Shown here piece after piece: positions 1-38,502 of a DNA stretch of 38,502 nt (positions are counted from its first letter, which is position 1; every line of letters begins with the position of its first letter). Under the pieces are notes generated by a model. The model was not told where the DNA came from, searched no databases, and worked only from the letters and a program-made list of their open reading frames with translations. Made by a program: the position numbers and the translations under genes. Location: IMG/VR virus record IMGVR_UViG_3300031951_000491, positions 1 to 38,502 of that record; one strand, 5' to 3'. The DNA is from a virus.

Positions 1-182
1 AAGAAGAACAAAGCAGCCGCGAGTCTCGGTCCAAGCCCGCGACAGTAGTGGCCCCGGCAACGCGCAGCACGTCCCCCAACAAGGTCAAGCTGAAGCAAAG
101 CCAACTCAACTTGATTAAAAAGTTGGGGATCACTCCAGAACAATATGTGAAGGAGTACATGAAGGAGTCTCGAAATGGCTGA
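1..182 (+). CDS. C-terminal end of a head-morphogenesis protein (partial; scaffold-like)
   Basis: An open frame enters from the left edge and ends with TGA at 180-182, giving 59 visible residues. The first half is Ser/Arg/Pro-rich and disordered-looking. The last part reads KLKQSQLNLIKKLGIT followed by PEQYVKEYMKE, a short Lys-rich amphipathic helix. A disordered stretch followed by a compact charged C-terminal helix, just upstream of the capsid gene, fits a scaffolding protein or a minor head protein, but no diagnostic motif is visible. It overlaps the next gene by 8 bases, so the two are probably translationally coupled. The reading frame is secure; the function is inferred from position only. 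Confidence 0.6.
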   Translation, partial: EEQSSRESRSKPATVVAPATRSTSPNKVKLKQSQLNLIKKLGITPEQYVKEYMKESRNG

Positions 183-624
183 AAACCGACTCGCCCGAGA
201 ACTTGAAACGCGTGCGGTAACAGAGCGTCCTAAGCAGTGGATGCAACCTGAACTTTTGCCTGAGCCGGACAAGCACCCGGATTACGCATACCGCTGGATT
301 CGCGTCTCGACCCTGAACGCGGCAGACCCCCGTAACCTTTCGGCCAAGCTCCGTGAAGGTTGGGAACCCGTTCCAGTCGAGGAACAACCCAAATTCCGAC
401 TGCTAGTCGATCCGAACTCCCGTTACAAGGAGAACATCGAGATCGGTGGTCTGTTGCTCTGCAAAACCCCGAAGGACTTCGTTAAACAGCGGAACGACTA
501 TTTCGCCCGCCAGACGCAAGCCCAGACGGAAGCCGTGGACAACAGTCTCATGCGTCAAAGCGACCCGCGCATGCCGCTCTTTAAGGAGCGTAAATCCGCG
601 ACGAGCTTTGGCAAAGGCACTTAA
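175..624 (+). CDS. Conserved-looking head-region protein, function unknown (149 aa)
   Basis: This is a soluble, charged 149-residue protein with no signal peptide or membrane segment. Visible blocks are YRWIRVSTLNAADPRN near residue 40, a GWEPVP turn, an IGGLLLCKTP strand-like stretch near residues 90-100, and a C-terminal tail ending in SFGKGT. I remember similar short proteins beside capsid genes in environmental phages, without an assigned role. The start overlaps the end of the preceding gene, so coupled translation is likely. Its place between a scaffold-like gene and the capsid genes suggests a head-assembly or minor head role. That role is inference. Confidence 0.8.
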   Translation: MAENRLARELETRAVTERPKQWMQPELLPEPDKHPDYAYRWIRVSTLNAADPRNLSAKLREGWEPVPVEEQPKFRLLVDPNSRYKENIEIGGLLLCKTPKDFVKQRNDYFARQTQAQTEAVDNSLMRQSDPRMPLFKERKSATSFGKGT

Positions 625-642
625 ATCTCTAGGAGTCCTTAA

Positions 643-1473
643 ATGGCTTACCCTGTCATTTCGGCCCCTTACGGGCTAAAGCCGATCAATCTGATCGGCG
701 GTCAGGTGTTCGCGGGTTCCACTCGTGAATACGCAATTGCGAACGGCTACAACACCAGCATCTTCTACGGTGACTGTGTTGGTCTGGTTCGCGGTAACCT
801 GCAACGTGTCACGGTTGACACGGGTGTTGAGGGATCGCTTGTTGGCATCTTCCTCGGCTGCTCGTACACCAACCCCACCACCAAGCAGAAGCAGTTCGCT
901 CAGTACTGGCCTGCCGGTACCGCTGCTGGCGACGCTGTGGCAATCGTCTGTGACGATCCCGACACGGTGTTCAAGGCTGTGGTCTGCTCGTCTGGCACCA
1001 CTGTGGCATCGGGCGCTCGTGCCATGATCGGCCAAAACTTGGCCATGATCAACAACACGGGTCTCACCTCGACGGGTGACTCGCGCAACGCAGTTCTGGC
1101 TCCCGACAACACCCCCGCTACGACGGCTGCTCTGCCGCTGCGCGTGCTGGGTCTGGTGCCGGATACCGCTGTGTCGCTTGGTACCGCTACGTATACCAGC
1201 ATCTCCACCGCTACCGTTACTTGCTCGGCTCTGCCTTTCGCTCTGCCGGTTGGTACGGACGTTGGTTCGCTGGATTCCAACGGTAACTACATCCCGTCTG
1301 GCTCGTTTGTAGATACGGCGGCTTCCGCTGGCGCGACTTCGTTCGTTCTGAACCAAGCCCCGTCCGCTGCGTTTGCTGCTAGTGCAACCTTGGTCTTCAC
1401 CCAGTTCCCCGAGATTCTGGTGAAGCTCAACCACGGTCAGCACGAGTACTACTACGCCACCGCTACCGCCTGA
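643..1473 (+). CDS. Probable capsid-associated structural protein (276 aa)
   Basis: The start is set by AGGAG at 630-634, eight bases upstream of the ATG. The protein opens MAYPVISAPYGLKPINLIGG and is rich in Val, Thr, Ala and Gly with alternating short strands, as expected of a beta-rich virion protein. The middle part (VEGSLVGIFLGCSYTNP, YWPAGTAAGDAVAIVCDDPD) looks like a small barrel. The C-terminal half carries strand-rich SLGTATYTSISTATVT-type sequence. It lies 16 bases before the major capsid gene, so a decoration, cement or second head protein is the simplest reading. No enzyme motif is seen. Confidence 0.75.
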   Translation: MAYPVISAPYGLKPINLIGGQVFAGSTREYAIANGYNTSIFYGDCVGLVRGNLQRVTVDTGVEGSLVGIFLGCSYTNPTTKQKQFAQYWPAGTAAGDAVAIVCDDPDTVFKAVVCSSGTTVASGARAMIGQNLAMINNTGLTSTGDSRNAVLAPDNTPATTAALPLRVLGLVPDTAVSLGTATYTSISTATVTCSALPFALPVGTDVGSLDSNGNYIPSGSFVDTAASAGATSFVLNQAPSAAFAASATLVFTQFPEILVKLNHGQHEYYYATATA

Positions 1474-1489
1474 TAAGGAGTAACTGAAC

Positions 1490-2398
1490 ATGGCTATTTC
1501 TCGTGCCCAACTACTCAAGGAACTCCTGCCCGGCCTGAATGCGCTGTTTGGTCTTGAGTACGCCAAGTATGGCGAGGAGCATAAGGAAATCTACGAAACC
1601 GAGACCTCGGAACGTAGCTTTGAAGAAGAAACCAAGCTGTCTGGCTTCAGTGCCGCTCCGGTCAAGCCGGAAGGTTCTGCCATTGCTTATGACAATGCGC
1701 AAGAAGCATGGACCGCTCGGTACAACCACGAAACCATCGCTCTGGGTTTCAGCCTGACGGAAGAGGCCATCGAGGACAACCTCTATGACTCGCTGTCGGC
1801 TCGTTATACCAAGGCTCTGGCTCGTGCAATGGCTTACACCAAGCAGGTGAAGGCTGCTGCGGTTCTGAACAATGGCTTCTCCGCCAGCTACCCCGGTGGC
1901 GATGGCGTGGCTCTGTTCTCCAATGCGCACCCGCTGGTGTCTGGTGGTACCAACAGCAACGTTCCTTCTACCCCTTCTGATCTGAACGAGACTTCTCTGG
2001 AAGCCGCCGTTATTCAGATCAGCTTGTGGACGGACGAACGCGGTCTGCTGATCGCTGCCAAGCCCAAGAAGCTGGTTGTTCCCCCTGCGCTGCAATTCGT
2101 TGCGACTCGTCTGCTGGAGACTGAACTCCGCGTGGCGACCGCCGACAACGACATCAACGCGCTGAAGAACAACGGTTCTATCCCCGAGGGTTACACGATT
2201 AATCACTTCCTGACCGATACGAACGCTTGGTTTTTGACCACGGACGTTCCTAACGGCATGAAGCACTTCGTGCGTACCCCCTTGTCGCAGTCGATGGACG
2301 GTGATTTCGACACCGGCAACGTCCGCTACAAGTCTCGTGAGCGTTACTCGTTCGGCTGGTCTGACCCGCTGGGCATGTTTGGCTCGCAAGGTGCCTGA
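1490..2398 (+). CDS. Major capsid protein (HK97-fold type, Mu gpT-like)
   Basis: This 302-residue protein has the features of the Mu gpT-like major head subunit family. An acidic N-terminal segment (YETETSERSFEEETKLSGF) is followed by ALGFSLTEEAIEDNLYDSL, helix-forming, and a long helical stretch AKALARAMAYTKQVKAA-like near residues 100-118. LNNGF, GVALFSNAHPLVSGG and a KPKKLVVPPALQFVATRLL segment come next. The end reads RERYSFGWSDPLGMFGS. The family forms the icosahedral shell. The start has a strong AAGGAG at 1475-1480. Gene order (scaffold-like gene, head proteins, this gene, then a terminator) and size agree. I see no obvious cleaved delta domain. Confidence 0.87.
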   Translation: MAISRAQLLKELLPGLNALFGLEYAKYGEEHKEIYETETSERSFEEETKLSGFSAAPVKPEGSAIAYDNAQEAWTARYNHETIALGFSLTEEAIEDNLYDSLSARYTKALARAMAYTKQVKAAAVLNNGFSASYPGGDGVALFSNAHPLVSGGTNSNVPSTPSDLNETSLEAAVIQISLWTDERGLLIAAKPKKLVVPPALQFVATRLLETELRVATADNDINALKNNGSIPEGYTINHFLTDTNAWFLTTDVPNGMKHFVRTPLSQSMDGDFDTGNVRYKSRERYSFGWSDPLGMFGSQGA

Positions 2399-2402
2399 TG
2401 AG

Positions 2403-2430
2403 AAGGGGGCTTCGGCCCCCTTTTCTTTTT
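2403..2430 (+). terminator. Rho-independent terminator after the capsid gene
   Basis: GGGGGC at 2405-2410, loop TTCG at 2411-2414 and GCCCCC at 2415-2420 form a six-base-pair stem with an especially stable tetraloop. Two more A-T pairs extend it, and a T-rich run TTTTCTTTTT follows at 2421-2430. It begins four bases after the capsid stop codon and would end or attenuate the head transcript. Confidence 0.9.
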
Positions 2431-2537
2431 CCTGAGATGGGTGTATAAATCACCCCAAGTCCAAGATTCCCCACTGCTTGCTGACCGGCTTGGCGGACTG
2501 ACCTCACAGACAGCAAGCGCAAAATGAGGAGCCTTCA
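2431..2537 (+). promoter_or_regulatory. Leader region after the terminator, with weak promoter candidate and inverted repeat
   Basis: Together with the terminator this is the longest plus-strand gap in the window. It holds a TATAAA box at 2444-2449 that could serve as a -10 element, although no convincing -35 is seen at the right distance. It also holds an eight-base inverted repeat, GCTTGCTG at 2476-2483 and CAGCAAGC at 2511-2518, just ahead of the AGGAG (2527-2531) of the next gene. A restart promoter plus a 5'-leader hairpin is plausible because it follows a strong terminator. The promoter call is weak; the inverted repeat is directly visible. Confidence 0.35.
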
Positions 2538-2879
2538 ATGGCACGCACTACCTTCTCCGGCCCGGTTAAGTCTGACAATGGCTTTGAGGGCGCAATCACT
2601 GGTAACGTGATTGGCAACGTCACTGGTAATGTGACTGCCACCACCGGTACTTCGACGTTCAACAACGTTGAAATCACTGGTAACACGGGCGTTGGCAACG
2701 CTGCTACCGATACCATCGGTTTCTACGGCGCAACCAAGATTGTTCGCCCGACGACCGCCGTGACGGCTGCCGCTTTTGTGGCAAACAGCAGCGGCATTAC
2801 CGACGACACAGCCACGTATGGTGGCTACACCATGGGTCAAGTTGTCGCGGCGCTCAAGAACCTCGGTCTGCTGACCTGA
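2538..2879 (+). CDS. Head-fibre or decoration-like protein with GN-V-TGNVT repeats (113 aa)
   Basis: The start is set by AGGAG six bases upstream of the ATG. After a short N-terminal segment (FSGPVKSDNGFEGAI) come repeated TGNVIGNVTGNVT steps near residues 20-33, typical of a short beta-helix or beta-prism shaft. A second region (GFYGATKIVRPTT and TDDTATYGGYTMGQVVAALKNLGLL) ends in an amphipathic C-terminal helix. The TYxGYTxxQVVxALxxLGLL ending is one I associate with small trimeric phage head fibres and decoration proteins. It is the first gene after the capsid terminator. No enzymatic motif is present. Confidence 0.72.
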   Translation: MARTTFSGPVKSDNGFEGAITGNVIGNVTGNVTATTGTSTFNNVEITGNTGVGNAATDTIGFYGATKIVRPTTAVTAAAFVANSSGITDDTATYGGYTMGQVVAALKNLGLLT

Positions 2880-2894
2880 TAGGGGGGCATCGCC

Positions 2895-3176
2895 ATGATG
2901 CAAACCGACGTTAAAGCCGGGTACGTCTCTACGACGTCCACGGTATACGCAGCGCGAACCCGGTTGAAAGGGCTGTTTATTACGCCCGGAACAGCTACGG
3001 GTTCCGTTGTCGTGCGTGATGGTGGGGCAAGCGGTACGGTCCTTATCTCGACCGCTACCGCGCAAGATGGAACGCCTTTTTCCGTGATCATTCCCGGTGA
3101 GGGCGTTCTTTGCGCTACTGACATTCACGTGACCCTTACTGGCACCGGCACAACGGCTGTGGTGTTCTATGGCTAA
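2895..3176 (+). CDS. Small beta-rich virion protein, function unknown (93 aa)
   Basis: This is a 93-residue protein made of short alternating hydrophobic strands (RTRLKGLFITPG, GSVVVRDGGASG, FSVIIPGEGVLC, TAVVFYG) with Gly/Thr turns, consistent with a small beta-sandwich. A GGGGGG run at 2882-2887 sits just upstream and can act as the ribosome binding site. The stop overlaps the following start by eight bases. It follows the head-fibre-like protein, so another decoration or connector protein is likely. The family is not recognised further. Confidence 0.7.
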   Translation: MMQTDVKAGYVSTTSTVYAARTRLKGLFITPGTATGSVVVRDGGASGTVLISTATAQDGTPFSVIIPGEGVLCATDIHVTLTGTGTTAVVFYG

Positions 3177-3420
3177 GACCCCGGCATGGCAGCGCAAGGA
3201 AGGGAAGAACCCCAAGGGCGGGCTCAATGCAAAAGGCCGCGCCTCTGCGAAAGCCCAAGGGATGAATCTCAAGCCGCCCGCGCCCCATCCGAAGACGGAG
3301 AAAGACGCGGGAAGACGGCGGTCCTTCTGCGCCAGAATGTCTGGGATGCCAGGGCCAATGAAGGACGAGAAGGGCAAGCCGACTAGAAAGGCGTTGTCTT
3401 TGAAGGCATGGAACTGCTGA
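3169..3420 (+). CDS. Lys/Arg-rich small protein resembling DUF6321 (83 aa)
   Basis: The 83-residue sequence is strongly basic. It opens MAKTPAWQRKEGKNPKGGLN, continues with AKGRASAKAQG, then RRRSFCARMSGMPGPMKD, and ends KPTRKALSLKAWNC with a C-terminal cysteine. From memory this layout (KEGKNPxGGLNAKGRAS, RRRSFCARM, WNC end) matches DUF6321, a family seen almost only in phages and of unknown function. It overlaps both neighbours by a few bases. The charge suggests nucleic-acid contact or packing inside the head, which is inference. Two cysteines, one mid-protein and one terminal, could bind metal or form a disulfide. Confidence 0.8.
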   Translation: MAKTPAWQRKEGKNPKGGLNAKGRASAKAQGMNLKPPAPHPKTEKDAGRRRSFCARMSGMPGPMKDEKGKPTRKALSLKAWNC

Positions 3421-3656
3421 TATGGAACGTAGTCCTCTCCTTCATCTCTGCGATCATCATCTGGGTGATCAAGAGTCATGCGGACGAGGTGAAGCGAATT
3501 CAGATTCTCCTCAACCGTACGCGGGAGGAGCATCTGGACAAGTTCGTGACCAAGGCAGACATGCACAACGATTTCAACCGCGTCATAGCGCGGTTGGACC
3601 GGCTAGATGAGAAGCTCGATGCTTTTATGAAGGAGCAACGAAGTGCCATCAACTAG
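3408..3656 (+). CDS. Single-pass membrane protein with coiled coil (82 aa)
   Basis: A hydrophobic segment at about residues 4-21 (LIWNVVLSFISAIIIWVI) is followed by a charged, coiled-coil-like region to the end, including FNRVIARLDRLDEKLDAF. There is no lipobox. The build suits a membrane-anchored accessory protein: a spanin-like or holin-associated factor is possible, but the gene sits among head genes far from the lysis cassette. It overlaps the previous gene by 13 bases and the next by 14, so expression is coupled. An LDRLD coiled-coil motif also occurs in the membrane protein encoded at 17502-17930, which may only reflect general coiled-coil composition. Confidence 0.7.
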   Translation: MELLIWNVVLSFISAIIIWVIKSHADEVKRIQILLNRTREEHLDKFVTKADMHNDFNRVIARLDRLDEKLDAFMKEQRSAIN

Positions 3657-4032
3657 CAAGAAGCAACACAATTTCATGGCGGCGGTGGCCAACAACCCAT
3701 CGTTTGCCAAGAAGGCAGGCGTCCCACAGTCCGTGGGGAAAGAGTTCATCAAGGCCGACAAAGGCCGCAAATTTTCAAGAGGTGGCGAAATGGCTGAATC
3801 CAAAGCGATGATGAAGAAGGAAGTGTCTTTCATGAAGAAGAAGGGCGCTCCCAAATCCATGATCAAGCATGAGATGAAAGAAGCTGGCATGAAGAAGATG
3901 GCCAAGGGTGGTATGGCCGCTTCCAAAATGGGCGCTGTGAAGACCGCTGCTCCCAGCCGTGACGGTGTTGCCGTGAAGGGCAAGACCAAGGGCACGATGA
4001 TCAAGATGAACAAGGGCGGCAAAGCCTGCTAA
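3643..4032 (+). CDS. Lys/Met-rich small protein with KGG and RDG...KGKTKG tail (129 aa)
   Basis: The start is GTG at 3643, chosen because AAGGAG at 3630-3635 lies seven bases upstream. The N-terminal block KKQHNFMAAVANNPSFAKKA followed by GVPQSVGKEFIKADKGRKF is a family I recall from many phages, with no known role. The middle is Lys/Met-rich helix (MMKKEVSFMKKKGAPKSM). Two Gly-Gly elements occur (SRGGEM, AKGGMAASK). The tail (SRDGVAVKGKTKGTMIKM) is a divergent version of the tails on the next two proteins. A high positive charge suggests DNA binding or packaging inside the head; this is inference. Confidence 0.78.
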   Translation: MPSTSKKQHNFMAAVANNPSFAKKAGVPQSVGKEFIKADKGRKFSRGGEMAESKAMMKKEVSFMKKKGAPKSMIKHEMKEAGMKKMAKGGMAASKMGAVKTAAPSRDGVAVKGKTKGTMIKMNKGGKAC

Positions 4033-4042
4033 GGAGACCGCG

Positions 4043-4354
4043 ATGCCCGGAATTCGTAAACCCACTGAAAAAGAGACCGCCAAACTTGAGCAGTCTCGTG
4101 AGCTTATGCGCAAGGGCATCGCAGGAGAACAGGACTTTATGTCCAAGTTTTCCACCACGATGGCCAAGTCTGCGCGTGATGACATCCGTGCGGCCAAGGC
4201 CATGCGGGAGTCCGTGCCTTCTGCCGCTCGTGAATACGAGGCGTACCAGCAGGCGGGATACAAGAAGGGTGGTTCTGTTGGTTCCGCGTCCAAACGTGCT
4301 GATGGTTGCGCCGCTCGTGGCAAGACCAAAGGCAAGATGATTTCGATGGGGTAA
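4043..4354 (+). CDS. Small helical protein with KRADGC-RGKTKG tail (103 aa)
   Basis: An AAGGAG lies just upstream of the ATG. Residues 1-70 are mostly helical and charged (EKETAKLEQSRELMRKGIAG, then AKSARDDIRAAKAMRES). A short KKGGSVGSAS hinge follows, and the C-terminal tail is SKRADGCAARGKTKGKM. The tail, not the body, is shared with the neighbouring proteins. No known enzyme motif is present. The single cysteine sits in the conserved tail. The repeated tail on different bodies suggests a docking or packaging tag, which is a hypothesis. Confidence 0.78.
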   Translation: MPGIRKPTEKETAKLEQSRELMRKGIAGEQDFMSKFSTTMAKSARDDIRAAKAMRESVPSAAREYEAYQQAGYKKGGSVGSASKRADGCAARGKTKGKMISMG

Positions 4355-4581
4355 TCATGAAGTTCAGCGACGTATCTCCGTTAGCCGGTATTGCTACCGG
4401 TGAAGGTCTGGGTAACCTGACTCAGTTTGGTGCTCTTGGCGCTGTGGCCGATGCCATCCGCCGAGATCGTGAAAAGGATAAAGAACGGCAACAGCAGCAA
4501 CAAACTGGTGTGGCTCCCACTAGCGCAGGTATGAAGGCTGGTGGCAAAGTCAGTTCTGCTTCTAAGCGTGCTGATGGTTGC
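4295..4581 (+). repeat. 15-base direct repeat coding a duplicated C-terminal tail
   Basis: CGTGCTGATGGTTGC occurs at 4295-4309 and again at 4567-4581, inside the C-terminal tails (RADGC) of two adjacent genes whose bodies differ. Flanking codons are similar at protein level but diverged in DNA. This fits an old duplication or domain swap of the tail-coding segment under protein-level selection. Confidence 0.8.
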
Positions 4582-4617
4582 TGCGTTCGTGGCAAAACTC
4601 GCGGAAAGATTGTCTGA
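4357..4617 (+). CDS. Small protein with KRADGC-RGKTRG tail (86 aa)
   Basis: The start is the ATG at 4357, two bases after the preceding stop; longer in-frame starts would run into the previous gene. The body (MKFSDVSPLAGIATGEGLGN, then LTQFGALGAVADAIRRDREK) has a Gly/Ala-rich helix followed by a charged stretch with five consecutive glutamines. The tail begins KAGGKVSSAS and ends SKRADGCCVRGKTRGKIV. The tail nearly repeats the one in the gene just upstream, including an identical 15-base DNA stretch. The Shine-Dalgarno is weak, so translation probably depends on the upstream gene. Confidence 0.75.
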   Translation: MKFSDVSPLAGIATGEGLGNLTQFGALGAVADAIRRDREKDKERQQQQQTGVAPTSAGMKAGGKVSSASKRADGCCVRGKTRGKIV

Positions 4618-4619
4618 TC

Positions 4620-4907
4620 ATGATGGCGTCGCGCGGTATGGGGGCCATCTCCTCCTCCAAAATGCCAAAGGCAAAGGTCAAGCAGCGTCGTGATGACACG
4701 AACTTTGACCAGTATGCTGAGGGTGGCGCGGTGAAGTCCAAGGTCAATGAGGCCGGGAACTACACCAAACCGGGCATGCGCAAATCGCTGTTTGAGAAGA
4801 TCAAGGGTCAGGCTGTTCAAGGCACTGCGGCAGGTCAGTGGAGCGCACGCAAGGCGCAGCTTCTGGCCAAGCAGTACAAGGCCAAGGGTGGCGGCTACCG
4901 TGACTAA
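4620..4907 (+). CDS. Small basic protein with GNYTKPxMRKSLF motif (95 aa)
   Basis: Two consecutive ATGs (4620 and 4623) follow the previous stop by two bases; either may start the protein. The body carries QYAEGGAVKSKV, then NEAGNYTKPGMRKSLFEKIK, QWSARKAQLLAKQYKAKGGG and a terminal YRD. I remember the GNYTKPxMRKxLF...GQWSARKAQxLAKxYKAxGGGY layout as a conserved phage protein of unknown function. It is Lys-rich and cysteine-free, and carries a Gly-Gly element (AEGGAV) like its neighbours. Its last codons overlap the GTG start of the next gene by eight bases. Confidence 0.78.
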   Translation: MMASRGMGAISSSKMPKAKVKQRRDDTNFDQYAEGGAVKSKVNEAGNYTKPGMRKSLFEKIKGQAVQGTAAGQWSARKAQLLAKQYKAKGGGYRD

Positions 4908-5136
4908 AAAGTCGCAGCAGTCGCTGAAGGATTGGACCGCGCAAAAGTGGAGGACCAAGAGTGGTAAACGATCTTCTGACACGGGTGAAAGGTATCTTCC
5001 AGAGGCTGCGATCAAAAGTCTTTCCTCCCAAGAATACGCAGCCACAACCCGAGCAAAACGAGCAGGCAAAGCCTCCGGCAAGCAGTTCGTAAAGCAGCCG
5101 AAGGGTATTGCCAAGAAAACCGCGAGGTTCCGTTAA
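4900..5136 (+). CDS. Basic protein resembling DUF5872 (78 aa)
   Basis: The start is GTG at 4900, overlapping the upstream TAA; AAGG at 4883-4886 is a weak ribosome binding site. Sequence blocks are SLKDWTAQKWRTKSGKRSS, TGERYLPEAAIKSLSSQEYA, ATTRAKRAGKASGKQFVKQP and a terminal KGIAKKTARFR. From memory, WTxxKWxTKSG...TGERYLPxxAI...EYAATxxxKR...GKQFxxQPxxIAKK is the DUF5872 pattern, also reported in large eukaryotic DNA viruses; this match is unverified. It is very basic and may bind DNA. Four bases of coupling and a TAA-ATG junction tie it to both neighbours. Confidence 0.78.
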   Translation: MTKKSQQSLKDWTAQKWRTKSGKRSSDTGERYLPEAAIKSLSSQEYAATTRAKRAGKASGKQFVKQPKGIAKKTARFR

Positions 5137-6096
5137 ATGACCACCACCGGCACTTCAGTCTTCAACCTTGACGTCAACGACCTCATTGAAGAGGCGTTTG
5201 AGCGTTGTGGGCAGGAATTGCGCACGGGCTACGACTTCCGCACTGCGCGGCGTAGCCTCAACCTGCTGACGATTGAATGGGCCAACCGGGGCATCAACCT
5301 CTGGACGATTGAAGAAGGACAGCTTCCGCTGTACCCCAATCAGGTCATCTACGCGCTGCCCAACGATACGATTGATCTGTTGGATCAGGTCACGCGCACC
5401 TACGCGGGCGCGGGTACCAATCAGATCGACATCAACATCAATCGGATCAGTGAGTCCACGTACTCCACGATCCCCAACAAGTACGCTCAAGGCCGTCCCA
5501 TTCAGGTCTGGATCAATCGGCAGACGGGTGAGACCAATGCAACAACGGCTCAAGTTGCTACCCAGACTGTTCAGCCTGCGGATACCACGATCTATCTGAA
5601 CGACGTGACCCAATTGGCCGCTGCCGGGTTCATTCAGTTGGGTAGTGAGTTGATCAGCTACAGCACGCTGGTGCAGCCAAGCCCCAGTTCTACCGCTGGG
5701 TACTTGAGCTACTGTGGCCGTGGCCAACAGAACACGATTGCTGGCACGCACACTGTAGGAACCGCCGTGTCGGTGGCCCGCCCACCTTCAATCAACATTT
5801 GGCCAGTGCCCAACCAAGGCTCTGTAGGCAATCCGTACTACATGTTTGTGTATTGGCGTATGCGCCGCATTCAGGATGCGGGTTCTGGCGTCAAGACGCA
5901 GGACATCCCGTTCCGCCTGCTGGAGTGCATGGTGGCAGGGCTTGCCTACAAGATGTCGCTGAAGCTGCCCAACATGGACCCTTCACGTGTGGCCATGCTC
6001 AAGGCAGAGTACGAACAGCAGTGGCAGTTGGCAGCGGAGGAAGACCGCGACAAGGCCAACGACCGCTTTGTGCCACGAGTTCTGTTCTACAGGTGA
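5137..6096 (+). CDS. Connector-type structural protein with inserted beta domain (319 aa)
   Basis: Translation starts directly after the upstream stop (TAA-ATG). The N-terminal part has helices (VNDLIEEAFERCGQELRTGY, RTARRSLNLLTIEWANRGI) and a strand region (YALPNDTIDLLDQVTR). Residues about 128-220 form a Thr/Gln/Gly-rich beta insertion (DTTIYLNDVTQLAAAGFIQL). The C-terminal part returns to helices (FRLLECMVAGLAYKMSLKL) and ends VPRVLFYR. A helical bundle interrupted by a beta domain is the general plan of head-to-tail adaptor and closure proteins such as T7 gp11 or P22 gp4. It precedes another adaptor-like gene by 0.9 kb. The exact ring it forms is not clear. Confidence 0.68.
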   Translation: MTTTGTSVFNLDVNDLIEEAFERCGQELRTGYDFRTARRSLNLLTIEWANRGINLWTIEEGQLPLYPNQVIYALPNDTIDLLDQVTRTYAGAGTNQIDININRISESTYSTIPNKYAQGRPIQVWINRQTGETNATTAQVATQTVQPADTTIYLNDVTQLAAAGFIQLGSELISYSTLVQPSPSSTAGYLSYCGRGQQNTIAGTHTVGTAVSVARPPSINIWPVPNQGSVGNPYYMFVYWRMRRIQDAGSGVKTQDIPFRLLECMVAGLAYKMSLKLPNMDPSRVAMLKAEYEQQWQLAAEEDRDKANDRFVPRVLFYR

Positions 6097-6099
6097 CGT

Positions 6100-6531
6100 A
6101 TGGCAGGGCCAAAGTACGCATCAGCCAAGTACACGATTGCGGAGTGCGACCGCTGCGCACAGCGGTACCTGCTCAAACAGTTGCGCAAGCTGACCATTAA
6201 AACCAAGATGGTGAGCATCAAGGTGTGCCCGGAGTGCTGGGAACCCGACCAACCCCAGTTGCAACTTGGCATGTACCCGGTTTACGACCCGCAGGCCGTG
6301 CGCGAACCTCGTCCTGATGTGAGCTATTTTCAGTCTGGCCTGAACGGACTCCAGACGCTAGATACGGTTGGTTTGTCGCAATCTCAAACCGGTAGCCCCG
6401 AAGGGGGTAGCCGGGTGTTCCAGTGGGGTTGGAATCCGGTAGGCGGGTCACGAGGTTTTGATACCGCGTTAACCCCAAATTACTTGGTTTTGCAAGCCCA
6501 AGTTGGTACAGTAACGGTAACTACGACGTAA
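6100..6531 (+). CDS. Zinc-ribbon-containing small virion-region protein (143 aa)
   Basis: The N-terminal 50 residues contain a four-cysteine knuckle: C16-x2-C19 (ECDRCAQRY) and C43-x2-C46 (VCPECW), a typical zinc ribbon. The remainder (about residues 50-143) is Gly/Gln/Thr-rich and low in complexity, ending TVTVTTT. AGGTGA overlapping the previous stop serves as the ribosome binding site, with short spacing. Similar CxxC...CPEC proteins occur in phage structural clusters, where I recall no assigned function. Zinc binding is predicted from the cysteines; nucleic-acid or protein binding would be guesswork. Confidence 0.75.
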   Translation: MAGPKYASAKYTIAECDRCAQRYLLKQLRKLTIKTKMVSIKVCPECWEPDQPQLQLGMYPVYDPQAVREPRPDVSYFQSGLNGLQTLDTVGLSQSQTGSPEGGSRVFQWGWNPVGGSRGFDTALTPNYLVLQAQVGTVTVTTT

Positions 6532-6541
6532 GGAGTCGGAA

Positions 6542-6718
6542 ATGGACAAGATGAAAAAGGTTGCCAAGGAAGAAGTGAAGGCGCACGAGAAGCGCATGCA
6601 CGCTGCCAAGATGGCCAAGGGTGGTAAGACCAACGCCCAAATGAAGGCTCTGGGCCGTAATCTGGCCAAGGTTGCCAACCAGAAGAAGTCGTCCTTCACC
6701 TACAAGAAGGGGGCCTGA
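6542..6718 (+). CDS. 58-residue Lys-rich miniprotein
   Basis: TAAGGAG ends nine bases before the ATG and supports this short gene strongly. Of 58 residues, 15 are Lys and two are Arg. The sequence has a helical start (MDKMKKVAKEEVKAHEKR), a central AKMAKGGKTNAQMKALGRN and an end KKSSFTYKKGA. The AKGGKTNAQMKxLGRNLAK block is one I remember from several phage genomes. The Gly-Gly element matches those in the 3.6-5 kb cluster. It lies two bases before the next start. A DNA-condensing or head-internal role is possible but only inferred from charge. Confidence 0.75.
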   Translation: MDKMKKVAKEEVKAHEKRMHAAKMAKGGKTNAQMKALGRNLAKVANQKKSSFTYKKGA

Positions 6719-6720
6719 TC

Positions 6721-6990
6721 ATGGCCAAGTTCAGCAAGAAGGTGATGGGCAAGGAAGTTGGCCAAGCCGACATCTACGCTCAGCCACACACGATGCAAGG
6801 CAAGGCTTTGAGTGAAGCCGAACTGGCCAACGGCTACCGTAAGGAGCCGACCGCTGCCAATTCCGTGAAGATGTCGGTGGGCAACATCAATCGTGATGGC
6901 TACGATCCTGCACCCAAGACCACGGGTATCAAGATGCGTGGCACGGGTGCGGCCACCAAGGGCGTTATGTCTCGCGGTCCGATGGCCTGA
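6721..6990 (+). CDS. Small basic protein with GIKMRGTGAATKG C-terminus (89 aa)
   Basis: AAGGGGG at 6708-6713, ahead of the ATG, serves as ribosome binding site. The N-terminal half is charged (FSKKVMGKEVGQADIY); the second half ends TTGIKMRGTGAATKGVMSRG and PMA. That C-terminal stretch is strongly reminiscent of a motif repeated in small proteins of other phages. There is no cysteine and no membrane segment. It sits between a Lys-rich miniprotein and the adaptor gene. The function is unknown. Confidence 0.75.
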   Translation: MAKFSKKVMGKEVGQADIYAQPHTMQGKALSEAELANGYRKEPTAANSVKMSVGNINRDGYDPAPKTTGIKMRGTGAATKGVMSRGPMA

Positions 6991-6992
6991 AT

Positions 6993-7700
6993 ATGGACTA
7001 CCAAGAACTGTTCGACGCTGTTCAGTCGTATTCGGAAAATACGTTTCCGGCCTTTGACCTGTCCAACGGGTCACAGGACACTACGACTGAACAGATCAAT
7101 CGGTTCATTCGGCAGGCCGAACAGCGCATCTACAACACGGTGCAGTTCCCGTCGCTTCGCAAGAACATGACGGGTAACATTCAATCAGGTAACAAATATC
7201 TCAAAGCGCCGGATGATTTTTTGGCGGTGTACTCGTTGGCGGTGTATCCGGTCGGTGGTGGGGACTATGAATACTTGCTCAACAAGGATGTGAACTTCAT
7301 CCGAGCAGCGTACCCCAACCCGACGACGGACACTGGCAAGCCTCGGTACTACGGGTTGTTTGGCCCCGCGATTGTTGGTAATGCCATTACGGATGAACTG
7401 ACGTTTATTCTTGGCCCAACACCCGACACCAACTACTTGGCTGAGTTGCACTTCTACTACTACCCCGAGTCCATCACGGTTGCCGCTGATGGTCGCACGT
7501 GGTTGGGCGACAACTTTGATACGGTGCTCTTGTACGGCACGTTGGTTGAGGCGTACACCTACATGAAGGGTGAGGCCGACGTTATGGCTTTCTATGAGAC
7601 CAAGTACAAGGAAGCTCTGGCTCTGGCCAAACGTCTGGGCGATGGTATGGAGCGTCAGGATGCGTACCGCTCGGGGCAGTATCGCCAACCGGTGACTTGA
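6993..7700 (+). CDS. Phage adaptor (head-tail gatekeeper), T7 gp11-like
   Basis: The 235-residue protein starts two bases after the previous stop. It has TTEQINRFIRQAEQRIYNTV near residues 30-50, PSLRKNMTGNIQ, then YLKAPDDFLAVYSLAVYPVG, a beta region (DELTFILGPTP, YLAELHFYYYPESI), and a C-terminal helical part (TVLLYGTLVEAYTYMKGEAD, YETKYKEALALAKRLGD). The QINxFIxxAEQRIYNxVQxPxLR pattern followed by L-APDDFL is the signature I associate with phage adaptor proteins of the T7 gp11 (gateway) type, which form the ring between portal and nozzle in short-tailed phages. This is one of the firmer structural calls. Confidence 0.78.
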   Translation: MDYQELFDAVQSYSENTFPAFDLSNGSQDTTTEQINRFIRQAEQRIYNTVQFPSLRKNMTGNIQSGNKYLKAPDDFLAVYSLAVYPVGGGDYEYLLNKDVNFIRAAYPNPTTDTGKPRYYGLFGPAIVGNAITDELTFILGPTPDTNYLAELHFYYYPESITVAADGRTWLGDNFDTVLLYGTLVEAYTYMKGEADVMAFYETKYKEALALAKRLGDGMERQDAYRSGQYRQPVT

Positions 7701-7701
7701 T

Positions 7702-8148
7702 ATGGCGATCTTCCAAACCGTCACCACGAGCTTCAAGGTCGAGATTCTTCAGGCCGTGCATAACTTCGGCCCGACGTCGCCGGACACGTTCAAGATCGCT
7801 CTGTATACGGGGAACGCATCACTGGGCGCAAGCACCACAGCCTATACGACTCTGAACGAAGTTACTGGCACGGGGTACGTGGCTGGAGGTGTGACGCTTG
7901 TGATTAACCCGTCTCCAACTTCAGGAAACAACAGTCAGCAAGTGCCGACTGCGTACATCTCGTTTGATCCTGCAATTTGGACTGGTGCCACTTTCATTGC
8001 CCGTGGGGCGTTGATCTATAACAGCAGCAAGGGCAACAAGTCGGTGGCGACTCTGGATTTTGGTTCGGACAAAACGGTAGCCAACCAGACTTTTACGATC
8101 ACGTTCCCAATAGCTGATCCCAACAACGCGATTGTTCGTATTTCATAG
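7702..8148 (+). CDS. Tail/decoration protein, copy A of a tandem paralogue pair (148 aa)
   Basis: This is a beta-rich 148-residue protein. Key blocks are VEILQAVHNFG near residue 15, DTFKIALYTGNASLG, TLNEVTGTGYVAGGVTL, and GALIYNSSKGNKSVATLDFG. All have counterparts in the gene at 8363-8821, so the two are paralogues, separated by one 64-residue gene. The pattern DTFKxALYxxxAxLxxxTxxYxxxxEVxGxGYxAGGxxL is common in environmental phages and is annotated, from memory, only as structural. Its place at the start of the fibre region suggests a tail or decoration role. Confidence 0.75.
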   Translation: MAIFQTVTTSFKVEILQAVHNFGPTSPDTFKIALYTGNASLGASTTAYTTLNEVTGTGYVAGGVTLVINPSPTSGNNSQQVPTAYISFDPAIWTGATFIARGALIYNSSKGNKSVATLDFGSDKTVANQTFTITFPIADPNNAIVRIS

Positions 8149-8156
8149 GAGCATCA

Positions 8157-8351
8157 ATGGCACTGGTTACAACCACCAAGGGCGAGATGGACGATTCCCT
8201 TCTTGAGAAGAAGGAAGGGTTCGTGGACAATGACAACGAGTACACGACGTGGGTCGAGTATTGGTTGGATGGAGAACTTGTGCACCGTTCGGTGCATGTG
8301 ACGCTTAAAAAAGCGGTAACGCTGTCTGCCGAAGCAGCATCTTTTGAGTAA
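8157..8351 (+). CDS. 64-residue acidic small protein, function unknown
   Basis: AGGAG six bases before the ATG supports the start. The protein has a charged N-terminus (KGEMDDSLLEKKEGFVDND), an aromatic central part (EYTTWVEYWLDGELVHRSVH) and a hydrophobic end. The WVEYWLDGELVHRS block looks like two strands joined by a turn. Its position between two paralogous tail-type genes suggests co-function with them, such as an assembly partner. No family was recognised with confidence. Confidence 0.72.
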   Translation: MALVTTTKGEMDDSLLEKKEGFVDNDNEYTTWVEYWLDGELVHRSVHVTLKKAVTLSAEAASFE

Positions 8352-8362
8352 AGGAGCCTCAA

Positions 8363-8821
8363 ATGGCAAACACCCAAGCAATGTGCACGTCGTTCATGCA
8401 AGAGTTGATGACGGCTACGCACAACTTCACCACTGGCACTGGTGACACGTTCAAGGCGGCTCTGTACGAGACGACCGCCACTTATAACGCAGCCACCACG
8501 GCCTACTCGGTTACGGGTGAGGTTTCGGGCGCGGGATACACCGCTGGGGGCGTGACGGTGACCAATGGCACCTCCCCACTATCGACGAACACTTCGGCTA
8601 CTGCGGGAACTGCGTACTGGACGCCTTCGGCTTCCATCACGTACACGAGCGTTACGCTGACCACGGCGTTTGATGCGGTGCTGATCTACAACTCGTCAAA
8701 GTCGAACAAGGCGGTGAGCGTGCACACTTTCGGTTCGCAGACCGTGACTGCCGGTACGTTTACTTTGACGATGCCGTCGAACACGACCTCGACCGCTCTG
8801 CTGCGCTTGGCTACAACCTGA
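8363..8821 (+). CDS. Tail/decoration protein, copy B of a tandem paralogue pair (152 aa)
   Basis: AAAGGAG upstream supports the ATG. The protein parallels the one at 7702-8148: TATHNFTTGTGDTFKAALYE, AYSVTGEVSGAGYTAGGVTV and FDAVLIYNSSKSNKAVSVH align with its counterparts in order. The C-terminus (TAGTFTLTMPSNTTSTALLR) corresponds to the other's FTITFPIAD-type ending. Divergence is high enough that the duplication is not recent. It is probably a beta-sandwich virion protein; heteromer formation with copy A is possible. Confidence 0.75.
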   Translation: MANTQAMCTSFMQELMTATHNFTTGTGDTFKAALYETTATYNAATTAYSVTGEVSGAGYTAGGVTVTNGTSPLSTNTSATAGTAYWTPSASITYTSVTLTTAFDAVLIYNSSKSNKAVSVHTFGSQTVTAGTFTLTMPSNTTSTALLRLATT

Positions 8822-8853
8822 TAAGGGGCGGCGGCTGGTCCGCCGTGTAGCCA
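8822..8853 (+). promoter_or_regulatory. Hairpin that may bridge a distant Shine-Dalgarno to its start codon
   Basis: No Shine-Dalgarno lies at normal distance from the ATG at 8854. TAAGG at 8822-8826 is 27 bases away. Between them a six-base-pair stem, CGGCGG at 8829-8834 with CCGCCG at 8840-8845 and loop CTGGT, can form. With the hairpin folded, ten unpaired bases (two before and eight after the stem) separate TAAGG from the ATG, which is normal spacing. The sequence is plain to see; the mechanism is inferred. Confidence 0.5.
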
Positions 8854-9813
8854 ATGTTCGGCATAGCCGCCTTTTCCGAAGCGCCGTTTTCCTCGCTTGC
8901 GGGGCAAACGGTTGTCGTCTCTATTACCGGCGTCAGTGCTTCTGGTGCGGTAGGGAGTGTTGCGGAATCAACATCTGTTGCTTTAACGGGTGTTAATGCT
9001 TCTGGGGCGGTCGGAACTGCGTCGGTTGGAGAGCGTTCGTTTGCCATTACGGGCGTTGCTGCATCTGGGCAGGTTGGTTCAGTTGTTGGTGAACAAGCTG
9101 CTGCGCTGTCTGGCGTTGTCGCTACTGGGGCAGTTGGAACTGTCGGGGTTTCACATACCAACGATGTAACGGGCGTTTCTGCCACAGGGGATGTTGGGTC
9201 TGTAATCTTCAACAAGATTGCGGCAGCTTCTGGGGTTGCGGCGGCGGGAGCCGTTGGGTCTGTTGCTGTCGGGGAGCGCACCTTTGCTCTGACTGGGGTG
9301 GAGGCAACTGGCGCTGTTGGGGATGTTACTGAGACCAGCAACCCAACCGAAGATGGCGTTATCGCCTATGGCCAAGTTGGGTCCGTCGAGTCTTCTCGTA
9401 CGGTAGCCCTGACGGGGGTGTCGGCAACTGGCGCGGTTGGGAACGTCGATTTTGCCTACGCAGCGTTCCTGTCCGGGGTGTCTGCTACTGGAGCAGTCAA
9501 TAGCCTGCTTGTTGCACCAATCTTGACGGGGGTTGCGGCTCAAGGCCAAATTGGGTCCGTTACCACCTCGCGCACAGTTGCTTTGACTGGAGTATCCGCA
9601 GCGGGCGCAGCAGGAACTGCAACCCCGGTTGTTGGACCATCTGAGGATAGCGTGGTAGCTTACGGCTACGCCGGTAATATGGGGTCTAGCCGGACGGTGG
9701 CGTTGTCTGGGGTTCAAACACGCGGTGCAGTTGGAACAATGAATCGGTTCTACTGGACCACAATAGATGACAGCCAGACCCCAGACTGGCAAAATGTAGA
9801 AATGACCGTGTGA
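8854..9813 (+). CDS. Repeat-rich virion surface protein with 14 GVxAxGAVG units (319 aa)
   Basis: The start is fixed by an in-frame TAG just upstream (8848-8850) and by the N-terminal block MFGIAAFSEAPFSSLAG, of a type I remember from phage structural proteins. Residues 26-296 hold 14 copies of a GVSATGAVG-like unit, mostly 20 residues apart (range 18-21), each followed by a strand such as SSRTVALT. The last 23 residues (FYWTTIDDSQTPDWQNVEM) form a different C-terminal cap. This regular spacing suggests a beta-solenoid or a row of small beta repeats, fitting a fibre shaft or an exposed binding surface. No enzyme motif is seen. Confidence 0.75.
   Translation: MFGIAAFSEAPFSSLAGQTVVVSITGVSASGAVGSVAESTSVALTGVNASGAVGTASVGERSFAITGVAASGQVGSVVGEQAAALSGVVATGAVGTVGVSHTNDVTGVSATGDVGSVIFNKIAAASGVAAAGAVGSVAVGERTFALTGVEATGAVGDVTETSNPTEDGVIAYGQVGSVESSRTVALTGVSATGAVGNVDFAYAAFLSGVSATGAVNSLLVAPILTGVAAQGQIGSVTTSRTVALTGVSAAGAAGTATPVVGPSEDSVVAYGYAGNMGSSRTVALSGVQTRGAVGTMNRFYWTTIDDSQTPDWQNVEMTV
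8929..9741 (+). repeat. Fourteen tandem ~60-base coding repeats
   Basis: The repeats encode GVSASGAVG, GVNASGAVG, GVAASGQVG, GVVATGAVG and so on to GVQTRGAVG. Spacing between successive GV starts is 20, 21, 20, 20, 20, 21, 20, 20, 20, 18, 20, 20 and 20 residues. Two units (GVIAYGQVG and SVVAYGYAG) share an AYG variant and follow similar PTED/PSED strings, so part of the array probably arose by duplication of a larger block. Confidence 0.85.
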
Positions 9814-9820
9814 GGTAAAT

Positions 9821-10171
9821 ATGCCCCTCGTTGTAAAAGATCGCGTAAAAGAGACCACGACCACTCAAGGTACGGGTACCGTCACGCTTCTTGGCGCAGC
9901 GACTGGGTTTCAGTCGTTCTCCGCAATTGGTAACGGCAACACCACGTACTACACCATCGCAGGGCAAACGGGTTCCGAATGGGAGGTGGGCGTTGGTACC
10001 TATACCTCTTCGGGCACAACGCTTTCTCGTGACACCGTGCTGGCGTCCAGTAATAGCGGCAGCTTGGTAAATTTCTCTGCGGGAACCAAGGACGTGTTTG
10101 TGACGTACCCCGCTGGCAAATCTGTCACAACCCCCGTAACGTTTGCCCTCAACATTGTCTACGGGTTCTAA
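9821..10171 (+). CDS. Small beta-rich tail-region protein (116 aa)
   Basis: GAGGT nine bases upstream of the ATG supports the start. The protein reads MPLVVKDRVKETTTTQGTGT, then TLLGAATGFQSFSAIGNGNT, YYTIAGQTGSEWEVGVGTYT, and TLSRDTVLASSNSG. The string KDRVxETTTTxGTGxxTLxGAxxGFQSF...TYYxIxGxxGxEWEVGxGTY...LxRDTVLxSSN is a pattern I recognise from many phage fibre clusters, where it is annotated only as hypothetical. It forms a small beta domain and probably belongs to the fibre assembly. Confidence 0.78.
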   Translation: MPLVVKDRVKETTTTQGTGTVTLLGAATGFQSFSAIGNGNTTYYTIAGQTGSEWEVGVGTYTSSGTTLSRDTVLASSNSGSLVNFSAGTKDVFVTYPAGKSVTTPVTFALNIVYGF

Positions 10172-10180
10172 GGAGCGGCC

Positions 10181-11032
10181 ATGGCGGTTACAAACTTTAC
10201 CCCTCTGCTTGGTCTGGCGCTCCCGACTACGGGAGATTTGTCGGGCACGTGGGGTACCGTCGTCAACGACGCAATCACTGGTCTTTTGGATTCGGCAGTC
10301 GCGGGTACTACGACGCTCAGCGCCGACACCGACGTAACGCTGTCTACGACCAACGGCGCTGCCAACCAAGCGCGTAACGCCATCATTCTTTGGACGGCAT
10401 CGGGTACGGTTACCCGCAACATCACGGCCCCCGCGCAGAGCAAAGCCTACTTCGTCATCAACGCCACGGGTGGCACGCAGTCCATCGTGATTCGTGGCTC
10501 TGGACCTACGACTGGAGTAACGGTGCCTGCGGGTGCGCGGGCGCTTGTGGCATGGAACGGCTCTGATTTTGTGAAGGTGGTCAGCAACCCGGTGGTGCTG
10601 ACTTCTGATGTAAGCGGGGTTCTGCCCCTCGCAAATGGTGGAACCAATTCGTCTACTGCGTCGGGTGCGCGTACCAATCTCGGCGCTACCACGCTGGGCG
10701 CAAACGTCTTCACGATTACCAACCCCAGTGCGGTCACGTTCCCGCGATTCAACGCGGACAACACCGTATCGGCGCTTGATGCAACAGCCTTTCGCACAGC
10801 AATCGGCGCGGGTACAAGCACGGGGGATGTAACAGGACCGGCGTCTTCCACCACTGGTGCGGTGCCTGTGTACGCTGATACCTCTGGAAAAGTTTTGGGC
10901 GCGGGGGTTGCTCCCGGTGCCTCGGGTAATGTGCTGACTTCCAATGGCACTTCTTGGACTTCGGCGGTTCCCGCAGCTAGTGGCATCTCCGCTGGTAAAT
11001 CCATCGCCTTTGACCTAATCTTCGCAATCTAA
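10181..11032 (+). CDS. Tail-fibre-like protein (283 aa)
   Basis: TAAGGAG upstream of the ATG supports the start. The N-terminal block (FTPLLGLALPTTGDLSGTWG followed by TVVNDAITGLLDSAV) is common at the base of phage tail fibres. Residues about 60-135 form a beta-rich head (ITAPAQSKAYFVINATGGTQ). The segment VLPLANGGTNSSTASGARTN near residue 147, followed by LGATTLG, is the GVLPxANGGT...ARTNLG fibre-shaft motif seen in many phage fibres. The end (SNGTSWTSAVPAASGIS) includes another common fibre-tail repeat. It probably forms a trimeric fibre or an adaptor to one. Confidence 0.78.
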   Translation: MAVTNFTPLLGLALPTTGDLSGTWGTVVNDAITGLLDSAVAGTTTLSADTDVTLSTTNGAANQARNAIILWTASGTVTRNITAPAQSKAYFVINATGGTQSIVIRGSGPTTGVTVPAGARALVAWNGSDFVKVVSNPVVLTSDVSGVLPLANGGTNSSTASGARTNLGATTLGANVFTITNPSAVTFPRFNADNTVSALDATAFRTAIGAGTSTGDVTGPASSTTGAVPVYADTSGKVLGAGVAPGASGNVLTSNGTSWTSAVPAASGISAGKSIAFDLIFAI

Positions 11033-11041
11033 GGAGCGAAC

Positions 11042-11419
11042 ATGGCAAACCCAAATATCGTCAACGTTACGACAATTCTTGGCAACAACAGTAGCGTTTC
11101 GCTGACGACCACCAACGCCACCAGTCTGGTGAGCAACGCCGCGTCCAGCGGCAAGGTCTACAAGATCAATATGATCATGGTGGCCAACGTGGACGGTACC
11201 AACGCTGCGGACATCACCGTCAGCAAGTACAGTGCAGCGGCTCTGGGTGGCACGGCCTTCCCGATTGCCTCGACCATCTCGGTTCCGGCTGACGCCACGC
11301 TGATCATCCTTGACAAGACTACCTCCCTGTACCTGCTTGAGAACGAGTCCATTGGGGCTACGGCAGGCACGGCAAGTGATCTTGTGGTGACGACCAGTTG
11401 GGAAGAAATCAACTCCTGA
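11042..11419 (+). CDS. Small beta-rich tail-region protein (125 aa)
   Basis: TAAGGAG upstream supports the ATG. The 125 residues alternate short strands and turns (VNVTTILGNNSSVSLTTTNA, KVYKINMIMVANVDG, ATLIILDKTTSLYLLENESI). It ends LVVTTSWEEINS. The pattern resembles small phage virion proteins that coat the fibre base, but I cannot name a family. It lies in a uniform run of tail genes with strong ribosome binding sites, so it is probably a virion component. Confidence 0.72.
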   Translation: MANPNIVNVTTILGNNSSVSLTTTNATSLVSNAASSGKVYKINMIMVANVDGTNAADITVSKYSAAALGGTAFPIASTISVPADATLIILDKTTSLYLLENESIGATAGTASDLVVTTSWEEINS

Positions 11420-11431
11420 TAGGAGGCAGCG

Positions 11432-12667
11432 ATGCCGCTTCGTCCTCCTGCCGGGTTTATCTCGGCAAACTACGATCCGCTGAAGAACCCGGATGCACCC
11501 ACGGGCGTGAGCGCCACGGGTGGGGATGCTTCGGCGTCGGTGTCGTTTACGGCTCCGGCCAATGTTGGCGGATCGGCCATCACGGCGTACTACGCGGTTT
11601 CTAACCCTAGCCAAATCACTGTCTCGGGGACATCTTCTCCGATTAACGTCACTGGTCTGAGCAACGGCACCGCATACACGTTCCAAGTCTGGGCGCTGAA
11701 CAGTTTTGGCCCCGGCCCCTTCAGCGCGGCTAGTGGGAGCGTGACGCCCGCATTCCAACGGGGATTGTTTGGTGGTGGGGATGTTTCTGGTGGCGGTTCT
11801 CGCCAAAATGCAATAACTTATATCTCGATAAGTTCTACTGGGAACTCGGTATTCTTTGGCAACTTAACCGTTGGAAGATACAGCCTAACTGCTTGCGCCT
11901 CCAGCACCAGAGCTATTTTTGCAGGTGGTGAGGACGGTACAGTATTCAAGAATGTAATTGATTACGTTACTATTGCCTCTACTGGAAACGCCACTACGTT
12001 TGGTACTCTTACGTCCAATGGCAGAGCAGATTTAGGTGGCGCATCAAACGAAACTCGCGGGTTGTTTTTTGCTGGGTACAACGCTCAGACAGGTCCCGGT
12101 TTTGTAAACGTCATTGATTACATCACGATTGCTTCAACCGGTAATGCAACAGATTTTGGTGACACAACGTCCACAGTTGCTGGCTTGGCTGCTTGTGCGT
12201 CTTCCACGCGTGCCGTCTACGCCGGGGGTTACCAAGGCAGCAGCCCGTTTACGGCCATCGGTTACGTGACCATTGCATCAACAGGGAACGCAACATCTTT
12301 TGGAAACTTGGGAACCGGCGTCACATTCGTATCTAGTTGCTCAAACTCCACAAGAGGTTTGTTTGCGGGCGGGTGGACATCGACTGGTTATACTAGCGGA
12401 ACTTCATCTATCCAATACATCACCATCGCCTCTACGGGTAACTCAGTATCATTTGGAAACCTGACTGCTGCAAGAGGTCAGTTGGCGGCGTGTTCCTCGC
12501 CCACAAGAGCAGTTTTTGCGGGAGGCACTGAGACAAGCAGCGGTTCGGCTGTGCAAACTATGGATTACATAACAATTGCATCAACGGGAAACGCTGTTAA
12601 CTTTGGCAATTTAACAACCGCCATCAAATATCTTGCGGGCACGTCTAACTGTCATGGAGGCGTGTAA
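11432..12667 (+). CDS. Receptor-binding-type protein: FN3 domain plus six-bladed propeller (411 aa)
   Basis: Residues 20-107 form a fibronectin type III domain: PDAPTGVSATGGDASASVSF, then AITAYYAVSNP, INVTGLSNGTAYTFQVWALN and SFGPGPFS. Residues 110-411 hold six kelch-like repeats of about 50 residues, each with RGLFAGG, a variable loop, IDYITIASTGNATDFGDL-like core, and a Cys-Ser-Ser-x-T-R turn. Six units suggest one closed propeller. The protein ends in SNCHGGV, an ending shared with the next two proteins. The variable loops between GG and the core could hold the binding surface. FN3 plus propeller is typical of an adhesin-like fibre tip; the ligand is unknown. Confidence 0.75.
   Translation: MPLRPPAGFISANYDPLKNPDAPTGVSATGGDASASVSFTAPANVGGSAITAYYAVSNPSQITVSGTSSPINVTGLSNGTAYTFQVWALNSFGPGPFSAASGSVTPAFQRGLFGGGDVSGGGSRQNAITYISISSTGNSVFFGNLTVGRYSLTACASSTRAIFAGGEDGTVFKNVIDYVTIASTGNATTFGTLTSNGRADLGGASNETRGLFFAGYNAQTGPGFVNVIDYITIASTGNATDFGDTTSTVAGLAACASSTRAVYAGGYQGSSPFTAIGYVTIASTGNATSFGNLGTGVTFVSSCSNSTRGLFAGGWTSTGYTSGTSSIQYITIASTGNSVSFGNLTAARGQLAACSSPTRAVFAGGTETSSGSAVQTMDYITIASTGNAVNFGNLTTAIKYLAGTSNCHGGV
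12656..12660 (+). promoter_or_regulatory. Shine-Dalgarno embedded in conserved Gly-Gly codons
   Basis: GGAGG is formed by the GGA GGC codons of the C-terminal CHGGV of the upstream protein. It lies six bases ahead of the ATG at 12667, so the conserved protein ending also serves as the ribosome binding site of the next gene. Confidence 0.7.
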
Positions 12668-13632
12668 TGCCTAGTTATTCCGGCGTATGGACTCTCACGG
12701 CTCAGTTCCAGGCGGTGGGGCAAGGGCTGTGGCCTTCATTTTTTATATCTGGGAATATCGCGTTGTTCATGGGGGGCAAAAATTCCTCCGTGGAAACAAA
12801 CGTGGTCAACTACACCATCATCACAACAACAGGAAATGCAACTTATTTCGGCGACCTGATGAGCACAGGCACGGGGTATTCTCTTGCGGGCGGCTGCGCA
12901 TCGTCTACTCGCGGTGTTGTTGGTGGCTTTGGAAATGCCACGGGGTCGGGGACAATTGTCAATGTGATTCAGTACATAACAATCACAAATCTTGGCAATT
13001 TCTCAGACTTTGGCGATCTTACGAACGCAAGAGATGCGGCGGCGGCGTGCTCATCTGAAACTCGTGGTATTTTTGCCGGTGGATATCAACCAACCATCGT
13101 CAACACAATAGACTACATCACCATCGCGTCCACCGGCAACGCCACTTCATTCGGCAGTTTGAGCGTCACGAGGTATGGTGCCAACGGCGTGCAGAGCACA
13201 ACTCGCGGTTGTTTTGGCGGAGGATACACCGGCGCGGTTTTCTCAAATGTCATTGATTACGTCACCATCGCATCCACCGGGAACGCAACAGATTTTGGCG
13301 ACCTAACACTCATTAGGGCGTATGCGGGGACGGTTTGTTCTTCTACTCGCGGGTGTTTTGGCGGGGGCACCGGCGCAAGCAATACAAATGTCATCGACTA
13401 CATCACAATTGCCTCAACCGGCGATGCAACAGATTTCGGTGATTTGACTGTGGCCAGATACCCTGCCGGGGCAGGGTCGACGACGCGAGGGTTGTTTGCG
13501 GGAGGGTTGAGCACATCGAACGTGATTGACTACATCACCATCGCCTCGACTGGTAACGCAACAGATTTCGGCGATCTCACAAACACGGCGTACAACAACG
13601 CGGGGTTGTCTAACTGCCACGGAGGTCTATAA
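12667..13632 (+). CDS. Six-bladed propeller tail protein (321 aa)
   Basis: ATG overlaps the upstream stop (TAATG). A short N-terminal part (VWTLTAQFQAVGQGLWPS) resembles that of the next gene (VWTLDQAAYWLKQGLWP), so both likely dock to the same partner. Residues about 30-321 contain six repeats with cores TTGNATYFGDL, NLGNFSDFGDL, STGNATSFGSL, STGNATDFGDL, STGDATDFGDL and STGNATDFGDL. The end is SNCHGGL. It lacks the FN3 domain of the upstream paralogue. The likely role is a receptor-binding or fibre-tip protein; alternatively it caps the fibre. Confidence 0.73.
   Translation: MPSYSGVWTLTAQFQAVGQGLWPSFFISGNIALFMGGKNSSVETNVVNYTIITTTGNATYFGDLMSTGTGYSLAGGCASSTRGVVGGFGNATGSGTIVNVIQYITITNLGNFSDFGDLTNARDAAAACSSETRGIFAGGYQPTIVNTIDYITIASTGNATSFGSLSVTRYGANGVQSTTRGCFGGGYTGAVFSNVIDYVTIASTGNATDFGDLTLIRAYAGTVCSSTRGCFGGGTGASNTNVIDYITIASTGDATDFGDLTVARYPAGAGSTTRGLFAGGLSTSNVIDYITIASTGNATDFGDLTNTAYNNAGLSNCHGGL
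13621..13626 (+). promoter_or_regulatory. Second Shine-Dalgarno embedded in conserved Gly-Gly codons
   Basis: GGAGGT arises from the GGA GGT codons of the C-terminal CHGGL of the upstream propeller protein and precedes the ATG at 13633 by six bases. The third paralogue, which has a separate ribosome binding site after it, uses GGT GGC at the same place. Confidence 0.7.
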
Positions 13633-15579
13633 ATGAGTCATCAATGGCCCGGTGGCCTGATCCGCAAGACACCTCCCACCCCGGCAGGCCCGTACCAAGA
13701 CGGTGCTGCTCCGGGGGTATGGACGCTAGACCAAGCCGCCTACTGGCTCAAGCAAGGGCTGTGGCCGATTGCGGGCAGTGGTGCTACGCCTGTGGGGTTG
13801 TTTGGAGGTGGCTCAGATGCCAGTCTCGGCATCAATACAATTTCCAAAATTATTATCGCCACAGTTGGTGATGCCACGGACTTCGGTGATTTAACTGTTG
13901 GCCGATTTGATCTTGGATCTTGCGCTTCTTCTGTTCGCGGGCTTTGGGCCAGCGGATACGACTCTTCTGCAAGCGTTAGACAAAACGTCATTGACTATGT
14001 CACCATTGCCTCGGCAGGGAATGCCACAGATTTTGGCGACTTGACGGTGGCCCGCTACGGTGCTTCTGGTCTCTCAAACTATGTGCGTGGCGTATTTAGC
14101 GGCGGCAACACCAGCAGCGGAAACTCCAACATCATCGATTACGTCACAATTGCTTCGACTGGCAATGCTACAGATTTTGGCGATCTTGTAGGCAGCACAG
14201 CAACCAATACTGCTTCTTGTGCGTCTGAAACACGCGGCGTTATTGGGCTGTCTAACACAAGTTTTAGAACCAATATAATAAACTATATCACAATTGCCTC
14301 TACAGGTAACGCTGTGGATTTTGGAGATTTGTTGGCCGCGCAAGCGGGTGCTATGGCATCTTGCGCCTCTGCCACACGAGGCTTGTTTGCGGGTGGAAAT
14401 ACTACAGCAGGCACTATCAATGTCATCCAATACATCACAATCGCGACCACAGGCAATGCTATAGATTTTGGTGACTTGATTCAAAACACAAGATATCTGG
14501 CCGCTTGCTCCTCTGACACAAGAGGCGTATTTGCCGGTGGAGACATTGGCATCAGCACAAAAACAAACGTAATTCAATACGTCACCATTGCTTCCACCGG
14601 CAACGCAACGGACTTTGGCGATTTGCCAACCGCAACTCAGGGACTTGCAGGCTGCTCCTCCGCCGCCGCTGCCGTCCAACCCACGCCGACAAGTTCGCAG
14701 ATGGGGTTGTTTGGAGGTGGTTACACAGCATCTGAACAAGCATCTATTCAATATATCAACATTGCAACGACCGGCAACGCGTACTTGTTTGGTAGCCTCA
14801 CAACGGTTGCTTATACGTTGGGTGCTTGTGCATCGTCTACCCGTGGGATATTTGGTGGCGGCTTGAGGCCCGGTATTTCAAATGTTATTGACTATGTAAC
14901 TATATCTAGCATTGGAAACGCTATTGATTTTGGCGATTTGATTCAAGCGCGTTACTATTTGTCTGGTTGCAGCAATGAAACTCGCGGGGTTTTTGCCGGG
15001 GGCGTAGCAAGTGGTGTAAACGGTTCAAACGTCATCGATTACATCACCATCGCATCAGTCGGCAACGCCACGGACTTTGGTGATTTGACGGGCGGCAATC
15101 AGCGCATGGGATCATGCTCCTCCACAACACGTGGAGTTTGGGCCGGAGGTCAGGGAACTGGATCGTCCAACTTGAACCGTATCGATTACATCACCATAGC
15201 CTCGACAGGAAACGCAACAAACTTTGGCGATCTGACTGTAGCCCGGTTTGCTTTATCAGGTTGTTCTTCGTCCACCAGAGGCGTATTTGGTGGTGGAGTA
15301 AACGATGTGTCCCCCACGTATTACAACGTCATAGACTACATTACCATCGCGTCCACAGGAAACGCAACAGACTTTGGCGATTTGTCGAACACGTCTTACA
15401 ACAACGCTGCCTGTTCTTCAACAACCCGTGGCGTATTTGCCCTTGGAAATAGTAGTGGCACGGTAAATATCATGGACTACATCACAATTGCTTCAACGGG
15501 CAACGCTACAGACTTTGGCGATTTAGCATCAGCCATGACTGATGAAGCAGGAACTTCTAACTGCCACGGTGGCATCTAA
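13633..15579 (+). CDS. Double six-bladed propeller tail protein (648 aa)
   Basis: The N-terminus (MSHQWPGGLIRKTPP, then VWTLDQAAYWLKQGLWPIAG) shares the VWTL...QGLWP segment with the upstream paralogue. Twelve repeats follow. The first six end at about residue 338, where an Ala/Pro/Thr/Ser linker (SSAAAAVQPTPTSSQ) replaces the usual Cys-Ser-Ser-x-T-R-G turn. The second six follow after a fresh MGLFGGG start, of the same type as the first VGLFGGG. The end is SNCHGGI. This is best read as two complete six-bladed propellers joined in one chain by duplication and fusion. Many nearly identical core codons favour recombination between repeats. Confidence 0.75.
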   Translation: MSHQWPGGLIRKTPPTPAGPYQDGAAPGVWTLDQAAYWLKQGLWPIAGSGATPVGLFGGGSDASLGINTISKIIIATVGDATDFGDLTVGRFDLGSCASSVRGLWASGYDSSASVRQNVIDYVTIASAGNATDFGDLTVARYGASGLSNYVRGVFSGGNTSSGNSNIIDYVTIASTGNATDFGDLVGSTATNTASCASETRGVIGLSNTSFRTNIINYITIASTGNAVDFGDLLAAQAGAMASCASATRGLFAGGNTTAGTINVIQYITIATTGNAIDFGDLIQNTRYLAACSSDTRGVFAGGDIGISTKTNVIQYVTIASTGNATDFGDLPTATQGLAGCSSAAAAVQPTPTSSQMGLFGGGYTASEQASIQYINIATTGNAYLFGSLTTVAYTLGACASSTRGIFGGGLRPGISNVIDYVTISSIGNAIDFGDLIQARYYLSGCSNETRGVFAGGVASGVNGSNVIDYITIASVGNATDFGDLTGGNQRMGSCSSTTRGVWAGGQGTGSSNLNRIDYITIASTGNATNFGDLTVARFALSGCSSSTRGVFGGGVNDVSPTYYNVIDYITIASTGNATDFGDLSNTSYNNAACSSTTRGVFALGNSSGTVNIMDYITIASTGNATDFGDLASAMTDEAGTSNCHGGI

Positions 15580-15594
15580 CCCAAGGAGAATCCT

Positions 15595-16437
15595 TTGAAC
15601 GATCTGATCATCAGCAACATGAACACCGCTCTGGCGGTGAAGAAGCCCGAGTACAACCTGATGCTGAAGAACATTCAGGATCGGATGCCTGCCGTCGTGC
15701 GGGACACGAGCAACTTCCACAAGAGCCACAGCCAGTTCATGCAGGTGACTCTGGACGTGACGGCCATTACGCCGATCCGCTCCATTAAGCACACCTTGGC
15801 TGAGATCGACCGTACCCGTGGGGCGCTCCAAGAGGCGTACATCAACCTCCGCAAGAAGCAAAACGACCTCAAGAAGAAGGAGCGTGAACTCGCTTCCTGC
15901 ACGGACGAACTCGACCGGGAACTGCTTGAGATCGAGATTCTGGAGATCAACAGCCACCTTGAGGGCACTCAGAACGCTGTCAACGGCGCCATCCGCAAGA
16001 TGAACTTCTTCGTCAATCAGCACAAGCAACTGCTTGAGAAGGTTGGCCGGGAAGAGATCACGGAAGAGGACTACGAGCGCGAGGAGTCCCGCTACCACAT
16101 CATGACCTGCATGAAGCAGGCTCTGAATGCGGCCCGGTCGCGTAACGGCATGATCGACGAGGGCAACCTGATCTATCTGTTTGACCTGGGCATCAACGCT
16201 GCTCAGGCGCAGGCTGAAGTCTTTGCCTATCTGAACATGGAGAACCAACTCATCTCCAACGGTCAGGCCCCCACGCACGAGATGACGATGCGGTGGTTGG
16301 AAGCGTGTGCCGACAAGTGGGCAGAAGACCCGGCCAAGTTCGCCGCCCGTCGCGGCTTTTCGGTGTTCGACCGTTCGTCTCTGACTAACTCGCCCCTGCT
16401 TGAGCAGGCTCCTGACCCGGATCAGAAGGCGGCGTAA
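15595..16437 (+). CDS. Coiled-coil protein, function unknown (280 aa)
   Basis: The start is TTG at 15595, chosen because AAGGAGAA at 15583-15590 gives a six-base spacing from GGAG; the first ATG (15619) lacks such a site. Residues about 70-170 are strongly charged coiled coil (LQEAYINLRKKQNDLKKKER and LDRELLEIEILEIN). A helical region with MTCMKQALNAARSRNGMIDE and GNLIYLFDLGINAAQAQAEV follows, and the C-terminus is Pro/Asp-rich. No enzyme motif is seen. It directly precedes the glycosyltransferase with a 1-base overlap, so the two are co-translated. A tail-fibre assembly role is possible, not shown. Confidence 0.72.
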   Translation: MNDLIISNMNTALAVKKPEYNLMLKNIQDRMPAVVRDTSNFHKSHSQFMQVTLDVTAITPIRSIKHTLAEIDRTRGALQEAYINLRKKQNDLKKKERELASCTDELDRELLEIEILEINSHLEGTQNAVNGAIRKMNFFVNQHKQLLEKVGREEITEEDYEREESRYHIMTCMKQALNAARSRNGMIDEGNLIYLFDLGINAAQAQAEVFAYLNMENQLISNGQAPTHEMTMRWLEACADKWAEDPAKFAARRGFSVFDRSSLTNSPLLEQAPDPDQKAA

Positions 16438-17171
16438 TGCACTTGGTCATCGGCACCCCCTGCTACGGCGGGATGATGTGTACGGAGTACACGCAGTCTC
16501 TCTTGTCCCTCAAGGAAGCCTGCATCCAGTACGGCATCAAGATGACCTGCATCTTCCTCGGCAACGAGTCCTTGGTGCAGCGGGGCCGGAATACGATTGC
16601 CCACCATTTCCTCAAAATGGAGGACGCCACCCATCTGATGTTCATCGACGCTGACCAGAAGTTCGTGGCGAACGACATCGCCCGGATGGTCAAGGCAGAC
16701 AAGGGGATCATCGGCGGGGCGGTGCCCATGAAGGGCATCAACTGGGAAAAGGTGCGACAGGGGGCGGTGCTGAATCACCCCAACCTATCCAACCTGACCG
16801 GTGTGTTCAACGTGAACAAGTTGCCCGGTCACGAGATGATCGACCCCAATTTGCCGTTCCAAGTCAAGCACGTTGGCACCGGGTTCATGTTGATCCGCCG
16901 CGATGTGTTTGAGAAACTTCAGCCCCATGTGGGTTGGTACACCAATGGTGGGGTGACGATCAAACCCGAGGAAAAGGTCTACGACTACTTCAAGGTTCAG
17001 AACGTAGATAACCAGTTGCTCTCGGAGGACTACAACTTCTGCCACATGTACCGGGAGCATGGCGGACAGGTTTGGGTTGCCCCGTGGTGCGTCCTGGGGC
17101 ACTTTGGCGCATATCTTTTCAGCGGGCAGTACGCCCAACAAGGAGCACTCGATGGCACACCACTGCATTAA
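16437..17171 (+). CDS. Glycosyltransferase, GT-A fold type (244 aa)
   Basis: The protein opens with MHLVIGTPCYGG, a GT-A nucleotide-sugar binding start, followed by IFLGNESLVQRGRNTIAHHF. The DxD metal motif is D71-A-D73 in THLMFIDADQ. Further marks are IIGGAVPMKG near residue 91, GTGFMLIRRDVFEKL near 147, acidic SEDYNFC near 197 and a metal-binding-type LGHFG (H222). Glycosyltransferases of this kind transfer a sugar from a nucleotide donor. The acceptor is unknown: host surface glycan, phage fibre or phage DNA are all possible. The ATG overlaps the upstream stop. Confidence 0.82.
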   Translation: MHLVIGTPCYGGMMCTEYTQSLLSLKEACIQYGIKMTCIFLGNESLVQRGRNTIAHHFLKMEDATHLMFIDADQKFVANDIARMVKADKGIIGGAVPMKGINWEKVRQGAVLNHPNLSNLTGVFNVNKLPGHEMIDPNLPFQVKHVGTGFMLIRRDVFEKLQPHVGWYTNGGVTIKPEEKVYDYFKVQNVDNQLLSEDYNFCHMYREHGGQVWVAPWCVLGHFGAYLFSGQYAQQGALDGTPLH

Positions 17172-17499
17172 GTACCGTCTCAACGCTGACGGCACCGTAC
17201 CTTCTTTCCTCTGCCTGCACCCCGAGGGTGTTGGTGGGGTGTTTGTTGTGGGCGATCCCAACACGCCCAGCCCCCGCGACATGGTGATGATCGGCCTGTC
17301 CGAGAACGACGACACGGGCGATGCTGAAGTCATCCCAACCAAGATCGATCTGCAAACCTATCTGGCCTCTGTGGGCGCAGGATGGACGGAACAAGACCCG
17401 GCAGACCCCAACAATCCCGAGGCTCGGGTGCCGTTCGATTCGGCCAAGTGGGCCAACTGGGTTTGGGATCGTAAGGTTGCCCTCGACGCCGCAGGCTGA
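17152..17499 (+). CDS. Small protein of unknown function (115 aa)
   Basis: The ATG at 17152 is chosen because AAGGAG at 17140-17145 lies six bases upstream; a longer in-frame start at 17059 lacks a site and would overlap the glycosyltransferase heavily. The body is MAHHCIKYRLNADGTVPSFL then a Gly/Val-rich strand region (GVGGVFVVGDPNTPSPRDMV) and DLQTYLASVGAGWTEQDPAD. The end is rich in Trp/Ala/Asp (WANWVWDRKVALDAAG). I recall similar short proteins in phage genomes without a role. It sits between the glycosyltransferase and the lysis genes. Confidence 0.7.
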   Translation: MAHHCIKYRLNADGTVPSFLCLHPEGVGGVFVVGDPNTPSPRDMVMIGLSENDDTGDAEVIPTKIDLQTYLASVGAGWTEQDPADPNNPEARVPFDSAKWANWVWDRKVALDAAG

Positions 17500-17501
17500 T
17501 C

Positions 17502-17930
17502 ATGGAAGAGGCCCGCAACATCAATCACGAGATTGCCCTGCTGCGTGAGCAGGCTCGGGCCGAACTCAACCGGTTGGAAGCCAACAGCAGCGCCAAAGAG
17601 GTTGCGGGCAAAGCCATCGGCAAGCACGGTCTGGCCTACATTACGGCCATCGTGGTGATTGGTGTCGGGTCTTCCGTTGTGCTGGAGAACGAGAAAATTG
17701 CCGCCGTCATGGGCCTGCTGGGTGCTGCGCTCACGGCCCTGATCTCCATGCTCAACGGCATCGCGGGTGCTACGCCCAAGGAAGAGAAGCCTGAAGTGGC
17801 CATCATCAAGAGCCTGATTGACAAGCTCGACCGGCTAGATCGTTCCGAGCCACCTATGAAGGTGGTGGTTGAAGACAAGGTGGTCATGGTGACTCGTGGC
17901 AACGACACGGTAACGAGCCAGAGGGGTTAA
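17502..17930 (+). CDS. Two-transmembrane protein, candidate holin or lysis accessory (142 aa)
   Basis: A charged N-terminal helix (about residues 1-40) is followed by two hydrophobic segments: about 44-61 (LAYITAIVVIGVGSSVVL) and about 66-88 (IAAVMGLLGAALTALISMLN). A charged C-terminal tail contains KSLIDKLDRLDRSE coiled coil. Two membrane segments, small size and placement directly before a GTA-type holin and endolysin suggest a second holin, an antiholin or another lysis regulator. Lysis genes often occur in such pairs. The N-terminus lacks a signal peptide. Confidence 0.7.
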   Translation: MEEARNINHEIALLREQARAELNRLEANSSAKEVAGKAIGKHGLAYITAIVVIGVGSSVVLENEKIAAVMGLLGAALTALISMLNGIAGATPKEEKPEVAIIKSLIDKLDRLDRSEPPMKVVVEDKVVMVTRGNDTVTSQRG

Positions 17931-17932
17931 GT

Positions 17933-18436
17933 ATGTTGTCACTGATCTCGACCCTTGGCGGTCTGCTGATCTCGGGCCTGCCCAAGTTGATGGAGTATTT
18001 CCAGAACAAGGCAGATCAAGCCCATGAACTGCGTCTGGCCCAGATTCAGACTGAGCGCGAACTCCAGTTGGCAGCGGCAGGATTTGCCGCCCAAGCCCGG
18101 ATGGAAGAGATTCGCACCGAGCAGGTGGCCATGGAGACCGACGCCCGGATGACCGAGGCTGCGTTGGACCACGACAAGAAGGTGCTGGAGAAGGCATCTC
18201 GCTGGGTTGCCAACTACGTCGGCACGGTGCGCCCCACGGTCACCTACCTGTTCGTGCTTGAGTTGATTGCGCTCAACGCTTTCATGGCGTGGTACCTGTG
18301 GAACCACCCGGAACTGATCCGCAGCGTGGAAGATGTGATCCGCTATTCCGACCTGATCTTCTCCAGTGACGAGATGGCCATGCTCGGCGGCATCATTGGC
18401 TTTTGGTTTGGTTCTCGCCAGTGGAATAAGAAGTGA
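17933..18436 (+). CDS. Holin, GTA-type three-transmembrane family-like (167 aa)
   Basis: Hydrophobic segments lie at about residues 1-15 (MLSLISTLGGLLISG), 102-124 (TVTYLFVLELIALNAFMAWY) and 146-160 (EMAMLGGIIGFWFGSRQW). The middle is a long charged helix. The block RWVANYVGTVRPTVTYLFV and the ending GFWFGSR match what I remember of the holin family described from gene transfer agent release (3TM). It should form the membrane lesion that lets the endolysin reach the cell wall. Its stop overlaps the endolysin start (GTGA), so the two are co-translated. Confidence 0.8.
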   Translation: MLSLISTLGGLLISGLPKLMEYFQNKADQAHELRLAQIQTERELQLAAAGFAAQARMEEIRTEQVAMETDARMTEAALDHDKKVLEKASRWVANYVGTVRPTVTYLFVLELIALNAFMAWYLWNHPELIRSVEDVIRYSDLIFSSDEMAMLGGIIGFWFGSRQWNKK

Positions 18437-18936
18437 AACTGAGCAAGGTAGGCGAAGCCCTCATGCACAAGTATGAAGGGTTTAGGAGTAAACCCTACCT
18501 TTGCCCTGCCCACATCTGGACCATTGGCTACGGCCACGTCCTGTACCAAGAGCAGATTCGCTTGCCTGTGATCCGCAAGGAAGGCTACACCGGGGCAATC
18601 AGGAAGGAATACCCGCTGCGAGGAGAAGATCATCGTGTTTGGACCAAGACAGAGATCGATGAACTATTCCATCTGGACGTCCAGACTTTTGAACGTGGTG
18701 TTCTTCGACTTGTTCCCGGCGTACTTGGCCGTCAAGGCGGCTTTGACGCTTTGGTCAGTTTTTCCTTTAATGCAGGGCTAGGCAATCTTCAGCGCAGCCA
18801 GATCAGGATGCGGGCCAACCGAGGCGACTGGGATGGTGCAGCCAATGCGTTCCGGCAGTGGACCATGGGTGGAGGCAAAGTCCTGCCCGGACTGGTCAAA
18901 CGCCGCGAGGCCGAGATTGCCCTTTTCTTGTCTTGA
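18433..18936 (+). CDS. Endolysin, GH24 phage lysozyme (167 aa)
   Basis: The start is GTG at 18433 within GTGA, overlapping the holin stop. The catalytic region has the GH24 E-x8-D/C-x5-T layout: E15 (HKYEGFRSKPYLCP), C24 and T30 (HIWTIGYGH). Cysteine in place of the usual aspartate occurs in many phage lysozymes. A charged insert lies at residues about 40-70, followed by FDALVSFSFNAGLGNL and the basic end LVKRREAEIALF. The enzyme hydrolyses the peptidoglycan glycan chain. No signal peptide or signal-anchor segment is present, so export depends on the holin. Confidence 0.88.
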   Translation: MKLSKVGEALMHKYEGFRSKPYLCPAHIWTIGYGHVLYQEQIRLPVIRKEGYTGAIRKEYPLRGEDHRVWTKTEIDELFHLDVQTFERGVLRLVPGVLGRQGGFDALVSFSFNAGLGNLQRSQIRMRANRGDWDGAANAFRQWTMGGGKVLPGLVKRREAEIALFLS

Positions 18937-18951
18937 CACGAGAATACGGTT

Positions 18952-21075
18952 ATGCCACTCCAGAAAATCCTCTTCAAACCCGGAGTCAACCGCGAAAACA
19001 CTCGGTACACGACCGAAGGGGGTTGGTACGAGTGCGACAAGGTGCGGTTTCGTCAAGGCAATCCTGAGAAGATTGGTGGCTGGACACCCTTCTCAAGCAA
19101 CACGTTTTTGGGCATCTGCCGGTCACTTTGGAACTGGGTGACGCTTGGCGCAGAGAGCTTGGTAGGTGTTGGCACAAACCTGAAGTTCTACATCCTCAAG
19201 GGCAACGATTACTACGACATCACGCCGATCCGCAGGACGGTGGTGCTGACCAACCCGTTCACAGCCACGCTTAACTCCAGCGTCATTACGGTCAGTGAGA
19301 TGGATCATGGCTGTGCGGACGGCGACTACGTGACGTTCAGCGGCGCAGGCATCACGGGGCTTGGTGGCAACATCACCGCAGGGGTGCTGACGGGTACGTT
19401 TCAGATTACGTACCTTGATGAAGACACTTACTCTATTACGGTGTCAGCCACAGCAAATGCCACGGATGTAGCTGGGTCTCCGGGAGGCGGCTCGGTAGTC
19501 ACGCAGTACGAGACCAATACTGGGTCTGCGTTTCAGGTGCCGCTTGTTGGTTGGGGCGCGGGTCCGTGGGGTGGTGGCACGTGGGGTAATGGCCTTGAGA
19601 CTTCGACCAGCCTACAGTTGTGGAACCAGCGCAACTTTGGTGAGGACTTGGTGTATGGCCCTCGTGGCCAAGGCGTGTACTACTGGAACGCCAGCGTGGG
19701 ATACGCCCCCGTGCAGATCACCATCAGTATTGCTGCGCCGGGAGTTATCACGCTACCCGCTGGGTTCTCACTGCCGGATGGCACCGCCATCACATTCACA
19801 TCCACTGGGGCACTGCCCACGGGCCTGACGGTTGGTCAGGTCTACTTCGTTGTGAATTCGACGGGTGGCACATTCAACGTCTCCACTTCCATTGAAGGCG
19901 CTCCGATCACCACGTCCGGCACGCAGTCTGGCATTCAGCGCATTTCGCAGCGGGGAGTTGACCTTGCGGATGCAGGCGATGCAGACGCTCCTCTGTTTCA
20001 GAACTTTATTGAAGTTTCCGACGTGTCTCGGTTTGTGTTGGTGTTTGGCACAAACGACTACGGACAAACATACCTCGATCCCATGCTGATTCGGTGGTCG
20101 GATCAAGAAGACCCCTACACGTGGACGCCCTCAGCAACCAATCAGGCAGGCAGTTTGCGTTTGTCCCAAGGCTCCAAGATTCTCTGTGCGCAACAGATGC
20201 GGCAGGAAATCGTGGTGTTCACCGACTCCTCTATCTATTCTCTCCAGTACGTAGGTGCCCCATTTGTTTGGACAGCACAGATTCTGGGTTCTAACGTGTC
20301 GATTGTTGGCCCGAACGCCAGCGTCGTGGCGTCAGGGCGCACCTACTGGATGGGGGTGGACAAGTTTTACGTGTATGACGGTCGGGTGCAGACGCTTAAC
20401 TGTGACCTGCGCCGCTACGTTTTCTCGGACTTCAACACGTTGCAATCCCAGCAGGTCTACGCCGGTACCAATGAAGGGTTCAACGAAGTCTGGTGGTTCT
20501 ACTGCTCATCGGGCAGCACCGTCATTGACCGCTACGTGATCTACAACTACCTAGAAAATATCTGGTATTACGGCACCATGGGCCGTACAGCATGGCTGGA
20601 TTCCGGCTTGCTGCCTTATCCAATTGCTGCAACCTACAACCATGAGCTTGTGCAACATGAAGATGGGGTGAACGCTACTGATTTGGGCAACATAACGCCT
20701 ATCGAAGCCTACATTTCGTCTTCTGAGTTTGACATTGGCGACGGGCATAACTTTGGGTACATCTGGCGGGTGTTGCCAGACCTGACGTTTACGGGGTCTG
20801 ATACCAGCGCGGGGCAAAGTGGGTCTGGGGTGCCAACTCCTGCGGTTACGATGACCCTCTACCCTCTGCAAAATTCTGGTTCAGGCACGGGCTACCCAGC
20901 GGCAGCAGGCGTTACCAAGGGGTCAAACTACGTCATCACGGAAGAATTCACCGGGCAGGTCTACACCCGCGTGCGTGGACGGCAGTTGATCTTCAAGATT
21001 GCTTCGACTAATCTGGGTACAACGTGGCAGCTTGGTGCGCCGCGTATCGACATTCGTCCTGATGGCCGGAGATAA
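18952..21075 (+). CDS. Tail nozzle-like protein (707 aa)
   Basis: The N-terminal block LFKPGVNRENTRYTTEGGWY continues with ECDKVRFRQGNPEKIGGWTP. Residues about 97-185 and 262-330 are Gly/Thr-rich beta insertions. Later come YGPRGQGVYYWNASVGYAPV, then repeated aromatic strands (VVFTDSSIYSLQYVGAPFVW, GVDKFYVYDGRVQTLNCDLR, RYVFSDFN), typical of a propeller-type protein. From memory the N-terminal FKPGxNRExTxYxxEGGWxxxxxxRFRxGxxEKIGGW signature belongs to nozzle or tail-tubular-B-like proteins of short-tailed phages. It would follow the adaptor in the tail. The ribosome binding site is weak. Confidence 0.74.
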   Translation: MPLQKILFKPGVNRENTRYTTEGGWYECDKVRFRQGNPEKIGGWTPFSSNTFLGICRSLWNWVTLGAESLVGVGTNLKFYILKGNDYYDITPIRRTVVLTNPFTATLNSSVITVSEMDHGCADGDYVTFSGAGITGLGGNITAGVLTGTFQITYLDEDTYSITVSATANATDVAGSPGGGSVVTQYETNTGSAFQVPLVGWGAGPWGGGTWGNGLETSTSLQLWNQRNFGEDLVYGPRGQGVYYWNASVGYAPVQITISIAAPGVITLPAGFSLPDGTAITFTSTGALPTGLTVGQVYFVVNSTGGTFNVSTSIEGAPITTSGTQSGIQRISQRGVDLADAGDADAPLFQNFIEVSDVSRFVLVFGTNDYGQTYLDPMLIRWSDQEDPYTWTPSATNQAGSLRLSQGSKILCAQQMRQEIVVFTDSSIYSLQYVGAPFVWTAQILGSNVSIVGPNASVVASGRTYWMGVDKFYVYDGRVQTLNCDLRRYVFSDFNTLQSQQVYAGTNEGFNEVWWFYCSSGSTVIDRYVIYNYLENIWYYGTMGRTAWLDSGLLPYPIAATYNHELVQHEDGVNATDLGNITPIEAYISSSEFDIGDGHNFGYIWRVLPDLTFTGSDTSAGQSGSGVPTPAVTMTLYPLQNSGSGTGYPAAAGVTKGSNYVITEEFTGQVYTRVRGRQLIFKIASTNLGTTWQLGAPRIDIRPDGRR

Positions 21076-21077
21076 AT

Positions 21078-22460
21078 GTGGCCACCCAGATTGTTACCAC
21101 GGAGTTTTCGCTTGATCGACCGGCTGCACCCAACCTGCCATTGGCCCCTCCTCAATATGACTCACGCTATCACGAGGCCCTCAATAACGTCCTGCGGTTG
21201 TATTTCAACCGCCTAGACACTTTCTTGGCGAAACTTATGGCCGACACATCCACACTTCCAGTCTCTATCGGCGGCACCAACGTAGACGCCTTTGGACGGT
21301 TGCGTGTTAGCCAACCCTACACACTCTTCGACAGCCAGAACCGCTACGCTGCTGATAATCAGTTCGACGTAGCCACGACTGGCACGGGCACGACGACATT
21401 CTTGTCCAACGAAGCGGCAGTGAAGATGGAGGTCACTGGGGCGGGGGTTGGCTCTGTAACCCGTCAATCCTATCGCTCGTTCCCGTATCAGCCGGGTAAA
21501 GGTTTGTTAGTGCTTGCTACCTTTGTGATGGACAGCAGCATGAGCCTGAACCTCACGCAGCGGGTGGGGTACTACAACGACAGTAACGGGGTGTTCTTCC
21601 AACGCATCGACGGGACTTACTCGTTTGTGCTGCGCTCCTCAACGTCTGGCTCACCCAGCGATGCCCGGACGGTCAATCAAGATGACTGGAACGGTGACAA
21701 GTTGGACGGCACCGGAGCTTCCGGGTATACCCTAGACCCGTCCAAAGCTCAGATTCTGTGGATGGACTTTGAGTGGCTAGGCGTCGGTTCCGTTCGGTGC
21801 GGTTTCATCATCAACGGTGAATACATCGTCTGCCACACATTCAACAACGCCAACGAGATTACTGGCGTCTACATGACCACAGCCATCCTGCCAGTGCGGT
21901 ACGAGATTAAGACCGTGACCTCTGCGGTGGCTGCATCCATGAAATCAATCTGCTGCTCGGTCATCTCTGAGGGCGGGTTTGAGCAGACCTCCATCGACCA
22001 TGTGGCGCGACGCACCACAATCTTGGGCACCATCGGCACGACCTTTTTGCCGCTTGTCTCCATCCGACTTGCCTCTGGACGCACAGGTGCGGTGGTGTTG
22101 CCCAACCGGGTTCAAGTCTTACCCACGACCAGTCAGAACTATGAGGTGGCGCTCATCAAGAACCCCACCCTGACGGGCGCTACTTGGGCGGCTACTGTAC
22201 CTTCAGACTCGAATGTCGAGTTTGATGTGGCTGCTACGGCGACCACGGGCGGCACTATTGTGCAGACAGACTATGTAACTTCTTCTGGCTCAGGCGGAGT
22301 GCAGAACACCAGTCTGCCAAACGATTACAACTTTGACCTCCAACTGGGCGCATCCATCGCCGGGGTCAGTGACATCTACACCGTTGCCATCAGAACTGTG
22401 TCTGGGGCAACCACGGGCGACGCGGTTGGGTCACTTTCCTTCTACGACCTAACACAATAA
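21078..22460 (+). CDS. Tail protein, lectin-like beta-rich (460 aa)
   Basis: The start is GTG at 21078; GGAGA at 21067-21071 lies upstream. After an N-terminal helical segment (YHEALNNVLRLYFNRLDTFL) comes the block DAFGRLRVSQPYTLFDSQNR, a motif I remember from many environmental phages. The rest is beta-strand rich with QRVGYYNDSNGVFFQRIDGT, and WMDFEWLGVGSVRCGFIING, resembling a concanavalin-type jelly roll. A C-terminal domain (SFYDLTQ) follows. It may be a tail or spike component. The function is inferred from context. Confidence 0.7.
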   Translation: MATQIVTTEFSLDRPAAPNLPLAPPQYDSRYHEALNNVLRLYFNRLDTFLAKLMADTSTLPVSIGGTNVDAFGRLRVSQPYTLFDSQNRYAADNQFDVATTGTGTTTFLSNEAAVKMEVTGAGVGSVTRQSYRSFPYQPGKGLLVLATFVMDSSMSLNLTQRVGYYNDSNGVFFQRIDGTYSFVLRSSTSGSPSDARTVNQDDWNGDKLDGTGASGYTLDPSKAQILWMDFEWLGVGSVRCGFIINGEYIVCHTFNNANEITGVYMTTAILPVRYEIKTVTSAVAASMKSICCSVISEGGFEQTSIDHVARRTTILGTIGTTFLPLVSIRLASGRTGAVVLPNRVQVLPTTSQNYEVALIKNPTLTGATWAATVPSDSNVEFDVAATATTGGTIVQTDYVTSSGSGGVQNTSLPNDYNFDLQLGASIAGVSDIYTVAIRTVSGATTGDAVGSLSFYDLTQ

Positions 22461-22482
22461 AATCTGTTAAAAGGAGCATGCT

Positions 22483-23517
22483 ATGGCAGGCGGTGGTGTT
22501 GGCGAAGCAATGTTGATTGGCGCTGCCATAGGTGGTGGCTCCGCTGCGGTTACAGGTGGTGACCCCCTCAAGGGTGCGTTGCTTGGTGGTCTGACGGGCG
22601 GAGCCGGGGCTGGGATTGGTGGCGCTCTTGGCGGAGCCGCTGGCGGTGCGGGTGTTGGAACGACGGCGGCTGCTACTGCTGGGGTTGAAGGTGCGTTGGC
22701 AAACGCGTTGCCGCTTACTTCCACTGGCACAATAGCTACTACCGCTGCTCCTACTACCCTTGCTTCAACTGGTAGTCTCCCAGCAGGGATGAATTTTGCC
22801 CAAGCCAGTCAAGCCGCCAACCTTGCAAGTAATGCCGCACTCCAGCAGAGTACCAACGCGGCGATGGCCAATGCGCTGCCTCTGACGGCAAACGCGGGAA
22901 TGCCGATGTACTCGGCGGCAGGTACTGGTGGTATTTCTAACCTACCCACAGCCGCTACTGCTGCTCCTAGCAGCTTCCAAACGGCTATGCAGAACCCTTT
23001 GAATTACATCAAGGCTAATCCCTTGTCGATGGGTTCAGCAGGTATTGCCGGTGCCTTGGGTGGTCGCCGTCCCATGGAAGAGGAAGAGGAGTACAAGGGT
23101 CCCCTGAGCCGCTTTCGCTTCAACCCTGATACCTATCGCCCTGCGTTTGCTGATGGTGGTATTGCATCGCTGCCTTCTGGCTACGACCGCATGGTGGGAG
23201 ACATGCCGATGTATCAGCGCATGGCCCGTGGGGGTGTTTCTGACCTTGGCACCTACTCAGACGGTGGTCGCATGCTGCGTGGTCCCGGTGATGGCATGTC
23301 CGACAGCATTCCCGGCGTGATTGCCAACAAGCGCCCTGCTCGGTTGGCTGATGGTGAGTTTGTTGTGCCCGCCGATGTGGTGTCCCATCTTGGTAATGGT
23401 TCAACCGATGCTGGTGCCAAGCAGCTTTATGCCATGATGGACAAGGTACGCAAAGCACGGACCGGCACCAAGAAGCAGGGCCGCGAAATTAACCCACGTA
23501 AGTACGTGCCCGCTTAA
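22483..23517 (+). CDS. Glycine/alanine-rich virion protein with conserved C-terminal domain, ejection-type (344 aa)
   Basis: AAAAGGAG supports the ATG. The first 60 residues are a Gly/Ala-rich hydrophobic region with glycine-zipper look (IGAAIGGGSAAVTGG, LLGGLTGGAGAGIGGALGG) suited to membrane insertion. The C-terminal domain begins near MSDSIPGVIANKRPARLADG and continues with EFVVPADVVSHLGNGSTDAG and AKQLYAMMDKVRKARTG. This ARLADGEFVVPADVVSxLGNGSTxAGAxxLYxMMDxVRKARTG block is common in environmental phages. Two GG elements (FADGGIASLPSG, MARGGVSDLGTYSDGG) match neighbours. I infer a role in DNA ejection. Confidence 0.72.
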   Translation: MAGGGVGEAMLIGAAIGGGSAAVTGGDPLKGALLGGLTGGAGAGIGGALGGAAGGAGVGTTAAATAGVEGALANALPLTSTGTIATTAAPTTLASTGSLPAGMNFAQASQAANLASNAALQQSTNAAMANALPLTANAGMPMYSAAGTGGISNLPTAATAAPSSFQTAMQNPLNYIKANPLSMGSAGIAGALGGRRPMEEEEEYKGPLSRFRFNPDTYRPAFADGGIASLPSGYDRMVGDMPMYQRMARGGVSDLGTYSDGGRMLRGPGDGMSDSIPGVIANKRPARLADGEFVVPADVVSHLGNGSTDAGAKQLYAMMDKVRKARTGTKKQGREINPRKYVPA

Positions 23518-23528
23518 AGGAGAACATC

Positions 23529-24458
23529 ATGGCAGGTGGTGGAAGCGGGGATACACGGCCCCCAAGCCCTTTTCAGTATTCGCCTCAAGGCAATCTAACG
23601 GGCATGTATGGGACACAGGGCAACATCTCTGGTTCCGACATGAACAACTTGATCCAGCGCAACATGGGTAACTATGGTTACACCGTCAACGCGTTGAACC
23701 AAGCAGGTATTGGCCAACCGGACGTTGCGACCATGGCGGGTATTCAGCCCGAGGGCGTCTATACGTACATGAATCGCCCGTCGCCTTACACGAGCCAGTT
23801 CTATCAGCCCATCTACCAGCCTCAGTACTCGTCGTACAGCGCCAGTCCGCAGGCTACGTTTGGTGTGGCCGCGTATGGCACCAACCCCATAATGAATCAA
23901 GACATCATGACGCGGGGTATGCAGACGGTGCCGTACTACGGGTTTGGCGGTGGCAACCTCGACATGTTTGGCATCCCGTCCGTGCGTACGCCGTTTACGT
24001 ACTTCCCACAACAGACTGGGTTGTCACAGCGGTATTCGTTTGATCAGCGTCGAACTATTCAGCCGGTGCCTGATGATCGCCGTGTAGTGCAGGGTGATGG
24101 TGGTACTGGTGGTACTGGTGGTACTGGTGGTACTGTTGGGGGTGGTGGGGTCAACATTGGTGGCGGTGGCGGGGGTAGTGGTGTGAATCCAATTGACTTT
24201 ACCCCTATTGATACTACGCTGCCTGTAATACGACCGGGCGATCAAGACGTTTTTGCGTTTAACAGGGGCTTTGGTGGTGGCTTCGGTGGTGGCTTCGGTG
24301 GAGGGTACGGCGACAGCTTTGCCATGCCTTACTTTGGCCAACCGGACGTCCCAACCATGGGGCGTGCTCCTATCGTCACGCGCTCTGCACAAGTACGCGG
24401 CACCCCCAACGTCATGCGCCGTGCCGAAGGCGGCATCACTGACCTGCTGAAGAAATGA
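23529..24458 (+). CDS. Glycine-rich virion protein with GG motif tail (309 aa)
   Basis: AAAGGAG supports the ATG. The N-terminal half is Pro/Tyr/Gln-rich and low in predicted helix (PSPFQYSPQGNLTGMYGTQG). Residues about 191-225 are almost pure Gly/Thr/Val (GGTGGTGGTGGTVGGGG) and a second glycine block (GFGGGFGGGFGGGYG) follows near 245-255. The C-terminus ends RRAEGGITDLLKK, carrying the same AxGG element as other proteins here. Low complexity suggests a flexible virion component. The family is not recognised. Confidence 0.7.
   Translation: MAGGGSGDTRPPSPFQYSPQGNLTGMYGTQGNISGSDMNNLIQRNMGNYGYTVNALNQAGIGQPDVATMAGIQPEGVYTYMNRPSPYTSQFYQPIYQPQYSSYSASPQATFGVAAYGTNPIMNQDIMTRGMQTVPYYGFGGGNLDMFGIPSVRTPFTYFPQQTGLSQRYSFDQRRTIQPVPDDRRVVQGDGGTGGTGGTGGTVGGGGVNIGGGGGGSGVNPIDFTPIDTTLPVIRPGDQDVFAFNRGFGGGFGGGFGGGYGDSFAMPYFGQPDVPTMGRAPIVTRSAQVRGTPNVMRRAEGGITDLLKK
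24099..24134 (+). repeat. Nine-base minisatellite, four exact copies (GGTGGTACT)
   Basis: GGTGGTACT occurs four times without interruption. It encodes Gly-Gly-Thr in frame, so copy-number change would not break the gene. It is a likely slippage site. Confidence 0.85.
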
Positions 24459-24874
24459 ACCTCAGCATCCGCCCCGTCGATACCATCCACGTCCAACAAG
24501 TTTGGCCGTTGGTGGAGGAGTATCTGAAAGCGGCGCTTGAGAAGGACGGAACCTGCACGGACTACAACATTCACCATGTGCAGATGTTTCTGACGACTGG
24601 GCAGTGGATGTTGCTTGTGGCTGTAGACGAGGACAACACCGTGCACGGTGCGGCAACGGTGTCCTTCATCAACTACCCGCTGAGTCGGGTAGCTTTTATT
24701 ACTGCTATTGGCGGTAAGCTGATTTCTAATGACGAGACGTTTGAGCAACTTAAAGCACTGCTCAAACAACGCGGTGCCACAAAGATTCAAGGCTTCGGAC
24801 GCGAAGCGATTGTGCGCCTGTGGAAGCGGTACAACTTTGAACCGCGCAACACTTTAGTCGAGGTGACGATATGA
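24455..24874 (+). CDS. GNAT-like acetyltransferase-fold protein, T7 gp13-like (139 aa)
   Basis: It overlaps the upstream stop by four bases and the downstream start by four bases (ATGA), so three genes are translationally linked. The sequence has LSIRPVDTIHVQQVWPLVEE at the start, a central WMLLVAVDEDNTVHGAATVS strand pair, then AFITAIGGKLISNDETFEQL and GATKIQGFGREAIVRLWKRY, ending NFEPRNTLVEVTI. The strand, helix and the IxGxGRxxxxRLWKRYxFxxxxTLVEV end fit a small GNAT-type fold. From memory T7 gp13, an internal virion protein needed for particle assembly, belongs to this type. Whether it acetylates anything is unknown. Confidence 0.68.
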   Translation: MNLSIRPVDTIHVQQVWPLVEEYLKAALEKDGTCTDYNIHHVQMFLTTGQWMLLVAVDEDNTVHGAATVSFINYPLSRVAFITAIGGKLISNDETFEQLKALLKQRGATKIQGFGREAIVRLWKRYNFEPRNTLVEVTI

Positions 24875-27489
24875 GCGGTGGCGGCGGTCCTACACAAACA
24901 ACCGTAACTCAGTCCAACGTTCCTGATTGGCTGCGCCCCCAAGTCGAGACTGTTCTCGGCGGGGCGATGAAGGAGCTTTTTCAAACGCGAGAAGTTCCCG
25001 GCGTTGACGGTGCGCCTAGCACGTACGAGATTACAGGCACCAAGCCTTTTGTCCCGTACAGCGCCGATCCGCGCTCGTACGTAGCGGGCTTCAGCCCTCT
25101 GCAACAGCAAGTGCAGTTCAACGCTGCCAACCTGCAAGTACCGCAGCAGTATTTGCAGGGTACTCAGTTTGCTCAAGCCGCCGGTATGGGGGGACTTGGC
25201 ACAACCGGCCAAGCCGCAGGCTACGGGCAGGCTGGCTTCCAGTCTGGTCAATTGGGTCAGATGCAGGCTGCACGTGCGGCACAGGACGCTGCTCGTCAAG
25301 CGCGTAGGGCTACTGAAACCGCCTATGGCTATGGCGCTCAAGGCGCTCAATTTGGTGCGCAAGCAGCGGATGTTGCTGCGCAATCTGCGCAACGTGCTGA
25401 ACAACGCGCCCAAGCCGCCGAACAGGCGGGGTATGGCTACGGGCAGGCAGGCTTTGAGGCAGGGTTGCGCGGGGAAGGTATTGGTGCGGGGGCGCTGCAA
25501 GACGCGCTTGCTCGTGCAAATATGGCTACTGCGATGGCGCAGCAGGCTGGTGCCCAAGGCCAACGTTCTGGCTTGATGGGCCAAGATATTGGTGTGCGGG
25601 GTGGCGCACGATTTGGTGAAGCCGGGTATCAGGCTGGTCTGCAAGGACAACAATCAGGGCTTCTTGGTCAACAGGTTGGCCTTGAGCGCGGGGCCATGTT
25701 TGGAGATTTGGGCGCTGGGTATGGCTCTCAAGCCGCTGCTCTTGCTCCTGAAATGCAGGCGTATGGCCGCGCTGGTTACGGTTCAGGGTTGCTTGGTCAG
25801 CAGCTTGCGCTTGAAGCCGCCAATCGTTACGGGGCTATGGGTTCTGGGTATGGCGCTCGTGCAGCAGCCATGGCTCCTGAAGCGCAACAGTATGGACGTG
25901 GTGCCGCCGACATTGCGCGTATGGGCCTGCGTGCGGAAGAACTTGGTCGCGACATCACGGGGCAGGCCCGTGGCTACGCACAACAAGCCGCCGGTATTGG
26001 TGATCTGTACGAACGCATGGCAACAAGTCCTGCGGCGTACCAACAGTTCATGTCGCCGTATCAGCGGATGGTGACTGACCTTCAGATGCAAGCCGCGCAG
26101 CGGCAGGCTGATATTGGGCGCACACAACGGGCTAGTCAGGCCGCACGTGCAGGCGCGTTTGGTGGTGCGCGGCAGGCAATTGAGAACGCCGAAGCCCAGC
26201 GTGCACTTGAGACGCAGATGCAGAACATTCAGGCTCAGGGCCTGCAACAAGCCTTCCAACAAGCACAGGCAAACATCGCTCAGCGTGCACAACTAGGACT
26301 GCAAGGATTGTCGGGTGCTCAAGCGGGTCTAGGCACCGCACTCCAAGGCGGGCAGCTTGGTCTGTCTGGTATTGGTCAAGCGATGGCCGGACAGCAAGCG
26401 GGTCTTGCAGGTCTTGGGCAAGCCGGTCAGCTTTATGGTCTTGGTATGCAAGGCGCAGGCATGGGCCTGCAAGCCGCGCAAACTGGTCTGGCTGGAACCG
26501 CCCAAGGCATGCAGGGCGCAGGTGTTGGTATTCAAGGATTGCAAGGCGCGAATCAGGTCTATCAGACGGGTATTCAAGGTGCAGGCATGGGGCTGCAAGG
26601 ATTGCAGGCTCAACTTGCTGGTACCGCACAAGGTATGCAAGGCGCAGGATTGGGTATCCAAGGTGCACAGGCAGGGTTGGCGGGTGTGGATCGGCAACTG
26701 GCCGGTACGGCGCAGGGAATGCAGGGCGCACAGATTGGTTTGTCGGCTGCGGATCGCGCAATTGCCGCTGGTCAGCTTGCACAACAAGGTGCACAGACCG
26801 GGTTGGCAGGTACGGCTCAGGCCATGCAAGGTGCGCAAGCAGGGTTGTCTGGTGTAGACCGCGCCATGGCTGCGGGGCAGCTTGGACTAGCTGGTGGTGC
26901 TCAGAACATTCAAGGTTTGCAGGCCGCTATGCAGGGTTCGGGGCTTGGACTCCAAGGTGTTGGCCAAGCCATCAACGCCGGCCAACTTGGGTTGCAGGGC
27001 GCAGGTGTCGGACTGCAAGGCACTGCTCAGGGTATCCAAGGCGCACAAGCTGGACTCCAAGGGGTCACTGGCCAACAGGCTGGATTCGGACTTGCCGGTC
27101 AGATGGCTGGGCAACTGGGCACGTTGGGCCAACAACAGCTTGCTGCGCAGACCGGCATTCTTGGGTTGCAGAACCAGATTGGTGCACAGCAGCAGGCTCA
27201 AGAGCAACAAATCATTAACCAAGCCATCCAGAACTACGCGCAAGCTCAACAGTCGCCAATGGAACGCATGCAGCAGTTCAACGCGCTCTTGCGTGGATAC
27301 GCTGTGCCGGGTACAACTACGGCACAGTATCAAGCTGCTCCTAGCTTGGCTTCGCAAGCCGCCGGTTTGGGTATGGCTGGCGTGGGACTGTCTGGTCTCA
27401 TGGGTGGCGGCAAGAAGAAGGGCGGCGCGATTAAAGAGTCGGATGGCGTAGACAAGTTGGCCCTGCGTAAAGCACTGGCTGGAGTCTGA
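24871..27489 (+). CDS. Large Gln/Gly/Ala-rich heptad-repeat virion protein, ejection-type (872 aa)
   Basis: The start overlaps the previous stop (ATGA). The N-terminal 100 residues are ordinary (VPDWLRPQVETVLGGAMKEL). About residues 100-380 form Ala/Gly/Gln/Tyr-rich helical repeats (AYGYGAQGAQFGAQAADVAA). A conserved-type block follows near 390-450 (FMSPYQRMVTDLQMQAAQRQ, RAGAFGGARQAIENAEAQRA). Residues 476-734 are 37 unbroken heptads such as GLAGTAQ and GMQGAQI. The C-terminus ends MGGGKKKGGAIKESDGVDK. Length, repeats and position fit an internal virion protein that threads into or across the cell envelope during DNA ejection. No enzyme motif is seen. Confidence 0.72.
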   Translation: MSGGGGPTQTTVTQSNVPDWLRPQVETVLGGAMKELFQTREVPGVDGAPSTYEITGTKPFVPYSADPRSYVAGFSPLQQQVQFNAANLQVPQQYLQGTQFAQAAGMGGLGTTGQAAGYGQAGFQSGQLGQMQAARAAQDAARQARRATETAYGYGAQGAQFGAQAADVAAQSAQRAEQRAQAAEQAGYGYGQAGFEAGLRGEGIGAGALQDALARANMATAMAQQAGAQGQRSGLMGQDIGVRGGARFGEAGYQAGLQGQQSGLLGQQVGLERGAMFGDLGAGYGSQAAALAPEMQAYGRAGYGSGLLGQQLALEAANRYGAMGSGYGARAAAMAPEAQQYGRGAADIARMGLRAEELGRDITGQARGYAQQAAGIGDLYERMATSPAAYQQFMSPYQRMVTDLQMQAAQRQADIGRTQRASQAARAGAFGGARQAIENAEAQRALETQMQNIQAQGLQQAFQQAQANIAQRAQLGLQGLSGAQAGLGTALQGGQLGLSGIGQAMAGQQAGLAGLGQAGQLYGLGMQGAGMGLQAAQTGLAGTAQGMQGAGVGIQGLQGANQVYQTGIQGAGMGLQGLQAQLAGTAQGMQGAGLGIQGAQAGLAGVDRQLAGTAQGMQGAQIGLSAADRAIAAGQLAQQGAQTGLAGTAQAMQGAQAGLSGVDRAMAAGQLGLAGGAQNIQGLQAAMQGSGLGLQGVGQAINAGQLGLQGAGVGLQGTAQGIQGAQAGLQGVTGQQAGFGLAGQMAGQLGTLGQQQLAAQTGILGLQNQIGAQQQAQEQQIINQAIQNYAQAQQSPMERMQQFNALLRGYAVPGTTTAQYQAAPSLASQAAGLGMAGVGLSGLMGGGKKKGGAIKESDGVDKLALRKALAGV
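26296..27072 (+). repeat. 37 tandem 21-base heptad repeats without phase break
   Basis: Residues 476-734 can be cut into 37 blocks of exactly seven: GLQGLSG, AQAGLGT, ALQGGQL, GLSGIGQ and so on to GIQGAQA and GLQGVTG. The usual pattern is Gly or Ala at position 1, Leu/Ile/Met at position 2 and Gln/Ala/Gly elsewhere. No insertion or deletion breaks the register across 777 bases. Sub-blocks such as GLAGTAQ-GMQGAG and GLSGVDR-AMAAGQL recur. Confidence 0.85.
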
Positions 27490-27491
27490 AT

Positions 27492-29180
27492 ATGAGCATC
27501 GCACAAAGCATCTTGGCTAACCCCGGCAAGTACTCCATCGCGCAGTTGAGACGCGGGGTGGAGACCGGCACCATCCCTGCCTACATTGCGATTCCTCTTA
27601 TTCAAGAGAAGATGCGGCAGCAACAGCAGGCAAAGATGGCTGAAGCCGCTGCTGGAGCACCTCAACAGAACGCGCCGAGTGTTGCGCAAGAAGTACTAGC
27701 CAACTCCGCTCCGATGGATGCCGGGGTTACTGCACTGCCCAGTGGCTTGCCCGCTCAGATGGCCGGTGGTGGCATCGTGGCGTTTGAAGAGGGCGGTGAG
27801 GTTGAGCGGTATCAGAACGAGGGGCTGGTGCAGCCGCGCAGTATTTATGACCCCGAGCGCGATCCGTTGCTCCGACAGTTGAGAGAAGACCCGCAAGCGC
27901 AGGCAGATCGTGCCGCGATGGCTGAAACGTTGCGCAAGCTGGGCTACTCGGCCATGGACCTTGCGACTCTGCCGGGGCGTGGTGTTGCTGGTGCGTTTGA
28001 GTCCGCAGTGACTCGGCCTTTGCGTGCCCTTGGTGTGCCAGTTCCCTATCTGCCTGAGTCGTTCTACGGTGGTGACCGTAGCAGCATGACGCCATACTTT
28101 GACAGGCTGCGTAAGCAGGAAGCGGAAAAGAAACCCGTTGCTCCTACTGCAACTCCTGCGGCTGCTGCCCCTGCGGCTGCTGCCCCTGCTCCCGCACCTG
28201 CTCCTGCTGCACCCAAGCCGGGTGGTGGCATCTACGATCTCGTGCAATCCAAGGGCCAGTTCCCTGCGCCCCCACGCACTGAGTCGATGGAGGATGTGGT
28301 GCGTCGTCAGATGTACGGCACTGAAACGGAACCCGGTTTTCTCGCTCGATCTGAAGCGCGTAGCCGCAATCTGTTTGAAGAGCTTGGTAAAAACAAGTTG
28401 GAAGGCAAAGCCTTTGAGGGGCTTGAGTCCGACATCAAGAAGGAAGCCGAAGCTGCTGGAGCAGATCGTCAGCAAGCCAAATACATGGCGTTCCTCAAGG
28501 CAGGTCTGGCCACAATGGCTGGCACCTCGCGGCATGCGCTTGAGAACATTGGCAAGGGCGCAATGACCGGCTTTGAAGATTACAAGACTGCTGTCAGCGA
28601 TCTGAAGAAGGCCGAGAAAGAACGGCAACGCCAGATGGCGTTTATCGAGCAGGCTCGTCGTGCTGAGGCACAAGACAACCTGCGGCGTCGTGATGCCCTA
28701 TTGGAGAAGGCTAACGCCTCGGCTGAGCGCCGTGATGAGTTTGGCACCAACGCCATCATCAACGCCACGGGCAAGGACCGTGATCAAGCCACCGAAATCT
28801 GGAAGACCCAGTTTGCCGGTGAGAAGACGCTTCAGGCCGCTGGCATCGGTGCCCAAGCCACACTGGGCGCTGCCAAGATGCGCCTTGATGCGATGGGTAA
28901 TCGTGGCACTGGTCTTACGCCATACCAACTGGCACAGCTTCGTGCCGGTGCTGAAAAGATGGTGGACCAAGACGCGGTGCGTGCAGAACTGGCCAAGTCA
29001 CTGAAGTTGGCTAAGACTCCGGCACCGGGAGCCGACAAGTCGTTTGACGAAAAGGTTGCGGCGCTTTATCAGACTAAACTTGATGAGGTTGTGGCCCGTC
29101 GTCTAGGCGTTGACGCCAGTCGCGGTGGCGGTGTGCCCAATATGTTTGCCGGATATAGACTGGTCCCTGACGCCGAATAA
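27492..29180 (+). CDS. Large virion protein with GGGIVAF element, ejection-type (562 aa)
   Basis: GGAG at 27480-27483 ends eight bases ahead of the ATG. The N-terminus reads ANPGKYSIAQLRRGVETGTI then PAYIAIPLIQEKMRQQQQAK. A GG element (AQMAGGGIVAFEEGGEVERY) lies near residues 88-107. An Ala/Pro linker (TPAAAAPAAAAPAPAPAPAA) spans roughly 217-240. The C-terminal half is helical, with ARSEARSRNLFEELGKNKLE, then AKYMAFLKAGLATMAGTSRH and long charged helices (DLKKAEKERQRQMAFIEQAR). I recall this N-terminal SIAQLxxGVxxGxIPAYIxIPLIQEKM type from marine phage virion proteins. Role in ejection is inferred from context. Confidence 0.72.
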   Translation: MSIAQSILANPGKYSIAQLRRGVETGTIPAYIAIPLIQEKMRQQQQAKMAEAAAGAPQQNAPSVAQEVLANSAPMDAGVTALPSGLPAQMAGGGIVAFEEGGEVERYQNEGLVQPRSIYDPERDPLLRQLREDPQAQADRAAMAETLRKLGYSAMDLATLPGRGVAGAFESAVTRPLRALGVPVPYLPESFYGGDRSSMTPYFDRLRKQEAEKKPVAPTATPAAAAPAAAAPAPAPAPAAPKPGGGIYDLVQSKGQFPAPPRTESMEDVVRRQMYGTETEPGFLARSEARSRNLFEELGKNKLEGKAFEGLESDIKKEAEAAGADRQQAKYMAFLKAGLATMAGTSRHALENIGKGAMTGFEDYKTAVSDLKKAEKERQRQMAFIEQARRAEAQDNLRRRDALLEKANASAERRDEFGTNAIINATGKDRDQATEIWKTQFAGEKTLQAAGIGAQATLGAAKMRLDAMGNRGTGLTPYQLAQLRAGAEKMVDQDAVRAELAKSLKLAKTPAPGADKSFDEKVAALYQTKLDEVVARRLGVDASRGGGVPNMFAGYRLVPDAE

Positions 29181-29189
29181 GGAAACGCG

Positions 29190-32100
29190 ATGCCGATCTA
29201 CCGCGTTCAAGCCCCCAACGGGAAGATTTATAAGGTAGAGGGGCCGGAGAACGCGGACCCCAATACTCTTTTTGGATTCGTCCAACAGCAGGTCGAGGCG
29301 GAGGACGTTCGTCGCCTGCAAAAAGAGTACGGTCCTGGCATCCTGCAAACCTTTGGGCGTGCCACCAAGCGTGGCTTCCAAGAACTAGGGTCACTCGGCA
29401 CCGACATCATCCCCGCTATGGCGGGGTCTGCACTTGGATTTGATGAGTACGCCAAAGAGCAGATGGCTGAGGCCGCTGCCAAACGTGCAGCACGTGAGGC
29501 CGAAGCGCCCACGGTGTTCCGCTCATATAAAGAAGTCGAGGGGCTGGGCGATGTGCCCAAGTTCGTGGCCGAAACGATTGGTGAGCAGGTTGCCAACATC
29601 GGCACCGCGCTCGTCCCCGGTCTTGGGCTTGGCGCACTTGCTACGCGCGGTGCTACTCAAGCCGCCGTCAAATCTCTAGCCGCTGAGGCCGCTGAGCGTG
29701 GTCTTGTTGGTACGGCTGCGGAGCAGTTTGTTGCGCAGGGCCTCAAGGCTGCGGCACCTCAGATCGCTGCACGCACCGCTACTGGCCAGAACGCCGGTAT
29801 CTTCTTGGGCTCGTACGCGCAGAACGCTCCAGAAGTTTTCCAGAACATCTACGAGAACACAGGTGAACTGGCTCCCGGCGCAGGTGCGTTGTTTGGTATC
29901 GCATCGGCTGCGCTTGACTCGGTGCTCCCGGCTGCACTAGCCAAGAACCTGACCGGTCCGGTCAAGGCGGGTATCGTCGAAAAAGTTCTTGAGAAGTCCG
30001 GCATGGACAAAGGGCTCCTGCGTTCTGTAACCGCAGGAACTATCACAGGTATCCCCGCAGAAGGTCTGACCGAAGGCGCTCAGGAAGCCATCAGCATCTT
30101 TGCCGAGAAGTTCGTAGCGGACAACCCGCAGGTCTTTGAGAGCAAGGAGTGGGACCGCATCATGGAAGCCGCCGTTAAGGGCGCGGTGGCCGGTGGTGCG
30201 TTTGGTGGTTTGGGTGGTGCAGCAGAACGTGCGAAAGCCGCATCCGAACGCCGTCAAGCCTACGCCGATGCGTTGGAGCGTCGGGGTCAACGGCAGCAAG
30301 CCGCCGAAGTGCGTCGGCAGGATGCCGAGATCATGGCCATGCAGGATCAAGAAGCGCAGATGGCGCTGCCCGGTATGGAGATGGGTCCGGCCACTGGGCT
30401 GTACCGCGCTAAAGAGGTTGCACCTGAAGTCGAGCCCAAGGAACTCAAGGGCAAGCAGGCTGAGTTGTTCACTCCCGAGGGCGAACTGACCCCTGCGGTG
30501 GAGAAAGCCGCAACCCGCGACGAGAAGATCGAGGCCAACAAGCAGCGACTGGCTGCGCAGCGTGATGCTGCCGAAGTCAAGGAGGCTCAGGCCAAGCTCA
30601 AGAAGTTCCTGTCGTCCAAGCAGGCCACTTTGCCGGGATTCGATGCCGAGTCTCTCGATGCGCTTGAGTCGCAGGTTGCTGATCAACGCAAGGCACAGGC
30701 AGAACAGCTTCAGGCCGCTGAAGCCATGGGGCAAAGCGATCTATTTGCACCGCCTGTCACTCAGACGACCAGTGTATCCGCACCACTTGAGGCACAACCT
30801 ACAACAACTCCTACGGTTACTCCGCAGGTACAACCTGCGCCCTCCCTTGAGACGATGCCAACTGCGATTGGCAAAGACTCGTCCGGCCTAAAAACATTCG
30901 GCAAGATGTTTGGTATCGGTCCGACCGCCCGGATTCTTCGGGAAGATGGGCCGTTGGCTGGCAAAGACATCTCCAACCCCGAGGACGCCGCCGAGGTCAA
31001 ACGGGTGCTGGAGACGTACGCTTCGGGTAAACCCGCAACTGGTGCAGCGGAGAAGATCGACACATATCTCAAGCGCCCCGAATTCCAAGGAGTCACAGAT
31101 GTCACTGCACAACCTGTCGAACAACCAAGTGGAGCAGGCGCTGGCGTGGTTGGCGAACCCGTCGCCGGAGCCGCCCCCGGAGTCGCTACAGGAGTTGAAC
31201 CAAGCGGAGTGGTACCTGCTCCAGAAGATGTTGGACAGCCTGCTGTCGGAGAAGGAGCAGTCGCCGCTCCAGTAGAGGCTGCGCCTGAAGTTACCGCCGA
31301 GGCCCCTGCCCCTGCACCCACACCGACCGAGGTAGTTGAAGCCGCCCCTGCCGAACCCGGCAAGAAGGCCAAGACTGATCTGGCCAAGGCGGAGCGTGGC
31401 CGTGAGGAGTCCGCCCAACAACAGGCCAACTTCCTAAATGAAGTTGACGAGAATGCCAACTCGCTACTTGTTTCACGGCTGCGTGAGTTGGGTCGGGATG
31501 CTGGCCTCAAGGACGTAGACCTGCCTGCTGAGAACTACCGGGGCACCGAAGCGCACAACATCCTGCGCCTGCCCTACCTGTTTGCCCAACACAACGACTC
31601 GATGGAAATGCTCCGTGAGTCCATGGGCACGCCGCAGGAGCAGAAGAACCGCGACCAGATTCAACAGATCGAGGAAGCCATCGCCCGGTCTGGGCCTGAA
31701 GCTGTCCAAGTGTTTCAGCAGTTGCAGGGCATGTCGCCCAAGCAGCAGACTGCTTACATCTCCGAGATTAACCGCGTCGGTCGGCAGATGTTCGACGAGT
31801 ACGCACAGAACTTCGTCTCCAAGACCAAGGCCGAACAGACCGAAAAGCCCGAGGCCAAGCTCAAGAAGGCAGAACCGACCGAGGCCGAGTTGGACGCCAT
31901 GGTCGAGGACTTCAATAAGAAGTTTTTTGAGAAAACTGGTCGAAAGCTGTTCTCACCGAGCTACCAAGGCCCCGCCTTCGATGCAGATCAGCAGCGTCTG
32001 GCTCAAGCCGGTGACGTCAATGGGCTGCTGCGCAACCTGATCGACAAGACTTCCAACCCGGTCATCAAGCAGATTCTGCGGCGCATCCGGTCGTTGAACC

Positions 32101-35100
32101 TCAACACCCGCGTGGTAATTGCCCCCGTCGAAGGGGGTCAGGCCGGTTCCTACGACCCTGCTACCAACACGATCACGCTTGACCCGACCAACGGGCTGAA
32201 CGCACACACGTTCATCCACGAGGTTGTGCACGCCGCGATCTCCAACGTACTGGCCAACCCCAGCCATCCGCTGACCAAGGCGTTCCAGCAGTTCTTCATC
32301 CAAATACAGGATCGGCTCGGCGCTGCCTACGGCGCACAGGACTTGCAGGAGTTTGCTGCCGAGTTGGTCGGCAACCCCGAGTTCCAAGCCATCCTGCGTT
32401 CCATCAAGGCCCCGCGCAGCGAAAGTCTGTTTCGGCGCATCATGGAGACGATTGCCGAGTTCTTCGGGTTCAAGGGCAAGAGCGCGTTCGACCAAGGCGT
32501 GAACTTCATCAACGACGCGATAAACATCTCAGGAGATGTGGAGCCAGTCGCGTCTCAAAAGATGTTCTTGGGCACGGGCGCATTCCCTGCGGTTGGTCGT
32601 ATTGGCCAGTCGATGCCCAGCCTGACTGGTGCCGCTGTTGATCGCACCAAGAACTTCTTCTCCAACATCAAGGATGTGGGTGCCTTGCAGGCTGGCCTCG
32701 GCATGCTGCGCTTGGACAACCTCAACACGATCTACGGCAAAGAACTGCCGAGCCTGCAAAAGCTCATCGACGCACTTGAGAAGCGCAACGGCACACAAGA
32801 GCAGCGGATCAAGACGGTCAACGAGAACTACAAGCGGTTCACGGACGTCCAAAAGAAGTTCCCGCAGGCGATGGAGCGCATGGGTGACATGGCAATCGAC
32901 GCCCGTCTGGCTGAGGTTGACCTGCTGAACCCCAACTTCCAGCCCACGAACGCCAATCTGGCGGAGTACAACCGGTTGCAGCAAATCTACCGCTCGCTGC
33001 CCAAAGAAGTGCAGGACGTTTACCGCACGATGCGCAAGGACTACGACCGCTCCTTGGGTGAGTACCGCAACATCTTGCTGCAAACCGTTTCACCGTCGCT
33101 GGCTCAGAGGCTGTCGATGGAGTTCCAGAACCTCAAGGGTGTGACAGGCTACGTGCCGTTCCTGCGGCATGGTGACTTCTGGGTGGAGTACGCCGACCCG
33201 CAGACCGGTGAGCGTGCAGCTTCTGCCTTTGAGTCAACTCGTGAGCGCCAGCAGTTCATCGACACCGTGCTCACCCCGCAGCGCATTCAGCATCGGGCCT
33301 ACCAGAATCTGCAAAGCATCTCCTACGATGCACAGGGCATCCCGCCCACCTCGTTCATTGGTCGCGTGATGTCTGACTTGCAGAAGCAGGGCGCAGATCA
33401 GTCGCAACTTGATAGCGTATATCAGGCATACCTGACGCTGTTCCCCGGCGAGTCCATCCTCAAGCAGTTCATGAAGGCCAAGAACGTGCGGGGTATGGAG
33501 CGTGACATGGTGCGCAACTACGGCGACATCATGGTGCGGTGGTCCCGCAAGCTGGCTAACTCCGAGTACATGCCCCAGATCAACAAGGCGCTCGGTGAGA
33601 TCGCCGTGCAGGGTGAACAGTCAGGTAGCTTGCAGGTTGAAGAAGCGGCCAAGGGTGTGCTGCGTCAGGGTGACTTCTTCCGCAACCCGACCTACGGCTC
33701 GATGGTCAACGCGGCTGTTCAGTTCAGCTACTTTGAGTACATCGCAGGCAACATCTCCTCGGCGCTGATCAACGTCACGTCGCTGCCCATGCTGGTGTGG
33801 CCACTGCTCAGTGGCAAGTTTGGCTTCGGTGAGACGTCTTCGGCCATGATGGCTGCAAGCCGCACCATCATCAACGGGTTGGACAAGAACCCCCGGTACA
33901 AGAACCTGTACCAGACGCTGATGGACCACGGCCAGCTTGAGCACACGATCTCTCGTGAAGTGCTTGAGGGTCGCCGCCAGACTACGGGTCAGTACTTCAG
34001 CCTGTACGGCAAGATGATGGACGCGCTGTCTATCCCCTTCTCGGCAACTGAACGGTACAACCGTGGCGTGACGGCTGTTGCTGCCTACGACTTGGCCAAG
34101 GGTCGCGGCATGAGCGAAGAAAAAGCCATTCGCTACGCGCTCGATACGGTCAAGGACATTCACACCTCCGGCATGGCGGCAACTGCTCCGCGCTGGATGC
34201 AGCACCCGGTTGGCCGTGTGTTCTTCACGTTCAAGTCCTTCGTGTGGAACAGCGCCTTCGTGGTGGCCCGTGCCTTCTACAACGCCTACAAGGGGGAGAC
34301 ACCGGAAGTGCGTCGCGCCGCCCAGCGACAACTTATTGGCATGTACGGCATGACCATGGCGTTTGCAGGTATGAAGGGCATGCCGTTCTACGGAGCCGCT
34401 TCCACACTGGCCACGATGCTCAACGCGATGTTCGGTGATGACGAGCCGTTTGACTTCGACGAGGAGATGCGGCGGTTCTTTGGAGAACTTTTCTACAAGG
34501 GGTTCTTCAACTACATCACCAACATCGAACTGGCCAACCGTGCTGGTATCGCAACCGACCTGATCTACCGCGACGATCCGCGTGGTGTGGCCGAGCACGG
34601 CTACGTGCTGTCCGCCATGCAGCAAGCCTTCGGCCCCTTGGGCTCCTACCTAGTCAACGCCGAGCGTGGTATCAACGCCATGGCTGATGGGCAGGTCATG
34701 CGTGGGGTGGAGTCGCTGCTGCCAAGCTGGCTGCGTAACGGCCTGAAGGGTGCCCGGTACATGACCGAAGGCGCTACGACACTCAAGGGTGACCCGGTTG
34801 TCGAGGATGTAAGTGCTTACAACTCACTGATGCAGGTGATCGGTTTCGCCCCGGCGAACTTGTCCACGACCTACGAGAAGCTGTCCGCAGCCAAAGCCTA
34901 CGAGCGTGAGATCAACTCCAAACGCGCCAAGCTCTTGGACCGCTACAACATGGCCAACGAGGCCGGTGACTTTGACATGCGGGAAGAAACGAAGGTGATG
35001 ATCCGTGAGTTCAACGAGGTGTTCCCCGCCAAAAAGATCACGCAAGAGACGCTGGCCAAGTCAATCGCCGGACGCAAGGCTGCTGAGAAGCAGATGATCA

Positions 35101-35174
35101 ACGGCGTGCGCTTTGACAAGAGCCTGATGCCTGAAATCCAAGAGAAGTTCTTCTCAGACGAGGAAGAGGAATAA
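29190..35174 (+). CDS. Virion megaprotein with HEXXH metallopeptidase-like domain (1994 aa), gp16-type
   Basis: The start has TAAGGA upstream. Residues 1-50 form a small N-terminal domain (YRVQAPNGKIYKVEGPENAD). An Ala/Gly-rich region from about 130-340 (GLGLGALATRGATQAAVKSL) includes GIPAEGLTEGAQEAISIF. A Lys/Glu/Gln-rich part and an Ala/Pro/Gly linker (about 620-730) follow. Near 1000-1060 is a zincin-type domain: HEVVH at 1010-1014 and EFAAE at 1054-1058, a candidate third ligand. The C-terminal third is helical, with NISSALINVTSLPMLVWPLL near 1520 and FTFKSFVWNSAFVVARAFY near 1680. It is probably the largest ejection protein, comparable in role to T7 gp16. It ends FFSDEEEE, then the terminator. 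Confidence 0.78.
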   Translation: MPIYRVQAPNGKIYKVEGPENADPNTLFGFVQQQVEAEDVRRLQKEYGPGILQTFGRATKRGFQELGSLGTDIIPAMAGSALGFDEYAKEQMAEAAAKRAAREAEAPTVFRSYKEVEGLGDVPKFVAETIGEQVANIGTALVPGLGLGALATRGATQAAVKSLAAEAAERGLVGTAAEQFVAQGLKAAAPQIAARTATGQNAGIFLGSYAQNAPEVFQNIYENTGELAPGAGALFGIASAALDSVLPAALAKNLTGPVKAGIVEKVLEKSGMDKGLLRSVTAGTITGIPAEGLTEGAQEAISIFAEKFVADNPQVFESKEWDRIMEAAVKGAVAGGAFGGLGGAAERAKAASERRQAYADALERRGQRQQAAEVRRQDAEIMAMQDQEAQMALPGMEMGPATGLYRAKEVAPEVEPKELKGKQAELFTPEGELTPAVEKAATRDEKIEANKQRLAAQRDAAEVKEAQAKLKKFLSSKQATLPGFDAESLDALESQVADQRKAQAEQLQAAEAMGQSDLFAPPVTQTTSVSAPLEAQPTTTPTVTPQVQPAPSLETMPTAIGKDSSGLKTFGKMFGIGPTARILREDGPLAGKDISNPEDAAEVKRVLETYASGKPATGAAEKIDTYLKRPEFQGVTDVTAQPVEQPSGAGAGVVGEPVAGAAPGVATGVEPSGVVPAPEDVGQPAVGEGAVAAPVEAAPEVTAEAPAPAPTPTEVVEAAPAEPGKKAKTDLAKAERGREESAQQQANFLNEVDENANSLLVSRLRELGRDAGLKDVDLPAENYRGTEAHNILRLPYLFAQHNDSMEMLRESMGTPQEQKNRDQIQQIEEAIARSGPEAVQVFQQLQGMSPKQQTAYISEINRVGRQMFDEYAQNFVSKTKAEQTEKPEAKLKKAEPTEAELDAMVEDFNKKFFEKTGRKLFSPSYQGPAFDADQQRLAQAGDVNGLLRNLIDKTSNPVIKQILRRIRSLNLNTRVVIAPVEGGQAGSYDPATNTITLDPTNGLNAHTFIHEVVHAAISNVLANPSHPLTKAFQQFFIQIQDRLGAAYGAQDLQEFAAELVGNPEFQAILRSIKAPRSESLFRRIMETIAEFFGFKGKSAFDQGVNFINDAINISGDVEPVASQKMFLGTGAFPAVGRIGQSMPSLTGAAVDRTKNFFSNIKDVGALQAGLGMLRLDNLNTIYGKELPSLQKLIDALEKRNGTQEQRIKTVNENYKRFTDVQKKFPQAMERMGDMAIDARLAEVDLLNPNFQPTNANLAEYNRLQQIYRSLPKEVQDVYRTMRKDYDRSLGEYRNILLQTVSPSLAQRLSMEFQNLKGVTGYVPFLRHGDFWVEYADPQTGERAASAFESTRERQQFIDTVLTPQRIQHRAYQNLQSISYDAQGIPPTSFIGRVMSDLQKQGADQSQLDSVYQAYLTLFPGESILKQFMKAKNVRGMERDMVRNYGDIMVRWSRKLANSEYMPQINKALGEIAVQGEQSGSLQVEEAAKGVLRQGDFFRNPTYGSMVNAAVQFSYFEYIAGNISSALINVTSLPMLVWPLLSGKFGFGETSSAMMAASRTIINGLDKNPRYKNLYQTLMDHGQLEHTISREVLEGRRQTTGQYFSLYGKMMDALSIPFSATERYNRGVTAVAAYDLAKGRGMSEEKAIRYALDTVKDIHTSGMAATAPRWMQHPVGRVFFTFKSFVWNSAFVVARAFYNAYKGETPEVRRAAQRQLIGMYGMTMAFAGMKGMPFYGAASTLATMLNAMFGDDEPFDFDEEMRRFFGELFYKGFFNYITNIELANRAGIATDLIYRDDPRGVAEHGYVLSAMQQAFGPLGSYLVNAERGINAMADGQVMRGVESLLPSWLRNGLKGARYMTEGATTLKGDPVVEDVSAYNSLMQVIGFAPANLSTTYEKLSAAKAYEREINSKRAKLLDRYNMANEAGDFDMREETKVMIREFNEVFPAKKITQETLAKSIAGRKAAEKQMINGVRFDKSLMPEIQEKFFSDEEEE
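31087..31092 (+). promoter_or_regulatory. Shine-Dalgarno (AAGGAG) of a nested gene
   Basis: AAGGAG lies six bases before an ATG at 31099, in the +1 frame relative to the surrounding megaprotein gene. Strength and spacing match the best ribosome binding sites in the window. Confidence 0.75.
31099..31275 (+). CDS. Nested 58-residue gene inside the megaprotein gene (+1 frame)
   Basis: The 58-codon frame has AAGGAG at 31087-31092 and ends TAG at 31273-31275. It encodes MSLHNLSNNQVEQALAWLAN, then Pro/Glu-rich SPEPPPESLQELN and QAEWYLLQKMLDSLLSEKEQ, ending SPLQ. The pattern helix, PP linker and amphipathic helix with a Trp resembles short free-standing phage proteins ending LxxLLxEKxxSPLQ that I recall from other phages. 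In the megaprotein frame the same bases encode only Ala/Pro/Gly/Val/Glu (residues 637-696), with eight GGA and four CCA codons, while the nested frame shows the GC-rich third positions typical of this phage. I therefore think it is real; its function is unknown. Confidence 0.68.
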   Translation: MSLHNLSNNQVEQALAWLANPSPEPPPESLQELNQAEWYLLQKMLDSLLSEKEQSPLQ

Positions 35175-35202
35175 AAAAGGCCCCCGAATTACCGGGGGCC
35201 CA
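35175..35202. terminator. Bidirectional hairpin terminator between converging transcripts
   Basis: GGCCCCCG at 35179-35186 pairs with CGGGGGCC at 35193-35200 around loop AATTAC. On the plus strand an A-run precedes the stem but no T-run follows, so termination of the late transcript may be weaker. Read on the minus strand, the stem is followed by TTTTTTAT, a strong U-tract. It therefore ends the minus-strand replication transcript and probably also hinders the plus-strand one. Confidence 0.82.
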
Positions 35203-35209
35203 ACTCTTC

Positions 35210-35437
35210 TCAAGGAGAAGCAGAGTGCGGGGGCATTGTAGCGTCTACTCTCCATACACGCAAACCGTACACCCCGCGCTCCACAACCTGTTTACAGATC
35301 ACCTCGATCTTTAGCCGCGCTGCCTCCTCCCGTACGAACCGTTCGGTCAAGCGACGATCAACGCACGGGACGAAGAACGAGGTGCCCGGTTTGAATTTGT
35401 CCCACTCAATCAGTAGTGGGAGTCCCATTATCTTCAT
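35210..35437 (-). CDS. Small protein of unknown function after the primase-helicase (75 aa)
   Basis: The gene overlaps the primase-helicase end by 32 bases. Two starts are possible (35437, or the ATG at 35428 giving MGLPLLIEW); neither has a strong ribosome binding site, so coupled translation is likely. The sequence reads LPLLIEWDKFKPGTSFFVPC followed by VDRRLTERFVREEAARLKIE and VICKQVVERGVYGLRVWR. The pattern SFFVPC then a helical EAARL followed by KxVVExGxYGLRVWR suggests a small alpha/beta fold. I recall similar short proteins near phage replication genes. No enzyme motif is visible. Confidence 0.7.
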   Translation of the reverse strand: MKIMGLPLLIEWDKFKPGTSFFVPCVDRRLTERFVREEAARLKIEVICKQVVERGVYGLRVWRVDATMPPHSASP

Positions 35438-38258
35438 CGTTCAGCAGTATTGCGTCATTGAAGAACTCCAGTTTGGTGGTGTCAAAGCACAGGGCGTTGA
35501 CCGGAGCTTGGGTGTTGGCCACGGTGCCTGCCGTCATGCGCTTCTTCTTGATGTCCACTAGAGCCTTGGTCTTGCGGTAGGGGGCCAGCACCTCGTCGAA
35601 GTTCGCCATGACTTTGGCGCAGTCCTCACGGAAGGTGCGTACCACTACGTACAGCATCTTGGTGTCAGGCTCATACCGCGCAGTCAGCGCACCGCGTGGC
35701 TCCCGTATCGGGGCGTGGTCCAGCCCACTGCGTGCGTCCTTCTCGCCCTTGATAACAAGAATCTCGTGGAAGTGACGCTGTAGGAATCCTCCTAGGAATT
35801 CGTCGTTGTCAAACATGTACTCCCGTGCACGGGTACGTGTCTCAGTCAAAAGGTTGATCGCGTAGTTGAACACCGGCTTGATGGGGATGTCGTGCAGCCC
35901 GAGGTGCTTGGCGATGGACCCGCCTGCGATGCCCAGAGAGACCATGAGCGCCCAGTACCGTTCTGCGTTGCGCACCTGTGCAGCCTGATCGACCCGGCCC
36001 CGAATCTCTTCCAGCTTGGCCTTGACCATGGGCAACTGCGATACCAGCGCCTGCGAGTACGGCTCGATGGCATGCCCGTAGTTGTGCATCAGGCGGTCGA
36101 AGTGAGCCCGTGCCCATGTGGCGTCGTCGTTGGGATCAGGCTTGATGTTGATCTCCATGATCCGCTTGAGTTCGCCATCGGGGAAGCCCTTGATGGAGAG
36201 CAGCGCGTCAGTCACGTACCGGTTGGACGACGTGATGAGGCCGGTCTGCCACTTGGTGCTGTTGTGCCGCTCGGCGTTCTCGTGTTGCTTCAAGCGGTTC
36301 TTGCCCCGACCCGAAGTCACGTCGTAGATTTGTTGCGACATCTGATCAGGCGGCATGTTGGTGATCTCGTCCATGGTCACCGCGAAGTTCTGCATCACGC
36401 CCAGACGCTGCATCCGTGAGTTGTACGTGTCCTTCGGGGACAGCAGGAGTTCCTTGGGTCTGCCGTAGATGCTGTTGATCGCTTGCAGGATGGTGGTCTT
36501 ACCAGACCCGGACTCGCGGCTGACCAAGTTGAGCAGGAAACCATCAAGCGCCGTGAACTTCATGAGCATGGTGCCGAACCCCATGAACAGGGCAAACGCC
36601 CGGTGCTCCATGCCCTCACGCCCGTAGACGTTGACGACATCCTTCCAGACATGGAAGTCGCCCTTGCACTGGAACAAAGGTACGTGGGGGAGCGTTGGCG
36701 CGGAGGGTGGGCTGTAGGCGATCTCGGTTGCTCTGATCTCGCGGTCGCCCACGATGATGGCGGACTCGTCCTCCAGCCAGCCAAATTGTTTCTGGGCCTT
36801 TTCGGCTTGTGCGTTCATCTGAAGTTCTTCTACCCACTTGGCGACGTATTGCATCAATGTGTCCTGTTTCTTGCCAAGCGCCGTGATGCCGTACGACGCC
36901 ACGGTGCTGACGAATTTTTCTTTGGACAGCACGTTGGCCAGAGGCATGATGAAGTCCCTGACACCATCTTTAGGCAAGTGCAGTCTGAGCAGCAGAGTCT
37001 CGCCATGGTCAGGGTCCTGCATCCGCTTAACGACATAGAAGTCGTACGGATACACGATGTCATCAATATCGTTGCCGTCTCTGTCTTTGGTGTGGACGAA
37101 CACGCCACCACTCTTGCCCCGGAAGAACGGGAAGGGGAACTTGGGGATGACGTACGTCTTGGCTTCTTTGGTCTCCGGCTCAAAGTCGGTGACGGTGTTA
37201 TCTTCTTCAGTGGCTTCAACGATCTCCCGACCCAACTGGATCGGTGATGTGATCTTCAGCGTGCAGTTCTCGCAGCCTGCCGGGTTGAGTTTCTTGAATG
37301 TCTCGCAGGTGTACGGGCCTTTGGTCTCAGCGGCCTTGCGCTCGGTCTCGGCGGCGTTGTATCCCGAGTACTTGCTAGACAGTACATGGATGCCCTTGGC
37401 CCCATCAGCGCAGTGCTGCGCAATCGACAGCCCTGCTCTCCACAGCGGCTCCTCAATAGTCTCTTGGTTGTCGTAGATGTGGGCGATCTGGTTGCAGCCA
37501 GTGCCTTCGACGGACTTGATGAGGATGGTCTTGAAGTTTGATTGACTCGCGCCAATCAGCGCCATCGTCACCGGGTCCATGCCGCGCTTGAACTCGGCGC
37601 GGTCCAACACGGCCAAGATGTTTTCCGTTGGCTCCAGACACGCGTCAACCTGCGCCTTCGTCATTGGTGTTGCGACGTGCAGCACCTCCACCGGGGTCGG
37701 GTTGGTCGGGTCCTTCAGGTGCAGTGTTTCAGGGATGCGCAACACACGTGCGGCTTCTCCCGTCACTGCCGGATCAACATCAAACTTGTGTGTGACGCAC
37801 AACTCCTTGAGGCGTTCTGCGTATGGCTTCCACTCCTTGCGTGGCAGCGGTTGCTCCAGCACCCAGTACACATGCGCACCGACCCCGGACTTGACGATGG
37901 TCGGGCGAGGCAGACCAGTTGCCTTGCAAAAATTTTTCAGTGCTACAAGACCTTCACCCAGATCAGCGAAAGGCTTGCCGGGGCCGCAATCAAGATCAAT
38001 GTAAAACGATTTGAGAGCTACTGCGTTGTTGGCTGTACGTCCTTCTTTGGGATCGCCGTACTTGGCGACTGCGAAAAATGCGTTGAAGTTCTCGCCTACC
38101 AAGGCATCTGCAACTGCACTCAACCCCTCGATGTCGTCTACAAACCGCTGCCGTACTACATCTTCCTCGTTTACCTTCTTGATTCCGACCGCGCAATACT
38201 TCTCGCCTGCATCCAGAGATGGGAGCACCAGCGAGAGAAACTCGGTCCTCGAAATCAT
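35406..38258 (-). CDS. Primase-helicase: AEP primase, zinc motif and DUF927-type ATPase (950 aa)
   Basis: The start at 38258 has TAAGGA six bases upstream on the minus strand. Residues about 60-180 carry an archaeo-eukaryotic-type primase core: D88-x-D90 in SFYIDLDCG, SGVGAHVYW near 124-132 (H129) and RVLRIPETLHLKDP near 171. A Cys/His region follows (C255, then C318, C329 and C332 in YTCET...GCENC). Residues about 530-720 are an ATPase: Walker A near 580-589 (SRESGSGKTT) and Walker B VTMDE (D630/E631), as in DUF927 helicases. The fusion could synthesise primers and unwind DNA at the phage origin. No DNA polymerase gene lies in this window. Confidence 0.85.
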   Translation of the reverse strand: MISRTEFLSLVLPSLDAGEKYCAVGIKKVNEEDVVRQRFVDDIEGLSAVADALVGENFNAFFAVAKYGDPKEGRTANNAVALKSFYIDLDCGPGKPFADLGEGLVALKNFCKATGLPRPTIVKSGVGAHVYWVLEQPLPRKEWKPYAERLKELCVTHKFDVDPAVTGEAARVLRIPETLHLKDPTNPTPVEVLHVATPMTKAQVDACLEPTENILAVLDRAEFKRGMDPVTMALIGASQSNFKTILIKSVEGTGCNQIAHIYDNQETIEEPLWRAGLSIAQHCADGAKGIHVLSSKYSGYNAAETERKAAETKGPYTCETFKKLNPAGCENCTLKITSPIQLGREIVEATEEDNTVTDFEPETKEAKTYVIPKFPFPFFRGKSGGVFVHTKDRDGNDIDDIVYPYDFYVVKRMQDPDHGETLLLRLHLPKDGVRDFIMPLANVLSKEKFVSTVASYGITALGKKQDTLMQYVAKWVEELQMNAQAEKAQKQFGWLEDESAIIVGDREIRATEIAYSPPSAPTLPHVPLFQCKGDFHVWKDVVNVYGREGMEHRAFALFMGFGTMLMKFTALDGFLLNLVSRESGSGKTTILQAINSIYGRPKELLLSPKDTYNSRMQRLGVMQNFAVTMDEITNMPPDQMSQQIYDVTSGRGKNRLKQHENAERHNSTKWQTGLITSSNRYVTDALLSIKGFPDGELKRIMEINIKPDPNDDATWARAHFDRLMHNYGHAIEPYSQALVSQLPMVKAKLEEIRGRVDQAAQVRNAERYWALMVSLGIAGGSIAKHLGLHDIPIKPVFNYAINLLTETRTRAREYMFDNDEFLGGFLQRHFHEILVIKGEKDARSGLDHAPIREPRGALTARYEPDTKMLYVVVRTFREDCAKVMANFDEVLAPYRKTKALVDIKKKRMTAGTVANTQAPVNALCFDTTKLEFFNDAILLNDEDNGTPTTD

Positions 38259-38347
38259 TAGCCGTCCTTAATGCGCCGTCGAAAATGGATTGGGCAGGGA
38301 TGCGACGGCGAACATCCTCTTCGGGCGCGACCCTAGCCCACCCAAAC
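38259..38347 (-). promoter_or_regulatory. Leader between HTH gene and primase-helicase with inverted repeat
   Basis: This 89-base gap holds the minus-strand TAAGGA (plus-strand TCCTTA at 38265-38270). It also has an eight-base inverted repeat, CGCCGTCG at 38274-38281 and CGACGGCG at 38303-38310, just upstream of that site. The repeat could be an operator for the neighbouring helix-turn-helix protein or an RNA hairpin controlling access to the ribosome binding site. No clear promoter box is seen. Confidence 0.4.
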
Positions 38348-38502
38348 TCATGACAATTTTGTAATCAGCTTTTGCATCTTCTCAGAATGTTTGCCTGAAA
38401 CGATGGTTTTGCCTTTGAACCAACCGTACACGGTAACCCTACTGACACCAAAGAACTCCGCAACATCTTTTACAGGGATGTCACGGGCGATACAAACCAG
38501 CC
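38348..38502 (-). CDS. Helix-turn-helix DNA-binding protein, C-terminal fragment
   Basis: A minus-strand frame enters from the right edge and stops at 38348, with 50 visible residues. It contains VKDVAEFFGVSRVTVYGWFK, whose Ala at position 5, Gly at 9 and Val at 15 of the motif match the classic helix-turn-helix pattern. The end is Lys-rich (KMQKLITKLS). Such small proteins act as repressors or activators. It is the gene just upstream of the primase-helicase, so it may regulate it. The N-terminus lies outside the window. Confidence 0.75.
   Translation of the reverse strand, partial: LVCIARDIPVKDVAEFFGVSRVTVYGWFKGKTIVSGKHSEKMQKLITKLS

Follow-up and report, generated by a model that had tools for sequence, protein, structure and literature searches.

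A putative small gene nested out of frame inside the giant polyvalent-type protein gene of uncultivated phages

Does a reading frame of 58 codons, lying in the +1 frame of a gene for a giant phage protein, encode a second protein, and if so, how is it made, how did it come to lie there and what does it do? The locus is found in IMG/VR virus record IMGVR_UViG_3300031951_000491, positions 1 to 38,502 of which were analysed and are referred to here as the window (38,502 nucleotides). An earlier note on this DNA had described an AAGGAG followed after six bases by an ATG and a 58-codon +1 frame within a gene of 1994 residues, and all of these coordinates were confirmed in the sequence. The features of the locus are as follows.

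29190–35174, plus strand: host gene for a giant polyvalent-type protein of 1994 amino acids, continuous through the nested gene (PHROG, DarB-like; Pfam, LPD39).
31087–31092, plus strand: AAGGAG, a Shine-Dalgarno-like sequence of the nested gene, six bases from the start codon (from the sequence).
31098–31277, plus strand: host residues 637–696, a low-complexity A/P/G/V/E linker (composition, codons, dN/dS of 2–5, lowest synonymous rate).
31099–31275, plus strand: nested gene of 58 amino acids plus TAG, with ATG at 31099 and the stop codon TAG at 31273–31275 (relatives, dN/dS, AlphaFold2).
32217–32231, plus strand: HEVVH zincin-type metallopeptidase motif, host residues 1010–1014 (host alignment).
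32691–33101, plus strand: LPD39 (large polyvalent protein associated domain 39), host residues 1168–1304 (Pfam PF18858, E 3.8e-12).
33144–35144, plus strand: DarB-like C-terminal region, host residues 1319–1985 (phrog_10089, E 2.7e-69).

The host protein meets the criterion for a polyvalent protein, namely a giant multidomain protein with zincin or associated domains. Its LPD39 match scored 46.7 bits (cut-off 27), and homologues of the giant protein contain a conserved LHExxHA followed by a downstream E-F motif. The giant gene follows virion structural genes; from this late-gene neighbourhood and the polyvalent-protein domains we infer that the giant protein is present in the virion. It shares the zincin motif, LPD39, the DarB-like C-terminus and the late-gene location with the polyvalent proteins of Iyer et al. 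2017 (PMC5512222), but that paper does not contain the word 'overlap', and a second gene inside a polyvalent protein gene is not described there. The closest named record to one of the virion structural genes of the window (21078–22460) is the metagenome-assembled Phage DSL-LC04, with 70% identity, followed by Puniceispirillum phage HMO-2011 (44%). A primase/helicase-like gene of 950 amino acids on the minus strand (35406–38258) converges on the giant gene, and among isolates the closest match to it comes from Pseudomonas phage Rollin (28.5%).

The nested ORF (58 codons in the +1 frame of the 1994-residue gene; translation MSLHNLSNNQVEQALAWLANPSPEPPPESLQELNQAEWYLLQKMLDSLLSEKEQSPLQ) encodes an acidic product of 6.6 kDa with a pI of 4.2. 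The stop-free +1 run that holds it spans 127 codons, compared with 173 codons for the longest such run in the giant gene, and the length and openness of the ORF are by themselves within chance. Since finding the +1 frame open over such a length is unremarkable in the giant gene, the case for a nested gene rests on comparison. Chance does not account for the codon pattern or the start signal, and least of all for the conservation.

Searching the 58-residue product against phage proteins, which the earlier note had suggested as a check, revealed nested relatives in uncultivated phage contigs and none in the isolates searched. Among the IMG/VR contigs, 24 loci were found, in each of which the small ORF lies, always in the same phase, within an ORF of approximately 1850–2540 residues. 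Wider scans, with alignments of the nested family and of the host protein as queries, enlarged the family to 159 sequences that are distinct at the nucleotide level and code for 146 distinct proteins, from uncultivated phage contigs; a single scan counted 291 relatives, 80 of which were kept. All 159 distinct relatives lie in the same +1 phase inside a giant ORF. The nested product is 57–58 amino acids long in most relatives, the start codon is ATG or GTG in all of them, stop codons of all three kinds occur, and the family consensus is MLxxLSxxQVExALxWLxSPxxxPPPxELxxLNQxEWFLLxRMLxxLLxEKxxSPLQ. In loci L034, L042, L073–L075 and L079 the nested ORF is present and the C-terminal region is far from the FFPLVRRG-type of other giant proteins; as this region is very different, the giant C-terminus has been replaced or has strongly diverged there.

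The presence of the nested ORF was also tested without selecting for it, in two scans that used the C-terminal part of the giant protein as the query and yielded 103 loci. Each of the 76 loci with a complete 5' part has it within the giant ORF, and it is also present in 11 further, cut loci. With L299, a 77th positive in which the nested ORF is intact and still nested and the giant gene is frameshifted far downstream, 77 of the 77 host-selected genes with enough 5' sequence contain it. The remaining 15 of the 103 loci lack it, and all of these end upstream of it at the contig end. The proposal of a nested gene would have been refuted by relatives that keep the host frame and lose the nested one, and no such case occurred among the 77. 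We rejected L299 as a split gene, because the host frameshift lies well downstream of the nested ORF. This frameshift (L299:3100-3300) splits the giant gene into pieces of 1097 and 1057 amino acids and is either a sequencing error or a real break; L299 also carries a 950-amino-acid ORF in the same convergent arrangement as in the window.

Exactly one copy of the nested family was found in each of the 20 large phage records examined (60–74 kb), and none of these 20 records has a copy outside the giant gene. Free-standing homologues of the nested product were detected neither in the isolate phages searched nor in bacterial or archaeal genomes. Ten named records in which a giant protein or other genes are related to those of the locus or its phages all lack the family (Skulduggery, douglas 12A4, Mwe-JY07, 1F273_PE002, ZX1, Y7, Itty13, Rollin, DSL-LC04 and HMO-2011); a weak match of 10 bits in Rollin reads as unrelated. 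The possibility of similar small proteins in marine T7-like cyanophages and pelagiphages was tested on P-SSP7, Syn5, HTVC010P and HTVC019P and was not supported.

Selection on the two frames was compared by pooled Nei-Gojobori dN/dS for 42 distinct gap-free overlap sequences. Within the overlap, dN/dS was 0.10–0.30 in the nested frame, approximately 2–5 in the host frame and 0.7–1.0 in the third frame. The same pairs gave a host-frame pS of 0.03–0.18 within the overlap, compared with a pS of 0.33–0.73 and a dN/dS of 0.14–0.50 in the rest of the host gene, and in a clade scan of 130 windows the four with the lowest pS all fell on the overlap. Frame-specific synonymous rates had been named in the earlier note as a check, and they came out in its favour, with a low nested dN/dS and host synonymous change that is lowest in the gene at the overlap. 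Because the sequence pairs are not independent, the pooled ratios are only descriptive, and it is the size and agreement of the signals that carry weight. Differences were most frequent at the third nested codon position (0.44), followed by the first (0.34) and the second (0.19), and the host third codon position was the most conserved in the overlap. T occupies the nested third position in 3.5% of codons, compared with 27% elsewhere. When nested codons were resampled synonymously, the host frame was open in 5.7% of trials, and when host codons were reshuffled synonymously, the +1 frame was open in 19%; both frames are open in 159 of the 159 relatives. The residues LIFMWYC make up 3.7% of the host linker, compared with 14.9% expected. 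As far as can be judged from sequence comparison, these computations show purifying selection on the nested frame, as well as selection that keeps the host frame within the overlap open and low in hydrophobic residues.

Because the nested dN/dS is low and the host frame is selected to remain open, both frames are evidently coding. The earlier note had accepted that it would be wrong if free-standing homologues were lacking and the nested frame evolved freely; the first of these holds for the collections searched, but the second does not. A chance ORF is rejected on the basis of the selection, the presence in host-selected loci, the start signal and the low host-frame pS, and an RNA element is rejected because an Rfam search gave no match and the substitutions follow nested synonymy. 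The idea that there is no second protein, and that a conserved DNA or RNA element or a low-complexity linker has left the +1 frame open as a compositional by-product, can practically be discarded: the host linker is indeed of low complexity and the +1 frame of a GC-rich gene is often open, but the changes concentrate at the nested third codon position at a dN/dS of 0.10–0.30, a nucleic-acid element would not track nested-frame synonymy, and the +1 frame is open in all 159 real sequences and in only 19% of the host-synonymous reshuffles. The criteria for an embedded gene are met, i.e. a whole ORF inside a same-strand ORF of another frame, its own start and ribosome-binding site, and coding selection in both frames. 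Dual coding, as claimed in the earlier note, is supported by the conservation, the start signal, dN/dS and the host frame that is kept open, and we conclude that the locus is very probably a true same-strand dual-coding region, with an internally initiated small protein within a giant gene.

How the nested frame is reached can be judged from its start. GGAG occurs within −16 to −4 of the nested start in 138 of 159 distinct relatives, compared with 450 of 16,814 (2.7%) other ATG/GTG codons in the +1 frame of the same host genes. The information upstream of the nested start peaks at −10 to −7, and amino-acid conservation in the nested frame begins at the start codon. An in-frame stop lies at most 20 codons upstream of the nested start in 84 of 158 relatives, and at most 5 codons upstream in 17. 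A promoter scan of 30600–31600 revealed no sigma-70-like site. Three features speak for internal initiation and against frameshifting: the fixed start signal, the conservation from the start codon onwards and the in-frame stops upstream of it. A +1 ribosomal frameshift, which would attach a 58-residue tail to an N-terminal fragment of the megaprotein, is compatible with the invariant +1 phase that such a product requires, but seems very unlikely, since the conserved upstream element is a Shine-Dalgarno sequence plus ATG/GTG at fixed spacing, since conservation starts only at the start codon, and since in-frame stops lie shortly upstream in about half of the relatives. With internal initiation, the late mRNA that encodes the giant protein would be read in two ways: some ribosomes would make the 1994-residue polypeptide, and others would begin in the +1 frame, at AAGGAG-ATG (31087/31099), and produce a separate acidic helix-loop-helix protein of 58 residues. 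That the nested ORF is actually translated is inferred, without expression data, and we regard it as almost certain.

The host protein across the overlap (residues 637–696, DVTAQPVEQPSGAGAGVVGEPVAGAAPGVATGVEPSGVVPAPEDVGQPAVGEGAVAAPVE) consists for 85% of A, P, G, V and E, compared with 40% in the whole host protein. GGA accounts for 8 of 11 Gly codons in the linker and for 9 of 153 elsewhere in the giant gene, and CCA for 4 of 9 Pro codons compared with 6 of 94 elsewhere, which bears out the linker composition and the otherwise rarer GGA and CCA codons described before. GC3 is 0.93 in the nested frame; in the host frame it is 0.33 in the overlap and 0.72 elsewhere in the gene, and it is lower in the overlap than in the rest of the gene in 159 of the 159 relatives. 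The earlier suggestion that the linker is a by-product of overprinting passed each test that could be run, and the comparisons support such a putative origin for the A/P/G/V/T linker of the giant protein. Selection would act mainly on the small protein, and the giant protein would need only an open, soluble and flexible hinge. This hinge would join the N-terminal helical region to the variable, metallopeptidase and DarB-like regions, with the overlapping bases supplying its sequence.

The median pairwise identity of the nested product is 61%, compared with 15–25% for regions of the giant protein in the same pairs, and nested identity exceeds that of each host region in 97–99% of pairs. Given this higher identity, none of the other regions of the locus that were compared is as conserved as the nested gene. 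Nested and host distances are correlated (Mantel r 0.52–0.72). Of the 312 pairs in which the nested products are at least 85% identical, 119 have a conserved upstream flank and an unrelated downstream flank, and 4 show the reverse; judged from these alignments, the nested stop marks a putative domain-swap border of the giant protein. Downstream replacement between close relatives right after the equivalent of the stop at 31275 was observed, for example, in L016/L018, L098/L117 and L132/L135. Pfam gave no match for the tested swapped segments after the nested ORF.

Whether this arrangement arose by fusion or by de novo birth is a question of history, and a fusion is compatible with dual coding. 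Two genes may have been joined by reading through a small gene between them, the linker being de novo sequence; alternatively, the small gene may have been born de novo inside an existing linker. A fusion is quite conceivable, if somewhat short of probable. The host-frame stretch is of low complexity, with atypical codons and almost no hydrophobic residues, as a novel frame would show; codon-usage and disorder criteria for recognising such a frame have been reviewed (PMC8227390). However, strong selection on the nested frame alone gives the same codon skew, an unfused or free-standing form was not found in any searched collection, and in most internal overlaps the +1 frame is reported to be the de novo one (PMC8227390). 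We offer only tentatively the wider reading that an essential small late gene was locked inside a giant gene by fusion of the flanking genes, that the small gene remained the conserved core and the linker is new, that the nested stop forms the left border of a downstream domain-swap site, and that across a broad phage lineage it is the hidden gene, and not the annotated one, that is conserved.

AlphaFold2 models of the nested product contain a helix at residues 8–19, a proline-rich loop and a helix at residues 35–54 (pLDDT 83–85), and the product is thus predicted to be an acidic helix-loop-helix protein. Two AlphaFold2 models, used as queries in structure searches, found nothing at E ≤ 0.001, and no convincing relative was found in Pfam, PHROG, NCBIfam or the PDB. 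The family phrog_5825 (208 positions, unknown function) was matched weakly by 18 of 92 family members, with a best E of 0.0016 in one of the 92, and the window product itself had no match to it. On inspection, the matches were partial (positions ~144–179) and covered only the first ~30 residues of the nested product. Homology to phrog_5825 was rejected, because the matches are partial and too weak, and a significant full-length match is lacking.

Our best guess, inferred and rather doubtful, is that the small product acts in assembly or packaging, as a partner of the giant protein or of the injection complex of that protein, and is produced in cis from the mRNA that also encodes the giant protein. 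It is based only on location, co-inheritance and general character. The small protein may instead be real but functionally unlinked to the giant protein, e.g. a late host-directed or lysis-timing factor that is nested only for reasons of history and expression level, and to this we give nearly an even chance. The surrounding giant protein has been replaced or is unalignable while the nested product stays conserved, and no domain indicates an assembly role. The constant occurrence of the nested ORF with the giant gene and never elsewhere in the genome, as well as the nested distances that track those of the host protein, speak against an unlinked function, but co-inheritance alone could account for both observations.

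Out-of-frame nested phage genes are already known, and what is new here is this family inside a giant gene. In phiX174, a compact ssDNA phage, gene B lies in A and gene E in D, out of frame and with internal initiation. In contrast, the present family is found in dsDNA phages of 60–74 kb, and it is the nested gene, not the long one, that encodes the conserved protein. The embedded two-component spanin genes Rz/Rz1 of phage lambda (PMC6139136) are also comparable. Like the nested gene, Rz1 is small, is entirely contained in a longer gene of the same strand, is read in the +1 frame from its own start and is often missed by gene callers. However, Rz1 is an outer-membrane lipoprotein that is encoded in a small lysis gene and binds the product of that gene (PMC6139136), whereas the nested gene sits in the middle of the gene for a late protein of ~2000 residues. 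The nested product of the window contains no lipobox, Cys, or hydrophobic or membrane segment. A spanin context is also absent, as the host is a giant LPD39/DarB-like protein and the endolysin gene (18433–18936) is ~12 kb away. An Rz1-like spanin o-subunit was rejected on these grounds, i.e. no Cys, no membrane segment and no lysis-cassette context.

Standard annotation, and gene callers that reject nested ORFs, would miss one of the two proteins of this locus. All members of a large group of uncultivated phages that could be checked have retained the family, yet it is unmatched in the family libraries used. As a natural example of dual coding the locus is unusually clear, and it occurs in a dsDNA phage with a large genome, where genome compression is not an obvious reason. 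It may serve as a benchmark for overprinting, with one frame under strong purifying selection, the other forced into a low-complexity hinge, and many distinct sequences to compare. It also suggests that further conserved genes should be sought within the linkers of giant phage proteins.
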